Below the pieces are notes generated by a model. That model was not told where the DNA came from. It saw only the letters and a list, made by a program, of their open reading frames with translations, and made no database searches. This document shows positions 1 to 64,000 of a stretch of DNA of 64,000 nucleotides, one piece after another; the stretch's first letter is position 1; every line of letters starts with the position of its first letter. The DNA lies in contig VYCM01000141.1 of assembly GCA_009843915.1 (NCBI GenBank), forward strand, positions 1 through 64,000, read 5' to 3'. The translations under genes and the position numbers were made by a program. The DNA comes from Acidimicrobiaceae bacterium. GTDB taxonomy: Bacteria; Actinomycetota; Acidimicrobiia; Acidimicrobiales; Aldehydirespiratoraceae.

Positions 1-2
1 AC

Positions 3-845
3 GGCCTCACCACCCTCACCCTCGCGTCGGTGTGGGCGCCCTCCCTGCGGCTGGGTACCGCCATCCTGCCCGTCTACACCCGCGGCCCCGCCCTGCTCGC
101 GCAGTCGGCAGCGTCGCTGGCCTCGGCCGCGCCGGGCCGCTTCGTCCTCGGTATCGGCTCGTCGTCGGACGTGATCGTCGGCCGGTGGAACGCGGTGGCG
201 TTCGACCGGCCCTATCACCGTGTGCGCGACACCATCCGCTTCCTGAGAGCGGCCATGAGCGGCGAGAAGGTCACCGAGGACTACGACACCTTCTCCGTAA
301 GCGGCTTCCGTCTCGGCGTGAGGATCGACGAGCCCGTCCCCATCTTTGTGGCCGCCCTGCGAGAGCGCATGCTGCGGCTGGCGGCACGCGAGGGCGACGG
401 GGCCATCATCAACTGGCTCTCGGCTCAGGACGCAACCCGGGTATGCGGCATCGTGAGGTCCGAGAACCCGGCAGCCGAGATAGTGGCCCGCATCTTCGTG
501 CTGCCGACTCCTGATCGTGAAGCGGCCATGGTCGCGGGCCGGTTCATCCTCGCCGCCTACCTCAACGTTCCGGTGTACCGGGCGTTCCACACCTGGCTCG
601 GCCGCACGGACGCGCTGGGCGAGCATTGGGCCCAGTGGGAGGCGGGCGACCGTCGGGGCTCTCTCGGGAAGATCCCCGAGCACGTGGTCGACGAACTGCT
701 GGTGCACGGCTCGCCCGAGGAGTGCCGCGATCACATCCAGCGCTTCGTCGACAACGGCGTGACCTGCCCCGCGCCCATGGTGCTGCCGGTCGACGGAGTG
801 GACGCGTTCGACGTGGTCAGAGCGCTGGCGCCCGCCGCGGGCTAG
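3..845 (+). CDS. LLM class F420-dependent oxidoreductase (5' truncated by window edge)
   Basis: The open frame runs off the left edge: codons from base 3 (GLTTLTLASVW...) continue into it, so the GTG at 30 is not the true start. It resembles the luciferase-like monooxygenase fold used by F420-dependent oxidoreductases: LRLGTAILPVYTR near the visible N terminus, then GRFVLGIGSSS, then PVPIFVAALRERMLRLA and GDGAIINWLS. These enzymes use reduced F420 or flavin to reduce or oxidise small organic substrates; the substrate here cannot be read from sequence. The C-terminal SPEECRDHIQRFVDNGV segment is typical. The TAG stop overlaps the stop of the convergent SDR in the tetramer CTAG. Family call is firm, specific function unknown. 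Confidence 0.85.
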   Translation, partial: GLTTLTLASVWAPSLRLGTAILPVYTRGPALLAQSAASLASAAPGRFVLGIGSSSDVIVGRWNAVAFDRPYHRVRDTIRFLRAAMSGEKVTEDYDTFSVSGFRLGVRIDEPVPIFVAALRERMLRLAAREGDGAIINWLSAQDATRVCGIVRSENPAAEIVARIFVLPTPDREAAMVAGRFILAAYLNVPVYRAFHTWLGRTDALGEHWAQWEAGDRRGSLGKIPEHVVDELLVHGSPEECRDHIQRFVDNGVTCPAPMVLPVDGVDAFDVVRALAPAAG

Positions 846-1654
846 GAACTGGGCGTTCCCAGCAGACCCCTCTGCATGCGCCGCATGCCGCGCAGCCAGC
901 GCTCCCGGTCACCGGCTCGGCGCTGCTCGTAGGTTTCCACTTCGGGGTGGGGCAGTATCAGGAACCGATCCTCCCGAAGCGCCTCCAGGGTTGCGGCCGC
1001 CACCTCTTCGGGCTCCATCAGACCCAGGGCCTACACCTGGGCCACTCCGAGCATCCGGTCAGATTCCGTCATCGGGGTGCGAACCCCCTGGGGGCACAGG
1101 CACGACACCCTCACGCCGTCGTCGCCGTGGGTGATGGCGATCCACTCGGCCAGCGCCACCGCCGCGTGCTTGGTGACCGCGTACGACGCCGTCCCCAGTC
1201 CGGTCAGCAGCCCTGCGGCCGAGGCGGTCACCAGCAGATGGCCCGAGCCTCGCTCCACCCATCTCGGCACGAGATGGCGGCAGGCGATGACATGGGCCAT
1301 CAGGTTCACGTCCCAGATTCGGTTCCACTCCTCGTTGGGGCGCTCCACCCCGCCCATGGCGGATATACCGGCGTTGCCGCACCACACCTCGATCGGGCCG
1401 AGGCTCTCCTCGACCCCATCGATCAGGGCGACCACTGCGGCCTCGTCGGTCATGTCGATCTCGGCCGCAAAGCCGACCGGGCTCCCGGCGGCAGCCTCGG
1501 CGGCGATCTCGTTGGCCACAGCCTCGGCGCCGGTCCCGTCGATGTCGGCCACCACAACCACAGCTCCCGCATCGAGCGCCAAGGCCCGGGCCAGCGAGCG
1601 TCCGATGCCGCTGGCCGCGCCCGTCACCACCGCGACAGCCCCTTCGAGTTCCAC
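842..1654 (-). pseudogene. SDR family oxidoreductase interrupted by an in-frame amber codon
   Basis: A GTG start at 1654 opens a classical short-chain dehydrogenase: VVTGAASGIG cofactor motif, CGNAGIS in place of NNAG, then a catalytic serine region and YAVTK as the Tyr-x-x-x-Lys. After 207 residues a TAG at 1031-1033 stops the frame. The same frame then stays open for 62 more codons (ALGLMEPEEVAAATLEALRE...) to a second TAG at 842-844. That distal part looks like a normal SDR C terminus, so the gene was about 270 codons long and carries one nonsense codon. No frameshift is present. It may be a young pseudogene, a sequencing error or a readthrough site. A TAGGAT box (1661-1666) lies six bases upstream of the start. 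Confidence 0.85.
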
Positions 1655-1693
1655 GTCTCGATCCTAGTTATGGCCTAGCCAGATTCTCGGGCC

Positions 1694-2218
1694 TCAGCGC
1701 CACAGGCGGCGGGCGACCGCGCCGAGCACCGCGCCGGTCCCGATCCCTGCGGCCACGTCGCTGGCGTGGTGGATCCGGACGTGTATGCGGCTCAGCGCCA
1801 CGACCAACCCCAGCGCGTAGTACGCGGGCGCCCAAGGGCTGCGGCGTGACAGTAGCGACGCCGCGACCATGGCTGCACTGGCGTGACCGCTGGGAAAGCT
1901 GCTGGTGAGGGGCTGGCGCAGCGCATGGGGCCGGTTCCCCGCGAAGAGTGGACGCCGCCGCCCGAAGGCTGTCTTGATGACGCCGTTGACCAGCACCGCT
2001 TCGGCGAGGAGGGAGATGCTGAGTTCGGCAGCCGGGCGATGGCTTCGCCGTGCCACGGCCTGAGCAGCCCCGAGCGCGTGCCATAGCCGCGAGTGGTTGG
2101 CGGCCTCCGATGCCGAGTACATGATCCGGTCCAGGGCGGGCTTTCCCCGCAGGGCGCGCTCCCACCAGGCGTCGACCGCCGTGTCGATGCTCTCGACGGG
2201 CTTGTCGGCATCGCTCAT
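1694..2218 (-). CDS. PAP2-family phosphatase
   Basis: This 174-residue protein has the three type-2 phosphatidic acid phosphatase motifs: K82 through RP90 (KTAFGRRRP), PSGH at 109-112, and S142-R143 followed by H150 and D154 (SRIHVRIHHASD). The family removes phosphate from lipid phosphates such as undecaprenyl pyrophosphate or phosphatidic acid at the membrane; the exact substrate is not determinable. Hydrophobic stretches around 66-80, 112-122 and 132-142 fit membrane insertion, and the protein is short compared with six-helix members. Its ATG overlaps the stop of the upstream VanW gene as ATGA, so the two are probably translationally coupled. That pairing suggests a cell-envelope role (inference). 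Confidence 0.85.
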   Translation of the reverse strand: MSDADKPVESIDTAVDAWWERALRGKPALDRIMYSASEAANHSRLWHALGAAQAVARRSHRPAAELSISLLAEAVLVNGVIKTAFGRRRPLFAGNRPHALRQPLTSSFPSGHASAAMVAASLLSRRSPWAPAYYALGLVVALSRIHVRIHHASDVAAGIGTGAVLGAVARRLWR

Positions 2219-4095
2219 TGGGGTTCACCTGGGATGGTCGTGGAAGGCGTGACATTACTCCCCGGCTCACCCGACTCCCCGCCCTGCTGGCCGGGATCCT
2301 CGCCGCCGAAGTCCGTTCCGGTCTCGCCCTGCTCCCAGCCGGCCTCCTCGCCCAACTGCTCACCCTCCTCGGATGGTACGACCGTGGTGGACGTTGTCGT
2401 CGTGACCGAGGGAGACCCGTCGCACTTGAGGCCCTCGGGTCGGTACTGGGCCCAAACCGTGTCGGTCTCAGTACGCCCGTCGTCGAGGTATGTGCGGGTC
2501 CGCTCCGTGGTCACCCGGGTGCAGGACGTTCCCACGGTCCGGGTCCACTGGCCGGTCTGCTCAGCCAGCACCCACGGCGTGGAGTAGAGCCTCACCGTGA
2601 TCGAGTCGTCGGCGGTGGTGGGCCACAGCATCACGCCGTAGGGGGTGTTGTTCTCCAGCACCAGATCAGGCGCCGGATACGACACCGTGGCCTCGCGCCC
2701 GTAGGGGTAGCGGCTCAAGTAGATCGTGTGGCTTTGGTAGTCGATGAAGTCGAGCCCCGCGAAGAAGGCCGCGTTGAACACCGTGGTGGCGTACTGCGAG
2801 ATACCACCCCCCACCGAGTCCACGAACACGCCGTCGAGGATCATCTTGGCTGGGACGAACCCCTTGCCGGTTGTGCGCGGCCCGACGTGGCCGTTGACCG
2901 AGAACCGCTGACCGGGCTCGATGATCACGCCGCGGGTCAGCTCCGAGATGCGGGCGATGTTGATTATCCGGTCCTGGGCTGGTGTGAAGCGCGTGGTGAA
3001 CTCGCCGACCACCTGGAGGATGCCGAGCGACTCGGCCCACTCCTGTCCCCGGGGGTGGGGGTTGGGTGCGGCCGGCAGCACTATCACCGGCTGACCGTCG
3101 ATCATTCCCTGCAGCAGCGCGTCGGCCGCCGTCTCGTCGCAGCACTTGAATCCGGCATGGCCCTCGGAGATCGTCACGGCACCGTCCTCGTCCAGGCTGA
3201 TGGTGGCGGGGATCCCTTCGCTGCCGATCCCCACGAACAGGCTGGCGAGAGTGGCCTCGATCAGCGGGTTGAGGCCGAGGTGCGTATCGTGCTGCTCTCC
3301 CTCGAGAATGATGAACTGCCGGAGGGCCTGCTCGCCGATGGTGAAGGTCTCGGTGGTGCCCTCGAGTTGGACCTGAACCCCTCCCTCGGTGATCTCGTTG
3401 GCCTTGGTGGCGAAGGCGGCGGCCAGCGCCACCGCGATCGGGTCGGCCGGCTCCATGCCACTTATCGGAACCTCGACGGCAACCCGGCCGCCCATGTTGT
3501 TGAGCACGGCGTCCTCGAGCCTGCGGGCCAGCAACTCCATGTCGGGGACAGGAACATCGATGTGAAGAACCGGCTGGAAGGCTCCATCGACTGGGTCGAG
3601 CTGGATCCGGGGCGTCTCGGGGTCGGTGAAGGAGTCGACGGTGGCGGCGAGGGTTCCCAGGTCGGTGGTCACCGACGGGCTCACGTCGCGGCTGGCGAAC
3701 AGATCGAACAGCCACGCGGCCGGCCGGACCACCGGCGGCGGCGGGTTGTCGGCCTCGGCGAGTATCCGCTCGGAATCCAGCGAGATACCGAGCTCCTCGG
3801 CGGTGACCGTGATCGTGTGGCCCAGGAACTGCAGGTCGATATCCGGGAACTGGAGGTCGATGGTGGTCTCGGCCACCTCCTGGACGACGGGTTCGAGCGC
3901 GATGACTGCCTCTTCGGGTTCAAGCCCGCCGATCTCGACACCCGAAACCGTCGCTCCGGGACGGATGCGGGTCTCCTCGCGCGCCTCGTAGACCTGCCAG
4001 CCGACGATCAGAGCACCGATCACAACTGCTGCTCCGACGAGGAACAGCCATAGTCGCCCGTGCCGAACCTGCCGTCCTAGCAGCCGCCTGAGCAC
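2215..4095 (-). CDS. VanW family protein with N-terminal membrane anchor
   Basis: The 626-residue product has a single hydrophobic anchor near residues 15-37 (LFLVGAAVVIGALIVGW). An extracellular region follows that resembles YoaR-type peptidoglycan-binding repeats (residues about 45-330), then a VanW domain around 390-520 (EFTTRF, INIARI, GVIIEPGQRFSVNGHVGPRT, VGGGISQYATTVFNAAFFAGL). The tail of about 60 residues is rich in Thr, Gly and Glu. VanW domains occur in envelope proteins and some vancomycin-resistance clusters, but their biochemical role is not settled. The GTG start at 4095 is supported by a TACCCT box at 4102-4107, six bases upstream, with no Shine-Dalgarno. It overlaps the downstream PAP2 gene by four bases. 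Confidence 0.88.
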   Translation of the reverse strand: MLRRLLGRQVRHGRLWLFLVGAAVVIGALIVGWQVYEAREETRIRPGATVSGVEIGGLEPEEAVIALEPVVQEVAETTIDLQFPDIDLQFLGHTITVTAEELGISLDSERILAEADNPPPPVVRPAAWLFDLFASRDVSPSVTTDLGTLAATVDSFTDPETPRIQLDPVDGAFQPVLHIDVPVPDMELLARRLEDAVLNNMGGRVAVEVPISGMEPADPIAVALAAAFATKANEITEGGVQVQLEGTTETFTIGEQALRQFIILEGEQHDTHLGLNPLIEATLASLFVGIGSEGIPATISLDEDGAVTISEGHAGFKCCDETAADALLQGMIDGQPVIVLPAAPNPHPRGQEWAESLGILQVVGEFTTRFTPAQDRIINIARISELTRGVIIEPGQRFSVNGHVGPRTTGKGFVPAKMILDGVFVDSVGGGISQYATTVFNAAFFAGLDFIDYQSHTIYLSRYPYGREATVSYPAPDLVLENNTPYGVMLWPTTADDSITVRLYSTPWVLAEQTGQWTRTVGTSCTRVTTERTRTYLDDGRTETDTVWAQYRPEGLKCDGSPSVTTTTSTTVVPSEEGEQLGEEAGWEQGETGTDFGGEDPGQQGGESGEPGSNVTPSTTIPGEPQ

Positions 4096-4152
4096 GGTTT
4101 GAGGGTATCCGCAGCAAGTGACCGCGCTGGCTCAACAGCTCTGTCTAGCTGC

Positions 4153-4821
4153 TCAGAACAACCTCAACTCCGGCGACTCGATGCCCCGCAGTTCGTCGTA
4201 GTCCACCTCCACGCAGTCGATGGAGCGGTCGGCCGCGAGCACCTTGGCCTGCGGCTTAATGGTCCGGGCTACGAACACGCCCCGCACCGGCGCCAGGCTC
4301 GGGTCGGAGTTCAGGTAGTGCAGGTACCGCGTGAGCTGCTCAACGCCGTCGATCTCGCCGTTGCGCTTCACCTCTACCGCCACCGCATTGCCGGAGGCGT
4401 CGCGGCACAGCAGGTCCACGGGGCCGATGGCGGTAGGAAACTCGCGGCGCACCAGGATGAAGCCGTCCTCGATGGCGTCCGGATTCTCTGCGAGGAGCGC
4501 TTGCATCTGCGCCTCGACGCCGTCCTTCCGCAGACCGGGATCGGTGCCCATCTCGTGGGTGCTGTCGTGGAGGATCTCCTCGATCCTGATGACGAGAGAG
4601 TCGCTGCGGCCGGGCGCGGTGACGCTCCAAACGCCGGCCGCCTCGTCGATCACCAGCCGGTTCGGGGCGTTCATCCAGTTGAGCGGCTTGTAGGCGCCAC
4701 CGTCGGCGTGGACGGCCACGCAGCCGTCGGCCTTGACCATGATGAGGCGGACGGCCGGGGGCAGGGGGGCCTGCAGGCGGCCGTCGTAGTCGACGGTGCA
4801 GCGGGCGATCATGAGCCGCAC
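4153..4821 (-). CDS. nucS: Endonuclease NucS (EndoMS), mismatch-specific
   Basis: NucS cuts both strands at mismatched bases and provides the non-canonical mismatch repair of actinobacteria and some archaea. The 222-residue product starting at GTG 4821 begins [16 protein letters not shown], as expected for the family. It contains [14 protein letters not shown] and the nuclease core GPVDLLCRD followed by [19 protein letters not shown], where D and E-x-K form the catalytic site. The frame extends 32 codons further upstream, but that stretch runs into a direct repeat and has no family similarity. A TAGCTT box at 4829-4834, seven bases from GTG 4821, supports the shorter start. The C-terminal ELRLF resembles a sliding-clamp-binding peptide (inference). 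Confidence 0.92.
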
Positions 4822-4891
4822 CGCGGCCAAGCTAGAGGCCGAGCGGGCGAGGCGCACGAATCCGGTCCATACGGGCGAGGCCCCTGGGCCT

Positions 4892-4967
4892 GAGCGGCCC
4901 GTGAGCGCAGCGAACAAGAGCGGGCAGCAGGCCCGAGCGGCCCGTGAGCGCAGCGAACAGGAGCGGG
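4892..4967. repeat. Pair of 33-bp direct repeats
   Basis: Two 33-base copies, at 4892-4924 and 4935-4967, share GAGCGGCCCGTGAGCGCAGC followed by GAACAAGAGCGGG or GAACAGGAGCGGG, with one mismatch and a 43-base period. They sit in the roughly 200-base gap between the divergent nucS and SDR genes. The core GAGCGCAGCGAAC also occurs at 48658-48670. The repeat could be a dispersed genomic element; no function is visible. Confidence 0.75.
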
Positions 4968-5024
4968 AGATAGCGCGCCCGCCCCGCTGACCTGCGGCGC
5001 TGGCCCGGGTGTCATACTCATCCG

Positions 5025-5777
5025 ATGGAGCTTGCCGGCCGGACGGCGCTCGTGACCGGAGGAGCCAAGCGGGTCGGTCGGGGCATCACCCTGACCCTGG
5101 CTCGGGCCGGCGCCAACGTGGTGATCAACTACAACTCGTCGGCCGACGAGGCGCGCCGCACCGCAGCCGACGCCGAGGCACTGGGCGTGCAGGCCCTGCC
5201 GGTAGCGGCCGATGTCACCGACGACGGCCAGGTCCAGGCCATGGTCGAGGCGGCGACCGACCGTTTCGGCACCATCGACGTGCTGGTCAACAACGCCTCC
5301 ACCTTCGCCTTCGGAGAGTTCCCGACCGACGATCTGACCGTGTGGCACCGGTCGATCGACACTCTCGTCCACGGCCCCTTCTACTGCGCCAACCGGGTGG
5401 CTCCGGTCATGCTGGCCAACGGCTCCGGAGTGATCGTCAGCATCGGTGATCTGAGCGCGTTCGAGCCCTGGCCGGGGTTCGCCGGCCACTCGGTGGGCAA
5501 GGGGGCGATCATCTCCCTGACCCGCCAGCTGGCCCTGGATCTGGCCCCCGCCATCAGGGTCAACGCGGTGGTCCCGGGCCCGGCACTGCGCCCCGCCGAC
5601 TACGACGACGCCACCTACCAGCGGGTGGCCGACGAGACTCTCGTGGGGCGGTGGGGCACCCCCGTTGAGATGGGCCAGGCGGTCCAGTTCCTGATCGAGG
5701 CCGACTACATAACGGGCGAGGTCCTCACCGTGGACGGCGGCCAGCGCTACGGGCACCGCAAGCACGCCCACGGCTGA
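5025..5777 (+). CDS. SDR family oxidoreductase with altered active site
   Basis: A 250-residue short-chain dehydrogenase with [11 protein letters not shown] at 11-21, a cofactor motif style seen in pteridine-reductase-like SDRs, and NNAS at 89-92. In the active site the usual Tyr-x-x-x-Lys reads His155-Ser-Val-Gly-Lys159, so the catalytic tyrosine is a histidine; Ser139 is plausibly in place. The enzyme may have altered or reduced activity. The C terminus ([20 protein letters not shown]) is normal. It is the first gene of a same-strand run with an aldolase, a sugar kinase and a hydroxyacid dehydrogenase, which suggests a linked pathway. A CATACT box lies six bases before the ATG with no Shine-Dalgarno, as at other resident genes. 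Confidence 0.85.
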
Positions 5778-5816
5778 CCCCGGTCGTTGTCCCGTAACCC
5801 CGTAGCATCGGCTGCC

Positions 5817-6596
5817 GTGGGTTCCCGAGACCTCAGCCGCATCTTCGGCCCTGACGGGCGAACCGTGATCATCGCCCTCGATCACGGATTGATCGACGGG
5901 CCCTGCCCAGGCTTCGAACGGCCGACCGAGACCATCTCGGCGGTGGTGGCCGGCGGACCCGACGCGGTGTTGACCTCCTACGGCATCGCCGAGAACTTCG
6001 CGGACGAGTTGGATCCGGTCGGGATCATCCTTCGCAGCGACGGCGCGGTGAGCAATCTCGGATCGCCCAGCACCGGTTCCGTCGGGCGGTTCTTCGGAGT
6101 CGAGGACGCGCTCCGGGTAGGGGCCGACGCCCTGGCCGTGACCGCCCTGCCCGGCTCAGCTTCGGAGGCGGACACGCTGCGCAATCTGGCCCGTACCATC
6201 GGCGAGGCCCACCGATCGGATCTGCCGGTGATGGCCGAGATGGTGCCGGGTGGGTTCGACTCGCCGCCGGAGATGCGGAGACCCGAGGCGGTGGCGTTCG
6301 CGGCCCGCCTGGGAGCCGAGCTGGGAGCCGACTTCATCAAGGCTCCCTACTGCGAGGACTACGCCCGGGTCACCTCATCGACGTTCGTGCCGGTGGTGAT
6401 CCTGGGCGGATCCAAGGGCTCCGAGGCCGCCACGCTGGCGAACATCCGGGCCGCCCTCGACGCGGGCGCCGCCGGCGTGGCCATGGGCCGCAACGTCTTC
6501 CAGAGCGACAACCCCACGGCCATGACCCGGGCCGTGGTCGCGGTAGTGCACGCCGGCGCCACCGTCGAGGAAGCCCTATCCGTCCTGGAAGGATGA
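5817..6596 (+). CDS. Class I aldolase of the DhnA/LsrF (fructose-bisphosphate aldolase-like) family
   Basis: The 259-residue product fits the DhnA/DeoC-like TIM-barrel aldolases: VIIALDHGLIDGP near the N terminus, PVMAEMVPGG in the middle, FIKAPYC with the presumed Schiff-base lysine at about residue 175, VVILGGSKG, and GVAMGRNVFQ as phosphate-binding strands. Relatives include class I fructose-1,6-bisphosphate aldolase, LsrF and sulfolactaldehyde-type aldolases; the substrate is unknown. GTG 5817 is preferred over TTG 5787 because a TAGCAT box at 5803-5808 sits eight bases upstream, fitting leaderless initiation. The stop overlaps the ATG of the FGGY kinase (ATGA), so kinase and aldolase are probably made together. 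Confidence 0.85.
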   Translation: MGSRDLSRIFGPDGRTVIIALDHGLIDGPCPGFERPTETISAVVAGGPDAVLTSYGIAENFADELDPVGIILRSDGAVSNLGSPSTGSVGRFFGVEDALRVGADALAVTALPGSASEADTLRNLARTIGEAHRSDLPVMAEMVPGGFDSPPEMRRPEAVAFAARLGAELGADFIKAPYCEDYARVTSSTFVPVVILGGSKGSEAATLANIRAALDAGAAGVAMGRNVFQSDNPTAMTRAVVAVVHAGATVEEALSVLEG

Positions 6597-7828
6597 CCCC
6601 GGTGAGAAGAACCGGGGTCGATCAAGCCGGCGGCCACGTTGTCCTGGGGCTGGATGCGGGGACCACATCGGCCAAGGCGGTAGTTGTGGACCGGGCGGGT
6701 GAGATCCTGGCGACCGGTGGGTCGGATCCCATCGCCGTTCGTGCGACCCCTGACGGCGGCCGCGAGCAGGATCCCGAGGAGATCTGGCAGGCGTTGGCAA
6801 CCGCCGGCCAGCGGGCCGTCAGAGGGCTCGGACCCGGTGTCGGTGTGGCCGCGCTGGCGGTGGCCGCTCAGAGCGGTTCTGTGATTCCGGTGACGGTCGA
6901 GGGCCGGGCCGAGCGGGCCATCACCTGGATGGACACCCGATTCCAGTCCGTGCCGGAGAACTGGTCCGCCGGCGTGGCGGCCAGGGTCCGCGCCGTCAGC
7001 GGCTGGATGCCCACCCCCGGGGTCGGCCTTTCGACCATCGTCGGGCTGCAGGCTCCAGGTACTCGCCAGCCGGGAGCCGATCCGGCACCCGTGTCCAGAT
7101 GGGCCTCGGTGGACGACTATCTCGTGTTCCGGCTTACCGGGCAGTGGGCCACGAACCCGTCCAACGCGGCGGGCATGCAACTGATGGACGTCACCACCCG
7201 GACGTGGAGCGAGGAGTTGTGCAGCCTGGCCGGAATCGATGGTGGCCAGCTGTCGCCGATCCTTGAGTCGGGCAGCACCGCAGGCGAACTGGCAGGCGAG
7301 GCGGCGGCCGTTCTGGGGTTGGATGCGGGTACTCCGGTGGTAGTCGGCGGCCACGACCAGGCCTGCGCCGCGCTGGGTCTGGGCGTCGTAGATCCGGGCG
7401 ATCTGTTCCTGTCGGCGGGCACAGCATGGGTGCTGACCGCGGTCACCGACCGGACTGATCTCGCCTCCCTGCCACCCTCGCTGAACCTCAGCCCCCACGT
7501 GCTGGGTGGCGTTTGGACTGCATCCGAGAACCTGGGCGGGCTTGGCGCGATGCTGGCTGAGACCCCGCAGGCCAAGATCCAGGAAGCCTTCGAGAAATGT
7601 GGCCTCAAGGTGCGCCAGGCTCTCGAGGGGGCTGGCGAGTTCGCCGCCGGTGGCGACGAGCTGGTCATGGTCGGGGGCGGGATCCGGTTCTCCGAGTTGG
7701 TCGACGTACTCGCCAAAATCATCGACCGGACGGTGGTGACGCGACCTGAAGCCGCCTGGCCGGCTCTCGGTGCGGCCCGGCTGGCCGCGGCAGCCCTAGG
7801 GTGGACGCCTCACGAGGGAGCGCCGTGA
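6593..7828 (+). CDS. FGGY-family carbohydrate kinase
   Basis: The protein begins with the family's phosphate-1 motif GLDAGTTSAKAVVVD at about 19-33, followed by ITWMDTR, VSRWASVDDYLVFRLTG, GGHDQACAALGLG and, near the C terminus, VGGGIRFSELVDVLA. FGGY kinases phosphorylate sugars and polyols such as xylulose, ribulose, glycerol or the autoinducer AI-2. At 411 residues it is shorter than the usual 480-520. It overlaps the upstream aldolase and the downstream dehydrogenase by four bases each. A kinase followed by a class I aldolase echoes the LsrK/LsrF and sulfo-glycolytic logic of phosphorylate then cleave, but the true substrate cannot be assigned. Confidence 0.88.
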   Translation: MTPVRRTGVDQAGGHVVLGLDAGTTSAKAVVVDRAGEILATGGSDPIAVRATPDGGREQDPEEIWQALATAGQRAVRGLGPGVGVAALAVAAQSGSVIPVTVEGRAERAITWMDTRFQSVPENWSAGVAARVRAVSGWMPTPGVGLSTIVGLQAPGTRQPGADPAPVSRWASVDDYLVFRLTGQWATNPSNAAGMQLMDVTTRTWSEELCSLAGIDGGQLSPILESGSTAGELAGEAAAVLGLDAGTPVVVGGHDQACAALGLGVVDPGDLFLSAGTAWVLTAVTDRTDLASLPPSLNLSPHVLGGVWTASENLGGLGAMLAETPQAKIQEAFEKCGLKVRQALEGAGEFAAGGDELVMVGGGIRFSELVDVLAKIIDRTVVTRPEAAWPALGAARLAAAALGWTPHEGAP

Positions 7829-8832
7829 CCAGGCCAGTTGTTGCCATCACCATCGGACGATCCAACTACCGGCGGATGTTCAGCGATGCCGCACTGGCCG
7901 ATCTGGCTGATGCCGCGGAGGTCGTCCACCACCCCGGCGACGAACCGGCTGGCAAGCAGGACCTGCTCGCCGTTCTGGGCGAAGTCGATGCCTGCATCAC
8001 CAGCTGGGGAGTGGCCCCGCTGGATGCCGACGTCGTGGCGGGCGCGCCCCGTCTCGGGCACCTGGCCCACATGGGCGGCAGCGTGAAGCGCTTTGTGTCC
8101 GCCGCGGTGTGGGAGCGCGGCATGAGGGTGACCAGCGCCTCGGTTGCGCTGGCCCGGGACGTGGCCGAAACCACGTTGGGCCTGATGATCGTGGGCCGCA
8201 AGCGGATCTGGCCCCTGGGAAACCACGTGCGAGACGGCGGATGGCGCGAGAGTCCCGTCTGGAACCGCTGGGATGCCCGCGAGCTCAGCCGTTCGACGGT
8301 GGGCTTGATCGGCGTCGGCAACGTCGGCCGCCACGTGATCGAGCTGTTGGCCGGGTTCGAGACGACCATCCTGGTGGCCGACCCGTACCTCGGTGACGAT
8401 GAGGCCCAGCAACTCGGAGTGGAGAGGGTCGAGCTGGCGGAGCTGATGGATCGCTGCGACGTCGTGTCGATCCACGCTCCAGCCAACGACGAGACCAAGC
8501 ACATGGTCGGTGCCGAACTACTGGGCCGACTGGGCGACGGCGCGGTGCTGATCAACACCGCCCGAGGCACCATCATCGATGAGGGGGCCTTGGTCGACGA
8601 GCTGACCACCGGACGGATCTTCGCCTTCCTCGACGTGACCGATCCGGAGCCCCCGGCACCCGACAGCCCGCTCCGGCGTCTCGACAACGTGGTGGTCACC
8701 CCCCACATCGCGGGCTGCATCGAGAACTGCCACCGCATGGGCGAGTTGGCCGTCGAGGAGGTCCGCCGCTACCTCGCGGGCGAACCGGCCATCAACGAGG
8801 TCCGGCCCGACATGCTCGACCGGATCGCCTGA
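7825..8832 (+). CDS. D-2-hydroxyacid dehydrogenase, NAD(P)-dependent
   Basis: A 335-residue member of the phosphoglycerate-dehydrogenase-like family. The nucleotide-binding motif VGLIGVGNVGRHV lies at about residues 160-172. The catalytic trio is visible as Arg in INTARGTIIDEGALVDEL, Glu in DVTDPEPP, and His in VVVTPHIAG. These enzymes interconvert D-2-hydroxyacids and 2-oxoacids. The GTG at 7825 overlaps the kinase stop as GTGA and has GAGGGAG nine bases upstream, so I prefer it to the earlier in-frame GTG at 7801. As the last gene of the run it may oxidise or reduce a product of the aldolase step (inference). Confidence 0.88.
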   Translation: MTRPVVAITIGRSNYRRMFSDAALADLADAAEVVHHPGDEPAGKQDLLAVLGEVDACITSWGVAPLDADVVAGAPRLGHLAHMGGSVKRFVSAAVWERGMRVTSASVALARDVAETTLGLMIVGRKRIWPLGNHVRDGGWRESPVWNRWDARELSRSTVGLIGVGNVGRHVIELLAGFETTILVADPYLGDDEAQQLGVERVELAELMDRCDVVSIHAPANDETKHMVGAELLGRLGDGAVLINTARGTIIDEGALVDELTTGRIFAFLDVTDPEPPAPDSPLRRLDNVVVTPHIAGCIENCHRMGELAVEEVRRYLAGEPAINEVRPDMLDRIA

Positions 8833-8835
8833 CCG

Positions 8836-9615
8836 TCAGCTGAGGACTAGGCCGCCGTCCACCTCGATGGCCTGGCCCGTCAGGTAACGGGCGTCGTCAC
8901 TGGCCAGGAAGGCGACGACCCCGGCGATCTCCTCCGGCCGGGCCAACCGTTTGACCGCAGTGTCGTTGGCCCTCATGTCCAGCCACTCCGCGGCGGTCAT
9001 CCCGACGGTGGCCCCGACCTCTCCGGCCACCTTGCGCACCATGTCGGTGAGAGTGTTGCCGGCGCACACCGCGTTGACAGTGATGCCGTGGGGCCCCAGC
9101 TCCATGGCGGCGGAGCGGGTGATGCCCACTACGCCGCTCTTGGTACCCGAGTACTCCGCCGAGTAGGGCCAGCTCGTCTTGGCAGCCATGGACGCGATGT
9201 TGATGATGGAGCCCCGCCCCTGAGCGGTCATGACCGGAGCGGCCAGGCTGTTCGAGATGAGGACTCCGGTCAGGTTGACGGCCACGATGTCCTCCCAGCG
9301 GTCGAGAGGGATCTCCGGCAGCGGCCCCCCGACGTAGACACCCGCGCAGGCCACCAGCACGTCGATGCGACCCCAAGCCTCCATCACCCGGTCGAAGGCA
9401 GCCTGCTGGTCCTCGCTGGAGCGCACATCGCACCTCAGGGCCATCGCCTCGACCCCCTCGGCCCGCGCCGCGGTGGCGGTGGCGTCGTTGTCGGCCTCGT
9501 TGATGTCGAGGCAGGCGACGTTGGCTCCCTCGGCAGCGAAGCGGAGCGCGGTGGCCGCACCGATGCCGGTGGCCGAGCCGGTGATGACCAAGACCTGTTC
9601 GGTGAACCGCCTCAT
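8836..9615 (-). CDS. SDR family NAD(P)-dependent oxidoreductase
   Basis: The 259-residue product has all classical SDR features: VITGSATGIGAATALRF cofactor motif, DVRSSED, a CAG triplet in VACAGVYVGG, catalytic Ser in IINIASMAA, intact Tyr-x-x-x-Lys in EYSGTKS, and YLTGQAIEVDGGLVLS at the C terminus. This looks like a 3-oxoacyl-ACP reductase/glucose dehydrogenase-type SDR of unknown substrate. It converges on the hydroxyacid dehydrogenase with only three bases between the stops. A TAGGGT box at 9622-9627, six bases before the ATG, suggests leaderless transcription. It is the last resident gene before the defence island. Confidence 0.9.
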   Translation of the reverse strand: MRRFTEQVLVITGSATGIGAATALRFAAEGANVACLDINEADNDATATAARAEGVEAMALRCDVRSSEDQQAAFDRVMEAWGRIDVLVACAGVYVGGPLPEIPLDRWEDIVAVNLTGVLISNSLAAPVMTAQGRGSIINIASMAAKTSWPYSAEYSGTKSGVVGITRSAAMELGPHGITVNAVCAGNTLTDMVRKVAGEVGATVGMTAAEWLDMRANDTAVKRLARPEEIAGVVAFLASDDARYLTGQAIEVDGGLVLS

Positions 9616-9709
9616 TACGCGACCCTACTAGCGCGACGAGAAGCCACTAGCCAACTGGGCCATGTCCGTTGTCCTAGCGAGCCTGACTGGGAGAGTTCGC
9701 ACCCGTCCC

Positions 9710-10030
9710 TTACGCAACCTGGATGGCATCATCTAGGCGGTCGGGCACCTCGGCGGGGAACGAGAGCACTAGATGACGGCCCAGCGCCGTCGCCACGCGG
9801 GCCAGAGTATCGATGCGGTTGCGGGCGCCACCGCCCTCCTCCAGCCGAGAGATCACCGACTGGGTCGTGCCCATCCGCTCGGCTAGCTCGCGCTGGCTCA
9901 GGCCGACGTCGATGCGCAGGTCATAGATGAGTTGCCCTAGGGCGAGGTCCTGCTCGACCCCGGCCCGTTCCTCCTCCGAGGGGGTGCCTCGCTGCTTCTT
10001 GATGTCTTCCCAACGCGACTTGTTCGCCAT
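9710..10030 (-). CDS. XRE-family helix-turn-helix regulator
   Basis: A 106-residue protein with a Cro/C1-type HTH at roughly residues 33-70 (YDLRIDVGLSQRELAERMGT, then TQSVISRLEEG) and a C-terminal extension typical of HigA-like antitoxins. No toxin-like gene precedes or follows it, so it is more likely a standalone regulator. It is divergent from hsdM, and an 8-bp inverted repeat at 10066-10087 in the shared upstream region is a plausible operator. A Shine-Dalgarno (TAGGAGA on the minus strand) precedes the ATG, unlike most resident genes. Control of the type I restriction operon is an inference from position. Confidence 0.8.
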   Translation of the reverse strand: MANKSRWEDIKKQRGTPSEEERAGVEQDLALGQLIYDLRIDVGLSQRELAERMGTTQSVISRLEEGGGARNRIDTLARVATALGRHLVLSFPAEVPDRLDDAIQVA

Positions 10031-10065
10031 CGTGCTGTCTCCTATTCGGGAATAACAGAACTACG

Positions 10066-10087
10066 ATGATCGCACAAAAGCGATCAT
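10066..10087. promoter_or_regulatory. Candidate operator: 8-bp perfect inverted repeat
   Basis: ATGATCGC at 10066-10073 and GCGATCAT at 10080-10087 form perfect 8-bp arms around a six-base spacer (ACAAAA). The site lies 36 bases upstream of the XRE start on one side and about 147 bases upstream of hsdM on the other, so one bound regulator could affect both. Size and symmetry fit a dimeric HTH protein; binding is inferred. Confidence 0.5.
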
Positions 10088-10233
10088 GACGCCGACATCA
10101 GAGGGTCGGACTAGACAGAAGAGCTATTGAGTCCGTCGTCACTCCTGTATCGGCGATATGGCAGGCTTTGGCGCCCGTTGGGTAAGGCGTGCGGTTCCAC
10201 GCAGCGCCGCTATCGGATGCTAGGAAGGATTGC

Positions 10234-11886
10234 ATGCCAGAAAGGCGCCCCAAGAAGGCACAAGTCAGTGCGAGCGGAGTGGCGGATCAGGGTGCCATCA
10301 CCGGCTACGAGGCCGAATTGTGGGCCATGGCCGACGCGCTACGGGGCAGTATGGACGCGGCCGAGTACAAGCATGTGGTGCTGGGCCTGATCTTTCTGAA
10401 GTACATCTCCGACGCGTTCGAGGAGCGACATGCCCAACTGATCGCCGAGCAGGACGAAGGTGCAGATCCCGAGGATCCCGACGAGTACCGGGCTGTGAAC
10501 GTGTTCTGGGTACCGCGGGAGGCCCGATGGGAGGGTCTCCAGGCCGCGGCTCGCCAACCCGATATCGGCGAGATGCTCGACGATGCCATGGTTGCGATCG
10601 AGCACGACAACCCGGCGCTCAAGGGAGTGCTGCCGAAGGACTACGCTCGCCCGGAGCTCGACAAGGTGCGCCTCGGCCAACTCATCGACATGGTGGGCAA
10701 CATCAAGGTGGGCGACGCCGAGGCCCGCTCTAAGGACGTGCTGGGCCGGGTGTACGAGTACTTCCTGTCGCAGTTCGCCAGCGCAGAGGGCAAGCGGGGC
10801 GGCGAGTTCTACACACCGAGGTGCGTGGTGAAGCTGCTGGTGGAGATGCTGGAGCCCTACAGCGGCCGGGTCTACGACCCGTGCTGCGGGTCGTCGGGCA
10901 TGTTCGTACAATCGGTGGAGTTCATCCGGGCCCACGCCACCGGCAACGGCAACAGCAGCCAATCGCGGGCGGGAGCCCGGGCCGACATCTCGATCTACGG
11001 CCAGGAGTCGAACTACACCACCTGGCGCCTGGCGAAGATGAACCTAGCGATCCGGGGCATCGAGGGCCAGATAGCCCACGGCGACACGTTCCACAACGAC
11101 CGCCACCCCGACCTGAAGGCAGACTTCATCCTGGCCAATCCGCCATTCAACGTAAAGGACTGGGGCGGCGAGCACCTAGCCGACGACAAACGTTGGCAAT
11201 TCGGCGTGCCGCCGGCCCGCAACGCCAACTTCGCCTGGGTACAGCACATGGTGCATCACCTGTCGCCGTCAGGCGTAGCCGGGTTCGTACTGGCAAACGG
11301 CTCGATGTCGTCGAAGCAGTCAGGCGAGGGCGAGATCCGCAAGCGTCTCGTCGAGGCCGACCTAGTCGACTGCATGGTGGCCCTGCCGAGCCAGCTCTTC
11401 TACTCCACTCAGATCCCAGCGTGTTTGTGGTTCGTGGCTCGGGGTCGGGGCGGGAGCCGCTTCCGCGATCGCCGCGGCGAGTTGTTGTTCATCGACGCCC
11501 GCAAGATAGGCCACATGGTCGACCGCACTCACCGCGAGTTCAGTAACGATGACATAGCCCGTATCGCCGACACCTACCACACTTGGCGGAGCTCAGGCGA
11601 CGGCTCGTACGTCGACATACCCGGCTTCTGCAAGAGCGCTAGCCGGGAGAACATTCGGCAGCACGATCACATCCTCACTCCAGGCCGCTACGTTGGAATA
11701 GAACCTGACGAGGAAGACGACGAGCCCTTCGAAGACAAGATGCGCCGTTTAGCAGCCCAATGGAGGCAACAACATTCATATGCTGCCCAATTGGACTCGG
11801 CAATCGAATCGAGCCTCAGAGACCTCGGATATGGACTGGATGCTAGTGAAGTTGGAACGAGATTAGGAACTGACTCAGATGCCTGA
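10234..11886 (+). CDS. hsdM: Type I restriction-modification system methyltransferase subunit HsdM
   Basis: HsdM supplies the adenine-methyltransferase activity of a type I system. The 550-residue product has the N-terminal HsdM helical domain ([26 protein letters not shown]), the SAM-binding motif [12 protein letters not shown] near residue 213, and the catalytic NPPF in [15 protein letters not shown] near residue 302. ATG 10234 is chosen because AGGAAGG lies six bases upstream; the open frame begins 15 codons earlier without a ribosome site. The stop overlaps hsdS by eight bases. The partner hsdR is not adjacent but about 8 kb downstream at 21353, on the same strand. Confidence 0.95.
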
Positions 11887-13201
11887 TATCCCAATGCGAG
11901 AAGCTATCAAGTTCGCGATTGGCGGAGGATGGGGCGATGAAGCTCCAAGTGCTGACACCATTCCAGTCCGCGTGATTCGAGGGACAGATTTCGCGCGGAT
12001 ACGTGAGGGAGACTACACCAGTATTCCCCGGCGACATGAGTCGATCAGAAGAGTAGAACGACGACAACTGCAGTCGGGCGATGTAGTAATGGAGATCTCT
12101 GGCGGTAGCCAGACTAGCGGACAGTCTACGGGCCGGACCCTCTTCTTATCAGATGATAATCTAATGGACTTGCAAGATATTGCCATTCCGGCCAGCTTCT
12201 GTCGTCTAGTTCGATTTAATGAGGAACATGTCGAATCCAAGTATGCGTATTATTGTCTGCAAGAGATGTATATGTCTGGCCGAGTCAAGTTATATGAGAA
12301 CCAGTCGACTGGAATCAGCAACTTTCAGTTTGAACATTTCTTGGATTCGGAGATTCTTAGTGTGCCTCCGCTCGGCAGCCAACGTTCAGTCGTTCATGTG
12401 CTTGAAACTATGGACGACAGAATACTGCTCAACCTCCGCATTGGTGAGACGCTAGAGGAGATGGCACAAGCACTTTTTCGATCGTGGTTTGTCGCTTTCG
12501 ATCCTGTCCGCGCTAGAGCAGAAGGACGAGAGCTGTCACTACCCGTACATATGGCGGATCTCTTCCCTCATCGCTTCTCGAACTCGGAACTGGGCCTCAT
12601 CCCTGAGAGTTGGACCGTTGAACCACTTAGCAAGATCGCAGATCACCTGCGGGAGACTGAACATCCCGGGGATTCGCCTAGCACGTCGTTCAGCCACCAC
12701 AGCATCCCAGCGTATGATTCTGGCATGGTGCCCGTGGAACAATACGGAAGTTCGATCAAGAGCCATAAGGCAATCGTCAAACCGGGGGCCGTCTTGATTT
12801 CAAGATTGAACCCCGAGATCGAACGCGTATGGCTGCCATACGTCTCGAATGGTGAGCGAGCTGTCTGCTCGACCGAGTTCATGGTGCTGATGCCGAGACA
12901 GCCGTTCACATCTAGCTACTTGTACTGTCTTGCTCGTTCGAAGACCTTTAGGCACAATGTCATGTCCCTCGTAACCGGTACATCCAAGAGTCATCAGCGC
13001 GCACCCGCTAAGTCGGTCATGTCGATTGGCGTACCAGTTCCACCTGCAGAGATCGTTGCCGCCTTCGACGAATACGCGAAGAGTATTCTCGACAGAGCCC
13101 AAGTTCACAGGGCGGAGGCTTCCCTTCTCGGATTGTTGCGTGATGTCTTGTTGCCGAGATTAGTGTCTGGGAGCGCTCAATCAAACGTCAACGTTCAGTA
13201 G
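11879..13201 (+). CDS. hsdS: Type I restriction-modification system specificity subunit HsdS
   Basis: HsdS determines the bipartite DNA target of the type I enzyme. The 440-residue product has two target-recognition halves: one at about 1-180 and the second at about 225-400, separated by the conserved helical spacer [28 protein letters not shown] second helical segment closes the protein ([28 protein letters not shown]). The first half in particular is visibly richer in A and T than the surrounding genome, in keeping with exchange of recognition domains by transfer. ATG 11879 overlaps hsdM by eight bases; an in-frame ATG at 11894 is an alternative. No recognition sequence can be predicted. 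Confidence 0.93.
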
Positions 13202-13328
13202 ACTAACTGTTAGTTAGGGCGAGATCCGTATCCGATATCGCAATGCTGTACGGCTACCCATCAGATATGCGTCCACATTGGGTCAAGAAAGTATCGCAGC
13301 TGATCTTGTTGGCATCGTCTATACTAGT

Positions 13329-14123
13329 TTACTCCATTAGCGGCAATACCGACCGAGCGGCATCTATCGTAGCATAGACTGAATCCATAGGCTCCACTAC
13401 AACCAAGTCCGCCGATTCTCGATGCGGTGAGCCACACTGTGAACATACAGTGAAAGATATCTTTTGTGCAGTAACAACTCCAATTAGACTTGCCAAATCG
13501 CGTCTTGGTGTTCCCTCGATAGCGACCAGTGTCGGTTCAAGCAACACAGGACCTCCGCTGTTTCCCGGGAAGGCGGAGCCATCCACGAGAAATGTATGAT
13601 GGTGTCCATCGAACCATCCCTGAACTTGTGACAATATTCCAAACCGCACAACGGGGTAATCTTGGTGAGCGGCCTGTGCTCCAACAGGGAAGCCTAGCAT
13701 GAAGCAATGATCACCGGCACTCAATTGAGACTGTATCGCCATGGCTCTGTCGAGTGAGTTAGTGTCGCCAAACGACTTTGCATTTGCCCCTATCTCTTGC
13801 AAGCCTTCTGGGGGCGGAGCTGGATGAATGGATATATCTCGGGAACTGTCGGGATGCATGATCCATCGGGACAAGTCCGTCACAATTGGTTGTGTGCCTC
13901 GTTGTTGATCCAAATTGACGCGTGCCAAGAGTTGCGTACTGCCTTCACCCTTGGCGTCATCTATGACATGGCGGTTCGTGACGATCCAGCAATCGCTCCA
14001 CCCATCGCCGCGATCACGGTTGTACAAGAAACCCGAGCCTAATGGTATCTGATTCAAGTCCTGTCTCTGCGGTGTCGTGATGGACAGCACGGCACTCAAG
14101 GCGTCGGGTGGGCATAGCGCCAT
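13329..14123 (-). CDS. Trypsin-like serine protease
   Basis: A 264-residue protein with a chymotrypsin-fold protease triad: His52 in VTNRHVID, probable Asp96 in SRDISIHP, and Ser189 in PGNSGGPV. There is no PDZ domain and no signal peptide, so it is probably cytoplasmic, unlike periplasmic HtrA. A CSQC pair near the C terminus (FTVCSQCGSPH) may bind metal or form a disulfide. It lies on the same strand as the XRE and (split) ImmA/IrrE genes, 223 bases downstream of the latter, so the three may once have formed an operon. Cytoplasmic trypsin-like proteases recur as effectors in bacterial immune loci; that role here is an inference. Confidence 0.82.
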   Translation of the reverse strand: MALCPPDALSAVLSITTPQRQDLNQIPLGSGFLYNRDRGDGWSDCWIVTNRHVIDDAKGEGSTQLLARVNLDQQRGTQPIVTDLSRWIMHPDSSRDISIHPAPPPEGLQEIGANAKSFGDTNSLDRAMAIQSQLSAGDHCFMLGFPVGAQAAHQDYPVVRFGILSQVQGWFDGHHHTFLVDGSAFPGNSGGPVLLEPTLVAIEGTPRRDLASLIGVVTAQKISFTVCSQCGSPHRESADLVVVEPMDSVYATIDAARSVLPLME

Positions 14124-14346
14124 CGCGTAGCTCTCTTTCGAAAGATCGGTATTGCGAGCAGCAATCCTATGGGCCTGACCGTCACATGGACGAGATGATG
14201 GATACGCCGCCTAGGGCATGCCTCTTGGGCTCACCACATTGGCCGGCGAACCGGACGCCACAATTCAAGACAGCGACCATGGCTCTCGCGCAGATTCGTC
14301 GATCAGCCGATGCCGGGCTCGTGCAACAAGCCGTGTTGGTCGGAAT

Positions 14347-14749
14347 CTAGGTCGCTCTGCGCTTCGCGCGCTCTCGTGCAGCCTGCTTGGATGCGCCGGT
14401 GACGTCAAGGCGCCACTTCAACATTCTCTCGCTTACTGCCAAGCGCTCCATAGCGTCTTGACTGCTGACATGCCCCCGTGCAACGGCGAGCGCCATCTCG
14501 CGGGTCACGAGCAACTCCCCCCCGAGCCAACTCGCCTCCTGCTCCTTGGTGGCGTTCCAGAGTCTGCGTCCAGTTCCTGCATCGAGTGCTGGCGCAGGCT
14601 CGTGAAACAGCAGCGCGTGCGCGACTTCGTGCGCCAGATCGCTGTTCTGACGTGCAGGGCTGTGGGAGTCGTTGTGGACGATCATCCTGTAGCACCCGCG
14701 AAGAACCGTTAGACCCGAGAAGGACTCGGGATCCTCGGTCAAAAGGTAG
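14347..14749 (-). pseudogene. ImmA/IrrE-type metallopeptidase, C-terminal fragment (gene split by transposon)
   Basis: This piece carries the zinc-protease motif HEVAH (H38, E39, H42 of the fragment as counted from TTG 14742) followed by ALLFHEP, then the helical C-terminal half. It lacks the N-terminal part of the domain, which is found at 17502-17679 on the other side of the transposon. Joining the two across one copy of the 8-bp duplication gives an uninterrupted protein of about 190 residues (…GAHYL then LTEDPESFSG…). The fragment could still be translated from the TTG at 14742 but would miss the first 59 residues. ImmA/IrrE proteases typically cleave a partner XRE repressor. Confidence 0.88.
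14742..14749. repeat. Target-site duplication, left copy
   Basis: AAAGGTAG directly abuts the left terminal inverted repeat of the transposon and is repeated exactly at 17502-17509. Eight bases is the duplication length expected for IS1595-family insertion. Confidence 0.9.
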
Positions 14750-14774
14750 GGGGATTATAGACGTGAGTGACAAA
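14750..14774 (+). repeat. Left terminal inverted repeat of the IS1595-type element
   Basis: Begins GGGGATTATAG and continues through GACAAA. It pairs with 17477-17501 at 23 of 25 positions; the two mismatches are at positions 4 and 5 from the tip. Confidence 0.92.
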
Positions 14775-14779
14775 CCGGC

Positions 14780-14926
14780 TCAGTCGCCGGTGTCGTCAAC
14801 GTCTTGGAGGTAACGCCACTCGTCGCGCTTCTTGGGTGGGGTGTTGAGGACGGCTCGCATGATGTCTTCGGGGTCGGCATCGATGGGGTCGGGCCATTCG
14901 AGTTCACGCTTGCGCTTGTCGGTCAT
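14780..14926 (-). CDS. Small hypothetical protein, last gene of the transposon
   Basis: A 48-residue acidic protein (MTDKRKRELEWPDPIDADPE… ending LQDVDDTGD). ATG 14926 overlaps the stop of the upstream nuclease-like gene as ATGA, which fixes this start and excludes the longer open frame upstream. I recognise no domain. Translational coupling to the nuclease-like gene and its end position, six bases inside the left repeat, indicate it is a genuine cargo gene. It could be a small regulator or inhibitor of its neighbours, but nothing in the sequence demonstrates this. Confidence 0.6.
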   Translation of the reverse strand: MTDKRKRELEWPDPIDADPEDIMRAVLNTPPKKRDEWRYLQDVDDTGD

Positions 14927-15546
14927 GCTGTGCCTCCTGTCGTCGGTCCATTGGCGGGAACGGGTTTGCCGCCCTTGATCGCAACGTCTGAACGGGCATA
15001 GACCGCTTTGCCTCTCAGTTTCGTGGCGGGCTTGATCAGTCCCCATGTTTCGGTGCGGCCACCGCCGTGGGGTCCCGATGTGCTTCGTTCGTACTTCCAG
15101 TCGTCACGATTCAGGAACGCTACATCGACACGCCAGATGATGACTTGTCGGTCGCGTTCGTAGGTGTTGGTGGTGTCGATCAGATAGCGCCAGACGATGT
15201 ACCAGCCTGGGTGGTCAAAGTGTGCTTGTATCTGCCAGGGCCGGATGCTGGCCTTTGACTCGAGGCAGTCCTGGGGCGGCGGTGGCGTGGGACTGCCGCG
15301 GCGTTGCAGATCGGGGAACTTGCCAGCGGCCACATCTCGATTGCGGTTCTTCTCGTAGACGCTGTGCATGTCGAGCGCCTTAGTGCCCCAGATGCTCACA
15401 AGACCGCTGAACATGTTGGACTGCTCGAAGTAGATTTCGACCAGGCCGTCCATGTCGCGTTCGATGAAGTCCACGGCGCTGCGGACTGCTGCCACGGTCA
15501 GGCCGTTGGGCAGGACGACGCTGGGGTCAAAGTCGTCGCGGCGCAT
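14923..15546 (-). CDS. PD-(D/E)xK nuclease-like protein, candidate restriction endonuclease
   Basis: A 207-residue protein encoded directly after, and overlapping by 20 bases, a DNA methyltransferase. Residues Pro78-Asp79 (FPDLQRRG) followed by Glu96-Ser-Lys98 (DCLESKAS) reproduce the spacing of a PD-(D/E)xK nuclease active site. Downstream there is a hydrophobic/aromatic core (IQAHFDHPGWYIVWRYLID) that fits a nuclease-fold strand and helix. The pairing implies a compact type II restriction-modification unit, but I do not recognise a named enzyme, and a nicking or accessory role is possible. Its stop overlaps the start of the small last gene of the element. Confidence 0.65.
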   Translation of the reverse strand: MRRDDFDPSVVLPNGLTVAAVRSAVDFIERDMDGLVEIYFEQSNMFSGLVSIWGTKALDMHSVYEKNRNRDVAAGKFPDLQRRGSPTPPPPQDCLESKASIRPWQIQAHFDHPGWYIVWRYLIDTTNTYERDRQVIIWRVDVAFLNRDDWKYERSTSGPHGGGRTETWGLIKPATKLRGKAVYARSDVAIKGGKPVPANGPTTGGTA

Positions 15547-16441
15547 CCGGTGGGTCCAGTGCCGCCAACTGTGGAATGGCTAGAGCGGCCTGCGTGTAGA
15601 ACTCGGCGTCGATCTCGATCCCGATACTTTCGATGCCTAGGGCCGCGGCGGCGGCAATGGTTGCGCCTGACCCCATGAACGGGTCCAAGACAACGCCATC
15701 ACCCAGCGGTAGCGACGCGTGCACCAACTGTCGCATGAGCGACTGGGGTTTCAGCGACGGATGATCTGCGATCTCGCGTTCGTAACCGCGGGCGGGTCCG
15801 CATTCGATCAGATCCCGAAACGGCACATCATCTGAGATGCGGCGTAGTCCTCCGGTTCCCCAACGTCGCAGATTGTCGCGGACTCGGCCATCGAGTGGCT
15901 TGCGGAACAAGCCCCACGGCTCCCAGTTGGCTCGTGGCATGACGCACACATTCGGGTACTCGTCATGCGCGTTTTTGGGGCGATCACCGCCGCGCAAGGT
16001 CTTGACGATCCGCACGATCTCGCCGCGCTTCTCGAACCCAGCATCGATCATCGGTCCATACACCAGATGAGACATGACCGGCGTGGTGGCGATGAACACA
16101 TGGGCGCCGGGCACCAGTACCGGCAGCACCAGTTCAGCGAACCTGGCGAAGAATCCTGCGACCATTGTCCGTTGGGTATCGCTCAACGCCGTGAATCGCG
16201 GCACGGGCCTACGTCTGGCACCGTCATAGGCGGGGGGAAGACGCCAATTGCCGCCGCGCCCGTTGCGTCGTTTGGCGAGATGGCGGGGCGTGTACTCCAC
16301 AACGCTGTACGGCGGGTCTGTGACCACAGCATGTACCGAGTTCGCAGCGATGGTCTCGATATGAGCGAACGCGTCGGCGTGGTGGATCGAATAATCCGTC
16401 AGTCGATCTGTGCCAAGAGCGGCAGTCTCAGCGATTGTCAC
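15527..16441 (-). CDS. DNA methyltransferase (N6-adenine/N4-cytosine, beta-class order)
   Basis: The 304-residue protein has catalytic motif DPPY (VVTDPPYSVVEY) near residue 37 and the SAM-binding motif DPFMGSGATIAAAAAL near residue 260. This catalytic-first, SAM-last order is the beta-class arrangement used by CcrM-like enzymes. A target-recognition region lies between. GTG 16441 is selected because it overlaps the transposase stop as GTGA and removes a long unrelated upstream extension of the open frame. As transposon cargo it could protect DNA from the adjoining nuclease-like protein, or act as an orphan methylase. Target sequence unknown. Confidence 0.9.
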   Translation of the reverse strand: MTIAETAALGTDRLTDYSIHHADAFAHIETIAANSVHAVVTDPPYSVVEYTPRHLAKRRNGRGGNWRLPPAYDGARRRPVPRFTALSDTQRTMVAGFFARFAELVLPVLVPGAHVFIATTPVMSHLVYGPMIDAGFEKRGEIVRIVKTLRGGDRPKNAHDEYPNVCVMPRANWEPWGLFRKPLDGRVRDNLRRWGTGGLRRISDDVPFRDLIECGPARGYEREIADHPSLKPQSLMRQLVHASLPLGDGVVLDPFMGSGATIAAAAALGIESIGIEIDAEFYTQAALAIPQLAALDPPDAPRRL

Positions 16442-17424
16442 GATCCGGGCCCTGCGGCAACCAGGTCGGTGTAGGTAAGTTGCTTGCCGACCATGCCGCG
16501 CACGGTGTCGGCCATCATGTCGATGGTGTCCATCGACCTTCGGCTGTGCCGTCCGGCGAACTCCTGGACGTAACGGTCCAGATGCTCCGCGCTGACGTGA
16601 TGGAACGTGCCGTGGTAGCCGCGACGCAGCATCGACCAGAAGCTCTCGCAGCCGTTGACGTGGGCCATGCCGTCCACATACTGGCCGACCGAATGGCGCA
16701 CACTGCGATGCTTCGGCAGTCCCCGATAGGAACCGTGTTCGTCGGTGTAGACCATCGCATCCACTCCGGCGTGGTCGGTGACGAACCCTTGCAGGGTCGC
16801 CTTGTCTGTCGCCTCGACCACCGTAGCGCGAACCGCGTTCGTTGCCCGGTCTTTGATCGCGACGACCGGCGTCTTGCCTGCCACACCGCGGCCGTGGATG
16901 CGGTCGCGGCGCTGACGTGCACTCATGTTGTGAGCTTTGCCACCGAAGTAGGCCTCGTCCACTTCCACACCCTCGGACCCGTCGAACGGTTCGCCTGCCA
17001 GGTCGTCCCAGCACTGCCGCACCCGGTGTGCCAGATGCCAAGCCGACTTCTGGCAGATGCCCAGATCGCGGTGAAGCTTCATGCTGGAGACGGACTTCAG
17101 GTTGGTGTTGTACAGGTAGATGGCGATGGCCCACTCCTGATAGCCCAACTTGGAGTCCTGCATCACCGTGCCGACCTTCACGCTGAAGAACCGGCGACAC
17201 CCGTTGCCGCGGCACCGATACGGCATCGTCTTGTGCGCCGTCGGAGTCTGCACATTCGTGCATCCGCACCGCGGACACTCGGGTCCGTCCGGCCACCGGA
17301 TCGACGCGATCCACGCCTCTGCGGTCGCGTCGTCGGGGAAACGGCGGATCAACTCGACGATGGTCATGCCCTTGCGGAACGCTTTGCCTGGGGCCTTGGT
17401 CTGCGGGTTCTTCTTCTCGGTCAT
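16438..17424 (-). CDS. tnpA: IS1595-family transposase (ISXO2-like)
   Basis: The 328-residue product carries an N-terminal zinc ribbon (CPRCGCTNVQ … YRCRGNGC) and the ISXO2-like catalytic core with acidic residues in VEVDEAYFGGK and VYTDEHGSY and the late motif NGCESFWSMLRRGYHG. The helix LGYQEWAIAIYLYNTNLKSVSS is characteristic of IS1595 transposases. Translation probably starts at ATG 17424; the frame is open for 20 more codons into the terminal repeat but these look non-coding. It catalyses cut-and-paste type movement of the element defined by the 25-bp repeats. The frame and motifs are intact. Its stop is coupled to the methyltransferase start. Confidence 0.95.
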   Translation of the reverse strand: MTEKKNPQTKAPGKAFRKGMTIVELIRRFPDDATAEAWIASIRWPDGPECPRCGCTNVQTPTAHKTMPYRCRGNGCRRFFSVKVGTVMQDSKLGYQEWAIAIYLYNTNLKSVSSMKLHRDLGICQKSAWHLAHRVRQCWDDLAGEPFDGSEGVEVDEAYFGGKAHNMSARQRRDRIHGRGVAGKTPVVAIKDRATNAVRATVVEATDKATLQGFVTDHAGVDAMVYTDEHGSYRGLPKHRSVRHSVGQYVDGMAHVNGCESFWSMLRRGYHGTFHHVSAEHLDRYVQEFAGRHSRRSMDTIDMMADTVRGMVGKQLTYTDLVAAGPGS

Positions 17425-17476
17425 GTCACTATTGTCCCATAGGGGTGTGACATCGCTTCTAGCCGTTGACCTGCAC

Positions 17477-17501
17477 TTTGTCACTCACGTCTATAAGTCC
17501 C
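17477..17501 (-). repeat. Right terminal inverted repeat of the IS1595-type element
   Basis: On the minus strand it reads GGGACTTATAG… to GACAAA and matches the left end at 23 of 25 bases. It lies just upstream of the transposase. Confidence 0.92.
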
Positions 17502-17509
17502 AAAGGTAG
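17502..17509. repeat. Target-site duplication, right copy
   Basis: AAAGGTAG, identical to 14742-14749, immediately outside the right terminal repeat. Confidence 0.9.
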
Positions 17510-17679
17510 TGAGCGCCACGGGAACTGGACAGGAGAGCGCTCAGCCGCACAACGGGAATGTCGAGATGCCGCGCGAGTTGGAAAGGATCAAGGCGATCGC
17601 GCGCCCCCAACCGGAGTTCGGCCCTGATCTCTGAGGCCAGTTCAGCCGCCTCCGCCTTGAAGCCCCTACGCAGCGTCAT
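17502..17679 (-). pseudogene. ImmA/IrrE-type metallopeptidase, N-terminal fragment (gene split by transposon)
   Basis: The fragment starts at ATG 17679 and encodes 59 residues (MTLRRGFKAEAAELASEIRA… DPFQLARHLDIPVVRLS… RGAHYL) that fit the N-terminal helical part of the ImmA/IrrE domain. The frame then enters the transposon repeat and stops after three foreign residues (WDL). The zinc site is missing and lies at 14347-14749. It follows the XRE gene by four bases, so the pair was an XRE/ImmA regulatory module of the kind that controls some mobile elements and defence loci. In its present form no active protease is expected from this fragment. Confidence 0.88.
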
Positions 17680-17683
17680 TTTC

Positions 17684-18043
17684 TCAGTCCTTGGTTCGAA
17701 GATGCTCGTAGGCGGTCTTGACGACGTCGTCGAGCGCGGCAGCGGCTTCGGCGGTTAGGTTCTTGTCGGCTCGAAGATGTGTCGAGATCATGGCCAGGGA
17801 GTCGGGTTCGGGGCGTTCGGCGTCCGACCTTACGAAGTCATCGGCACTTAGCCCGGACCATGCGGCGAGTGCAGCTAGTCCATCGATGTCGGGGCGTCTG
17901 CCCTGGGCCATGCGAGTAAGCGTGGATGCGCTAACCCCGGACTCAAGGGCCACCTCCTTCCAGGTCTGCTCCCTTGCTTGTCGAGCACCGTCGAGCGCCC
18001 GAAAGAACGCTTCGGCGTCGAACCGGCCGGCTTTGGGTTCCAT
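17684..18043 (-). CDS. XRE-family regulator paired with ImmA/IrrE
   Basis: A 119-residue protein with an HTH at about residues 25-60 (TWKEVALESGVSASTLTRMA, then QGRRPDIDGLAALAAWSGLS). A helical C-terminal half follows (AEAAAALDDVVKTAYEHLRT). AGGAGGAG precedes the ATG. It is divergent from the ubiquitin-like operon and separated by 106 bases that contain an inverted repeat between promoter boxes, so repression of that operon is likely. Its natural antagonist would be the ImmA/IrrE protease encoded next, now broken by the transposon. If so, the repressor may be permanently unrelieved (inference). Confidence 0.83.
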   Translation of the reverse strand: MEPKAGRFDAEAFFRALDGARQAREQTWKEVALESGVSASTLTRMAQGRRPDIDGLAALAAWSGLSADDFVRSDAERPEPDSLAMISTHLRADKNLTAEAAAALDDVVKTAYEHLRTKD

Positions 18044-18061
18044 GTCTCCTCCTGAGGGTGG

Positions 18062-18090
18062 TTGCGATGTAGCAATTACACTGCTACTCT
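18062..18090 (+). promoter_or_regulatory. Predicted promoter and operator of the ubiquitin-like operon
   Basis: TTGCGA at 18062-18067 and TACTCT at 18085-18090 are 17 bases apart, a good spacing for -35 and -10 boxes. Between them lies an inverted repeat, GTAGCA (18069-18074) and TGCTAC (18082-18087), with a seven-base spacer and its right arm overlapping the -10. A repressor bound here would block polymerase. A transcript would start near 18097 and leave about 50 bases of leader with GAGGGAAGG before ATG 18150. Confidence 0.5.
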
Positions 18091-18149
18091 CAAATCACCT
18101 GACTCGCAATCAGGCGTCGGAAACGCAATCACAGAGGGAAGGATACCCC

Positions 18150-18422
18150 ATGACAAGTGCAGAGACCACCGAGGTGGTGGAGCGGTCGGCATGGCCCGTC
18201 TTCATCACCGTCAACAGGAAGGAAGTCAAGGTCGACGGGCCGAAGGTCAGCGGCCTTGATATCAAGAAGGCGGCCATCGAGCAGGGCTTGGAGATCAAGT
18301 TGGACTTCAAGCTGGCCGAGGAGACGGCGGACGGCAAGGAAAGGATCATCGGAGATGCGGACATCGTCGAGGTGACCGAGAAGTCGGTGTTCTGGGCCAC
18401 AGCCGGTGACGACAACTCCTGA
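18150..18422 (+). CDS. Multiubiquitin-domain protein (ubiquitin-like modifier)
   Basis: A 90-residue protein with one beta-grasp domain of the multiubiquitin type: VFITVNRKEVKVDGPKVSG, LDIKKAAIEQGLEIKLDFKL, then GKERIIGDADIVEVTEKSVF. It ends ATAGDDNS rather than in the Gly-Gly of ubiquitin, so trimming after the glycine by the JAB domain encoded two genes downstream is a possibility. ATG 18150 is preceded by GAGGGAAGG at a suitable distance, and the upstream open frame is ignored. Its stop and the E2-like start share a base (TGATG). In such operons the modifier is thought to be attached to target molecules; the target is unknown. Confidence 0.88.
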   Translation: MTSAETTEVVERSAWPVFITVNRKEVKVDGPKVSGLDIKKAAIEQGLEIKLDFKLAEETADGKERIIGDADIVEVTEKSVFWATAGDDNS

Positions 18423-18814
18423 TGGAGCCCGCGATGACCCCGGAGGTTAAGCAAGCGGTTGGGGAACTCCGAGCCTGCTTCCCTGACACCGAGGTCGATG
18501 CCGTCAGCACGGGCGATGGTGGCGCGATCGTCACCATCGCCCGTGTCGATCCCGGACCGGTGTACACCCAGCGCGAGACGTGGGTGCGATTCGTCATCGG
18601 ATTCCAGTACCCCTACGCCGACATCTACCCGCTGTTCGTGCGCCCTGATCTCTCTCGCGCCGACGGCCAGCCGCACGGCGAGGGCATCGCTCAAGCTGAA
18701 TTCCACGGCCATAAGGCCCTCCAATTGTCCAGGCGGAGCAACCGACTGAACCCGATGATCGACACTGCGTCTCTCAAGGTAATGAAGGTGCTCGAATGGC
18801 TCCGAGCGCAATGA
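18422..18814 (+). CDS. Prokaryotic E2-like protein (family E type) of the ubiquitin-like operon
   Basis: A 130-residue protein whose order fits an E2 fold: an N-terminal helix, strands with VRFVIGFQYPYADIYPLFV (the YP…P region of E2 enzymes), and C-terminal helices (IDTASLKVMKVLEWLRA). Where a canonical E2 carries its active-site cysteine, this protein has HKALQLSRRSNRLNP with no cysteine. Its only cysteine is Cys19 near the N terminus. It may therefore transfer the modifier through another residue or serve as a scaffold. Position between the modifier and the E1/JAB gene, overlapping both, is the strongest evidence for its role. Confidence 0.78.
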   Translation: MEPAMTPEVKQAVGELRACFPDTEVDAVSTGDGGAIVTIARVDPGPVYTQRETWVRFVIGFQYPYADIYPLFVRPDLSRADGQPHGEGIAQAEFHGHKALQLSRRSNRLNPMIDTASLKVMKVLEWLRAQ

Positions 18815-20232
18815 GCGGTCCGTTCAGTCTGCGGCTGCCGCAGTGGATGTGGGTGGAACTAGAGAGTCACCTCTTCCCAGGCGACGACGATGAGCATGGA
18901 GCTGTCATCGGGACGTCAGTCGCCGAGGTTGCTCGGGGGTGCCGTCTCCTCGGGCGCAGGCTGTTCCTTGCCACCGATGGCATCGACTACGTGCCAGGCC
19001 AGCGCGGCTACCGCATGCTCACCCCGGACTTCGTCAGGCGCTGCGCCCTCGCCTGCGCCGACGAAGGACTTGCGTACCTCGCCATCCACAATCATCGAGG
19101 CGTCAATAGCGTCGGCTTCTCGCGCGACGACATGGCATCTCATCGCCGGGGCTACCCCGCTCTGCTCGACATTCTTGACGGTCCGCCCGTCGGCGCGCTC
19201 GTCTTCGCGCGTCGAGCCGTGGCTGGCGATATCTGGCTCTCTTCCAGCCGCCAAGTGGAGTTAGACCATGCCGTCATCATCGGCCGAGCACAGCAGATGC
19301 TCTACGCCGCACAACGGAGGCCATCTGGTGCCGTCCCACGATACGACCGGCAGGTGAGACTGTTCGGAGACCGGGGCCAGGACATCCTTTCCGCCCAGAA
19401 GGTCGGCATTGTCGGAGCCGGAGGTGCCGGCTCCCTCATCAACGAGTATTTGTCCCGACTCGGGGTCGGGCACCTTGCAGTCGTGGACCCCGAGCGAGTC
19501 GACCGCACCAACTTCCCAAGACTGGTGGGCGCCCGGCCACGCGACCTAGCGCCGCGGTGGTTGCAGAGTCCACTGGCTCGCGTTCTGCGGATGCGTGCTG
19601 CGCTCAAGGTCGACATCGCCGAGCGTGTAGCGCGCGAGGCGAACCCCCGCATCAGATTCGATGCCATCGCTGGCGACGTTGCGGAACCAGGCGTGGTCGA
19701 ACAGCTCCTCGACTGTGACGCCATCTTCTTGGCAGCCGACAGCATGACTGCACGCCTGGTGGTCAACGCCATATGCCATCGGTACCTAATCCCCACATGG
19801 CAGGTGGGCGCCAAGGTCCAAGCTGACGAGGATTCCGGCGAGATCCACGATGTCTTCTCAGTGGTCCGCCGACTCCTCCCTGGCGAGACGTGCCTGTGGT
19901 GCAACGAACTAATCGACGCCTCGCGGCTCGCAGAGGAGGCCGTTTCAACCGAGCAACGCCGGGCGCAGCGCTACATCGACGAGGTCCCTGCGCCGAGCGT
20001 CATCACCCTCAACGCCGTAGCGACTGCGCACGCCGTGAATGACTACCTTTTCGCCACCGTAGGACTCCCGGATGGAGGTGACGATCTAGAAGTCACCTGG
20101 ACGAAACACCGTCCACTCAACCCCAAACCAGCCATCGAGATTCCACGCCGAGATGCAGCCTGCACCGAATGCCACGGCCGTTTGGGAGCAGGAGGTCGTG
20201 AGCGATTGCCCGTGCAATATTCCTTGCCATGA
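18796..20232 (+). CDS. Fusion of JAB deubiquitinase-like and ThiF/E1-like activating domains
   Basis: The 478-residue protein has an N-terminal JAB/JAMM metalloprotease domain: Glu33, His98 and His100 in IHNHRG, then Ser109 and Asp112, with eight rather than seven residues between the second His and the Ser. The C-terminal half is a ThiF/E1 adenylating domain with VGIVGAGGAGSLINEYLS at about 203-220, Asp231 and Arg-Asn-Phe-Pro region near 237-241. Two Cys pairs (366/369 and 456/459) likely bind zinc as in MoeB/ThiF. It would activate and process the modifier encoded first in the operon. The start at 18796 has GAAGG upstream; ATG 18811, overlapping the E2 stop, is an alternative. Confidence 0.88.
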   Translation: MAPSAMSGPFSLRLPQWMWVELESHLFPGDDDEHGAVIGTSVAEVARGCRLLGRRLFLATDGIDYVPGQRGYRMLTPDFVRRCALACADEGLAYLAIHNHRGVNSVGFSRDDMASHRRGYPALLDILDGPPVGALVFARRAVAGDIWLSSSRQVELDHAVIIGRAQQMLYAAQRRPSGAVPRYDRQVRLFGDRGQDILSAQKVGIVGAGGAGSLINEYLSRLGVGHLAVVDPERVDRTNFPRLVGARPRDLAPRWLQSPLARVLRMRAALKVDIAERVAREANPRIRFDAIAGDVAEPGVVEQLLDCDAIFLAADSMTARLVVNAICHRYLIPTWQVGAKVQADEDSGEIHDVFSVVRRLLPGETCLWCNELIDASRLAEEAVSTEQRRAQRYIDEVPAPSVITLNAVATAHAVNDYLFATVGLPDGGDDLEVTWTKHRPLNPKPAIEIPRRDAACTECHGRLGAGGRERLPVQYSLP

Positions 20233-20260
20233 GGTCCGACACGACGAGGGGCGCCGCTGA

Positions 20261-20281
20261 TCGCCACACCCAAGGTGGCGA
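20261..20281 (+). terminator. Hairpin after the ubiquitin-like operon
   Basis: TCGCCAC (20261-20267) and GTGGCGA (20275-20281) form a perfect 7-bp stem with a seven-base loop, 28 bases after the E1/JAB stop. No T-run follows, so intrinsic termination is uncertain. Confidence 0.35.
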
Positions 20282-20339
20282 AGGAGCGGACCCAGGCCAG
20301 GAACCACCCAAGAACGCGAAGGTTCACCAAGCCAACCCA

Positions 20340-20627
20340 CTAGGGGCGCGATGGGACCAGTGAGTACGAGATGACCTCGACGGTGCGGTAAGCGTCGTCA
20401 ATCCTGTAGCCGACAGCCAAGGCCGCGCCGCGGTAAGTCGCAGACGAACCGAGTATGCAATAGAACTCGCCCGCTCGATCCCTGTCGGCGATGACATCGT
20501 AGGGATCTATGGTTAGCTGCCGAGCAAAGTCGAGCAACAGATCTATGTCAGCACCGGAAAAGTGCTTCTGGTCGACAAGCGTCTTGATGCGCGAGTACGC
20601 GTTGGTCTTCCAAGGCCGAGACGTCAA
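20340..20627 (-). CDS. Small protein downstream of a Panacea antitoxin, candidate toxin
   Basis: A 95-residue protein with no domain I recognise: an N-terminal helical part (SRIKTLVDQKHFSGADIDLLL, split here by my reading into helix and turn) and a C-terminal beta-rich part (GEFYCILGSS … RTVEVISYSLVPS). It begins five bases after the stop of the DUF4065/Panacea gene on the same strand. Panacea-domain antitoxins are known to pair with many unrelated small toxins, so this is a candidate toxin by position. The antitoxin-first order is common. It could instead be an unrelated hypothetical protein. Confidence 0.5.
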   Translation of the reverse strand: MTSRPWKTNAYSRIKTLVDQKHFSGADIDLLLDFARQLTIDPYDVIADRDRAGEFYCILGSSATYRGAALAVGYRIDDAYRTVEVISYSLVPSRP

Positions 20628-20632
20628 CGGAA

Positions 20633-21169
20633 CTACTTCGACCGATAGTCGGCAATCAGCTCTTCACGTAAGCCAGGAGGATCGGGCACGAAGGGGGAGC
20701 CGTCGTGTTCGGCGGCGACTGCTTCACGGATCCGCTGTAGATCCGGGCTCTCAGAGCTGAAGAAGTCGATCAGCGACTGGCGCGATATCACTTCATCTGT
20801 GCGGGAGCCGCCGACTCGCCGCGCTGTCTTCCAAGGTGTCTCGGCGTGCGTCGCGTCAATAAGTTGGCGACCCGACTTGTCTCCGAGTCTTCGGAGCACA
20901 TAGGTGACCACATTGCATACCGCCTCAGGTGGGCGGTCCGTGGACTCTACATAGTGCCTTCGCCTCTCAGCACGCCAGAGGCTGGCTACAACTGGACCCT
21001 TCTCCCATGCCTCGATGTTCTCGCGGAATGCGGGCGCGCCCTCCCACGCGAGGTGATACCCCTGCACGTAGTAGAGCAACTTGTGGAGCTTGGTCTTCCC
21101 GATGCGCGGACGTCGTCGGCGAATCTCCGCTGCGACTACGGTGACCGAAGGTGCAGGCGTTCGCTCCAT
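20633..21169 (-). CDS. Panacea (DUF4065/SocA-like) domain antitoxin
   Basis: A 178-residue protein whose N-terminal half has the Panacea/DUF4065 signature: RIGKTKLHKLLYYVQGYHLA near residues 22-41, followed by FRENIEAWEKGPVVASLW. The domain neutralises diverse toxins and also occurs in the proteolytic adaptor SocA. Residues after about 115 are less conserved and may contact the toxin. GAGAGGA precedes the ATG. It is divergent from hsdR and convergent with the ubiquitin-like operon. The small gene just downstream is the likely partner. Confidence 0.82.
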   Translation of the reverse strand: MERTPAPSVTVVAAEIRRRRPRIGKTKLHKLLYYVQGYHLAWEGAPAFRENIEAWEKGPVVASLWRAERRRHYVESTDRPPEAVCNVVTYVLRRLGDKSGRQLIDATHAETPWKTARRVGGSRTDEVISRQSLIDFFSSESPDLQRIREAVAAEHDGSPFVPDPPGLREELIADYRSK

Positions 21170-21352
21170 GCCTACTGTCCTCTCAGGGTGAAACTACTGT
21201 ACTTCACGGTACCTGAGGTATGTGACATCGCCCAGTCGTGCCGCACAAGCGCAGGATTGACGCGCACCGACGGTGACTACCATGTCGCCCCTAGTGCAGG
21301 ACCCGACAGCAAGCAGCAGGACGATCCCCTTCGGTGATTATGAGGTCCGGCC

Positions 21353-24300
21353 GTGAACGCGCTGAATGAGGCCGAGGTCGAGGCGGCTGCCGTCAGCTGG
21401 CTGGGGGAGTTGGGCTGGAGCGTCGCCCATGGGCCGGAGGTCAACCCGGAATCGGCGCCGTCGGAGCGGGCTGACTACAGCGCGGTGGTGCTGGCGGCGA
21501 CGTTGCGAGGGGCACTAGCACGGCTCAACCCGACGCTGCCCGGCGAGGCGCTGAGTGATGCCGTTCGTCGCCTGGCTCATCCGGAGGGTGCGATCACGCA
21601 GGCTCGCAACCGGGCGTTCCATCGCATGGTCATTGACGGTGTGGCCGTTGAGTACAGCGACGGCGGGCGGATCCGGGGCGCGCAGGCTCGGGTGATCGAC
21701 TTCGATGACGTTTCTAACAACGACTGGTTGGCTGTCAACCAGTTCACCGTTGTGGAGAACAAGATCGAGCGGCGCCCCGACGTAGTGCTGTTCGTCAATG
21801 GGCTGCCACTCGGTGTGATCGAGCTCAAGAACCCCACGGACCCCGAGGCAACAATCTGGACCGCCTGGCAGCAGCTCCAGACCTACAAAGCGGACTTGCC
21901 CACGATGTTCTCGCTGAACGCGGCTCTGATGGTGTCGGACGGCCTCGAAGCACGCCTGGGCACGCTCACCGCAGGTCGCGAGTGGTTCAAGCCCTGGCGC
22001 ACCATCACCGGCGAGGAACTCGCCGACGAGACACTGCCGCAGCTTCAAGTGCTGCTGCAGGGCGTGTGCGATCACCGACGGTTTCTCGACTTGATCCGCG
22101 ACTTCATCGTGTTCGAGGACGACGGCAGCGGTCAGCTTGAGAAGAAGATCGCTGGCTATCACCAGTTCCATGCGGTGCAGGCCGCGGTGGACGAGACCCT
22201 GCGCGCCGCAGCACTCCGGCAGGCTGCGAGCCGAACCTCGGGTCGCAGGTCGGGCGGCGAGCCCGGTGACCGGCGCATCGGGGTGGTCTGGCACACCCAA
22301 GGGTCGGGCAAGAGCCTGACCATGGCCTTCTACACGGGTCAGATCGTCCGCGAACCGGCCATGTCCAACCCCACTGTCGTCGTGCTCACCGACCGCAACG
22401 ACCTCGACGACCAGCTGTTCGCCACCTTCGCCAACTGCACCGACCTGCTGCGTCAGCCGCCGGTGCAAGCCGAGACCCGAGTCCACCTACGACAACTCCT
22501 GAACACCGCATCGGGTGGCGTGGTGTTCACCACAATCCAGAAGTTCTTCCCCGATGAGAAGGGCGACCGGCATCCGTTGCTGTCGGACCGGCGCAACATC
22601 GTCGTCATCGCCGATGAGGCCCACCGCAGCCAGTACGACTTCATCGACGGCTTCGCGGCCCACATGCGCGACGCGTTGCCCAATGCCTCCTTCATCGGCT
22701 TCACCGGCACACCTATTGAGAAAGCCGACGCCAACACCCGAGCGGTCTTCGGTGACCACATCAGCGTCTACGACATCCAGCGCTCCGTGCAGGACAAGGC
22801 GACAGTGCCGATCTACTACGAGAGCCGCCTGGCCCGACTCGCCCTCGACGACCGCCAGAAGCCACATATTGACCCCGACTTCGAAGAGGCCACCGAGGGC
22901 GAAGAGGTCGAGCGCAAGGAGAAGCTCAAGACCAAGTGGGCTCAGCTTGAGGCTGTCGTCGGCGCGGACAAGCGAATATCACAGGTGGCGGCGGACATTG
23001 TCGACCACTACGAGACCCGCCTCGACGCGATGGACGGCAAGGCCATGGTGGTGTGTATGAGCCGCCGCATCTGCGTTGACCTCCACGACGAGCTAGTACG
23101 GCTGCGCCCCGACTGGTACCACCCGGACGATGACGAGGGCGCCATCAAGGTCGTGATGACTGGCTCTGCGTCGGACGGGCCCGAATGGCAGCCCCACATC
23201 CGCAACAAGGCCCGCCGCGAGGCGCTCGGCAAGCGGTTCCGCGATCCCGACGACCCGATGAGAATTGTCCTCGTCCGGGACATGTGGCTCACTGGCTTCG
23301 ACGCGCCCAGCCTTCACACCATGTACGTGGACAAGCCCATGCGAGGCCACGGACTGATGCAGGCCATCGCCAGGGTCAACCGGGTATTCCGCGACAAACC
23401 CGGCGGACTCGTCGTGGATTACCTCGGGCTGGCCCACGAACTCAAGAGGGCGCTTGCCACCTATTCGGAAAGCGGCGGCCGAGGCGAGACGGCGCTCGAT
23501 CAGGCTGAAGCCGTAGCGGTGATGCGAGAGAAGTACGAGATATGCCGCGGCCTGTTCTGGGGCTTCGACTGGTCCAGCTGGACAGACGGCGACGCGCAGA
23601 CACGTCTCGGACTACTGCCGGCCGCGTTGGAACACATCCTGTCCCAGGAAGACGGCAAAGATCGCTACACCACGGCGGTGCGAGAGCTCTCCCAGGCGTT
23701 CGCGTTGGCCGTGCCCAATCCGGCCGCTCTGTCCATCCGCAACGACGTGGCGTTCTTCCAAGCCGTAGCCGCGGCGCTCTCAAAGCCCACGCCCGGCGAG
23801 GCTCGCCACGAAGAGGACCTCGACCACGCCGTCCGTCAGATCATCTCACGGGCTGTCGCACCTCAGGGTGTGCTCGACATCTTCGCTGCTGCCGGTCTCG
23901 ACAAACCCGACATCTCGGTGCTGTCCGAGGAGTTCCTGGCCGAGGTTCGGGGTCTGCCCCAGCGAAACCTTGCCGTCGAGGCACTGCGCCGGCTGTTGCA
24001 GGGCGAGGTGACCCGCCGACGAGCACGCAATGTCGTGCAGGCTCGGTCGTTCGCCGAGATGCTTGAGCAGTCCATCCGCCGCTACCAGAACCGCGCCATT
24101 GAAGCCGCTCAGGTGATCGAGGAGCTGATCGGCATAGCCGAGGAGATTCGCGAAGCCGACGCACGGGGCGAACAGCTCGGCCTAACCGACGATGAGCTCG
24201 CCTTCTACGACGCGCTGGAAACCAACGACAGCGCTGTCAAGATCCTCGGCGACGAGACCCTGCGGGCCATCGCCTGCGAATTGGTCGAAACGGTCCGCAT

Positions 24301-24472
24301 GAACGTCAAGATTGACTGGACCATGCGCGAGAACGTTCGGGCCAACATCCGCCGCCTAGTCCGACGAATCCTGCGACGACATGGCTACCCGCCCGACAAG
24401 CAAGAGAAGGCGACCCAGACCGTCCTAGAGCAAGCCGAAGCCCTGTCAGCGGTTTGGGCCCAAGCTGCCTAA
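21353..24472 (+). CDS. hsdR: Type I restriction endonuclease subunit HsdR
   Basis: HsdR provides ATP-driven DNA translocation and cleavage. The 1,039-residue product has the N-terminal RecB-like nuclease site at about 142-160 (RPDVV … GVIELKNP), Walker [14 protein letters not shown] near residue 318, the DEAH box in [14 protein letters not shown] near 420, and later helicase motifs ([31 protein letters not shown]). The C-terminal helical part is typical. GTG 21353 follows GAGG by about ten bases. It is separated from hsdMS by about 8 kb of other defence genes but has the same orientation, so it is probably the functional partner of that pair. Confidence 0.95.
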
Positions 24473-24497
24473 CGCTCCGCTGGCTGACAGGCACCGC

Positions 24498-25253
24498 TCA
24501 TGCGGTGGTCAGGGCGGCAAGTACTGGGCCGGCCAATTCGGGGCGGCAGATCACCAGGTCGGGCAGGTAGACGTCGGGCTGGTTGTAGCGAAGTCGGGAA
24601 CCGTCGAGCCGGCTGACGAAGCAGCCGGCGGCCTTCGCCACGGCCGCCGGGGCGCACGAGTCCCATTCGTACTGGCCGCCGGCATGGACGTAGACGTCGG
24701 CGGTGCCCCGGACCACGGCCATCGCCTTGGCGCCGGCCGATCCCAGCGGCACGACGTCGGCGCCGAGCGCGGCGGCCACCGCGTCGGCCTGCTCCGGGGG
24801 CCGCGAGCGTGACACCACCATCCGGGGTGGGCCTCCTCGTTCGGCGGGCAGCCGGGGAGAATCGGCGGTCGAGAGGGTCAGCTCCATCCCGGGCAGGGCC
24901 ACCGCCCCCGCTACCGGGCGCTCATCGACGACCAGGGCCACATGAACCGCCCAGTCGGTGCGCCCCGGTTCGGAGAACTCACGAGTGCCGTCGAGCGGGT
25001 CGATCACCCAAACGCGTTCGGCGCCGAGCCGGCTCGCGTCATCGGCACCCTCCTCGGAGAGCACGGCGTCGGCGGGGCGGGCCGCGGCCAGCTCGGAGAC
25101 CAGCAGCTCGTGGGCTTGGCGGTCGCCCTCGGCTCTCAGCACGGCGGCAGGGGCCTCCTCGTCAACCAGCCTTGCCCTCAACTCGACCAGCAACTCGCCC
25201 GCACGGTGGGCGAGTTGAGCCGCCAGGCGATGGTCGTCGGCGGTAGGTGTCAA
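24498..25253 (-). CDS. cysQ: 3'(2'),5'-bisphosphate nucleotidase CysQ / inositol-phosphatase family
   Basis: CysQ hydrolyses 3'-phosphoadenosine 5'-phosphate, a by-product of sulfate assimilation, to AMP. The 251-residue protein has the family metal-binding motifs VLSEEGADD, WVIDPLDGTREFS and YEWDSCAPAAV, plus GSAGAKAMAVVRG and the C-terminal RLDGSRLRYNQPDVYLPDL, a pattern I recognise from actinobacterial CysQ. The start is taken at TTG 25253, which overlaps the kgd stop as TTGA; no better start is visible, and the much longer open frame upstream is antisense-type shadow over kgd. Coupling to kgd is suggested by the overlap. Confidence 0.88.
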   Translation of the reverse strand: MTPTADDHRLAAQLAHRAGELLVELRARLVDEEAPAAVLRAEGDRQAHELLVSELAAARPADAVLSEEGADDASRLGAERVWVIDPLDGTREFSEPGRTDWAVHVALVVDERPVAGAVALPGMELTLSTADSPRLPAERGGPPRMVVSRSRPPEQADAVAAALGADVVPLGSAGAKAMAVVRGTADVYVHAGGQYEWDSCAPAAVAKAAGCFVSRLDGSRLRYNQPDVYLPDLVICRPELAGPVLAALTTA

Positions 25254-28200
25254 GCCAGCACAGCCGCGTCGAGCAGGTCCTGCTGTTCCTGGCCGTGCAC
25301 GGTTGGGCTGCCGCCCGCAGGGCTGCCCGACTCGGGGCGGCTCACCCTCCGGATCTCGTAGTCGTCGCCGTGGGCCTCGTAGAGGCGTCCCTTGATGCCG
25401 TTCCAGGCGCCCATGTTCTCGGGCTCCTCCTGCAGCCAGACGATCTCCGTGGCGTTGGGGTACCGGCGAAGCTCGTAGTCGACCGCCCCGTACGGCCACG
25501 GGAAGAGCTGCTCGACCCGGCACACGGCCAGCGGGGCCTGGTGCTCGTCGCGCAGTTCCATCGCCGGGTAGGCCACCTTGCCGCTGCAGAAGACCACCCT
25601 GGTAACGGTGTCCGGGTCGACGGTCCCGGCCTCGGCCCCGGGGTCGCCGAGCACCTCCTCGAACGTGCCCGACGACAGGTCGGCCACCTTCGAGCGGGCG
25701 GCCTTGGCCCGCAGCAGCGACTTCGGTGTGAACAGGATCATGGGCTTGCGGACGCGGTGGATCATCTGGCGCCGCAGCAGGTGGAAGTACTGCCCCGCCG
25801 TGGTGGGCTGGCACACGTGCATGTTGTCCTCCGCGGCCAGCGTCAGGAACCGCTCGATGCGGGCCGACGAGTGCTCCGGGCCCTGGCCCTCCATGCCGTG
25901 GGGGAGCAGCAGCACGATCCCGCAGTGCTGGTCCCACTTGTCCTCGGCGGCCACGATGAACTGGTCGATGATGATCTGGGCGCCGTTGGCGAAGTCGCCG
26001 AACTGGGCCTCCCACATGACCAGCGCTTCCGGCTTGGCCACCGCGTAGCCGTACTCGAAGCCCAGCGCGGCGTACTCCGACAGCAGCGAGTCGTAGATCC
26101 ACAGGTCGGCCTCGCGGGCGCACACGGTCGACAGGGGCACGTACTCGTCGCCGGTCACATAGTCCACCAGGGTGGAGTGCCGGTGCGAGAAGGTCCCCCG
26201 GCGGCTGTCCTGGCCGCTGAGCCGGACGGGAGTGCCCTCCATGAGCAGCGATCCGAAGGCCATCGCCTCGCCCACGCCCCAGTCGAACTCGCCGCTGCGG
26301 AACATCTTGTTGCGCTGCTCGAACTGCCGGGCCAGCTTGGGATGCACGGTGAAGCCCTCGGGCACGGTGTTGAGGGCCTCGTAGATCCGTTCGACGGTTA
26401 CCGAGTCGATGGCCGTGCGGACGTGGGGCATCACCCCCATCGGCTCGGGCGGACGCCGGGCGCGGATGTTGTGGCCGGGCGCGGCGTCGCGGGTCTCGTC
26501 CAGAGCGGCCTGGAGCTGGTCGCGAAACTCGGCCAGGGAGGCGTCGGCGTCCTCGGCGCTTATGTCGCCCCGCTTCAGCAGCGACTCCCGGTACTGGGTG
26601 CGCACCGTGGGCTTGGCATTGATGCGGCGGTACATCTCCGGCAGCGTGTAGCTGGGGTCGTCGCCCTCGTTGTGCCCGTGGCGCCGGTAGCAGATCATGT
26701 CGATCACGGCGTCCTTGTTGAACCGCTGGCGGTAGGCGAAGGCCAGGCGGGCTGCTCGCACGCAGGCCTCGGGGTCGTCGCCGTTGACATGGAAGATCGG
26801 CGCGCCGACCATCTTGGCCACGTCGGTGGAGTACTGGGTGGAGCGGGCCGCGTCCGGCGTGGTGGTGAACCCCAGTTGGTTGTTGATCACCAGGTGGATG
26901 GTCCCGCCGACGCGGTATCCCCTGATGAGGCTCAGGTTGAAGGTCTCGGCCACAACGCCCTGTCCCGCGAAGGCGGCGTCGCCGTGGATCAGCAGCGGCA
27001 TGACCGGGTATGGGCCGTAGTCGCTGTCGAGCGGGATGTTGTCCATGCGGGCCCGGGCCATGCCCACCACCACCGGGTCGACGGCCTCGAGGTGGGACGG
27101 GTTGGCGGCCAGCTCCACCAGCAGATGCTTGCCCGACGGACTGGTGTAGGCGCCGATCTGGCCGAGGTGGTACTTCACGTCGCCGCTGCCCTGGATCTGG
27201 TCCTCGGTGATGGCTCCCTCGAACTCCTTGAACAGCTCGTGGTAGGTCTTGCCCACCAGGTTGACGAGCACGTTCAGCCGCCCGCGGTGGGCCATGCCCA
27301 TCACCACCTCCGCCAGTGGCGTGTCCGCCGCGCACGTCAGCAGGGCGTCCAGCAGCGGGATGGTCGACTCGGCGCCCTCCAGGCCGAAGCGCTTCTGGCC
27401 GACGTACTTGGTGCCCAGGAAGTTGCTGAGGGCCTCAGCCGCGTTGAGCTGGCTGAGGATGCGGTGCTGGTCCTCGGACTTGAGCTCGGTGTCGGCGCCT
27501 TCGATCTGCTCCTGGATCCACCGCTTCTCCTCGGGCTCCTGGATGTGCATGTACTCCACGCCGACGGTGCGGCAGTAGGCGTCGCGCAGCACGCCCAGCA
27601 GGTCGCCGAGCTTCATCCGGCGGTCGGGGCCGACCGTGGCGTAGATGCCCGTCTCGCTGCCGGTCAGGAACTCCCGGTCCAGGTCCCAGATGGTGAGCCC
27701 GTAGGTGGCCGGATCGAGCTCGGAGTGCATTACGGGCGCCTCGTCGCGCAGCGGGTTGAGGTCGGCGATCAGATGACCCCGCACCCTGTACTGGTTGATG
27801 AGCTGGTTGACTTTGGCCTGCTTCTCCAGCATGGCCGCCTCGCGGTCCACAGGGTTGAAGTCGCGCCGCCACTTCACTGCCTCGTACGGGATGTGCAGCG
27901 ACCGGAAGGCCTGGCCGTAGAAGTCGTCGGTGCCCAGCAGCAGGTCGTGGACCCGCTGCAGGAACAGTCCCGACTCGGCGCCCTGGATGACCCGGTGGTC
28001 GTACGTGCTGCTGATCGTCACCAGCTTGCTCACGCCCAGGTCGGCCAGCAGGGACGGGTCGGCGGCCTCGTACTCGGTGGGGAACGCCAGCGCCCCGACG
28101 CCCACGATCGTTCCCTGTCCGGTCATCAGCCTGGGCACCGACTGCTGGGTGCCGATCGTGCCGGGGTTGGTGATAGTGACGGTCACGCCCCGCATGTCGT

Positions 28201-28969
28201 CGGCACTGAGCCGGTTCTCGCGGATCTTGGCGATCTGCTCGTCGTATCGCTCCACGAAGGTGGCGAAGTCGAGGGTGTCGGCGTCGCGGATGCACGGCAC
28301 CATCAGCGACCGCGTGCCGTCGTCGCGGGCGATGTCGACCGCGATCCCGAGACCGATGTGCTCGGGCCGCACGATCCTCGGCTTGCCCGCCGCGTCGGTG
28401 GCGTAGATGTTGTTCATGGCCGGGACCGTTTCGGTGATGGCCCGCACCACCGCGTAGCCGATCAGGTGGGTGAACGAGACCTTCCGGACCATCTTGCGGC
28501 TGAGGTGGCCGTTGATGATCTTGCGGTTGACCTCCAGGAGCTTGGCGGGGACATCGCGGAAGCTCGTGGCCGTGGGCACGGTAAGGCTGGCCTCCATGTT
28601 GGAGACGATGCGGGCGCCCACGCCCTTGATCGGCTCGCCGATGGGCGTGTCGGCCGCCGGTTCCCTCTTCGCCTCCGTCGGTGCGGGCGGCGGCGGTGGC
28701 TCGCCTGCGAGCGGCACCGACACGACGGTCGAGTCGACCTCGGGCTCCGTCACATCCGTCGCCGTGGTTTCGATGGTGGTGCGGGCGGCGGTCGATGCCT
28801 TTGGGGGAGCCGGCGTGATCGGAGCATCCGGCGACTCGCCCTCGAACAGGGCGCGCCAGGCTTCGTCCACCGAGGCCGGATCGGCTGCCCACAGGTCGCG
28901 CATCTCATCGATGACCCAGGCGTTGGCGCCCAGCGAGTCGCTCGCCTCGGAGCGGATCCGGTCGTTCAT
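25250..28969 (-). CDS. kgd: Multifunctional 2-oxoglutarate dehydrogenase/decarboxylase with fused succinyltransferase domain
   Basis: This is the actinobacterial fusion in which a succinyltransferase (E2) catalytic domain precedes a thiamine-diphosphate E1. The 1,239-residue protein starts with a short helical segment (WVIDEMRDLWAADPASVDEAW), then a Pro/Ala-rich linker, then the acyltransferase domain at about 110-340 with TYDHRVIQGAESG in place of HHRxxDG. The E1 part (about 370 to the end) has HGDAAFAGQGVVAETFNLS and VEQLFPWPY. It links the TCA cycle to succinyl-CoA or succinic semialdehyde. A TAGGAT box at 28977-28982 is seven bases from ATG 28969, so that start is preferred over the in-frame GTG at 28975. 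Confidence 0.95.
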   Translation of the reverse strand: MNDRIRSEASDSLGANAWVIDEMRDLWAADPASVDEAWRALFEGESPDAPITPAPPKASTAARTTIETTATDVTEPEVDSTVVSVPLAGEPPPPPAPTEAKREPAADTPIGEPIKGVGARIVSNMEASLTVPTATSFRDVPAKLLEVNRKIINGHLSRKMVRKVSFTHLIGYAVVRAITETVPAMNNIYATDAAGKPRIVRPEHIGLGIAVDIARDDGTRSLMVPCIRDADTLDFATFVERYDEQIAKIRENRLSADDMRGVTVTITNPGTIGTQQSVPRLMTGQGTIVGVGALAFPTEYEAADPSLLADLGVSKLVTISSTYDHRVIQGAESGLFLQRVHDLLLGTDDFYGQAFRSLHIPYEAVKWRRDFNPVDREAAMLEKQAKVNQLINQYRVRGHLIADLNPLRDEAPVMHSELDPATYGLTIWDLDREFLTGSETGIYATVGPDRRMKLGDLLGVLRDAYCRTVGVEYMHIQEPEEKRWIQEQIEGADTELKSEDQHRILSQLNAAEALSNFLGTKYVGQKRFGLEGAESTIPLLDALLTCAADTPLAEVVMGMAHRGRLNVLVNLVGKTYHELFKEFEGAITEDQIQGSGDVKYHLGQIGAYTSPSGKHLLVELAANPSHLEAVDPVVVGMARARMDNIPLDSDYGPYPVMPLLIHGDAAFAGQGVVAETFNLSLIRGYRVGGTIHLVINNQLGFTTTPDAARSTQYSTDVAKMVGAPIFHVNGDDPEACVRAARLAFAYRQRFNKDAVIDMICYRRHGHNEGDDPSYTLPEMYRRINAKPTVRTQYRESLLKRGDISAEDADASLAEFRDQLQAALDETRDAAPGHNIRARRPPEPMGVMPHVRTAIDSVTVERIYEALNTVPEGFTVHPKLARQFEQRNKMFRSGEFDWGVGEAMAFGSLLMEGTPVRLSGQDSRRGTFSHRHSTLVDYVTGDEYVPLSTVCAREADLWIYDSLLSEYAALGFEYGYAVAKPEALVMWEAQFGDFANGAQIIIDQFIVAAEDKWDQHCGIVLLLPHGMEGQGPEHSSARIERFLTLAAEDNMHVCQPTTAGQYFHLLRRQMIHRVRKPMILFTPKSLLRAKAARSKVADLSSGTFEEVLGDPGAEAGTVDPDTVTRVVFCSGKVAYPAMELRDEHQAPLAVCRVEQLFPWPYGAVDYELRRYPNATEIVWLQEEPENMGAWNGIKGRLYEAHGDDYEIRRVSRPESGSPAGGSPTVHGQEQQDLLDAAVLA

Positions 28970-29016
28970 GGCCACGATCCTAGTTTCCTACTTTCTGGCC
29001 CGGATAGGGTCGGCTC

Positions 29017-29814
29017 GTGCGGGTCGTCACCTGGAACGTGAACTCTCTGAAGGCGCGCCTCGGCCGGGTGCATCGCTGGATCGAGTCCTTCTCACCGGAT
29101 GTGGTGTGCCTTCAGGAGACCAAACTCGCCGATGACGCCTTCCCCGCGCTGGCGTTCCAGTCGCTGGGCTACGACTGCTTCCACAACGGAGAGGGACGCT
29201 GGAACGGCGTCGCGGTGCTGAGCAGAGTGGGTCTCACCGATCCGGTGGCCGGGTTCGGCGACGGCATCGAGCCCGACCCCGACGCTCGCCTGGCTTGGGC
29301 CACCTGCGCCGGGGTGCGGGTGGCGTCGTGCTACGTGCCCAACGGCCGGGCCGTCGGCCACGACCACTACCACTACAAGCTCGACTGGCTGAGCCGCCTG
29401 CGAGCCTCGCTCGACACACAGGCTGATCCCGGCCGGCCCGTGCTGGTGTGCGGCGACTTCAACATCGCCCCCGACGATCGCGACGTGTACGACCCGGCCT
29501 CCTTCACCGACACGACTCACACCAGCGAGGCTGAGCGGGAGCAGCTCGCCGGTCTGCTCGAATGGGGACTGGTGGACGTGTTCCGGGAGCATCACCACGG
29601 CGGCGGGCTGTTCACGTGGTGGGACTACCGCCGGGGCGACTTCCACAAGCGCAAGGGAATGCGGATAGACCTCGCGCTGGCCTCCCGCACGGTCGCCGAC
29701 GCGGCCGGCTTCGTGCTCATTGACCGCAATGAGCGCAAGGGACCCAAGGACGACCCGCCCAGCGACCACGCGCCCCTGTACATCGACATGGACGAGGGCG
29801 CCTTGCCATGCTGA
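29017..29814 (+). CDS. xth: Exodeoxyribonuclease III
   Basis: Exonuclease III acts at abasic sites and 3' blocked ends in base-excision repair. The 265-residue protein shows the full set of family motifs: VVTWNVNSLKAR at the N terminus, CLQETK, GVAVLSR, VCGDFNIAPDDRDVYDP, FTWWDYR, MRIDLALAS and the C-terminal PPSDHAPLYIDM. GTG 29017 is preceded by TAGGGT at 29005-29010, six bases upstream, without a Shine-Dalgarno, fitting leaderless initiation. It is divergent from kgd with about 47 bases between starts. The stop overlaps the antiporter start by seven bases. Confidence 0.93.
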   Translation: MRVVTWNVNSLKARLGRVHRWIESFSPDVVCLQETKLADDAFPALAFQSLGYDCFHNGEGRWNGVAVLSRVGLTDPVAGFGDGIEPDPDARLAWATCAGVRVASCYVPNGRAVGHDHYHYKLDWLSRLRASLDTQADPGRPVLVCGDFNIAPDDRDVYDPASFTDTTHTSEAEREQLAGLLEWGLVDVFREHHHGGGLFTWWDYRRGDFHKRKGMRIDLALASRTVADAAGFVLIDRNERKGPKDDPPSDHAPLYIDMDEGALPC

Positions 29815-32036
29815 CCCCGCTGGACGAGCACGCCCTGCTCGTCTTCTGGACCCAGCTGCTGGTGCTGGTGGTGGCCGCACGGGCAGCGGGATACGCGATG
29901 CGGCGGGTCGGGCTGCCGTCGGTGATCGGCCAGTTGGCCGCGGGGGTGATTCTCGGGCCCTCGGTGTTCGGCGCGGTCTGGCCCAGCGGGTTCGAGTGGT
30001 TCATCCCTCACGAGGAGATCTCCTCTGGAGCTCTGTTCGCGGTCACCTGGCTGGGGGTGGCACTGCTGCTGGTGACAGCCGGGTTCGAGACAGACCTGGC
30101 CCTGATACGACGCCTGGGCCGCGCCGCCGCGCTGGTGACCGGCTTCAGCCTCGTCGTGCCCCTTGCCGGAGGCTTGGTGACGGGACTGGTGCTGCCCAGT
30201 GACTTCGTCGGCGGTGGCGCCGACCGCACCGTGTTCGCGCTTTTTGTGGCCTCAGCGCTGTCGGTGTCGGCGCTGGCCGTCATCGCGCGAATCCTCTCGG
30301 AGCTAGGGCTGATGAGGCGCGACTTCGGCCAGATCACGGTGGCCGCGGGCATGGCCAACGACGTGGTCGGCTGGGTGATGCTGGCCGTCTTCGCGGGCTT
30401 CGCCACCGCGGGCGAGGTGTCGGTGGGAGGGACCTTGCGAACAGTGCTGGGCCTGGCCGCCTTCCTGTTCCTGGCGATGACGCTGGGCCAGCGCGCCGTG
30501 GACGCCAGCTTGCGCCGGATCAGGCGCGAGGGCCCGAACCTGCACGGCGCGCTCGGCATTGCGGTGATCACGATGCTGGTGTTCGGCGTGGCCACCCAGG
30601 CTCTGGGCATTGAGGCCGTGCTCGGGGCTTTCGTGGCCGGCGTGGTCCTGAATCGCTCGCGTTTCCAGCAGCACGAGGTCGTTCACCACATCGAGTCCCT
30701 TACCAACACCTTTCTCGCCCCCGTGTTCTTCGCCATGGCCGGGCTGCGGGTCGATCTCTCCCTATTGGGCGAGGGCGATGCGTTGGCCTGGGCCGGAGTG
30801 GTGATGGTGGTCGCAATCGTGGCCAAGTTCGCCGGCGCCTTCGTGGGCGCGAGGCTGGCGGGCCAGTCGCAGCGGGCTGCGGTGGCCCTGGGCGCCGGCC
30901 TCAATGCCAGGGGCGCCCTGGAGATCGTCATCGCCTCGGTGGGGCTGTCTCTGGGCGTGTTCAGCGAGACGGCGTACACCGTCATCGTGATCGTGCCCCT
31001 GGTGACTTCGGTGTTCGCCGCCGTGAGCCTGCGGCTGGCGGTGCGGGACTGGATGGGGTCCCCGGCCGAGCGCGAGCGCCTCGAGCGCGAGGAGGCCCTG
31101 AGCCGCAACCTCGTAGTGCGCTCGTCCCGGCTCCTGCTCGCGTCGCGGGCCGAGCCTGCGTCCATCGCGGCCGCGCAGCTCATGCACTTCGCCTGGCCGG
31201 TGCAGGTGCCCGCCACCGTGATCTCAGTGGCGCCCGAGAGCCTCGGTGACGGCTCCTACCACTCCGACGGCGCGACCAGGGGCCAGTGGCCCGACATCAC
31301 CATCGTCCGCAACGTGCTCGACGGGCGGGAGGTCGATCATCGCCAGGTGCGGGCCCCCAGCGCAGCCGGCGCAGTCGTGGCGTCCGCCATCGTGGCGGAA
31401 GCCCGCCTCGGCTATGGGGTGATCTGCGTGGGTGTCGCCGGCCGGCACGAGGGCCAGTTGTACTCGCCGCTGGTCGACGAGCTGCTGCTGCACTCGCCTC
31501 TGCCTGTGGTCATCGTCAGGCGTGCCGACGGTCTGGAGACACCGCTGCCGGGTGCCTTCACCCGTGCGATCGTGCCGGTCACCGGGACGCGGTCCTCGCA
31601 GGCCGCGCAGGAAGTCGCTTTCGGGGTGAGCAGCCAACTGGGCACGGAGGTGGTCCTGACCCATGTGGTGCAGCGGCAGTGGCCGGAGCTCCGGATGCTG
31701 CCCAGGCGGCTTACCAGCAGCAGGCTGGCGACCCGGGTACTTGGTGATGCCCACCCCGAAGCAGCTCGACCGGTGGTAGATGCGCTCATGGACGCGGCCA
31801 GGGCGCGGGGCGAGGAGATGGGCGTGGAGGCCCGCACGCTGGTGCAGCCGGGCTCGTCGCCGGCCTCGACGCTGGTGTCGGTGGCCGAGGAGCAGGAGGC
31901 GGACCTGGTGGTTCTGGGCGCCTCGCTGCGCAACGTGGACGGCCGCCCCTTCCTGGGCCACACCGTCGAGACGGTGCTGGAGCGCTGCACCGCCAACGTG
32001 GCGGTTGTGGCCATGCCCCGCGCCGACTCCGGCTAG
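29808..32036 (+). CDS. Cation:proton antiporter with C-terminal universal-stress domains
   Basis: The N-terminal 400 residues form a CPA2-type Na+/H+ or K+/H+ exchanger with about twelve membrane helices, including GLPSVIGQLAAGVILGP, the NDVVGW acidic motif near residue 184 and AFVAGVVLNRSRF. The C-terminal 330 residues are soluble and look like two universal-stress (UspA-like) domains; the second ends DLVVLGASLRNVDGRPFLGH and VAVVAMP, a nucleotide-binding-like pattern. The cytoplasmic domains could gate transport in response to nucleotides (inference). It overlaps xth by seven bases and its stop overlaps the convergent helicase stop as CTAG. Confidence 0.88.
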   Translation: MLTPLDEHALLVFWTQLLVLVVAARAAGYAMRRVGLPSVIGQLAAGVILGPSVFGAVWPSGFEWFIPHEEISSGALFAVTWLGVALLLVTAGFETDLALIRRLGRAAALVTGFSLVVPLAGGLVTGLVLPSDFVGGGADRTVFALFVASALSVSALAVIARILSELGLMRRDFGQITVAAGMANDVVGWVMLAVFAGFATAGEVSVGGTLRTVLGLAAFLFLAMTLGQRAVDASLRRIRREGPNLHGALGIAVITMLVFGVATQALGIEAVLGAFVAGVVLNRSRFQQHEVVHHIESLTNTFLAPVFFAMAGLRVDLSLLGEGDALAWAGVVMVVAIVAKFAGAFVGARLAGQSQRAAVALGAGLNARGALEIVIASVGLSLGVFSETAYTVIVIVPLVTSVFAAVSLRLAVRDWMGSPAERERLEREEALSRNLVVRSSRLLLASRAEPASIAAAQLMHFAWPVQVPATVISVAPESLGDGSYHSDGATRGQWPDITIVRNVLDGREVDHRQVRAPSAAGAVVASAIVAEARLGYGVICVGVAGRHEGQLYSPLVDELLLHSPLPVVIVRRADGLETPLPGAFTRAIVPVTGTRSSQAAQEVAFGVSSQLGTEVVLTHVVQRQWPELRMLPRRLTSSRLATRVLGDAHPEAARPVVDALMDAARARGEEMGVEARTLVQPGSSPASTLVSVAEEQEADLVVLGASLRNVDGRPFLGHTVETVLERCTANVAVVAMPRADSG

Positions 32037-33781
32037 TCCGAGCCCATCTTCGCCCGGCGGGCCCGTTTGACGCCTTCGAGGTTCCGGAGTCGCCGTGACT
32101 CGGCGTCGTCGAGACTCTTGGAACCTCCGATCGCCTCCAGCCACCGAGACGGCTCTCTCTCGACAGTCTGGCCTCCCAGGTCGCGGCGGTCGCACCACAG
32201 GACGTGCAGCTCCTGCTCGGCTCTGGTGACCGCCACATGGAGCAGGCGGCGCTCCTCAGCCCGGGCCGCGGTGGTACGGGCGTGGGCGATGGGCACGAAC
32301 CCGTCCTCCAGGCCCACGAGATGGACGACGGGCCACTCCAGTCCCTTGGCGGCGTGGAAGGTCATCAGGTCGACACCGTCGGATGACGGAGCCAGGCGGC
32401 TGTCGGCTCTCAGCGCGGTGATGAAGGCATCCACCGTGGAGTCGGGGTCGAGGGACAGGTGGTCCTCGGCGAACTCCAGGAAGGCTTCGATGTTGGCTCG
32501 GGCCTCGGGCGTGTGCGGGGCGGTCAGCTTCTGGGGATCCGCTCCGGCGTCCAACGGCTCGCGCAGTCGCTGGCGAGCGTCGGCCGTGCAGGAGGTGAGG
32601 CTGGCACCGGGGGTCCAGGCCTCGCGCAGAGCCGCTATCTCGGGCCGGCGGAGCAGGCTGCCTTCGGAGACGGTGGCCACCGGGATGTTCTGGCGCACCA
32701 GCGCCTTGCGGAGCGGATCGAGCTGAGCGTTGGTCCGGGCCAGCACAGCCTGCCGGCGCCAAGATGAGCCGGGCCGGTGGCGTTGCCTCACCGCTCGGGC
32801 CAGCATCGCGGCCTCGCTGCCTCCGTCGCACACGGTGACTGTCGGGTTCTCCCCGGATGGCCGCATCGCGGGCTGGGGCGGCCGGTCGAGGATCCGTCCC
32901 GCCGCGGCAAGGACTTCGGGCGTGGACCGGAAGTTGGCGCGCATGTGCAGCACCGCGCAGCCGGGCAGGTGATTGCTGACGGTGTTGATCAGTTCGGGAT
33001 CGGCACCGTTCCACCCGTAGATCGCCTGGTCGGGGTCGCCCACCATCACCAGCGTCGAATCCGGGCCCAGCCAGGACTTGAGCAGGGCGAACTGCAGCGG
33101 ATTGATGTCCTGGAACTCGTCGACGAGCAGGTGTTGGTGGAGCCAGCGGTGGGCGGCGGCGTGCTTGGGCTCGGTCTCCATCACCTCCAGCGACCGGGCC
33201 AACACATCGTCGAAGTCGAGCAGGCGGCGCTTGCGTTTCGCCGACTCATAGTCGGCGTAGAGCTGGACGAAGCGATCGGCCCGCCCGACCGGGGGCCGCC
33301 GGCCCGCGGCCCGCGCTGCAGTCGTGTAGTCCTCGGGCGACACCAGCCGAGCCCGGCACCAGCCGATCTCGTTGACGATGTCGGTCACCGTGCCGCGATC
33401 GGCTTTGTGCCGCAGTTCGGAGATCAGCCCGCCGGCGTTCTCGAGGATCCGGGGCGGGCGTCTGCCGGTGTCGGCAGCGTGGCGGCGCAACTGGGCCAGA
33501 GCGACGGCATGGAAGGTCCCGGCCCGTACCGCGTCGTTGAGGCCGAGCGTTCGCAGCCGGGACCGCAGCTCGCGGGCGGCCCGGCGGGTGAAGGTCACGG
33601 CCAGGGTGCGCCGCGGGTCGGCGTGGCCCTCGCCGGCCTGCCAGGCGATTCGCCTCGTCAGGACGCGGGTCTTGCCGGAGCCGGCTCCGGCGATGACGCA
33701 CAGCGGCGACGCCTGGGTCGTCACCGCGTCGCGCTGCTCGGGCGTCAGGCTCTCCAGCAGCGGATGCTCGGGTTCAGCCAC
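32033..33781 (-). CDS. UvrD/PcrA-like superfamily 1 ATP-dependent DNA helicase
   Basis: The 582-residue protein has the SF1A helicase motifs in order: LTPEQRDAVTT (Q motif), AGAGSGKTRVLTRRIAW (Walker A), LLVDEFQDINPLQ (Walker B), GDPDQAIYGWNGA, FRSTPEVL, MTFHAAKGLEWPVVHL and RRLLHVAVTRAEQELHVLW. It is shorter than typical UvrD/PcrA (about 700-780) because the accessory subdomains are reduced, and no HRDC domain is seen. It probably acts in repair. A TAGGGT box at 33788-33793 precedes GTG 33781 by six bases. The stop overlaps the antiporter stop. Confidence 0.92.
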   Translation of the reverse strand: MAEPEHPLLESLTPEQRDAVTTQASPLCVIAGAGSGKTRVLTRRIAWQAGEGHADPRRTLAVTFTRRAARELRSRLRTLGLNDAVRAGTFHAVALAQLRRHAADTGRRPPRILENAGGLISELRHKADRGTVTDIVNEIGWCRARLVSPEDYTTAARAAGRRPPVGRADRFVQLYADYESAKRKRRLLDFDDVLARSLEVMETEPKHAAAHRWLHQHLLVDEFQDINPLQFALLKSWLGPDSTLVMVGDPDQAIYGWNGADPELINTVSNHLPGCAVLHMRANFRSTPEVLAAAGRILDRPPQPAMRPSGENPTVTVCDGGSEAAMLARAVRQRHRPGSSWRRQAVLARTNAQLDPLRKALVRQNIPVATVSEGSLLRRPEIAALREAWTPGASLTSCTADARQRLREPLDAGADPQKLTAPHTPEARANIEAFLEFAEDHLSLDPDSTVDAFITALRADSRLAPSSDGVDLMTFHAAKGLEWPVVHLVGLEDGFVPIAHARTTAARAEERRLLHVAVTRAEQELHVLWCDRRDLGGQTVEREPSRWLEAIGGSKSLDDAESRRLRNLEGVKRARRAKMGSD

Positions 33782-33855
33782 GATCCGACCCTACGGCCGT
33801 GCACCCCTCACGGCGAGCGCCGTTCGGCGCGCACCCGACCGGTACTGTCTGGCCG

Positions 33856-34200
33856 GTGTTCCTGATCGAGGAAGTCCGCTTCGAGCAGCTGGTGGGCGAC
33901 GCTCTTGATTCTCTACCCCCAGCGTTGGGCGAGATGATGGAGAACATCGTGGTGGTGGTGGAGGACGCCCACCCGGAGGAGGATCTCCTCGGCCTCTACG
34001 AGGGGGTGCCGCTGACCGAGCGGGACGACTACGGCGGGATGGCCATGCCCGACCGGGTGACCCTCTACCGGCTGCCGATCTGCGAGATCTGCGACAACGA
34101 GGACGAGCTGCTCGACGAGATCTTGGTCACGGTGGTGCATGAGGTGGCCCACCACTTCGGCATCGACGACGAGACCCTGCACCAACTCGGCTGGGACTGA
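33856..34200 (+). CDS. Small zincin-like metallopeptidase family protein
   Basis: A 114-residue protein of the small zincin-like metallopeptidase family. The zinc motif is HEVAHHFGIDDETLHQLGW at the C terminus, with an acidic N-terminal half and LPICEICDNEDELLDEIL before it. These proteins are common next to repair or housekeeping genes in actinobacteria, but their substrate is unknown. GTG 33856 is chosen because TACTGT at 33843-33848 lies seven bases upstream; the frame is open for 19 more codons that do not resemble the family. It is divergent from the helicase gene. Confidence 0.85.
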   Translation: MFLIEEVRFEQLVGDALDSLPPALGEMMENIVVVVEDAHPEEDLLGLYEGVPLTERDDYGGMAMPDRVTLYRLPICEICDNEDELLDEILVTVVHEVAHHFGIDDETLHQLGWD

Positions 34201-34207
34201 CCGATCC

Positions 34208-35725
34208 CTAGGTCAGTCGGGGGAAGCGGCTTCGCGGCCCTGCTTCAGCCCAGTCCATGTGGTTGCGGACGTACTCGTTGGCCGCATCGCGGACCGGGCT
34301 GTAGTCCCACGAGAGGGCAGTGTCGGACTCGACGGCGGCGTGCAGTACCCGACGGGAGCGCTGCGAGTGGAGCACGCGCTGACGGATCCCGGCGCTGTCC
34401 CAGCGCTGGGCCGTCTCGATGGCGAAGGCGGCGGCTAGGCCGGCGGAGCCGGGATCGTCGGCCAGGTTGGTCCGCTCCAGCGGATCAGCCTCCACGTCGT
34501 AGAGCAGCGGGGGATCGGTGTCGCAGTGGATGTACTTGTGGCGGCCCCGCCGGATCATGAACATCGGATGCGAGGTCATCTCGGCCGTGTACTCGCCGGT
34601 GGTCTCGTCGGTGGCGTCCGTGCCGCCGGCTGCGAGCTCCCAGAGGCTGCGCCCGGCGAGCGGCGCCCCGACTCCGGGCCAGGTTCCGCCGCCTGTCGCG
34701 ATGTCGAGCAGCGTGGGCAGCAGGTCCAGGTGCGAGCAGACGTTGGGGACTGCCCGGCCGGCCACCCCGGGCCCGGCCATGATCAAGGGCACCCGGGCCG
34801 AACGCTCGAAGAACGACATCTTGAAGAAGGCGCCCCGGTCGCCGAGCATGTCGCCGTGGTCGCTGGTCACGATCACCACGGTGTTGTCGAGGCGCCCGGT
34901 CTCGTCCAGCACGCCCACCAGACGCCCGACCCACGAGTCGAAGTAGCTCGTGTTGGCGTAGTAGCCGTGGCGGGCGTTGCGGCACTGGTCCTCCGTGTAG
35001 CCGACCGTGTCGGCCTCGATGCCGCGCCGGATGCGCCGTGTGTGCGGGTCGAGCGCATCTTCGGGCATCGGCTCGGGCAGATCGATGTCGTCGTAGTCGT
35101 ACAGGTCCCACCATTCCGGGCGGGCCACATACGGGTCGTGGGGATGGATGAACGACGCCACCAGGAAGAACGGGCGCTCGTCAGGGTCCCGGGCCAGGTC
35201 GTAGAGGCGGCGCACCGACGCGAAACCGACTTCCTCGTCGTAGTCGATCTGGTAGGTGGCCAACGCCTGACCCGCCTCCGCCAGGCTGTCCATATTGTGG
35301 TACCACTTGCCGATCCTGGTGTCGGCCTCGTCCCAATTGGGGGTCCAAGCGAAGTCGGCGGGATAGATGTCGGTGGTGAGACGCTCCTCGAAGCCGTGGA
35401 GCTGGTCCGGGCCCACGAAGTGCATCTTTCCTGAGAGCACCGTGCGGTACCCGGTCATCGCCAGATAGTGGGCGAGTGTTGGTACCGACGCCGGGAACTC
35501 GGCGGCGTTGTCCCATGCCCCGATGGCCGACACCGGCTGGCCCGACAGCATCGTGAAGCGGGCCGGGGCGCACAGCGGGGAATGACAGTAGGCCGCGTCG
35601 AATCGCGTGCCCCGTTCCGCTAGGGCATCCATAGCTGGCGTGCGCACCAGCGGATGGCCGTAGGCCCCGGTGAAGTGGGGCGCGAGCTGGTCGGCCATGG
35701 CCACCAGGATGTTGGGCCGGCCCAT
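34208..35725 (-). CDS. betC: Choline-sulfatase
   Basis: Choline-sulfatase removes sulfate from choline-O-sulfate. The 505-residue protein has the sulfatase site C-A-P-A-R in SPLCAPARFTMLSG, where the cysteine becomes formylglycine, the metal-binding N-terminal MADQLAP, and TSDHGDMLG. Choline-sulfatase-type context is strong: IGAWDNAAEFPASVPTLAHY, LSGKMHFVGPDQLHGFEERL and TDIYPADFAWTPNW. No choline dehydrogenase or transporter is adjacent, and no sulfatase-maturation enzyme is visible nearby. A TAGCGT box at 35732-35737 is six bases upstream of the ATG. It is convergent with the zincin. Confidence 0.9.
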   Translation of the reverse strand: MGRPNILVAMADQLAPHFTGAYGHPLVRTPAMDALAERGTRFDAAYCHSPLCAPARFTMLSGQPVSAIGAWDNAAEFPASVPTLAHYLAMTGYRTVLSGKMHFVGPDQLHGFEERLTTDIYPADFAWTPNWDEADTRIGKWYHNMDSLAEAGQALATYQIDYDEEVGFASVRRLYDLARDPDERPFFLVASFIHPHDPYVARPEWWDLYDYDDIDLPEPMPEDALDPHTRRIRRGIEADTVGYTEDQCRNARHGYYANTSYFDSWVGRLVGVLDETGRLDNTVVIVTSDHGDMLGDRGAFFKMSFFERSARVPLIMAGPGVAGRAVPNVCSHLDLLPTLLDIATGGGTWPGVGAPLAGRSLWELAAGGTDATDETTGEYTAEMTSHPMFMIRRGRHKYIHCDTDPPLLYDVEADPLERTNLADDPGSAGLAAAFAIETAQRWDSAGIRQRVLHSQRSRRVLHAAVESDTALSWDYSPVRDAANEYVRNHMDWAEAGPRSRFPRLT

Positions 35726-35840
35726 GTGCAGACGCTAACGGCGGCGGGACCCGGGGGCGAGCGAGGGTCCGCGGGTGGTCGCTCACGGATGTGTACGTTT
35801 CGGCTACATCGCCCACCCCGGATGATTGGAATCCCCACTC

Positions 35841-38273
35841 GTGAGCATCGCTACCCGCGCAATAGCCGTCGCCGTCCTGCTTGCGTCGCTGACCGCGCCC
35901 TCGACCGCTCTGGCCCAAGCCGACGAGCCGGTTGACCGTGAGGCGCTGATGGAGCTCTTCGCTGCGGCCGACGGCGATGCTTGGGGCCGGAGCGACAACT
36001 GGGGCTCGGGCCTGCCGCTGGATCGGTGGTACGGAGTCGGCACTGACAGCACCGGCCGGGTGGTGAGCCTGGTCCTGCCGTCCAACGGGCTCTTCGGGAC
36101 GATCCCGGACTCCATCGGCGGCCTGACCAGCCTGCGGCACCTCGACCTCGCAGACAACGACCTGTACGGCGAGATCCCCGCCGAGATCGGCGACCTGGGC
36201 AACCTGACCCACCTGAACCTGAGGAGCAACCGGCTGGACCGCCCGATCCCTCCCGAGATCGGCGAACTCGCCGGCCTGGAGGTACTGGACCTGAAGCACA
36301 ACCTGCTGTTCGGGGCCATACCGGCCGAGATCGGCAGCCTCGGCCGGCTCAGGATCCTGGACCTTCGGGGCAACGGACTCTCCCGCCAGCTGCCCGACAC
36401 GCTCGGCGCGCTCTCCAGCCTCACCCGCCTGGTGCTGAGCGGCAACCGGCTCTCCGGCGGGATTCCACCCGAGCTGGGAAGTCTGGACAGCCTCGTGTGG
36501 CTGGACATGAGCCGCAACCAGCTGTCGGGGGAGATCCCGCCCGAGATGGGCGATCTTGCCGGCCTGACCTGGCTCGATCTCAGCATCAACAGCCTGTCGG
36601 GCCCGATTCCAGCCGAGTTGGGCCGGCTGTCGAGGCTCCAGACGCTCAGCCTGTGGCTCAACGGGCTGACCGGGGAGATTCCGCCGGAGTTGGGCGACCT
36701 GTCCTCGCTCCAGGATCTGAGCCTCGGCCTCAACGACCTGTCGGGCGAGATCCCGCCCGAACTGGGAGACCTGGCCGCGCTGGAGCGCCTGCGGCTCGGT
36801 CACAACCAACTGTCGGGGCCCATACCCGACGAGTTCGGCGAACTGCGCGCCCTGCAATACCTGTGGCTGGACCACAACCAACTGTCGGGGCCGATACCCG
36901 CAGAGCTGGGCCGTCTGCGCTCCCTCAGAGATCTATGGCTCAACGGCAACCGGCTGTCGGGTGCCATTCCCACCGAGATCGGCGACTTGCGCCCGCTCAG
37001 GACGCTGCAGCTCCAAGACAACCGGCTCTCCGGCGCCATCCCGGCCTCGCTCGGCGGCTTGGACTTGCTGGAACAACTGCGCCTCGACCGCAACGAGCTG
37101 TCGGGAGAGATACCCCCGACTCTGGGTCGCCTCTCCCGGCTGGAGAACCTCGACCTGGCCGGCAACTGGCTTCACGGTTCGATCCCTATCCATCTCGCGA
37201 ACCTCGCCGATCTCCAGCGGCTGAACCTGAACAACAACGAGCTGTCGGGGTCCATCCCCGACGGCATCGGCCGCTTGAGAAAGCTCACAGAGCTCGATCT
37301 GCACAACAACTCGCTCTCCGGAGCCATCCCCGCGGGGATCGGCTCGCTTGCGGAACTCAGGAGCCTGAGGCTCCAGAACAACTACCTGTCGGGGGCGATC
37401 CCGGACGCCGTCGGCGGGCTGGAGGATCTGAGAGTGCTCGACCTGAGGGGCAACCGGCTGTCGGGGGCCATCCCCGACAGCATCGGAGGTCTAACGAACC
37501 TGGTCCAGTTGAGGCTCGGTGAGAACCTGCTGAGCGGTGAGATCCCCGAGTCGCTGGCCGATCTCGGCAACCTGGAGTGGCTGGACCTCAGCCGCAACTC
37601 GCTGTCCGGGCCGATCCCGCCGGGTCTCGGCGACCTCACCGGTCTGGAGGCCCTGTACTTCAGCTTCAACTTCCTGGACGGGGAGATTCCCCCGGAGCTC
37701 GGCAAGCTGTCCAACCTCAAGATCCTCAGGCTCCGCTGGAACGAGCTCTCGGGCGAGATCCCCGCCGAGTTGGGCGACCTGGCCAGTCTCAAGCAGTTGA
37801 ACCTGTGGCACAACAGTCTCACTGGGCCGATCCCGGCTGAACTGGGCCGCCTCACGAGCCTGACGCGGCTCGACCTCGACGACAACGAGCTGTCCGGGGA
37901 GATCCCGGCCGAGTTGGGCGATCTCGCCCTCGTGACCGAGCTCTGGCTGAGGCGCAACGATCTCACCGGGACCATCCCGGCCGAGCTCGGCGGCATGACG
38001 GGACTCAGGCGGCTGTACCTCGACGGCAACCGGCTCACCGGGGGGATACCCGTCCGGCTGGCGAACCTGGCCAGCATCGAGCGGCTGTGGCTCCAGGACA
38101 ACGAGCTCTCGGGCGAGATCCCATTCGAGCTGGGCCGGCTGGCCGAGTTGGAACAGATATTCCTGGGCGGCACTAACTCCCTGAGCGGATGCATCCCCAC
38201 GGAGTGGGAGTCGCTCGACATCCTGGCCGACGATCTCGACACGCTGGACCTGGAGTTCTGCACCGCCTCGTAG
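35841..38273 (+). CDS. Secreted leucine-rich repeat protein
   Basis: The 810-residue product begins with a signal peptide (VSIATRAIAVAVLLASLTAPSTALAQA), then an N-terminal cap resembling plant LRRNT (LMELFAAADGDAWGRSDNWG … WYGVGTD). From about residue 85 on there are 29 consecutive leucine-rich repeats plus a partial one: 28 are exactly 24 residues and the last full unit is 25. The consensus LSGxIPxELGxLxxLxxLxL is the plant-specific type. A disulfide-bearing C-terminal cap (CIPTEWESLDI … LEFCTAS) closes it. It probably binds surface ligands; the target is unknown. GTG 35841 is preferred over TTG 35826 because the signal peptide then starts at the terminus. Confidence 0.9.
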   Translation: MSIATRAIAVAVLLASLTAPSTALAQADEPVDREALMELFAAADGDAWGRSDNWGSGLPLDRWYGVGTDSTGRVVSLVLPSNGLFGTIPDSIGGLTSLRHLDLADNDLYGEIPAEIGDLGNLTHLNLRSNRLDRPIPPEIGELAGLEVLDLKHNLLFGAIPAEIGSLGRLRILDLRGNGLSRQLPDTLGALSSLTRLVLSGNRLSGGIPPELGSLDSLVWLDMSRNQLSGEIPPEMGDLAGLTWLDLSINSLSGPIPAELGRLSRLQTLSLWLNGLTGEIPPELGDLSSLQDLSLGLNDLSGEIPPELGDLAALERLRLGHNQLSGPIPDEFGELRALQYLWLDHNQLSGPIPAELGRLRSLRDLWLNGNRLSGAIPTEIGDLRPLRTLQLQDNRLSGAIPASLGGLDLLEQLRLDRNELSGEIPPTLGRLSRLENLDLAGNWLHGSIPIHLANLADLQRLNLNNNELSGSIPDGIGRLRKLTELDLHNNSLSGAIPAGIGSLAELRSLRLQNNYLSGAIPDAVGGLEDLRVLDLRGNRLSGAIPDSIGGLTNLVQLRLGENLLSGEIPESLADLGNLEWLDLSRNSLSGPIPPGLGDLTGLEALYFSFNFLDGEIPPELGKLSNLKILRLRWNELSGEIPAELGDLASLKQLNLWHNSLTGPIPAELGRLTSLTRLDLDDNELSGEIPAELGDLALVTELWLRRNDLTGTIPAELGGMTGLRRLYLDGNRLTGGIPVRLANLASIERLWLQDNELSGEIPFELGRLAELEQIFLGGTNSLSGCIPTEWESLDILADDLDTLDLEFCTAS

Positions 38274-38306
38274 TGGCCATGCGTGGCCCCCGGCGGCGTG
38301 CCGACG

Positions 38307-38312
38307 TATAGT
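38307..38312 (+). promoter_or_regulatory. Predicted -10 box of the thiamine transport operon
   Basis: TATAGT lies about 18 bases before the first recognisable riboswitch bases, so a transcript starting near 38319 would contain the whole aptamer. No convincing -35 was identified. Confidence 0.45.
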
Positions 38313-38327
38313 CTCGGGACACAACCA

Positions 38328-38426
38328 AGACCGGGGAGCTCGGGACAGCCGGGCTGAGAGGGCATCCACGCGATCGCAGCGGTGTCGACCCGCCGACCTG
38401 ATCTGGGTAATGCCAGCGGAGGAAGA
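38328..38426 (+). promoter_or_regulatory. TPP riboswitch (THI element)
   Basis: The aptamer is recognised from GGGGAGC (38333-38339), CTGAGA (38354-38359) and the 3' conserved block at 38396-38424, which reads ACCTGATCTGGGTAATGCCA and continues GCGGAGGAA. This matches the TPP consensus. The last bases of the aptamer, AGGAAG at 38420-38425, are also the Shine-Dalgarno for ATG 38430. Thiamine pyrophosphate binding would therefore hide the ribosome site and lower ThiBPQ synthesis. The genes downstream agree with this. Confidence 0.95.
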
Positions 38427-38429
38427 CCC

Positions 38430-39629
38430 ATGGATCACCAACCCCAACCAACTCCCATCCAGCAGGGCGCGTCCCGTCGCACTGCCGGTCGACGGATGCG
38501 GGCGAGGGCCCTTGCAGTAGCCGCGGTCGCGGTTGCCGTGCTGGCCGCAGCCTGCAGCGGAGACCGTGTGACTGACACCGCTCCCGCGGAGGGCGCTCCC
38601 ACGGCTGCTTCGGAAACCGAATCGACGACGGCAGTTACCACATCCGCTCCAACTGGGGGCGAAGCCGATCCGTCCGGAACCACGGTGACGCTGCTCACCC
38701 ACGACTCGTTCTACGTCTCGCCCGAGACGTTCGAGGCCTTCACGGCCGAGACCGGCGTCACGGTGGAGCAGCTCGCCTCGGGCGACGCTGGGGCTCTGGT
38801 GGCGCAGGCATGCCTCACCGCGGGCGAGCCGCTGGGCGACGTGTTGTTCGGCATCGACAACACCTTCCTGCAGCGGGGCCTCGACTGCGGCATGTTCGAG
38901 CCCTACACGTCGCCGAACCTCGCCGATGTGCCCGACCATTTCGAGCTCGATCCCGAGCACCGGGTCACCCCCATCGACTTCGGTGACGTATGTCTCAACT
39001 ACTGGATCGATGCCTTCGACGGCTCGCCGCCCCCGCCATCCTCCCTCGACGACTTGATCGACCCCGCCTACGCGGGCATGGTCGTTGTACAGAGCCCGGA
39101 GACCTCGTCGCCGGGACTGGCCTTCCTGCTGGCCACCATCGCCCGCTACGGCGACGGCTGGGAGGAGTACTGGTCTGCGCTGCGCGACAACGGCGTGGCC
39201 GTCACCGCGGGGTGGGAGGACGCCTACTACGGCGAGTTCACTGCCGGCGGGGGCGATCGCCCGATAGTGGTCTCGTACGCGTCCAGCCCGCCCGCCGAGG
39301 TCATCTATGCCGACCCGCCAGTCGACGAGCCGCCCACGGGCGTGGTCACGGCCAGCTGCTACCGCCAGATCGAATTCGCGGGCGTGCTCGCCGGTGCCGA
39401 CAACACCGCAGGCGCCCAAGCCCTGATCGACTTCATGCTCACCGCTACGTTCCAGAACGATGTTCCGCTCAACATGTTCGTGTTCCCCGTGATCGAGTCG
39501 GCCACCCTCCCGCCGGAGTTCGTGGCCCACGCCGAGATAGCCGACGACCCGTTCATGGTGGACCCGGCCGAGGTGGAGGCCCAGCGGAACGCCTGGACAG
39601 ACCGGTGGGTGGAGATCGTCCTGCGCTGA
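38430..39629 (+). CDS. thiB: Thiamine ABC transporter substrate-binding lipoprotein
   Basis: ThiB captures thiamine outside the membrane. The 399-residue precursor has a twin-arginine-like charged start, hydrophobic segment ALAVAAVAVAVLAA and a lipobox ending at Cys (LAAACSG), so it is probably lipid anchored. A Thr/Ser/Glu linker precedes the binding domain (TVTLLTHDSFYVSPETFEAF, then FGIDNTFLQRGLDCGMFEPY and DFGDVCLNYWIDAF), typical for ThiB. ATG 38430 is fixed by the riboswitch-embedded ribosome site; the GTG at 38382 lies inside the riboswitch and is rejected. It heads the thiBPQ operon. Confidence 0.93.
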   Translation: MDHQPQPTPIQQGASRRTAGRRMRARALAVAAVAVAVLAAACSGDRVTDTAPAEGAPTAASETESTTAVTTSAPTGGEADPSGTTVTLLTHDSFYVSPETFEAFTAETGVTVEQLASGDAGALVAQACLTAGEPLGDVLFGIDNTFLQRGLDCGMFEPYTSPNLADVPDHFELDPEHRVTPIDFGDVCLNYWIDAFDGSPPPPSSLDDLIDPAYAGMVVVQSPETSSPGLAFLLATIARYGDGWEEYWSALRDNGVAVTAGWEDAYYGEFTAGGGDRPIVVSYASSPPAEVIYADPPVDEPPTGVVTASCYRQIEFAGVLAGADNTAGAQALIDFMLTATFQNDVPLNMFVFPVIESATLPPEFVAHAEIADDPFMVDPAEVEAQRNAWTDRWVEIVLR

Positions 39630-39652
39630 GCGATCACCTGAAGCCGAGTCCC

Positions 39653-41302
39653 ATGGCCGCGGTGTCCCGGCTCGTTCGGGGTCCGGCAGCTGCGCTGCCT
39701 GCTCTGGCGGTGGGCGGGTTCATGGCGCTGTTCTTCGTCTGGCCCATCGGCGGCGTCATCGCCCGGGGCCTAGGCGGGACCGGTCCGGCCGCGGCGCTGG
39801 GCGATGTGCTCGGCTCGGGGTCGCACCGCTCGGTGATCTGGTTCACCGTCTGGCAGGCGGCTGTGTCCACGGTCCTCACCGTGGCCGTGGCCCTGCCGGC
39901 CGCGGGAGCCATGGCCCGCCTGAACTTCCGGGGGCAGCGTCTGCTGCGGGCACTGGCGACGGTGCCGTTCGTGCTGCCCACGGTGGTGGTAGCGGCTGCC
40001 TTCGAGGGCCTCTTCGACCGATTCGGGCTGGCAGGCGGGGGTTCAGTGAGCTTGCGCCACACGGTGTGGGCCATCCTGATGGCCCACGTCTTCTTCAACT
40101 ACGCGGTGGTTCTCCGAACCGTTGGCGCCTACTGGGCGAACCTCGACGCCCGGGTCGAGGACCAGGCCCGGGTGCTGGGAGCGTCGCGCCTCGAGGTCTT
40201 CCGCCGGGTGGTCCTGCCCCGGCTGGCACCATCGATCGCGGCGGCCTCGGCCATCGTGTTCCTGTTCTCGTTCACCTCCTTCGGAGTGGTCCTGATACTG
40301 GGAGGCCCGGCCCGGGCCACGATCGAGACCGAGATCTACCGCTACGCCGTCGTCAGGCTCGACCTCGAGACGGCCGCGGCCCTCGCCGTGGTGCAGTTGG
40401 CCGCCGTGGTCGCGCTGGTGGCGGTGTCGAATGCCTTGGAGCGGCGACGCGCCGCCATCGAGCCGGCCTCCTCGCCTGCGGCCGCACCCCGGCGCCGAGG
40501 TCCCGGTCTGGTCGCCAACCTGACGGTCATGGCCCTGATCCTGGGGCTGCCGCTGGCCGTCTTGGTGGAGCGCTCCCTGACGGCGGGCCGGGGCGGCGGC
40601 TACACCGTGCGCAACTACACGGCTATGGCCGAGAGAGTCAACCTGTTGCCCGACACGGCCCTGGCCGCTCTGCTGAACTCGCTTACCTTCGCGGTGCCCG
40701 CGGCCACCCTGGCGCTGCTCGTGGGAGGGGCGGCCACCCTGGTGGTGATCCAGTCAGCTTCCCGCGGCACCCGGGGCCTCGGCCGGGTCTTCGACGTCGG
40801 CCTGACCCTTCCGCTGGGAACCTCCGCGGTCACCATCGGGCTGGGATTCCTGCTGGTCCTCGACCGCCCGCCCATCGACATCCGGACCTCGGTGATCGTG
40901 GTGCCCATCGCCCATGCGCTGGTGGGGGTTCCCTTCGTCGTGCGCACCTTGGTGCCGATGCTGCGCACCGTGAATCCCCGGGTTCGTGAGGCCGCTGCCG
41001 TGCTGGGGGCATCGCCCCGCCGGGTGCGCCGCGAGGTGGACCTGCGAGTGGCGGCCCGCGGCGTCGCAGTCGGCGCCGGCTTCGCCTTCGCGGTGTCGCT
41101 GGGCGAGTTCGGGGCGACGTCGTTCATTCCCCGTCGGCCCGAGACGCTCACCGCCCCGCTGGCCCTGTTCAGACTGCTGGGCACCCCGGGGGACGCGCTA
41201 CGAGGCCAGGCCATGGCGCTGGCGGTCTCGCTCATGGTGCTCACGGCTGTGGCAGTCTTCGTCATGGACCTTTGGGGCGACACCCGCAGGGGGGCTTTCT
41301 AG
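39653..41302 (+). CDS. thiP: Thiamine ABC transporter permease
   Basis: ThiP is a double-length permease with two related halves. The 549-residue product has about twelve membrane helices and two EAA-type loops that contact the ATPase: ARVLGASRLEVFRRVVLPRL in the first half and AAVLGASPRRVRREVDLR in the second. ATG 39653 follows thiB by 23 bases; the open frame begins far upstream inside thiB but only the later part is coding here. The stop is immediately followed by the thiQ ATG (TAGATG). Confidence 0.92.
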   Translation: MAAVSRLVRGPAAALPALAVGGFMALFFVWPIGGVIARGLGGTGPAAALGDVLGSGSHRSVIWFTVWQAAVSTVLTVAVALPAAGAMARLNFRGQRLLRALATVPFVLPTVVVAAAFEGLFDRFGLAGGGSVSLRHTVWAILMAHVFFNYAVVLRTVGAYWANLDARVEDQARVLGASRLEVFRRVVLPRLAPSIAAASAIVFLFSFTSFGVVLILGGPARATIETEIYRYAVVRLDLETAAALAVVQLAAVVALVAVSNALERRRAAIEPASSPAAAPRRRGPGLVANLTVMALILGLPLAVLVERSLTAGRGGGYTVRNYTAMAERVNLLPDTALAALLNSLTFAVPAATLALLVGGAATLVVIQSASRGTRGLGRVFDVGLTLPLGTSAVTIGLGFLLVLDRPPIDIRTSVIVVPIAHALVGVPFVVRTLVPMLRTVNPRVREAAAVLGASPRRVRREVDLRVAARGVAVGAGFAFAVSLGEFGATSFIPRRPETLTAPLALFRLLGTPGDALRGQAMALAVSLMVLTAVAVFVMDLWGDTRRGAF

Positions 41303-42310
41303 ATGCTGACGGTCACAGGGGTCACGGTCTCGTTCGGCCGGGTCACAGCTCTCGACGGGGTCGACCTGGAGGTCGCAACGGGCGAGGTTGTCGCCATCCT
41401 GGGCCCGAGCGGGTGCGGCAAGAGCACGCTGCTTCGGGCCGTGGCCGGCTTGCAGCCCCTGGATTCCGGTGAGGTTCGCTGGGACGGCGAGGATCTGGCC
41501 GGGCTGCCCGTGCATCGCCGCGACTTCGGGCTGATGTTCCAGGAGCACGCACTGTTCTCGCATCGGGACGTGGCCGCCAACGTGGCCTTCGGTCTGCGGA
41601 TGCAGAAGATGGACGCCGCCGGCCGGAGCAGGCGCGTCCGCGAGGTGCTGGGCCTTGTCGGGCTGGCCGGCTACCAGGAGCGGACAATCGCCACGCTGTC
41701 GGGGGGAGAGGCCCAGCGGGTGGCGCTGGCCCGCTCGCTGGCGCCCGCGCCTCGCCTGCTGATGCTGGACGAGCCTCTCGGCTCTCTCGACAGGCCACGC
41801 CGCGAGGAACTGACTGAGGAACTCAGGGTCCTGCTCCGCGGCATCGGCGTCACCGTCCTACACGTCACCCACGACCACGACGAGGCCTTCGCCGTGGCCG
41901 ACCGGGTCGCGGTGATGCAGTCAGGGCGGATAGCCAGGATCGGCACGCCCGCCGAGATCTGGCATGATCCCCGCCATGCGGCCGTCGCCCGCTTCCTCGG
42001 TCATGCCAATGTAGTGACGGTGGGGGAGGGCGGAGCCGTGCCGTGGGGTCGCTTGAGCGCCCCGCCCGGCCCGGCAGTGCTTCGCTCCGACGCCTTCGGG
42101 CGCGTGGACGAGTCGTCTCCGGATGCCGTCGACCTCGTCACGGGAATTGTGACCGACGCCCGTTTCCGGGGCGACCGCTTCGAACTGACCCTGTGCACCG
42201 AACCTGGGGATTTCGATCTTCTGGTGCGGGATGCCGCGCCGGCCGCCGTCGGGGACCGGCTCGTCTACGTCGTCGATCCTGTCAAGATGGCAGGCCTCGA
42301 CAGTCCTTAG
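41303..42310 (+). CDS. thiQ: Thiamine ABC transporter ATP-binding protein
   Basis: A 335-residue ABC ATPase with Walker A GPSGCGKST near residue 36, signature LSGGEAQRVALARSLA near 133, and Walker B RLLMLDEP. The H-loop follows (VTHDHDEAFAVAD). The last 100 residues look like a regulatory TOBE-like domain. It powers thiamine uptake with ThiB and ThiP and is controlled by the same riboswitch. Its stop overlaps the convergent MFS gene stop by three to four bases. Confidence 0.92.
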   Translation: MLTVTGVTVSFGRVTALDGVDLEVATGEVVAILGPSGCGKSTLLRAVAGLQPLDSGEVRWDGEDLAGLPVHRRDFGLMFQEHALFSHRDVAANVAFGLRMQKMDAAGRSRRVREVLGLVGLAGYQERTIATLSGGEAQRVALARSLAPAPRLLMLDEPLGSLDRPRREELTEELRVLLRGIGVTVLHVTHDHDEAFAVADRVAVMQSGRIARIGTPAEIWHDPRHAAVARFLGHANVVTVGEGGAVPWGRLSAPPGPAVLRSDAFGRVDESSPDAVDLVTGIVTDARFRGDRFELTLCTEPGDFDLLVRDAAPAAVGDRLVYVVDPVKMAGLDSP

Positions 42311-43578
42311 GCGAGTTGGCGGGGGCGAGCCAGGCGGGCCGTGATCCAGGCGCCCGCGGCTGCGGCTACCAGCACGAGGGCGGCGATGCCGGAGTAGTGG
42401 CTCAGTGACTGGAAGCCGAGCAGTTCGACCAGGGCTCCGGACGACATGCCACCCACGGCGCCTCCTGTGATCATGACGAAGTCCGCACCGCCCTGAACCT
42501 CCACCCTCTGGCGCACCGGGAACGAGTTCGTGAGCAGCGCGCTGCCGGCGATTAGCCCGCAACTCCAGCCGATTCCGATCAACGTCAGGCCGCTGAACAG
42601 CCCGGCGCTGTGCTCGGGGTCGGTGTGCCCGGCCAATTCTGCGCCCAGGAACAGGATCAGGCCGCCGAGGGTGATGACCGTGTGGGTGCCCAGTCGGTCG
42701 ACGAGCCATCCCACGATCGGTGAGAAGGCGTACATCCCGATGATGTGGAGTGATATGACTTGGCCGATCACCGCGTAGTCCTGATCCCCGCTGGTCATGT
42801 GAAGCGGCGTGGCCGTCATGACGGCCACCATGACCATCTGCCCCACCAGCATGGCCAGCAGGGCGAGACGGGCCGCGGGAATGGCCGCGATCCGCCGGAT
42901 CACGGCCGCGGGCGATGCCGGGCGGGGCGCCTCCGCCCCGACCGTGCCCAGCACCTCCAACGGGTCGGGGCGCAGCCAGGTCTGCGTGATCGCCAGTCCG
43001 GCCAGGAACGTCGCCGAGCCCAGCAGGTACGGGCCGGCCAACTCGGGCAGGCCGATGAACTGGGCGAAGTCGGCAGACGGCCCCAGAGCGATCGTCGGAC
43101 CCGCCGCCGCGCCGAAGGTGGAGGCCCACACCAGCATCCCGATGGCGCGGGCCCGGCGGTCGTCGGGAGCGAGATCGGCCACGGCGTAGCGGGCGGCCAG
43201 ATTGGTGGCCTGGCCCACGCCCACCCCGATGATGCCCAGCACCACCAACAGGTACAGGTTCAACACGGCCGCCAGAAGGGCGGCGATCGATCCGGCTGCG
43301 CCCAGCGCCCATCCCACGACCAGGCCCTGGCGCCGGCCCAGGCGGGCCATGCGGCGCGACAGGGGAACGGCCGCCGCCATGCTGCCGAGCGACATGGAGC
43401 CGGCGGCCAGCGTGGCCAGCGTCTCACTGCCGGTGATCTCCTCGGCGAGCACCGCCGAGCCCGCGAACGACGCTCCCATGGCCATGGTGGTGGGAATGAC
43501 CGAGACCATGGTGGTCGCGATCGTGCGACGCTGGACCCTGGCGCGGTCGTGGGTCTGGGCCGAGGTCTCAGCCGTCAT
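42307..43578 (-). CDS. MFS transporter
   Basis: A 423-residue membrane protein with about twelve hydrophobic helices in two six-helix halves joined by a cytoplasmic loop near 200-225. The conserved MFS loop after helix 2 appears as RRMARLGRRQGLVVG, and the cytoplasmic loop of the second half as GWLVDRLGTHTVI. It lacks features that would name a substrate; a drug-exporter-like role is possible. It faces away from the next gene and converges on thiQ. Confidence 0.82.
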   Translation of the reverse strand: MTAETSAQTHDRARVQRRTIATTMVSVIPTTMAMGASFAGSAVLAEEITGSETLATLAAGSMSLGSMAAAVPLSRRMARLGRRQGLVVGWALGAAGSIAALLAAVLNLYLLVVLGIIGVGVGQATNLAARYAVADLAPDDRRARAIGMLVWASTFGAAAGPTIALGPSADFAQFIGLPELAGPYLLGSATFLAGLAITQTWLRPDPLEVLGTVGAEAPRPASPAAVIRRIAAIPAARLALLAMLVGQMVMVAVMTATPLHMTSGDQDYAVIGQVISLHIIGMYAFSPIVGWLVDRLGTHTVITLGGLILFLGAELAGHTDPEHSAGLFSGLTLIGIGWSCGLIAGSALLTNSFPVRQRVEVQGGADFVMITGGAVGGMSSGALVELLGFQSLSHYSGIAALVLVAAAAGAWITARLARPRQLA

Positions 43579-43655
43579 CGCGTCGCGCTATCGCTGGACC
43601 TGACCATCAGCCGACGCTATCGCCCGCCCGGGCTGTCAGATAGCTTGACGTAGGC

Positions 43656-44561
43656 ATGGACGTCGGATTCATCGGCCTGGGCAACATCGGCGGGCCCTGC
43701 GCCAAGCACCTCCTCGACGCCGGGCACCGGGTGACCGTCTTCGACATTGACGAGGCCGCCGCCGGTCGGCTCGCGAGTGCCGGTGCCCGCAGTGCAGAGT
43801 CGGCGGCCGAGGTCGCGGCGGCTGCCGAGGCGGTGATGCTGTCCCTCCCGACTCCCGAGGCCTCCGAGGCTGTCATGGCCGGCGAAGGCGGCGTGCTGGC
43901 CGCGGGTCGCCCGGGCCTGGTCGTTGTGGACCTCTCGACCAACTCGGTGGGGACGGCCCGGAGCCTGTCCGAGCGGTGCCGCCAGGCCGGCGTCGACTAC
44001 ATCGACTGCCCCGTGTCGGGCGGCGCCTGGGCGGCCGACAGGGGTGATCTAGCCCTCATGCCGTCGGGCGACGAGGCTGCCTTCGATCGGGTCCGCGAGG
44101 TGCTGGCGTGCTTCGGCAAGGACGACACGAAGTGGCTGGGACCGTCAGGAACGGGCACCCTCATCAAGCTCATCAACAACCAGGTATTCCTGGTGGCCAC
44201 CCAGGTCTTCGGCGAGGGATACCTGCTGGCGGCCAAGGCAGGGCTGGACACCGGCCGATTCCTCGACGTGCTCCGGGCCAGCTCGGCAGGCATGTACATG
44301 CCCCTGGCCGACATGATCGTCAAGCGGCAGTGGGAGTCGTCCAGCTACGACCTGTCCCTGGCCGAGAAGGACCTCCGTCTCGCCCTGGAGTCGGCCGCGG
44401 AGATCGGAACTCCGCTGCCCCTGACCAGAGCGGCTCATGATGTGCTGGCCCGCTCGGTCGAAGCCGGTCTGGGCACCAAGTTCTTCCTCGGCGCCATGGA
44501 GACCCTGGAGGCCGAGGCGGGCTTCACCGCGCCGGTCCCGCCCCCAGTGGACGCGCCATGA
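43656..44561 (+). CDS. NAD(P)-dependent oxidoreductase, 3-hydroxyisobutyrate dehydrogenase family
   Basis: The 301-residue protein begins DVGFIGLGNIGGPCAKHLLD (nucleotide-binding), followed by DCPVSGGAWAADRGDLALM (substrate loop) and, near residue 168, GTLIKLINNQVF with the catalytic lysine K168. These are the HIBADH-family motifs; members oxidise beta-hydroxyacids such as 3-hydroxyisobutyrate, tartronate semialdehyde or hydroxymalonate. TAGCTT at 43641-43646 is nine bases from the ATG. The stop overlaps the P450 start (ATGA), so the two are coupled and probably belong to one catabolic operon. Confidence 0.9.
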   Translation: MDVGFIGLGNIGGPCAKHLLDAGHRVTVFDIDEAAAGRLASAGARSAESAAEVAAAAEAVMLSLPTPEASEAVMAGEGGVLAAGRPGLVVVDLSTNSVGTARSLSERCRQAGVDYIDCPVSGGAWAADRGDLALMPSGDEAAFDRVREVLACFGKDDTKWLGPSGTGTLIKLINNQVFLVATQVFGEGYLLAAKAGLDTGRFLDVLRASSAGMYMPLADMIVKRQWESSSYDLSLAEKDLRLALESAAEIGTPLPLTRAAHDVLARSVEAGLGTKFFLGAMETLEAEAGFTAPVPPPVDAP

Positions 44562-45814
44562 CGGCCCGGCTTCAGGTCCCGGACTTGAGCAGCTACGAGA
44601 CGTTCGTGAACGGCTTCCCTCACGACGCCTTCGTGCAGTTGCGCGAGCACGCGCCGGTGTGGTGGCACGAACCCACCGACCGAACCCCCGACGGCGAGGG
44701 CTTCTGGTGCGTGAGCACCCACGAACTCGTGGTGGAGGTGTTCCGGACTCCCAGGATCTACTCCTCCCACACCGGCGGCGACCGGCCCTACGGCGGCACC
44801 ATGATCAACGACATGGAGATGAGCGGGAAGCTCCTCAACATGATGGACGACCCCCGCCACCAGCGCATCCGCCAACTCGTCAGCAAGGGGTTCACTCCCA
44901 AGCGGATCGCTCGCCTGCGGGCCGATCTGGAGGCCATCACCGGCAGCACCCTCGACTCGGTGGCGCCGGAGCCCGGCCGAAGGGGAAGCTGCGACTTGGT
45001 GACGGACGTGGCTGCCGAGCTGCCGCTGCAGGCCATCTGCCTGCTGCTGGGCGCCCCCGGCGAGGATCGCCACGCGCTGTGCGAGTGGGTCGACGTCACG
45101 TCATCGGACTTCAGCGACGAGGTTCCGTCGTCGGTGCGGGCGCAGGCCAGCGCCAACTTGTTCCAGTACGGCCAGCGGCTGATCCGGGATCGCACCGCAG
45201 ACCCCCGGGACGACCTGCTGTCGGTCGTTATCCACGGGGAGCTGCCCGACCAGGACCCGCCCCGCCTCGACGAGACCGAAGTGGCCATGTTCTGGAGCCT
45301 GCTGTTCACCGCCGGAGCGGAGACCACCCGCAAGGCGATCGCCACCGGCATCTGGGAGCTCTCGAAGTCGCCCGAGCAGTTCGAGGCTCTCCGGGCCGAC
45401 CGGTCCCTGATGCCGGCGGCTGTCGAGGAGATCGTCCGCTGGACGACGCCGTCGGTCTACAAGCGCCGAACCGCCACCCGAGACGCCGTCCTCGGAGGGC
45501 AGCAGATCCGCGCCGGCGACAAGGTCGTCGTGTGGGAGATGTCGGCCAACCGGGACGAGGCGATCTTCGACGCGCCGTTCGACTTCCGCATCGACCGGGC
45601 CCCGAACAACCACGTCGGGTTCGGGCACGGGCCCCACTTCTGCCTGGGTGCCAACCTGGCCCGGCTGGAGGTCGACGTGATGCTCAACGCCGTCCTCGAT
45701 CGCTGGCGGGAGATCGAGGCCACCGGCGAGCCCACCTACACCCGCACCAACCGGCTGTCGGGTCTGCGGACCCTTCCCATAGCGTTCACCGACATAACGC
45801 GAGCGGCCGACTAG
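44558..45814 (+). CDS. Cytochrome P450
   Basis: The 418-residue protein has all P450 landmarks: the I-helix AGAETTRKA near 259, the E-x-x-R pair in AAVEEIVRW, and the heme-binding loop FGHGPHFCLGANLAR near 356, where Cys is the heme ligand. It resembles actinobacterial CYP125/CYP142-like or carboxylic-substrate P450s only in general form, so the substrate is not assigned. It needs a ferredoxin and reductase, and none is adjacent. It overlaps the dehydrogenase upstream by four bases. Confidence 0.93.
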   Translation: MTARLQVPDLSSYETFVNGFPHDAFVQLREHAPVWWHEPTDRTPDGEGFWCVSTHELVVEVFRTPRIYSSHTGGDRPYGGTMINDMEMSGKLLNMMDDPRHQRIRQLVSKGFTPKRIARLRADLEAITGSTLDSVAPEPGRRGSCDLVTDVAAELPLQAICLLLGAPGEDRHALCEWVDVTSSDFSDEVPSSVRAQASANLFQYGQRLIRDRTADPRDDLLSVVIHGELPDQDPPRLDETEVAMFWSLLFTAGAETTRKAIATGIWELSKSPEQFEALRADRSLMPAAVEEIVRWTTPSVYKRRTATRDAVLGGQQIRAGDKVVVWEMSANRDEAIFDAPFDFRIDRAPNNHVGFGHGPHFCLGANLARLEVDVMLNAVLDRWREIEATGEPTYTRTNRLSGLRTLPIAFTDITRAAD

Positions 45815-45824
45815 ACATCAGCGG

Positions 45825-46652
45825 ATGAGCACAGCCCGCAACGGCGAGATCGAGATCGCCTACGAGACCTTCGGCACGGACGGAGATCCTGCGCTGATGC
45901 TGCTCCACGGCCTCGGTTCGAGCATGCTCGTGTGGCCCGAGGAGATGTGCGCCGGATTCGTCGATCGCGGCTTCTTCGTGCTGCGCATGGACCACCGCGA
46001 CTCGGGGCTGTCCACCGTGCTGCCCGACGGTGCCCGCTACACCCTCGAAGACATGGCCGGCGATGCGGTAGCGGTACTCGACGCGGCCGGCTGTGACAGG
46101 GCCATCGTCTGCGGCTACTCGCTCGGCGGGATGGTCGCGCAGGCCTCGGCCGCAGCCTGCGGTGAGCGGGTTGCCGGGCTGGTCTCCATCTCGTCGCACA
46201 CCGGCGAGGCCGGGGTCGGTGACCCCACGCCCGAAGCCCTGGCCGCGCTCACCGCGCCGCCTGCGGGGACCATCGCAGCTCAGATCGAGGACGACCTGGC
46301 CGGTTACCGGATCTGGTCCAGTCCCGGTTGGCGCAACGAGCAGGCCGAGCGGGAGTACCTGGAGCGCAGCTACCGGCGGGCGTGGCATCCCGGCGCGTCC
46401 GAGCGCCAGTTCAAGGCCGCGGCCCGCAGCGGCAGCCGGGCCGATGCGCTGCGAAGCCTCGATCTTCCCACCGTGGTGATCCACGGAGGCGCCGATCCGC
46501 TGATCACCCCCGACGCAGGCCGCCGCACGGCCGAGCTGGTGCCGGACGCCGAGTACGTGGAGATAGAGGGAATGGGCCACGATCTGCCGCCCCAGGTGTG
46601 GGCTCCGATCATCAGCGCCGTCACCGCCCTGTCGGCCCGCATCGCTTGGTAG
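45825..46652 (+). CDS. Alpha/beta hydrolase
   Basis: A 275-residue enzyme with oxyanion motif LLHGLGSS, nucleophile elbow GYSLGGM (Ser), acid Asp in GGADPLITPD and catalytic His in GMGHDLPP. It resembles the esterase/3-oxoadipate enol-lactonase side of the family. The sequence does not fix the substrate. It starts ten bases after the P450 stop and is followed by the CaiB-type gene, so it is part of the same transcription unit. Confidence 0.88.
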   Translation: MSTARNGEIEIAYETFGTDGDPALMLLHGLGSSMLVWPEEMCAGFVDRGFFVLRMDHRDSGLSTVLPDGARYTLEDMAGDAVAVLDAAGCDRAIVCGYSLGGMVAQASAAACGERVAGLVSISSHTGEAGVGDPTPEALAALTAPPAGTIAAQIEDDLAGYRIWSSPGWRNEQAEREYLERSYRRAWHPGASERQFKAAARSGSRADALRSLDLPTVVIHGGADPLITPDAGRRTAELVPDAEYVEIEGMGHDLPPQVWAPIISAVTALSARIAW

Positions 46653-46674
46653 GCAACTGAGGAAGGAGACTCCC

Positions 46675-47817
46675 ATGGGGCCGTTGACAGGAATACGGGT
46701 GATCGAGATCGCCGGCATCGGGCCGGGCCCGTTCTGCGCCATGATGCTGGCCGACATGGGTGCCGATGTCGTTCGGGTCGATCGGGCCTCCGCAGTGCGG
46801 GGCGGCGATCCCGATCACCCGCCGCGGGACCTTCTCAACCGGGGCAGGCGTTCAGTCGGCGTCGACCTCAAGTCTCCCGAGGGTGTAGAGACCGTGCTGT
46901 CGCTCGTGGAGGGCGCCGACGCGCTGCTGGAGGGGTTCCGGCCCGGCGTGGCCGAGCGGCTCGGGATCGGGCCGGAAGCCTGCCTGGCCCGCAATCGGCG
47001 CCTGGTCTACGGCCGGATGACCGGGTGGGGCCAGGACGGCCCCTATGCCTCGGCCGCCGGCCATGATCTGAACTACATCGCGCTGGCCGGCGCGCTGCAC
47101 GGCATCGGCCGGCAGGGCGAGGCCCCGGTGCCGCCGCTGAATCTGGTGGGCGACTTCGGGGGCGGCGGCATGTACCTCGCCTACGGGATGGTGTGCGCGA
47201 TGCTCGAAGCGCGGACCTCGGGCCGGGGCCAGGTTGTTGACGCGGCCATGGTCGACGGGGCCGCCTCGCTGATGACCGCCTTCTTCGGCATGGCCGGCTC
47301 GGGCTTCTGGAGCGACGAGCGGGGCACCAACATGCTCGACACCGGCGCCCACTTCTACAACGTGTACGAGACCGCCGACGGCCGCTACATCTCGCTGGGA
47401 CCGATCGAGCCCCAGTTCTACGCGGAACTGCGGAAACGGCTCGGACTGCACGGCCCGGAATGGGACCACCAGATGGACCGGTCGCGCTGGCCCGAACTCA
47501 AGGAGAGGCTCGCGGCGGTGATCGCACAGCGCACCCGCGACGAGTGGTGTGACCTGCTCGAGGGCACCGACACCTGCTTCGCGCCCGTGCTGTCGCTCGC
47601 GGAGACCCCCGAGCACGCCCACAACCGCGAGCGGGGAACCTTCACCGAAGTGGCCGGAGTGGTCCAGCCCGGCCCCGCCCCCCGCTTGAGCCGGACCCCG
47701 GGGGCCATCCTTCGTCCACCGCCCCACGCCGGCCAGCACACCGACGAGATCCTGGCCGAGCTGGGGCTCGACGCGGCCGCCATCTCGGCGCGCCGGGAGT
47801 CGGGGGCCGTCGCCTGA
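46675..47817 (+). CDS. CaiB/BaiF family CoA transferase, alpha-methylacyl-CoA racemase-like
   Basis: The 380-residue protein matches alpha-methylacyl-CoA racemase more than the formyl-CoA transferases: IGPGPFCAMMLADMGADVVRVDR at the start, GHDLNYIALAGALH, and PLNLVGDFGGGGMYLA; the His and Asp in these two motifs are the racemase acid/base pair. Such racemases allow branched-chain acyl-CoA degradation. GGAAGGAG precedes the ATG. Its last base overlaps the PIG-L gene start. Together with the P450 and hydroxyacid dehydrogenase it suggests degradation of sterol side chains or methyl-branched acids (inference). Confidence 0.9.
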   Translation: MGPLTGIRVIEIAGIGPGPFCAMMLADMGADVVRVDRASAVRGGDPDHPPRDLLNRGRRSVGVDLKSPEGVETVLSLVEGADALLEGFRPGVAERLGIGPEACLARNRRLVYGRMTGWGQDGPYASAAGHDLNYIALAGALHGIGRQGEAPVPPLNLVGDFGGGGMYLAYGMVCAMLEARTSGRGQVVDAAMVDGAASLMTAFFGMAGSGFWSDERGTNMLDTGAHFYNVYETADGRYISLGPIEPQFYAELRKRLGLHGPEWDHQMDRSRWPELKERLAAVIAQRTRDEWCDLLEGTDTCFAPVLSLAETPEHAHNRERGTFTEVAGVVQPGPAPRLSRTPGAILRPPPHAGQHTDEILAELGLDAAAISARRESGAVA

Positions 47818-48659
47818 TGGCGACCTCCGTCTTCTTCCACGCCCATCCCGACGACGAGGCCCTCTCCACCGGCGGGACCATGCGGCTGGCCTCGGATGCT
47901 GGCCACCGCGTGGTGCTGGTGTGCGCCACCGACGGATCGCGGGGTGAGACGCCCGGACTCGACGACGGCCAGGAACTCGAGGCAGAGCGTCTGGCCGAGA
48001 TGAGGGAGGTGGAGCTGCGGACCGCGGCCGAGCTGCTCGGCGTGCACCGGGTCGTGATGCTCGGCTACCGCGACTCGGGCATGGCTGGTGACCCCGGCAA
48101 CGAGGACCCCGGCTGCTTCTGGCAGTCAGACGACCGTGAGGCGGCGGAGCGGTTGGCCGCGGTCCTGAGCGAGGAGCAGGCCGATCTGCTCACCTGCTAC
48201 GACGCCAACGGCACCTACGGGCATCCCGACCACATCAAGGTCCACCGTGTGGGGGTGCGGGCCGCCGAGCTGGCCGGTGTGGACGTCGTGTACGAGGCCA
48301 CGCTGAACCGTGAGCACTTCCGCTCCTCCATGAAGGAGCTGATGCGCATGGCTGCCGAGGCGGGCCTGGATCCGATCCAGGAACAGGACCAAGCAGAGTT
48401 CGAGGCTGAACTCGACGAGGGGACCGTCGGCGTGGAGGGCGCGCGGATCACCCATCACATCGACGTGCGTGCCGCCCTGGACGCCAAGCGAGCCGCCATA
48501 CGGGCCCATGCTTCCCAGATCCCGGCCGACTCGTTCTTCGTGGCTCTTCCCGACGAAGCGTTTGAACTGGCCTTCGGCACCGAGTGGTTCATCCGTCGCG
48601 GCGCGTCCTCCGGCGATGCAAAGTCGACGGATCTCTTCGCTGCGCTCGATTCGGAATGA
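47817..48659 (+). CDS. PIG-L family deacetylase (MshB/Mca-like)
   Basis: The 280-residue protein begins with the zinc motif FFHAHPDDEALSTGG and has VCATDGSRGE and HPDHIKVHRV, the other metal-binding histidine region. PIG-L enzymes remove acetyl groups from N-acetylglucosaminyl compounds; in actinobacteria they include MshB of mycothiol biosynthesis and the mycothiol-conjugate amidase Mca. The motif order suggests a Mca/MshB relative but does not tell the two apart. Its end overlaps the start of the next small membrane protein by four bases (ATGA). Confidence 0.87.
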   Translation: MATSVFFHAHPDDEALSTGGTMRLASDAGHRVVLVCATDGSRGETPGLDDGQELEAERLAEMREVELRTAAELLGVHRVVMLGYRDSGMAGDPGNEDPGCFWQSDDREAAERLAAVLSEEQADLLTCYDANGTYGHPDHIKVHRVGVRAAELAGVDVVYEATLNREHFRSSMKELMRMAAEAGLDPIQEQDQAEFEAELDEGTVGVEGARITHHIDVRAALDAKRAAIRAHASQIPADSFFVALPDEAFELAFGTEWFIRRGASSGDAKSTDLFAALDSE

Positions 48660-49051
48660 GCGCAGCGAACCTGGTGACGGCCTCGATTGTCGCGGATGTT
48701 CACGACTGGTTCTCGTGGGTTGTGATCTTCTCCAACGCGCTGGCCGGGCTCTGGGCCCTTGCGGCGCACCGCCGTCCGAGCCTGCGGTCGATCGGGCTGT
48801 GGGTGACCACGGCGACCGCACAGACCACTGTCTTCGTCCAGGCCGGGCTTGGCACCTGGCTCATGGTCCGGGAGGGCCGCGACGCCCCCGACCTCCACGC
48901 CCTCTACGGGTTCTCGGCGCTGGTAGCGGTCGGCATCGCCTACAGCTACCGGCAGCAGCTGCGCAACCACCTGTACCTGCTCTACGGCTGCACGGGCCTG
49001 TTCCTGATGGGCCTCGGCATCCGGGCGGTGATCCTGGATTCCGTTGCCTGA
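48656..49051 (+). CDS. Small integral membrane protein, unknown function
   Basis: A 131-residue protein with four likely membrane helices: VHDWFSWVVIFSNALAGLWAL, LWVTTATAQTTVFVQAGLGTW, LHALYGFSALVAVGIAYSY and YLLYGCTGLFLMGLGIRAVI. Start ATG 48656 overlaps the PIG-L stop as ATGA, which excludes the longer upstream open frame. I recognise no family motif. Overlap with the deacetylase suggests co-translation. Confidence 0.75.
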   Translation: MSAANLVTASIVADVHDWFSWVVIFSNALAGLWALAAHRRPSLRSIGLWVTTATAQTTVFVQAGLGTWLMVREGRDAPDLHALYGFSALVAVGIAYSYRQQLRNHLYLLYGCTGLFLMGLGIRAVILDSVA

Positions 49052-49143
49052 TGCTGTTGGTGCGCGGGGACGCTGCGGCCATGCGCGCCCCGCCATGAGC
49101 GTCCGGGTACTGTCGGCCGCGGCGACAAAGGAGTCGTTCGACT

Positions 49144-50835
49144 ATGACTATGACCATGGCGGCGCCGGTCAGCGACATGGCTAGCGATGTGGCCGCAGAA
49201 CTCCTCTCGTCTCTAGGCCTGGCGGCGGTGGACGTTCGCTACGGACTGACCCAGGACGAGTTGTTCGCGGCCGCGGTCTCCGGCGATCTGGGCAGGGTGC
49301 GCCCCGGCGGTCCCGACGATGAGCACAAGGCCCATGCCACCGCGCTGGGCGACGACGGACCGCTGGTCTTCTACTCCGACCCCTCCTGCACCGGGCGGCC
49401 GGTGCACGACACGTTCTGTGTGGATCGGGCCTCGATCAGCGAGCAGGTGTGGTGGAAGGACGGCTTCGCGCCCTTCGACGCCGGCGCGTTCGACGCTCTG
49501 GTGGACCGCGTCATCGCTCACCTCAATGAGCGCCGAGCCCCGCTGTACGTGACCGACGTGTACTGCGGCGCGGACCCCGACTTCGCCGAGCCCTGCCGGT
49601 TCGTCGGCGAATACGCCTCGCACGCCTATTTCTGCAACATCATGCTTCCCGCCCACCTGGACGGCGCGCCCGATCACCGAGACCACGGCTGGATCCTGCT
49701 GAATGTGCCGTCCTTCCACTGCGACCCCGGGCGCGATGGCACCCTCTCGGGGCGGGCTGTGATCCTCGACATGGAGCGCCGCTTGGCATTGGTGCTCGGT
49801 CGGGCCGACTACTGCGGTGTCAACAAGAAGACGATGTTCACGATCATGAACTTCGTGCAGCCGGGCAAGGGTCAACTGTCGATGCACTGCTCGGCCAACG
49901 TGGGGTCGGGCGGCGACGCCGCGATCCTGTTCGGACTGTCGGGAACGGGCAAGACCACCTTGTCGGCCGACCCCCATCGCGATCTCATCGGCGACGACGA
50001 GCACATCTGGACCGACTCCGGGATCGCCAACTACGAGGCCGGGTGCTACGCCAAGCTGATCGACCTCGACAAGCAGGCCGAGCCGGTGATCGCAGCCGCG
50101 CTGTCGATGAAGGGCACGCTCATCGAGAACGTCCCCGCCGTCGACGGTCGCAGCCTCGCCGCCACCCACCCGCAGGATCTTGACTTGCGGGACAGGTCCA
50201 TTACCGAGAACACCCGCTTCGCCTACCCGCTGGAGTGCAACCCGCATGTGGCGCCAGGCCATCGCGGCCCTCACCCGACGACGATCGTGCTGCTGACCGC
50301 GGACGCCTTCGGCGTGCTGCCGCCGGTAGCGATCCTGGACCCCGACGACGTGATGTACCACTTCGTCACCGGCTTCACCGCCAAACTTGCCGGTACCGAG
50401 GTGGGTGTCACCGAGCCGGCTGCGACCTTCTCGCCCTGCTTCGGTGCGCCGTTCATGTCCCGCAAGCCCGACGTGTACGCCCGCCTGCTGAAGCAGCGCA
50501 TGCACGAGCACCGGGCCCGCTGCGTGCTGCTGAATACAGGCTGGTCGGGCGGCGCCTACGGCTCGGGCCGGCGCATGCCGCTACCGGTGACCCGCCGGCT
50601 GCTCGACGCCGCGCTGGCGGGGGAGTTCGACGACGTAGCCACCCGAACCCATCCGATCCTGGGCCTGCGGATGCCGGTGACCTGTGACGGCATCGATGAC
50701 GAGATCCTCGACCCCCGCGCCACCTGGGACGATCCGGATGCCTACGACGCCGCGGCCGTGAGGCTCAGGAACCTGTTCCGCACGAACTTCAACCGGCAGG
50801 GCTACGCCGTGATGGGGATCGCGGCCGCGATGTAG
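49144..50835 (+). CDS. pckA: Phosphoenolpyruvate carboxykinase (ATP)
   Basis: PckA converts oxaloacetate and ATP to phosphoenolpyruvate and CO2 at the start of gluconeogenesis. The 563-residue protein has the kinase-1a motif GLSGTGKTTLSADP, the kinase-2 region DDEHIWTDSGIANYEAGCYAK, and NTGWSGGAYGSGRRMPL, all characteristic of the ATP-type enzyme, which differs from the GTP-type in Mycobacterium. AAAGGAG at 49127-49133 lies ten bases before ATG 49144. A TACTGT box at 49108-49113 can serve as the promoter, so this resident gene has a leader. Confidence 0.95.
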   Translation: MTMTMAAPVSDMASDVAAELLSSLGLAAVDVRYGLTQDELFAAAVSGDLGRVRPGGPDDEHKAHATALGDDGPLVFYSDPSCTGRPVHDTFCVDRASISEQVWWKDGFAPFDAGAFDALVDRVIAHLNERRAPLYVTDVYCGADPDFAEPCRFVGEYASHAYFCNIMLPAHLDGAPDHRDHGWILLNVPSFHCDPGRDGTLSGRAVILDMERRLALVLGRADYCGVNKKTMFTIMNFVQPGKGQLSMHCSANVGSGGDAAILFGLSGTGKTTLSADPHRDLIGDDEHIWTDSGIANYEAGCYAKLIDLDKQAEPVIAAALSMKGTLIENVPAVDGRSLAATHPQDLDLRDRSITENTRFAYPLECNPHVAPGHRGPHPTTIVLLTADAFGVLPPVAILDPDDVMYHFVTGFTAKLAGTEVGVTEPAATFSPCFGAPFMSRKPDVYARLLKQRMHEHRARCVLLNTGWSGGAYGSGRRMPLPVTRRLLDAALAGEFDDVATRTHPILGLRMPVTCDGIDDEILDPRATWDDPDAYDAAAVRLRNLFRTNFNRQGYAVMGIAAAM

Positions 50836-50846
50836 CGCCCGGCGAT

Positions 50847-51068
50847 CTAGAGCTCCGGCGTGCCCATGTCGACCTCCGAGCCGATACGCAGCCGGGTGGC
50901 TCGCCCATCGTCGTCAAGGTCGAACTGCACTCGCTGACCCTGGCGCAACATACGGAACAGCGAGCCCTCGAGGGCGTTGTCGGCGAGGTCGATGTCGGCG
51001 AGGTCGGCTTCGTTGACGAGCACCCCGTCGCCGGTCACGGGGTCGTAGCTCTTGATGACGCCCTGCAC
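50847..51068 (-). CDS. Cold-shock-domain-like protein
   Basis: A 73-residue protein, MQGVIKSYDPVTGDGVLVNE…, with the cold-shock-like opening and FRMLRQGQRVQFDLDDDGRATRLRIG at the end. It lacks the usual RNP motifs KGFGFI and VFVH, so RNA binding is uncertain. GTG 51068 has a TACGAT box upstream (51077-51082) at eight bases. It is convergent with pckA and divergent from the DAK2 gene. Confidence 0.72.
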   Translation of the reverse strand: MQGVIKSYDPVTGDGVLVNEADLADIDLADNALEGSLFRMLRQGQRVQFDLDDDGRATRLRIGSEVDMGTPEL

Positions 51069-51137
51069 GGAGCCGCATCGTAGCGAGCATCGCGGGCGTC
51101 TGGGACCACGTCAGGGGTGACCGGTATCATCGGTGCT

Positions 51138-52823
51138 ATGGCACCGATCGTTCTCGACGCGGCCACGCTGCGCCGCGTCATCGTCGGCTTCCACGGAGGA
51201 CTCGCCGACCACCGTCAGGTAATCGACAACCTCAACGTCTATCCGGTCCCGGATGGGGACACCGGCACCAACATGACGCTCACCATGAAGTCCGTCGTCG
51301 AGAGCCTCGACGGCGTCGCCGACGACCTTGAGCCTCTGTGCGCCGCACTCGCCCACGGGGCGCTCATGGGTGCCCGGGGCAACTCCGGAGTGATCCTCGC
51401 TCAGATCCTTCGAGGCGTGTCCGGCGTATTCCGCGACGCTGCGGCGGCCGGCTCCGTGCCCGACGCACCGGTAGTGGCCCAGGCACTGGCTGCCGCCAGC
51501 GACGGCGCCTATTCGGCGGTGGCGCGGCCGGTGGAGGGCACCATCCTCACGGTCATCCGCGAGGCCTCGGAGTCGGCCCAGGCTGCTGCCGCGGCCGGGG
51601 GCGGTCTGACTGAGGTCTTCGATGCGGCCCGCGACCGCGGCTACGACGCTCTGGAACGAACTCCCGAGATGCTGGCGGTGCTCGCCGAGGCTGGTGTGGT
51701 CGACGCGGGCGGGGCCGGACTGCTGCTGCTGTTCGATGCCTGTCTGGCGGAGATCGACGGCCGGCCGATGCCCGAGGCTCCGGAGCCCTCTGCGGCGCCG
51801 GCACCGGCCGCGGTGGCCAGCGAGGCCCGGCCGGTGGAGGAGTCCTCGATCGCCGACTTGCGGTACGAGGTGATGTTCCTGCTGGACGCGCCCGATCCCT
51901 CCGTCGACGGCTTCAAGGCCGCGTGGCAAGAGATTGGGGACTCGATCGTGGTGGTCGGCGGGGACGGCATCTGGAACTGCCACATCCACACTGACGACAT
52001 CGGTGCGGCCGTCGAGGCCGGTATCGCGGTGGGCCGGCCCCACCGCATCCAGATCACCGACCTGCTCGACCAGGCGGCTGAGCACTCCGAGTCGTTCGAG
52101 GCGCCGGACCAGCCGGTGGACGACGCGGGCGCTGGGCCGCCTGCTGCTGTAGAGGTCACCGAGGCCGATCAATGCTCGGTGGTGGCGGTGGGAGCCGGAG
52201 CGGGCGTAGTCGACATCCTCATGTCGATGGGGGCCCACCGCGTGGTGGCCGGGGGCCAGTCCATGAACCCGTCCACCGCCGAGTTGCTCGCAGCCGTCGA
52301 CTCGCTTCCGACCGGGCATGTCGTGGTGCTCCCCAACAACAAGAACATCATCCCGGTGGCCGAACAGGTCGACGGCGAGACCGAGCGCACGGTGGGCGTC
52401 GTGCCCACCCGCAGCGTGGTCGAGGGCATTGCCAGCCTGCTGGCCTTCTCGCCCGGTGCCAGCGCGGCCCAGAACTCCCAGTCGATGGCGGCCGCAGCCG
52501 CATCGGTCACCCACGGCGAGGTCACTCAAGCCGTGCGCGACGCCTCAAGCTCGGTAGGTCCAATCGCCACCGGGGACTGGCTCGGCATCGGTCCTGACGG
52601 CATCGCCGCGGTGGAGTCCGAGATGGCTGCGGCCGCAACCGCGCTGTTGAACACCATCATCGATGACGACCACGAGCTGCTCACCGTCCTCACCGGCACG
52701 GATGCCGATGCGGCGACCACCGACGTCATCGTCGGTCACGTGGCCGAGCACCACCCCGACGTGGAGGTCGAGGTGACCGAAGGCGGCCAGCCGCTGTACC
52801 CCTACTACTTCGGCCTGGAATAG
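51138..52823 (+). CDS. DAK2 domain-containing protein (FakA/YloV-like)
   Basis: A 561-residue protein with an N-terminal DhaL/DAK2 nucleotide domain (LNVYPVPDGDTGTNMTLTMKS, then GARGNSGVILAQIL) and a C-terminal DegV-like region (IPVAEQV … GVVPTRSV … TGTDADAATTD). FakA proteins phosphorylate fatty acids bound to FakB; no FakB gene is in view. ATG 51138 is preferred to GTG 51117 because TATCAT at 51125-51130 sits seven bases upstream. Location upstream of recG is conserved in many Gram-positive bacteria. Confidence 0.88.
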   Translation: MAPIVLDAATLRRVIVGFHGGLADHRQVIDNLNVYPVPDGDTGTNMTLTMKSVVESLDGVADDLEPLCAALAHGALMGARGNSGVILAQILRGVSGVFRDAAAAGSVPDAPVVAQALAAASDGAYSAVARPVEGTILTVIREASESAQAAAAAGGGLTEVFDAARDRGYDALERTPEMLAVLAEAGVVDAGGAGLLLLFDACLAEIDGRPMPEAPEPSAAPAPAAVASEARPVEESSIADLRYEVMFLLDAPDPSVDGFKAAWQEIGDSIVVVGGDGIWNCHIHTDDIGAAVEAGIAVGRPHRIQITDLLDQAAEHSESFEAPDQPVDDAGAGPPAAVEVTEADQCSVVAVGAGAGVVDILMSMGAHRVVAGGQSMNPSTAELLAAVDSLPTGHVVVLPNNKNIIPVAEQVDGETERTVGVVPTRSVVEGIASLLAFSPGASAAQNSQSMAAAAASVTHGEVTQAVRDASSSVGPIATGDWLGIGPDGIAAVESEMAAAATALLNTIIDDDHELLTVLTGTDADAATTDVIVGHVAEHHPDVEVEVTEGGQPLYPYYFGLE

Positions 52824-52851
52824 CCGCCGGCGGGCCTGCACTCCAACGCCG

Positions 52852-54996
52852 ATGCCCGAAGGCGACCCGCCCCTCAGCCTCCGGGACTTGGACGCCATCG
52901 GCGTTGGCCGGCTCCGCGATGTCGGTCGGAAGCGTGCCACGGCACTGACTGCGATCGAGATCAACTCGGTGCTGGACCTGCTTCAGCACTATCCGCGGCG
53001 CTACATCGACCGCACGAACCAGGCCTGTATCGCCGAGCTCGCCGAGGGCGAAGACGCATTCGTGGAAGGCTGTGTGCAACGGAGTTCGTCGAGGCGAACT
53101 AAGCAGCGCCGGCCGCTCGTCGAGGTCATCATCTCCGACGACACCGGCCGCCTCAAGCTCACGTTCTTCAATCAGCCCTGGCAGGAGCAGAGCCTGCGAC
53201 CGGGCCGCCAGGTGATCGTCCACGGCCGGCCGACGCGATACCGGGGCTCCCTCCAGATGACGAATCCAGTGGTCGACCTGGTGGGCGACCGCACCGGGCG
53301 ATTCGTTCCCGTGTACCCGCAGTCGGAGAAGGTGAACGTCAGCACGTGGGAGATAGCCAAGTTCGTCGACCAGGCCCTCAACCGCTGCCAGCCGCGTGGC
53401 ATAGCCGATCCCATCCCACCGTCCCTGTTGCAGCAGTTCGACTTCGTGGGCCGTCAGACCGCCTTCAACGGGATTCACCGGCCTGCCGACATGCGTGAGT
53501 CGAGCCAGGCGCGGCGTCGCCTCAAGTTCGATGAGCTCCTGCGCGTGCAGCTTGAACTGGTCAGGCGCAAGCGTTGGCTGGAGAGGAGCACAGCCGGTCT
53601 GTCGCACGCCGTCGGGGGCGATCTGGTCGCCCGCTTCCTGGCCCGCCTTCCGTTCCCGCTGACGGGCGCCCAGCAGCGGGTGATCGACGAGATCGCCGAC
53701 GATCTGGCCCAGCCGCACCCCATGCACCGGCTGTTGCAAGGAGACGTGGGTGCGGGCAAGACGGTGGTTGCTCTCAGCGCCCTGCTGACCGCAGTGCAGG
53801 GTGGGTTCCAGGGTGCGCTGATGGCGCCCACCGAAGTGCTGGCCGAGCAGCATCACGAGACCGTCGTGGCACTGCTCGGTGATCTGAGCGTGCCCGACGA
53901 GTCGCGGCTCGGCGGCGAGCGCCCGCTGCGGGTGGAACTTCTGACGGGGAGTCGAGGCGCGGCGGACCGGCGCCGCGCGGTCGCGGGACTGGCATCCGGC
54001 GACGTCAACATCGTTGTGGGCACTCACGCCCTGATCTCCGAGGGACTGGAGTACAAGGCGCTGGGAGTTGTTGTGATCGACGAGCAGCATCGCTTCGGGG
54101 TGGAGCAGCGAGCTGTACTGCGCGATCGCGGGCTCGGGTCGGTCATGCCCGACCTGCTGGTCATGACTGCGACGCCCATCCCTCGCACCGCGGCCATGAC
54201 CGTGTACGGCGATTTGGACGTGTCCGTGCTCGACGAGTTGCCCGCGGGCCGGTTGCCTGTGGCCACCTCATGGGCTCGCGGCCCATTGGAGGAGGCCCAG
54301 GTCTGGGAGGCAGTGCGCGCCGCAGTGTCCGAGGGCCGGCAGGCCTATGTGGTGTGTCCTGTCATCGAGGGGTCTGAGGTGCTCGACGTGCGCTCGGTGA
54401 CAGAGATGTACGACCGCCTGACCGGCGACGGCGGCGAGCTGGCCGGGCTTCGGGTCGGCCTCCTGCACGGGCGGGTCACACCCGCCGAGAAGGAAGCCAC
54501 GATGGAGCTGTTCCGCTCGGGAGTTCTTGACGTGCTGGTGTCCACCACCGTCATCGAAGTCGGAGTGGACGTGCCCAACGCAACCGTCATGGTGGTTGTC
54601 GATGCGGGCCGGTTCGGCATCGCTCAGCTCCATCAGCTCCGGGGCCGGGTGGGCCGCTCCCATTTGGCGTCCAGCTGTTACCTGGTGGGCGAGGCCTCTA
54701 CTGCGGAGGCCGCGGCTCGGCTCGAGGCAGTGGTGGACTCCAACGACGGCTTCGATCTGGCCGAGGTAGACCTGGAATTGCGGGGCGAGGGCACGATCAT
54801 GGGTGAACGCCAGAAGGGTCGCAACGACCTCCGGCTGGCCTCGTTGCGACACGACAAGGAATGGGTGGTCAAGGCTCGCGACGCCGCGATCGAGATGCTT
54901 GACGCGGACCCTGACCTGCGAAGCCACCCGGCGCTGGCGGACGAGATCGACCTGATGCTCGGCGACCGCGAGGCCGAGTACCTGCTCAAGAGCTAG
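52852..54996 (+). CDS. recG: ATP-dependent DNA helicase RecG
   Basis: RecG remodels stalled forks and branched DNA. The 714-residue protein has the wedge/OB region (LLQHYPRRYIDR, then VIVHGRPTRYRGSLQMTNP), Walker A LLQGDVGAGKTVVAL near residue 295, DEQH in VVIDEQHRFGVEQR, MTATPIPRT, and the TRG-type motif GRVGRSHLASSCYLV. ATG 52852 follows the DAK2 stop by 28 bases. It is the first gene of a conserved housekeeping run. Confidence 0.95.
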   Translation: MPEGDPPLSLRDLDAIGVGRLRDVGRKRATALTAIEINSVLDLLQHYPRRYIDRTNQACIAELAEGEDAFVEGCVQRSSSRRTKQRRPLVEVIISDDTGRLKLTFFNQPWQEQSLRPGRQVIVHGRPTRYRGSLQMTNPVVDLVGDRTGRFVPVYPQSEKVNVSTWEIAKFVDQALNRCQPRGIADPIPPSLLQQFDFVGRQTAFNGIHRPADMRESSQARRRLKFDELLRVQLELVRRKRWLERSTAGLSHAVGGDLVARFLARLPFPLTGAQQRVIDEIADDLAQPHPMHRLLQGDVGAGKTVVALSALLTAVQGGFQGALMAPTEVLAEQHHETVVALLGDLSVPDESRLGGERPLRVELLTGSRGAADRRRAVAGLASGDVNIVVGTHALISEGLEYKALGVVVIDEQHRFGVEQRAVLRDRGLGSVMPDLLVMTATPIPRTAAMTVYGDLDVSVLDELPAGRLPVATSWARGPLEEAQVWEAVRAAVSEGRQAYVVCPVIEGSEVLDVRSVTEMYDRLTGDGGELAGLRVGLLHGRVTPAEKEATMELFRSGVLDVLVSTTVIEVGVDVPNATVMVVVDAGRFGIAQLHQLRGRVGRSHLASSCYLVGEASTAEAAARLEAVVDSNDGFDLAEVDLELRGEGTIMGERQKGRNDLRLASLRHDKEWVVKARDAAIEMLDADPDLRSHPALADEIDLMLGDREAEYLLKS

Positions 54997-55007
54997 GTCT
55001 GGCTGCT

Positions 55008-55565
55008 GTGAGCATTCGCGTCGTGGCCGGCTCGGCCAAGGGCCGACGGCTGGAGGCGCCGGCGGGCGACGTCACCCGACCCACTCCCAACCGGGTTCGC
55101 GAGGCGGTGTTCAACTCGCTCTACTCGCTCGGCGCCATCGAGGGCACCAGCGTGCTCGACCTCTTCGCCGGAACCGGTGCGCTGGGGATCGAGGCGCTGA
55201 GCCGCGGCGCGGCCGAAGCGACGTTCGTGGAGCACGACCGGGCCGTGGCCTCCCTGCTGCGGCGCAACCTCGAGGCCACCGGCCTGGCTGCAGGCGCGAC
55301 CGTGATGGTCGTCGATGTCGATGCCGCTCTCGACGAGCTGGCTCGTCACCGCTTCGATGTCGCTCTGGTGGACCCGCCGTACGCCTTCGATGACTGGCCG
55401 CAGCTGCTGCGGAGGGTGCCGGCTGAACTGGTCGTGGCCGAGTCGGATCGCCGGGTGGATGTGGGACCCCGCTTTGCCATCCACCATCACCGGCGTCACG
55501 GCGGTACCGTGGTGACGTTCGCACAAGCTGCCAAGAGGCCGAGCGGAACTGGAGCCGATCAGTGA
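55008..55565 (+). CDS. rsmD: 16S rRNA (guanine966-N2)-methyltransferase RsmD
   Basis: The 185-residue enzyme shows RVVAGSAKGRRLEAP at the start, LDLFAGTGALGIEALSRG (SAM binding) and VDPPYAFDDW (catalytic N/DPPY). It methylates G966 of 16S rRNA in late 30S assembly. GTG 55008 starts 11 bases after recG. The stop overlaps the GTG of coaD (GTGA), a common rsmD-coaD arrangement. Confidence 0.93.
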   Translation: MSIRVVAGSAKGRRLEAPAGDVTRPTPNRVREAVFNSLYSLGAIEGTSVLDLFAGTGALGIEALSRGAAEATFVEHDRAVASLLRRNLEATGLAAGATVMVVDVDAALDELARHRFDVALVDPPYAFDDWPQLLRRVPAELVVAESDRRVDVGPRFAIHHHRRHGGTVVTFAQAAKRPSGTGADQ

Positions 55566-56053
55566 CCCGTGTGCTGTACCCCGGATCCTTCGACCCGATC
55601 CACTACGGCCATCTCGAGATCATCGAGACGATCGCCCAGCTGTTCGATGAAGTGGTGGTGGCGGCCACGCGCAACCCGCAGAAGGGGGAGGGCCTGTTCA
55701 GCCTGCACGAGCGCGAGCAGCTGATCAAGGAGTGCGTCGCCCATCTGCCCAATGTCTCGGTGGCGATGTTCTCCAACCTCGTGGTCAATCTGGCCCAGGA
55801 GGTCGAGGCTGACTTCATCGTGAAGGGGCTGCGAGCAGTATCCGACTTCGAGAACGAGCTTCAGATGGCGCAGATGAACCACGCCCTCGCCGGCGTACAG
55901 ACGATCTTCATCCCCTCTGCAAGCAAGAGGTCGTTCGTGGCTTCAAAGCTGATCCGGGAGGTCGTTCGCCTCGGTGGGGACGTGTCGTCAATGGTGCCCG
56001 AGCCGGTGCAGGTCCGGCTGGCCGGTCGTCTAGAGGCCGAGCGGGAGCAATGA
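55562..56053 (+). CDS. coaD: Phosphopantetheine adenylyltransferase
   Basis: CoaD makes dephospho-CoA from 4'-phosphopantetheine and ATP. The 163-residue protein has PGSFDPIHYGHLEII (H-x-G-H nucleotidyl motif) at the start, VKGLRAVSDFENELQMAQMN and SSKLIR-type motif (SFVASKLIREVV). GTG 55562 overlaps rsmD by four bases, and the stop overlaps the next ATG (ATGA). Confidence 0.94.
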   Translation: MTRVLYPGSFDPIHYGHLEIIETIAQLFDEVVVAATRNPQKGEGLFSLHEREQLIKECVAHLPNVSVAMFSNLVVNLAQEVEADFIVKGLRAVSDFENELQMAQMNHALAGVQTIFIPSASKRSFVASKLIREVVRLGGDVSSMVPEPVQVRLAGRLEAEREQ

Positions 56054-56634
56054 GTTCGAGCGATCTGGTCCCGCCGGCGGGGACGGGCTCGGCCGAGAGT
56101 TCGTCCGAGGCTCGACGGCTGGCCGTCGAGCAACTGCTCACCCAGGCCATCCGGATGGTGGAGAGGTCGCGGCCGATGCCGTTCTCGACCTCGGTGATGA
56201 TCAACGGCGAAGAGGTGTTGGGGATACTGCAGAAGGCGTTCGCGGCTCTTCCCGAGGAGTTGCGGGCTGCTCGGTGGATGCTCAAGGAACGAGACGACAT
56301 GCGGCGTCGCACGCACCGGGAGGGCGAGGACATCATCGCGGCGGCCCGGGCTCGCGCGGAGCAGATGGTCCAGCGCAGCGAGGTCGTCAAGGCCGCCGAG
56401 ATGCGGGCGAGACGGACGGTCGACGAGGCCGAGGAGCGGGCCAGGAGGATGAAGCTCGAGACCGAGGACTGGTGCGACCAGCGGCTGGCAGCCTTCGAGG
56501 CGATGCTGCACAAGACAGCCACCGCCGTGTCGACCGGGCGCCAGCGACTCCAGGACACCCGGTTGCCGCGCCCGGCACCCGCGCCCGCTCCGGCCGAACC
56601 CGACGACGACATATTCGACCAGGACCTGGGTTGA
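56050..56634 (+). CDS. SepIVA/DivIVA-like coiled-coil protein
   Basis: A 194-residue protein with a low-complexity N terminus, then FSTSVMINGEEVLGILQKAF and a long charged helix of about 100 residues (LKERDDMRRRTHREGEDIIA … EAEERARRMKLETEDW), ending in a Pro/Ala-rich acidic tail. Its position between coaD and the DUF177 gene matches the mycobacterial septation factor SepIVA (inference from synteny). It may scaffold cell-wall synthesis. It overlaps coaD and the DUF177 gene. Confidence 0.75.
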   Translation: MSSSDLVPPAGTGSAESSSEARRLAVEQLLTQAIRMVERSRPMPFSTSVMINGEEVLGILQKAFAALPEELRAARWMLKERDDMRRRTHREGEDIIAAARARAEQMVQRSEVVKAAEMRARRTVDEAEERARRMKLETEDWCDQRLAAFEAMLHKTATAVSTGRQRLQDTRLPRPAPAPAPAEPDDDIFDQDLG

Positions 56635-57101
56635 ACGAACGCCAGCAGCGGCTGGTGGTGGACTGTGTCCGGCTTGATGCCGGCTCGGTCGACCACATCG
56701 AAATAAACGACCAGTGCATTCTGGACGAGCCCGGCGTCCCGGGGGCTCTGGTGGTGGACGGGGTCGTGCACCTGGAAGTGGTGGTACGAGCGGCCGGAGG
56801 GTCCCTTGTGGCGGACGGGCGGGTCGTGGGGGCGTGGACCGCGGAGTGCCGTCGCTGCCTGGAGGAGGTGAGGGGCCCTCTGGAAGCGCCGCTGCACGAG
56901 GTGTTCGAATGGGAACCGACCGAGGGTGAGACCTGGCCGATCAACGATCACCGCATCGATCTGGCTCCAGCGGCTCGCGAGGCCGCCGTGCTGGCCCTGC
57001 CGCTGGCGCCCCTGTGCTCCGAGGACTGCGCTGGACCGGTTCCGGACCGGTTCCCGACCGGTCCGGCGGTAGCGGATTCCTCAACCATCCGCGGCGTGTA
57101 G
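56631..57101 (+). CDS. YceD/DUF177 family protein
   Basis: A 156-residue protein in the conserved position just before rpmF. It has the DUF177 core (VVDGVVHLEVVVRAAGGSLV, then GAWTAECRRCLEEV) and LALPLAPLCSEDCAG. The usual following Cys pair (C-P-x-C-G) is replaced by PVPDRFPTG, so the family's metal site looks incomplete. TTG 56631 overlaps the upstream stop (TTGA) and is the only start that fits. DUF177 proteins take part in 23S rRNA or ribosome maturation. Confidence 0.85.
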   Translation: MNERQQRLVVDCVRLDAGSVDHIEINDQCILDEPGVPGALVVDGVVHLEVVVRAAGGSLVADGRVVGAWTAECRRCLEEVRGPLEAPLHEVFEWEPTEGETWPINDHRIDLAPAAREAAVLALPLAPLCSEDCAGPVPDRFPTGPAVADSSTIRGV

Positions 57102-57118
57102 GCCCCACCGCTCCCCGG

Positions 57119-57124
57119 TAGGAT
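57119..57124 (+). promoter_or_regulatory. Predicted -10 box upstream of rpmF
   Basis: TAGGAT is about 45 bases before the rpmF ATG, in the gap after the DUF177 gene. It matches the TAGGAT/TAGGGT boxes of leaderless genes elsewhere in the window, but here would leave a leader. No -35 was identified. Confidence 0.35.
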
Positions 57125-57169
57125 GCCGGGCCGGATTGTCCGATCGGCCGCCGAAGATCAGGATCCCTT

Positions 57170-57349
57170 ATGGCTGTCCCCAAGAAGAAGACCTCCAAGG
57201 CGAAGGGCCGCAGCCGAAGGGCCTCTGCGTGGCGGATCCGCCCGGGCGGCCGCAGCGCATGCAGCCGTTGCGGTGTAGTCAAACGTCCCCACCGCGTGTG
57301 CGGCAACTGCGGGTGGTACCGCGACCGGCAGGCCATAGTCGTCGAGTAG
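57170..57349 (+). CDS. rpmF: 50S ribosomal protein L32
   Basis: The 59-residue protein MAVPKKKTSKAKGRSRRASA… continues with zinc-ribbon cysteines in CSRCG and CGNCG and ends GWYRDRQAIVVE. It is read directly from the sequence, being short. It matches the zinc-binding (C+) form of L32. Located between the DUF177 gene and plsX, as in most bacteria. Confidence 0.95.
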   Translation: MAVPKKKTSKAKGRSRRASAWRIRPGGRSACSRCGVVKRPHRVCGNCGWYRDRQAIVVE

Positions 57350-57420
57350 CCGGCAGTTCGCATCAAGGCATTGTCGAGCCGTGATGGAACCTTTGTTGGC
57401 CCAGTGTGGTCTGAACCTCC

Positions 57421-58407
57421 GTGGAACCGGTAGCGGTTGACGCCATGGGGGGCGACCGAGCCCCTGCGGAGATCGTGGCCGGAGCCCGGCGCGCTGCCGA
57501 CGAGTTGGGGATCCCGGTGGTGCTGGTGGGGCGGCCCGACGAGTTGGGCGACACCGGCGGCCTGGAGGTGATCGAGGCTTCCGAAGTAATTCCGATGGAC
57601 GCGGAGCCGGGATCGAGCGTGCGCACGATGAAGGACTCGTCACTCGTGCGGGCGGCTGAGGCGGTGCGGGACGGCCGGGCTTCGGCGATGGTGTCGGCAG
57701 GCAACACGGGCGCCGCCATGGGCTCTGCGCTGCTGCGTATGGGCCGCATTCGCGGTATAGCCCGTCCGGCGATCGCCACGCCGATCCCCACTCCGGGCGC
57801 CAGTCCCACCACCATGCTCGACGCGGGCGCCAACGCGGAGTGCCGACCGGAGTGGCTCGTGCAGTTCGCCCGGATGGGCTCGGTCTACGCCCGCGACCGC
57901 TTCGGCATCGAGCAGCCCCGGGTCGGCCTGCTGTCGATAGGCGAGGAGGCCGGCAAGGGCAACGACTTCACCAAGACCGTCTTCGAACTGCTCTCCAACG
58001 GCCGGTGGGCCGGCGACGTTGGAGCGGACTGGATCGGCAACGTGGAGGGCCGCGACATCATGACTTCCACCGTCGACGTGGTCGTGACCGACGGCTTCAC
58101 CGGCAACGTGACCCTCAAGGCGCTGGAGGGAGCGCTGCGGGCCCTGTTCGGCCGGTTGCTGGTGGCCATTGACACCGACGACACCTCTCGCCGGGCCGGG
58201 GACATGCTGGCCCCGGCCCTCGACGAGATGGCGCGAGAGCTTCACCCCGACGGTGTCGGCGGCGCGCTGCTGCTAGGGGTGCGGGGCGTGTGCGTGATCT
58301 CGCACGGTGCCAGCAGCGCCGCCGCAGTGATGAACGCCATCAGGGTGGCCCGCGAGATGGTCGCCGCGGGCATGGTGGACCACATCGCGGCTATCGCTCG
58401 CGGATAG
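57421..58407 (+). CDS. plsX: Phosphate acyltransferase PlsX
   Basis: PlsX makes acyl-phosphate from acyl-ACP for phospholipid synthesis. The 328-residue protein begins PVAVDAMGGDRAPAEIVAGA and has MVSAGNTGAAMGSALLRM, RPAIATPIPT, LLSIGEEAGKGNDFTK and GFTGNVTLKALEGALR, all family motifs. GTG 57421 is the start. Confidence 0.94.
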   Translation: MEPVAVDAMGGDRAPAEIVAGARRAADELGIPVVLVGRPDELGDTGGLEVIEASEVIPMDAEPGSSVRTMKDSSLVRAAEAVRDGRASAMVSAGNTGAAMGSALLRMGRIRGIARPAIATPIPTPGASPTTMLDAGANAECRPEWLVQFARMGSVYARDRFGIEQPRVGLLSIGEEAGKGNDFTKTVFELLSNGRWAGDVGADWIGNVEGRDIMTSTVDVVVTDGFTGNVTLKALEGALRALFGRLLVAIDTDDTSRRAGDMLAPALDEMARELHPDGVGGALLLGVRGVCVISHGASSAAAVMNAIRVAREMVAAGMVDHIAAIARG

Positions 58408-58487
58408 CCGGGTGTCGGAGGCTGGTCGCATCCCTAACGATATGGTTGTGGGCTGCATCGACGACAGAGCGACGCACGGAGGCGCCG

Positions 58488-58778
58488 ATGCCGGCAGAAA
58501 CCCATGTGGAGCAGGCACCAATGGGGCGTGAGGAGGTTCTGGCGCTGATTCGGGACCGTCTTGCGGACATCCTGGAGATCGATCCCTCCGATATCGCAGA
58601 GGGAGCCTCATTCGCCGACGACCTCGACGCCGACTCGCTGGCGCTCATAGAGCTGGTGGAGGGGATCGAGGAGGAGTTGGCCGAGCGGGCAGTCGGCTTT
58701 CGCATCGAGGACGAGGACCTGGAAGATCTGCGCTCCGTCCGTGACGCCGTTGACTACGTCGTAGCGAAGCTGGGTTGA
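58488..58778 (+). CDS. Acyl carrier protein
   Basis: A 96-residue ACP with the phosphopantetheine serine in DDLDADSLALIELVEG and helices VLALIRDRLADILEI and RSVRDAVDYVVAKLG. ACGGAGG lies just before ATG 58488. It has about 12 extra N-terminal residues compared with standard AcpP. Position between plsX and rnc indicates the fatty-acid-synthesis ACP. Its stop overlaps rnc (TTGA). Confidence 0.92.
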   Translation: MPAETHVEQAPMGREEVLALIRDRLADILEIDPSDIAEGASFADDLDADSLALIELVEGIEEELAERAVGFRIEDEDLEDLRSVRDAVDYVVAKLG

Positions 58779-59497
58779 CGGTCCACACCGCTCCCGCTGG
58801 CGTTGTGGCGCTCATGGACCGGCTCGGCCACCGGTTCGGCGACGCCGCGTTGCTCGAGCTTGCCCTCACCCACCGCTCCTGGTGCGCTGAGCACTCGGGG
58901 TCGTCCTCCAACGAACGGTTGGAGTTCCTCGGCGACGCGGTCTTGGGCCTCGTGGTGACGCAGAGGCTCTACTCGCGTTTCGGCCACTGGTCCGAAGGCG
59001 ACCTGGCCAAGACCCGTGCCTCTCTTGTGAACTCGGCCACGCTGGCAGAAGTGGGTCGATCGATCGGCCTCGGCGAGCTGCTGCGCCTGGGCCGGGGGGA
59101 GGTCGCATCGGGCGGTCGCCTCAAGTCGTCGATCCTGGCCGACGCGGTGGAGGCGGTCATCGGGGCCGTGTATCTCGATGGTGGCATTGACGCGGCCGAC
59201 GAAGCGATCGGCCGGCTCCTGGGTTCGCGCCTCGAAGCCGCAGCCAGTGCTCCCGGCCACGCAGACTTCAAGACACGACTCCAGGAGTTGGCGGCCCATC
59301 TCGGATTCGCCCCTCCCACCTACGACGTGACCACCAGCGGGCCCGCGCACAAGATGTCGTTCGAGGCCGAGGTCCACGCCGGCAGCGCCAGCGGCACAGG
59401 CAGGGGAAGCACCAAGAAGGACGCTGAGCAACAGGCGGCCCAGATCGCCTACGCATCTCTAACCTCAGAGGCCGAGCGGGTAGGGAGCGGTTCATGA
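58775..59497 (+). CDS. rnc: Ribonuclease III
   Basis: RNase III cuts double-stranded RNA in rRNA maturation. The 240-residue protein has the nuclease signature NERLEFLGDAVLGLVV, the second metal site in ILADAVEAVIGAVYLDGG, and a dsRNA-binding domain (FKTRLQELAAHLGFAPPTY … AGSASGTGRGSTKKDAEQQA). The TTG start overlaps the ACP stop. The stop overlaps the Fpg-like ATG (ATGA). Confidence 0.95.
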   Translation: MTVHTAPAGVVALMDRLGHRFGDAALLELALTHRSWCAEHSGSSSNERLEFLGDAVLGLVVTQRLYSRFGHWSEGDLAKTRASLVNSATLAEVGRSIGLGELLRLGRGEVASGGRLKSSILADAVEAVIGAVYLDGGIDAADEAIGRLLGSRLEAAASAPGHADFKTRLQELAAHLGFAPPTYDVTTSGPAHKMSFEAEVHAGSASGTGRGSTKKDAEQQAAQIAYASLTSEAERVGSGS

Positions 59498-60336
59498 AGC
59501 TCGCCTTCGAGCTTCCGGAAGTCGAGACCATACGGCGGGACCTCGAACGCGAGATCATCACCCGCAAGATCAAGACGGCGGAGGCTGCGAGCATGAAATG
59601 CCTGCGCCGCTACCACACCCGCAAGGCCTTCACCTCGCAGTTGGAGGGAGCCAAGATCACCGATGTGAGGCGGGTCGGCCTCTACCTGGTGATCGAGCTG
59701 AGCACCGAGCTGCTGCTTGTGCTGTCGCTTGGCTCGTCGGGCTCGCCTCGCCGCAACGCCAACAAGCATCCCAAGGTCGCGGGAACCGAGGTGGTGATTT
59801 CGTTCACCCAGTACGGCCAGCTTCGCTTCGTGGACACCGAAGGCACCGGACAGCTGTTCGTGGTGCCCGCCGATGAGTTCCTGTCGGCTGTGCCTGAAGT
59901 CACCGGCTACGGCCTCGATCCTGTAGCCACCCCCATCTCCTGGACCGAGATGGGCCGTCTGCTGCTCCAGAGGGACACGAAGCTCAAGACCCTCATCACC
60001 GACGACAACTTCGTGGTCGGTGTCGGTGACATCTACGCCGACGAGATCCTGTTCGAGGCGGGGCTGCGCTTCGACCGGGTCTCCAACACACTCTCCACCC
60101 AGGAGATCCGCCGCCTTCACCGGTCGCTGGTCGGCACCATGCACGACGCCATGAAGTACCGGGGGACGTCGGTGCCGGATCGCCCCTTCCTGGATCCGTT
60201 CGGCCAGCCGGGCGGCTACGCAGGCCACCTCAAGGTGTGGGGTCGGCACGGCGAGCTGAGCGAACGGTCCAGGGCGCCGATCAAGCGAACCAAGTTCCGC
60301 GGCACCTGGACCTACTACTGCGACACCCAGGTCTGA
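59494..60336 (+). CDS. Fpg/Nei-family DNA glycosylase-like protein with degenerate active site
   Basis: The 280-residue protein aligns by eye with Fpg: FELPEVETIRRDLE near the N terminus, H2TH region VVGVGDIYADEILFEAG, and the C-terminal HLKVWGRHGE … RTKFRGTWTYYC. In active Fpg the protein starts Met-Pro-Glu-Leu-Pro-Glu, the Pro being the catalytic nucleophile. Here the N terminus is MKLAFELPEVE, so the proline is replaced by Phe and buried behind four residues. The beta-hairpin lysine (GRRGKYL) is Leu (RRVGLYL), and the zinc finger keeps one of four cysteines. It may bind DNA without glycosylase activity. The position between rnc and smc is the normal one for fpg. Confidence 0.85.
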   Translation: MKLAFELPEVETIRRDLEREIITRKIKTAEAASMKCLRRYHTRKAFTSQLEGAKITDVRRVGLYLVIELSTELLLVLSLGSSGSPRRNANKHPKVAGTEVVISFTQYGQLRFVDTEGTGQLFVVPADEFLSAVPEVTGYGLDPVATPISWTEMGRLLLQRDTKLKTLITDDNFVVGVGDIYADEILFEAGLRFDRVSNTLSTQEIRRLHRSLVGTMHDAMKYRGTSVPDRPFLDPFGQPGGYAGHLKVWGRHGELSERSRAPIKRTKFRGTWTYYCDTQV

Positions 60337-60395
60337 GCCTCTAACACGGGTGGGGATGCCCGGATCCGCGATTGGGCGGAACTAGCGTCGCGCCC

Positions 60396-63300
60396 GTGTA
60401 TCTGAAGACGCTGACGCTGAAGGGCTTCAAGTCCTTCGCCGAGCCGGCCTCCATCCGGCTGGAGCCTGGCGTCACCGTGGTCGTCGGCCCCAACGGCAGC
60501 GGCAAGTCGAACGTAGTGGACGCGGTGGCATGGGTTCTGGGCGCCCAGGCGCCGAGCGCGGTTCGCTCCACACGGATGGACGACGTGATCTTCGCGGGCA
60601 CGGCCCACAAGCCTCCACTGGGCCGGGCCGAGGTGTCGCTGACCATCGACAACTCCGACGGCATGCTGCCCTTGGCTGCCAGTGAGGTCCAGATAACCCG
60701 CACCCTGTTCCGCAACGGCGAGTCGACCTACGGGCTGAACGGCACTCCGTGCCGGCTGCTGGACATCCTTGAACTGCTGTCCGACACGGGCGTGGGTCGC
60801 CAGCAGCACATGATCGTGTCCCAGAGCCAGATCGACGCGGTGCTCAACGCCCGTCCCACCGATCGCCGGGTGGTGGTGGAGGAGGCGGCTGGGATTCTCA
60901 AGTACCGCAAGAGGCGGGAACGGGCTGAGCGACGCCTGCTTGCCACCGACGGCGACCTGACCCGGATGAGCGACCTGCTGAGGGAGGTGCGACGGCGGTT
61001 ACGCCCCTTGCAGAAGCAGGCTGAGGCAGCCCGGCGGCACGCCGATCTGCTCGCTGAGCTGGAGGTGCTGCGGGTGCATCTGGCCGGCTGCGAGATCTCG
61101 GATCTGCGGGAGCGGCTGCGGGCTCACAAGGACGAGAGCGAGGCCCGAGCGACCGAACAAGCCGACCTGCGAACCGAACTCGACGCTCTCAGCGAAGGGG
61201 TTGCCGCCGACGAGCAACGGCTGGCCCGGCACGGGATGGACGATCATTCGGAGCGCCTCGCCCGCATCGAGGGCCTCCGGGCCAGGGCGGCGGGGCTGGC
61301 TGCGGTCGCGGTGGAGCGCCAGCGTGGTATCGAGCATCAGAGGGCCGCCCTCGCCGACCATGAGCTGGCCGCGGGACTGCAAGCGGAGCTGGAGCGCAGC
61401 CGCAGCGAGCTCTCCGCGGTCGTGTTGTCCGCGGGCGCGGCCGATTCGGATCGCCTCCACCTAGAGGAGATGAAGGAACGCCTGGAAGCGGACCGGGCCG
61501 CGTTCGAGGCCCGATGGGGCGACCACGGTGGGTTCGACCTGGATGCGGCCAGCGAGGCTGCCGGGGCCAGGGGCGAACTGACTGCGCTTCAGTCGACGAT
61601 CGAGCTCAACGAATCGGAGCGGGACCGTCTCGCCCAGCGCTGGGAAGCATCCGAGCGTCGCCTGCAGGACTTGGCCGGCCAACTAGATCGACAGCGCCGC
61701 GAGCAAGAGGGATGCAGCGACGAGATCACCGCCCTTCGGGCGGAGCTCGCGGCGGCAGAAGCAGCTCGCGCCGATGGCGAGAGTGCCCTGGAGGACGCCG
61801 TCGAGGCTCGTTCAGCGGCCCAGAGCGACTTGCGGCACTGGGCCGCTCGAAGCGAGGCGCTCGCCATGGCCCTCGATCAGTCCGCGGGGCCGGTGCCGGT
61901 CGACGTGCAGGCCGCAGCCGACGGTGTCCTGGGGTTGCTGGGCGATCTCGTGGACGTGGATTCCGGCCTCGAAGCAGCCTTCGCGGCCGCCGCGGGGGAC
62001 ACAGTCGGCGCCGTCGTCGTGAGGCACGCCGCCGCGGCGCGTCGCGTGCTCGACAGCGTGGAGGCCAGCGACGTCGGCGCGGCGGTGATCGCGTTGGAAG
62101 GCAACGGCACCGACGGCGCGAAGCCCTCGCCGGTAGCCCGGCTCGGGCTGGAGCCGTTGAGGGGCCGGGTGCAAGCCGCCGATCCGGATGTGGACCGACT
62201 GCTGGACGTGTTGCTCGACTCCACGGTCCTCGTCGACGGCGATTGGCGGGCCGCGGCCGACGTGTGGATGCGGCACCCCGGCGTCGTGGTGGTCACACCG
62301 GCCGGTGACCGGTTGAGCAGCAGAGGCTGGCGACTCGGCGTGCACGGCGCCGCCGGACTCCGGCCCGCGCTGGCAGAGGCGGATCAGAGGCTCGAGGCCG
62401 CAAGGGCAGTCGCCGAACAGGCGGAGGCCGGATGCGATCTGGCCCGGAGCAGACTGGAGGAGAGTCGGGGGCATGTCGACGAAATCGGCCGCCGGCTGGC
62501 CGCGTCCGAACTCGCCGAGTCGTCGTCGGCCGACGCCATCCACCGCACCGAGTCGGATCGGCGCGACCTCGACACCACGACCAGCGCCCTGCGCGACCAC
62601 TTGGCGGAGACCTCCCGCCGGCTGGAGGAGGCCGTCTCGCGGGTCGTAGAGATCAAGTCCCGCCTGCCCGAGCTGGAGGCAGCCGAGGCGCAAGCACTCC
62701 AGCGGAACCGCCAGGCGGCTGAGGCCCGCGCCGGCCTCGACCGGCGTGCGTCGGAGCTGGCGGCCCGGGCGGCCGACCAGAGCGCGACCGACGCCGGGTT
62801 GGAGCAGCGCCAGCAGATGCTGGGTGCCCGCGTCACAGAATTGGAGGAGCGGCTGGCCGTCTACCACTCCTCCCGGGCCGCGGCCGAGGGTCGTCTGGCC
62901 GTGCTCGAGCGCGAGGCGACGGTGCTCGAAACGCTCCGGCGGGCGGTGGAAGAGCGGACGGGGATCCTGAACGCCGGACTTGCCGAGATACGAGAAGTCC
63001 GTCGCCGGCACTCCGACGAAGTCAGGGCGCTGGCCGCCAACCTCGACGACCTACGGCGCCGGCAGGCCGATGCCGAGAGTCGCTACGAGACCCTCCGCCA
63101 GACCGAGAGCCGGCACGACATAGAGGAAGCCGAGCTCCGCACGCGGTTGCAGACGGCGGTCGAGCGCCTGCGCGACACCTACGGCCTGACCCCGCACGAC
63201 GCCGCATCCGCGCAGCTGCCGGAGCTGCCCGACGGGCTCGACCCGGGGCAGCGGGTGGATCAACTGACCACTGAGTTGGAGATCATGGGCCCGGTCAATC

Positions 63301-63887
63301 CTCTGGCTCTGGCCGAGTACGACGAGCTCTACGAGCGCCACGAGTTGCTGAGCGGCCAACTGGACGACATCCGCGCCGCCCGCCGCGACCTCAACCGGGT
63401 GATCCGCTCGATCGACGGCGAGATCAAGACCGTGTTCAGCTCGGCCTTCGTCGATGTGGCCGCCAACTTCGAGGTGCTGTTCGAGGCGCTGTTCCCGGGC
63501 GGCGAGGGACGCCTCAGCCTCACCGAACCCGACGACCTCCTCGACACCGGCATCGAGATCTCGGCCAAGCCTTCCGGCAAGAACGTGAAGCGGTTGTCGC
63601 TGCTCTCGGGCGGCGAGCGGACGCTGGCCGCGCTGGCCTTCCTGTTCGCGGTGTTCCGCAGCCGGCCGTCGCCCTTCTACGTGATGGATGAGGTGGAGGC
63701 CGCTCTCGACGACGTGAACCTGCACCGCTTCCTCACCCTCATCGACGAGTTCCGCTCCGACGCCCAGCTGGTGATCGTCACCCACCAGAAGCGGACCATG
63801 GAGGCGGCCGACTGCCTGCAGGGGGTCTCGATGAAGCCCGGCGGCTCGTCGATGGTGGTGTCGGAACGGGTATCCGACGCCGCATAG
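60396..63887 (+). CDS. smc: Chromosome segregation protein SMC
   Basis: The 1,163-residue SMC has head half 1 with Walker A VVGPNGSGKSNVVDAVAW, two long coiled coils around a hinge near residues 500-640 (VDVQAAADGVLGLLGDLVD … DVGAAVIALEGN), and head half 2 with signature LSLLSGGERTLAALAFLFAV and Walker B FYVMDEVEAALDDVN. GTG 60396 gives VYLKTLTLKGFKSF, the conserved start, and TAGCGT at 60383-60388 sits seven bases upstream. It organises chromosomes with ScpAB. Confidence 0.96.
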   Translation: MYLKTLTLKGFKSFAEPASIRLEPGVTVVVGPNGSGKSNVVDAVAWVLGAQAPSAVRSTRMDDVIFAGTAHKPPLGRAEVSLTIDNSDGMLPLAASEVQITRTLFRNGESTYGLNGTPCRLLDILELLSDTGVGRQQHMIVSQSQIDAVLNARPTDRRVVVEEAAGILKYRKRRERAERRLLATDGDLTRMSDLLREVRRRLRPLQKQAEAARRHADLLAELEVLRVHLAGCEISDLRERLRAHKDESEARATEQADLRTELDALSEGVAADEQRLARHGMDDHSERLARIEGLRARAAGLAAVAVERQRGIEHQRAALADHELAAGLQAELERSRSELSAVVLSAGAADSDRLHLEEMKERLEADRAAFEARWGDHGGFDLDAASEAAGARGELTALQSTIELNESERDRLAQRWEASERRLQDLAGQLDRQRREQEGCSDEITALRAELAAAEAARADGESALEDAVEARSAAQSDLRHWAARSEALAMALDQSAGPVPVDVQAAADGVLGLLGDLVDVDSGLEAAFAAAAGDTVGAVVVRHAAAARRVLDSVEASDVGAAVIALEGNGTDGAKPSPVARLGLEPLRGRVQAADPDVDRLLDVLLDSTVLVDGDWRAAADVWMRHPGVVVVTPAGDRLSSRGWRLGVHGAAGLRPALAEADQRLEAARAVAEQAEAGCDLARSRLEESRGHVDEIGRRLAASELAESSSADAIHRTESDRRDLDTTTSALRDHLAETSRRLEEAVSRVVEIKSRLPELEAAEAQALQRNRQAAEARAGLDRRASELAARAADQSATDAGLEQRQQMLGARVTELEERLAVYHSSRAAAEGRLAVLEREATVLETLRRAVEERTGILNAGLAEIREVRRRHSDEVRALAANLDDLRRRQADAESRYETLRQTESRHDIEEAELRTRLQTAVERLRDTYGLTPHDAASAQLPELPDGLDPGQRVDQLTTELEIMGPVNPLALAEYDELYERHELLSGQLDDIRAARRDLNRVIRSIDGEIKTVFSSAFVDVAANFEVLFEALFPGGEGRLSLTEPDDLLDTGIEISAKPSGKNVKRLSLLSGGERTLAALAFLFAVFRSRPSPFYVMDEVEAALDDVNLHRFLTLIDEFRSDAQLVIVTHQKRTMEAADCLQGVSMKPGGSSMVVSERVSDAA

Positions 63888-63944
63888 GGAATGGAGACCG
63901 CCGCTCACGGTTCTCTCACCTGCTCGGCCTAGCTTCTAAGGCGG

Positions 63945-64000
63945 ATGCAGGACTCTGAAACTGCCAGCCGGACCGCGGTGGTCAGGCCGCCCGAGGCCGC
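63945..64000 (+). CDS. Start of a gene cut by the window edge
   Basis: ATG 63945 opens a frame (MQDSETASRTAVVRPPEA) that continues past the end. TAGCTT at 63930-63935 precedes it by nine bases. In many actinobacteria ftsY follows smc, but too little sequence is present to identify it. Confidence 0.4.
   Translation, partial: MQDSETASRTAVVRPPEA

Follow-up and report, generated by a model that had tools for sequence, protein, structure and literature searches.

A single in-frame TAG in an otherwise intact short-chain dehydrogenase/reductase gene of an Acidimicrobiaceae draft genome

The SDR reading frame and its surroundings

The window, meaning the whole stretch of 64,000 nucleotides analyzed here (C151:1-64000), belongs to a draft genome of 3.24 Mb that is divided into 151 contigs and is 87.8% complete. 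Close to its left end, a short-chain dehydrogenase/reductase (SDR) frame on the minus strand converges with a neighboring gene on the plus strand. The following features were distinguished:

842..1654, minus strand: interrupted full SDR frame, 271 codons counting the interrupting and the final stop; 13 orthologues from the genus are of like extent
1034..1654, minus strand: translated part, 207 residues with a Rossmann fold (Pfam match, alignment and predicted fold)
1031..1033, minus strand: in-frame TAG at codon 208, where 13/13 genus orthologues have a sense codon
845..1030, minus strand: conserved C-terminal SDR part, 62 sense codons after the stop (alignment and predicted fold)
842..844, minus strand: final TAG of the frame; it and the convergent gene's stop overlap at the palindrome CTAG
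3..845, plus strand: convergent neighbor, truncated by the contig start and intact as far as seen (ORF and stretches of relatives)

The SDR frame starts with a GTG at 1654, and its ORF translation runs to 842 without a frameshift. After 207 sense codons it is interrupted by the TAG at 1031-1033; no second internal stop occurs in the frame, and 62 further sense codons lead to its own terminal TAG. An earlier reading made from the sequence only had described the same codon counts and the absence of frameshifts, and on all of this it was right, the TAG being the sole lesion. The string LGLMEPEEVAAATLEALRE is present directly after this TAG plus one Ala. An old, decaying pseudogene was rejected as an explanation since the frame carries no other lesions.

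The convergent neighbor is presumably a luciferase-like oxidoreductase. The palindrome CTAG at 842-845 consists of the overlapping stops of the two convergent genes, and this overlap of four bases is kept in the stretches of six relatives (L116, L117, L118, L119, L120 and L121). With the premature SDR stop, the coding regions of the two genes no longer touch.

Elsewhere in the window, the aligned genus mates L116, L118 and L120 lack the segment 9634-24480 at the corresponding position, while L119 retains part of the segment's right end. The segment is a type I restriction-modification locus whose subunit genes are interspersed with others. It encodes HsdM (10189-11886), HsdS (11879-13201) and HsdR (21353-24472), together with a trypsin-like protein, an N6/N4 DNA methylase and a ThiF protein. 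Weak matches to 15000-16500 were detected in just three of the 15 genus mates.

Identity of the gene

The 207-residue part before the stop was searched against Pfam and matched adh_short (PF00106) at residues 7-199 (E 2e-38), which agrees with the SDR identity proposed earlier. None of the 25 NCBIfam models listed reached its curated cut-off. The alignment showed that T11-G18, N94-G96, S145, Y158 and K162 are all kept, and we take the corresponding TGxxxGxG, NAG and YxxxK of the 207-residue part to be the SDR cofactor and catalytic motifs. Among solved structures, the best match in the sequence search was 4ya6, a C alpha-dehydrogenase (E 3e-33); in the fold search 3tjr ranked first and 4ya6 (LigO) second, with a TM of 0.76. 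Judged from these matches and motifs, the gene is a classical SDR. As translated, it lacks the complete fold with the C-terminal part, 63 of the 270 codon positions being gone, and as a caution the annotated SDR protein will be short by this number of positions.

The part lost beyond the stop

Because 60 of the 62 residues after the stop are identical to those of L007, the nearest orthologue, the frame there is more than a chance one. The three codons that differ all belong to the final four sense codons. Twenty-six homologues, hand-picked from those retrieved and sharing 48-95% identity with the window's protein, were aligned, and 14 columns after the stop are invariant among them. Both observations bear out the earlier impression that this segment is the proper C terminus.

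The predicted fold (mean pLDDT 83.2, pTM 0.84) contains after the stop a helix at residues 215-227, a two-residue strand near 232-233 and two helices at 237-246 and 250-264, while a predicted helix at 203-210 is severed near its end by the stop. By block, pLDDT was 63 and 54 over residues 191-210, then 86, 90 and 80 over residues 211-240, and 66, 66 and 51 over residues 241-270. According to this model, the SDR fold would be completed by the helices and the short strand that lie after the stop. Since the invariant columns and the predicted helices and strand lie beyond the stop, the 207-residue product would be without conserved parts of the fold, and it is probably unstable or inactive. One might argue that the SDR still works in its shortened form of 207 residues, as the cofactor and catalytic motifs precede the stop and adh_short matches at residues 7-199. 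However, the part lost holds the invariant columns, completes the predicted fold and is kept by all 13 orthologues in the genus, and we regard a working short form as extremely improbable.

Orthologues and codon 208

The gene was compared with 15 genus mates, with one genome per species. An orthologue was present in 13 of them (77-94% identity, 267-271 aa), in each case without an internal stop and open through codon 208. In G003 and G012, drafts that are 96 and 93% complete, no orthologue was found, and the SDRs detected there were all distant (best E 3.3e-27 and 4.9e-20). Given these two of 15 genomes, the SDR gene seems to be dispensable.

Codon 208 is GAG in seven of the 13 genus orthologues, AGG in three, AAG in two and CGA in one, so that the presumably inactivating lesion is missing from every genus orthologue, which is the pattern looked for in a pseudogene. 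An unrooted tree built from 14 sequences pairs the window's gene with L007 (genome G008). Because GAG is found at this codon in L007 and in five of the six closest orthologues overall (L007-L012, the exception being L010), the stop is explicable by one lineage-specific substitution. Among the broader homologue rows, many of which represent one gene retrieved twice, no stop was detected at the codon-208 column besides that of the window's own copy; L066, L072 and L073 have no codon there. One stop each was found elsewhere in the match in the broader homologues L026, L028 and L062, and SDR matches with a stop in further genomes had TAA in G052 and TGA in G016 and G036.

Selection signal

Relative to L007-L012, no synonymous change is unique to the window's gene, and two nonsynonymous changes are; both precede the stop, and the part beyond it has none. 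Between the window and L007, dN/dS was 0.38 before the stop and 0.75 after it, the latter from only one synonymous and two nonsynonymous changes; only three of the 62 codons after the stop differ in this pair, which is a small basis for a comparison of relaxed selection. For L007-L009 the value before the stop was 0.365, and for the window against L008-L012 it was 0.10-0.33 before and 0.12-0.24 after the stop. On such sequence comparisons, the dN/dS figures cannot tell apart a young pseudogene, a base error and a selected gene. Because there is no decay beyond the stop, the time since the change would be too short to show lost selection.

Contig and assembly quality

A consensus base error or a strain mixture in the metagenome assembly, with the gene of the organism intact, is possible although on the unlikely side. 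The genome is an incomplete draft in many contigs, the records of its relatives are titled MAGs, and the TAG is 1031 bases away from where the contig begins. Furthermore, a lone substitution with no other lesion, found in no relative, would be expected from such an error, and the absence of decay past the stop fits it equally well.

The rest of the window argues against a generally error-rich contig. Coding-like ORFs of relatives (134 in number, at least 120 aa, selected by codon-position G+C and greedily without overlap) were taken from 12 stretches of five to six genus mates and compared with the window at no less than 70% identity. This marked 39 conserved window genes, of which 3-842 (cut by the contig) and 22283-23275 were covered partly, while 9.6-22 kb had no genes of relatives to compare. 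No internal stop was found in the 38 others, the SDR gene being the sole exception. Its internal stop was seen in 5/5 comparisons, and a sixth (L120), dropped by the ORF selection, shows the same stop. An error-rich contig was therefore not supported over the compared part, that is, outside 9.6-22 kb.

Recoding and readthrough

Terminal stops were counted in 38 of the conserved window genes, all but 22283-23275: TGA occurs in 22, TAG in 15, the SDR gene among them, and TAA in one. TAG is an ordinary stop here, and amber reassignment was rejected on these counts. Among 30 tRNA matches in the genome, ARAGORN read no CUA anticodon, in a set that is incomplete (tRNAs for Asp, Ile, Phe and Trp are not listed); a suppressor tRNA was thus not found within this set. 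None of the 30 matches falls in the window. Conserved readthrough was likewise rejected, the stop being present in none of the 13 genus orthologues.

Belinky et al. (2021; PMC7918605) describe in-frame stops in bacterial genes as widespread and mostly short-lived, and argue that they are frequently read through at a low level. To keep artefacts down, only stops common to at least two species were counted there. Such readthrough, together with the intact frame and sequence after the stop, would suit a functional TAG from which some full-length enzyme is made and the gene is down-tuned. We consider this very unlikely, however, given that no orthologue of the genus has the stop, that the cited study counted only stops present in more than one species, that TAG ends so many conserved genes including this one, and that no CUA anticodon occurs among the tRNA matches. 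A more specific variant, in which the stop is real and tolerated and low-level amber readthrough gives a little full-length SDR as a recent regulatory down-tuning in one symbiont lineage, is offered as a faint speculation. Of the three options in the sequence-only reading, functional readthrough is accordingly disfavored, while a young pseudogene and a base error both stand and look the same in the sequence.

Interpretation

Taken together, a very recent, lineage-specific nonsense change is the explanation we moderately favor, which would probably have inactivated an otherwise intact classical SDR gene. If the base is real, a single nonsense substitution in the lineage of this genome would have struck the gene very recently, and translation would stop after 207 of the 270 codons. 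The product would still have the core that binds the nucleotide, as well as the catalytic Tyr/Lys. It would be missing the remainder of the substrate loop, one helix-strand unit and both C-terminal helices. Probably unstable or inactive, it would leave the gene a young pseudogene or, at the level of the strain, an allele without function. An isolated nonsense mutation in a single draft genome is to be expected and carries little significance.

Comparison with known systems

LigO of Sphingobium (4ya6) is a classical SDR like the window's gene, with about 29% identity. Its residues 229-264 align with residues 213-250 of the window's protein after the stop, in a weak match of 12.8 bits. Much closer is the orthologous SDR of Acidimicrobiaceae MAGs (L037, VYBO01000108.1), which has the same length, start region and convergent overlap and 94% protein identity, but differs in having a sense codon 208 and a full-length protein. 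The cases of Belinky et al. (PMC7918605) occur in at least two species, whereas the window's stop occurs in one genome and fails that criterion; a single, very young TAG in a conserved frame is the feature shared with them. The stop described here is nothing new in kind.

Follow-up and report, generated by a model that had tools for sequence, protein, structure and literature searches.

An IS1595 transposon with a probable Type II restriction-modification passenger, in a transposase lineage that appears to exchange such cargo

IS1595 elements that carry passenger genes form a recognised class (PMC3129680, PMC5704250). They include tISCpe8, which carries lincomycin resistance, and MTnSag1/tISSag10, both of which are mobilizable IS1595 transporter IS (PMC5704250). 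Restriction-modification (R-M) genes on transposons and beside IS copies are likewise established (PMC3031569, PMC4176335), and the experiments with PaeR7I concern R-M genes that lie between two IS copies as a composite transposon or are moved by IS action (PMC3031569). The Rhizobium leguminosarum VF39SM system and PluTI are cited in PMC3031569 as R-M systems in a transposon-like or putative mobile structure, and, as far as that citation goes, IS repeats lie around their R-M genes. Type II R-M systems have been reported by surveys to be rare in plasmids and prophages (PMC4176335). How such compact systems move between genomes is a long-standing question.

The element described here lies in a window of 64,000 nucleotides on contig VYCM01000141.1 of an Acidimicrobiaceae bacterium, and all coordinates are positions in this window. 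Like the transporter IS, it combines an IS1595 DDE transposase, ends of about 25 bp and a target duplication with passengers between the ends. It differs from the mobilizable elements of PMC5704250 in that its passenger is a putative Type II R-M pair, a kind of cargo that recurs in its lineage. With IS-flanked R-M genes and PaeR7I it shares the mobilisation of R-M genes by IS machinery, whereas here one transposase and one pair of ends form a single unit, in which the R-M genes are co-oriented with the transposase gene and overlap it. Plasmid R-M systems (Citrobacter freundii, Rhizobium, Mycobacterium avium, Gordonia, Acidiphilium) also place a related methyltransferase beside a distant homologue of the putative nuclease, but their two genes are often convergent and stand outside any IS1595 unit, with about 55% (methyltransferase) and about 25% (nuclease) identity to the window proteins. 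The best explanation, to which we assign a probability of roughly 85%, is that the locus is an intact IS1595 transporter IS (a unit transposon) carrying a complete Type II R-M pair as its passenger and belonging to a lineage with a replaceable R-M cargo slot. The features of the locus, where M denotes the methyltransferase and R the third gene, are as follows.

14347..14749, minus strand: interrupted ImmA/IrrE (Peptidase_M78) target gene, 3' part (PF06114, 2.1e-15)
14742..14749: target-site duplication AAAGGTAG, left copy, read directly
14750..14774: terminal inverted repeat past the 3' end of the cargo, pairing with the other end at 23/25 positions
14926-14780, minus strand: 48-residue small protein, with homologues at the same place in siblings that have other cargo
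15546-14923, minus strand: putative Type II restriction endonuclease (R gene), by PD-x16-ExK and predicted fold
16441-15527, minus strand: beta-class amino-DNA methyltransferase (PF01555, 1.4e-18; PADLOC Type II MTase model PDLC03215, 2.3e-104)
17424-16438, minus strand: IS1595-family DDE transposase with N-terminal zinc ribbon (PF12762, 1.4e-34; PF12760, 4.7e-7; both above cut-off)
17477..17501: terminal inverted repeat on the transposase side, 23/25 against the other end
17502..17509: target-site duplication AAAGGTAG, right copy, read directly
17502..17679, minus strand: interrupted ImmA/IrrE target gene, 5' part, continuous with the 3' part as one ORF in the empty-site reading

The transposon spans 14750-17501 (2752 bp). 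Its 19-bp terminal inverted repeat (TIR) core TATAGACGTGAGTGACAAA occurs at two sites in the 64-kb window, both of which are element ends; there is no third site at up to 3 mismatches, a tolerance at which shuffled sequence gives an expectation of 0 chance matches. When the element and one duplicate are excised in silico, a continuous 190-codon ImmA/IrrE ORF results (PF06114, 9.8e-16 for the rejoined gene), and this single Peptidase_M78 frame indicates that the transposon inserted into an ImmA/IrrE gene. The host assembly contains the element once, and four further IS1595 transposases in it belong to the same broad group but are more distant. At least two more IS1595 units with R-M-like cargo are found in this genome. 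One of them, L070 (contig C134; L numbers label relative loci), is a complete unit with ends matching at 25/25 positions, and the other, L071 (C106), has a methyltransferase and an HNH-like stretch and no clear duplication.

The surroundings of the insertion may form a defence-rich region. On one side (11879-14123) lie genes for a Type I restriction specificity protein (PF01420) and a trypsin-like peptidase. On the other (17684-20232), an HTH gene is followed by genes for multiubiquitin (PF14452), a small protein and a ThiF/E1-like protein (PF00899), and the interrupted ImmA/IrrE gene is part of this HTH/multiubiquitin/ThiF neighbourhood. The same gene set (ThiF, E2, multiubiquitin, HTH, ImmA/IrrE) is present on the Acidiphilium plasmid pACMV5, along with a relative of the window methyltransferase.

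The four genes of the element are all on the minus strand with overlapping ends. The transposase gene starts with ATG at 17424 (an alternative GTG is at 17484), and its product matches NF033547 with an E-value of 9.5e-50 and 169 bits against a cut-off of 75. The ISXO2-like DDE domain with a zinc ribbon, the inverted ends and the 8-bp duplication are those of the IS1595 family, and the presence of genes unrelated to transposition (M and R) between the ends of one IS is what defines a transporter IS. The methyltransferase has a GTG start and the motif order DPPY before FxGxG that marks the beta class. Its start overlaps the transposase stop by 4 nt (GTGA), M and R overlap by 20 nt, and R and the small gene again share 4 nt (ATGA). 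A preliminary description had named a complete IS1595-type transposon with four co-oriented, overlapping genes; the 23/25 ends, the exact 8-bp duplication, the family-level transposase matches and the overlaps confirm it, and the GTGA junction agrees with its proposal that transposase expression may be tied to the cargo.

The small protein matches no family in Pfam, NCBIfam, PHROGs or PADLOC. It is 79% identical over 29 aa to its counterpart in L039, and homologues are also present in L112 and L109, while the L070 and L132 units end in a different version of the small gene.

The case for R as a nuclease begins with its motif, in which PD (residues 78-79) is separated by 16 residues from ExK (residues 96-98), the spacing given in the preliminary description. 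Both parts are invariant in three R orthologues. The protein has no significant match in Pfam, NCBIfam, PADLOC or PDB sequences; in PHROGs there is a weak match to a family of unknown function, and R was not found in phages, plasmids or viral contigs. Within the searched genome collection, orthologues are present in two other genomes, an Acidimicrobiia and an Acidobacteria assembly, with 83% and 58% identity, and in both the gene directly follows the same methyltransferase as in the window. These two pairs have neither a transposase gene beside them nor surrounding inverted repeats. Among the searched genomes, no second transposon was found to contain the M-R pair of the window element, which elsewhere occurs only outside transposons. 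On plasmids, a gene for a hypothetical protein usually comes after the more distant M relatives. Six such proteins make up one family that aligns with R in hhalign (probability 96%, E-value 2e-9), with HPDL...EIK placed opposite FPDL...ESK; a PDB profile search with these plasmid relatives gave no match.

An AlphaFold2 model of R built from 13 aligned sequences reached a pLDDT of 76 and a pTM of 0.76, with a poor stretch (pLDDT below 50) at residues 63-84 around the PD. A first model from 3 sequences was discarded at a pLDDT of 46. The top structural match of the retained model is NaeI (Z 7.7 over 130 residues, 3.6 A), followed by SfiI (Z 6.8), DpnI, BglI, SwaI, EcoRV, NhoI and MutH, with all Z-scores below 8. 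Restriction enzymes and MutH take all of the best 35 places, before unrelated folds appear at a Z of about 3. A Foldseek search with the same model placed SfiI, DpnI and BglI among its first seven matches with weak E-values (best 0.023). The predicted structure of 14923-15546, proposed earlier as a check, is therefore that of a PD-(D/E)xK restriction-nuclease-like fold. Because its orthologues remain linked to M without a transposon, its plasmid relatives lie by a related M and its predicted fold matches restriction enzymes, R is likely a PD-(D/E)xK restriction enzyme of an uncurated family. Together with the methyltransferase families matched by M, these predictions uphold the candidate R-M unit of the preliminary description.

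Relatives of the element were sought by transposase alone in genomes of the same order, the phylum and selected families, and their surroundings were scanned for ends, duplications and downstream genes. Many of these genomes are fragmented, several units run into contig ends, and part of the cargo was assigned by eye. Many of the relatives found are complete units: their ends match at 21-25 of 25 positions and their 8-bp duplications are exact. Matching ends and an 8-bp duplication surround R-M or methyltransferase-nuclease cargo in the window element, L070, L077, L109 and L116, and L142 has matching ends with a duplication of at least 7/8. Some relatives have other cargo or none. The assigned cargo is listed below.

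L039, L110, L112, L136: NotI (Pfam PF12183, to 8e-42)
L109, L132, L134: BglII (Pfam PF09195, 2e-36)
L116, L117: EcoRI (Pfam PF02963, 3e-13)
L126: MvaI/BcnI (Pfam MvaI_BcnI, 4e-40)
L121: TdeIII (Pfam, 7e-69)
L086, L114: BstXI (Pfam, 3e-106)
L070, L080: match to a PADLOC Type II nuclease model (2e-8 and 5e-69)
L077, L078: methyltransferase fused to HNH
L113: methyltransferase fused to an Mrr-like domain
L127: C5 methyltransferase, then an unassigned gene
L142: MT-A70-like methyltransferase (family by eye; PADLOC Type II match), then an unassigned gene

The partner nucleases represent at least nine families, with the window's own counted, and a 4-nt overlap at the junction of transposase and methyltransferase is present in 7 of 11 tabulated units. 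The repeats had been expected to bound the same module elsewhere, and in other genomes similar ends do bound the same four-gene plan, albeit with different methyltransferase and nuclease pairs. The TIR core is of little help in finding these units. Across 298 genomes of the order, the pattern gave only degenerate matches outside the window (2-3 mismatches), and matches to a reversed control were also common; it is unusable as a probe because the ends diverge along with the transposase and control matches are frequent. A 17-bp version of the core is absent from viral contigs.

Evidence for cassette exchange comes from one clade (support 99) that comprises the window element, L039, L109, L110 and L112 and holds three different R-M pairs. 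L109, L110 and L112 are from the same genome. Through the transposase, L109 DNA is 88-93% identical to that of the NotI carriers L110 and L112 (L112 lacks part of this gene). L109 and L112 then have no match until the last 178 bp, where identity returns at 85%. The M-R segment of L109, whose methyltransferase is a full reading frame, instead resembles that of L132 (76% identity over 1359 bp). L132 is from another family, and its transposase and 3' end match L070. By these alignments, near-identical backbones hold different cassettes and one cassette is found on two backbones. The switches in identity lie at the transposase stop and close to where the small gene begins, which suggests that the small gene belongs with the backbone. 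A lineage with exchangeable cassettes, and a small gene apparently tied to the backbone and not to the cassette, go beyond the preliminary description.

The presence of a methyltransferase also tracks the transposase lineage. In the same order, such a gene lies directly downstream in 21 of the 32 informative relatives whose transposase is at least 44% identical to that of the window element, versus 3 of 32 more distant ones (Fisher p = 5e-6, a value that is overstated since the rows share ancestry, with 7 label changes across a 63-row tree). By identity class, the proportions are 7/7 at 60% or above (window included), 14/25 informative relatives at 44-60%, 2/12 at 36-44% and 1/20 below this. 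Most methyltransferase carriers fall in one 26-row clade of the 63-row transposase tree, with a support of 91.

In several siblings (L039, L112, L132, L134, L136 and L086) the transposase has internal deletions or frame changes while the M and nuclease frames are open, and R-M genes perhaps outlive the transposase in these units. The deletions in L039, L132 and L134 are clean and in frame. Such deletions were considered as proof of translational coupling and then dropped, as four are in one frame (one with a stop) and two are not.

A transporter IS with R-M cargo would work as follows. The DDE transposase would act on the 25-bp ends and make 8-bp duplications. Presumably, one transcript carries the transposase, then M, then R and then the small protein, and this single operon order with its 4- and 20-nt overlaps suggests that any expression of the element would yield protective M no later than the nuclease. 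A new host would be protected by this order, with M ahead of R. M and R are both expected to be active and to share one recognition site, and the element might still be mobile. The cargo slot would be the interval between the transposase stop and the small gene, which seems to have received unrelated R-M systems repeatedly. Direct support for this reading, from sequence comparison and modelling, covers the ends, the duplication, the gene order, the homology of transposase, M and R, the restriction-enzyme-like predicted fold, the recurrence of the plan and the exchange of cassettes.

Persistence of the element might be due to host defence by the pair, to a penalty on cells that lose the element, or to both. 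We see even odds that the pair serves mainly to defend the host against phages or plasmids, as useful cargo for which the transposon is simply a vehicle. The variety of nuclease families is in keeping with selection for new recognition sites, and the insertion is close to a Type I specificity gene and a multiubiquitin/ThiF operon, although this host locus may be an accident of insertion. An addiction module is a somewhat weaker contender. After loss of the element, the nuclease would outlast the methylation and kill the cell, and the transposon would in this way stabilise itself. R-M systems can cause post-segregational killing, stabilisation of mobile units has been argued (PMC3031569, PMC4176335), and several siblings (L039, L132, L134) keep M and R open despite an internally deleted transposase. 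However, such retention is equally expected under plain defence, and because a chromosomal transposon is seldom lost by segregation, stabilisation would benefit it less clearly than a plasmid.

Two further explanations dispute the passenger itself. It is improbable that the third gene encodes something other than a nuclease and that the methyltransferase is the sole passenger, for self-protection against host restriction or in a regulatory role. The absence of a Pfam, NCBIfam or PADLOC family for R, with the weak PHROGs match, would fit this explanation, as would L111, where the annotated stretch has just a methyltransferase directly after the transposase. Against it stand the conserved PD...ExK, a pairing with M that is kept in unrelated genomes, the distant homology to methyltransferase-linked proteins and the restriction-nuclease fold matches, and siblings hold undisputed restriction enzyme families at the same place. 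We give hardly any credence to a chance arrangement in which an ordinary IS landed with unrelated R-M genes between two ends. IS elements do often land in defence-rich regions, and the window M-R pair also occurs without a transposon, but exact ends and a duplication enclose the pair here, many siblings have exact ends, and the gene plan recurs with the 4-nt transposase/methyltransferase overlaps at 7 of the 11 junctions.

If the lineage does have a replaceable R-M slot, a stronger proposal is that one IS1595 clade is a dedicated modular carrier of Type II R-M systems, with a fixed backbone of ends, transposase and terminal small gene, exchangeable unrelated M-R cassettes and expression coupled to the transposase; we lean slightly towards this view. 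IS1595 transporter IS and mobile R-M systems are each already known. An IS1595 lineage with interchangeable R-M cargo has no description in the literature searched; a prior mention is possible in the founding IS1595 paper or in the survey of Furuta et al. A transposon lineage with at least nine nuclease families in one slot is a concrete vehicle for the movement of R-M systems, and it looks like one by which modules for bacterial defence or self-preservation are spread and exchanged. Such small natural units make the debate between addiction and defence testable. Moreover, since the window nuclease matches no curated family, the lineage is a place to seek new restriction enzymes.

Short genes of 40-90 residues also occur at the 3' ends of relatives that lack R-M cargo (L073, L081-L083, L085, L117, L122, L151), and their likeness to the 48-residue protein of the window was judged by eye only. 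Two distant IS1595 units of the same order have cargo of other kinds, assigned by eye: L144 (3493-6312, reverse complement numbering) has 23/25 ends and a PIN-like toxin gene, and L146 has an ImmA/IrrE-like gene.
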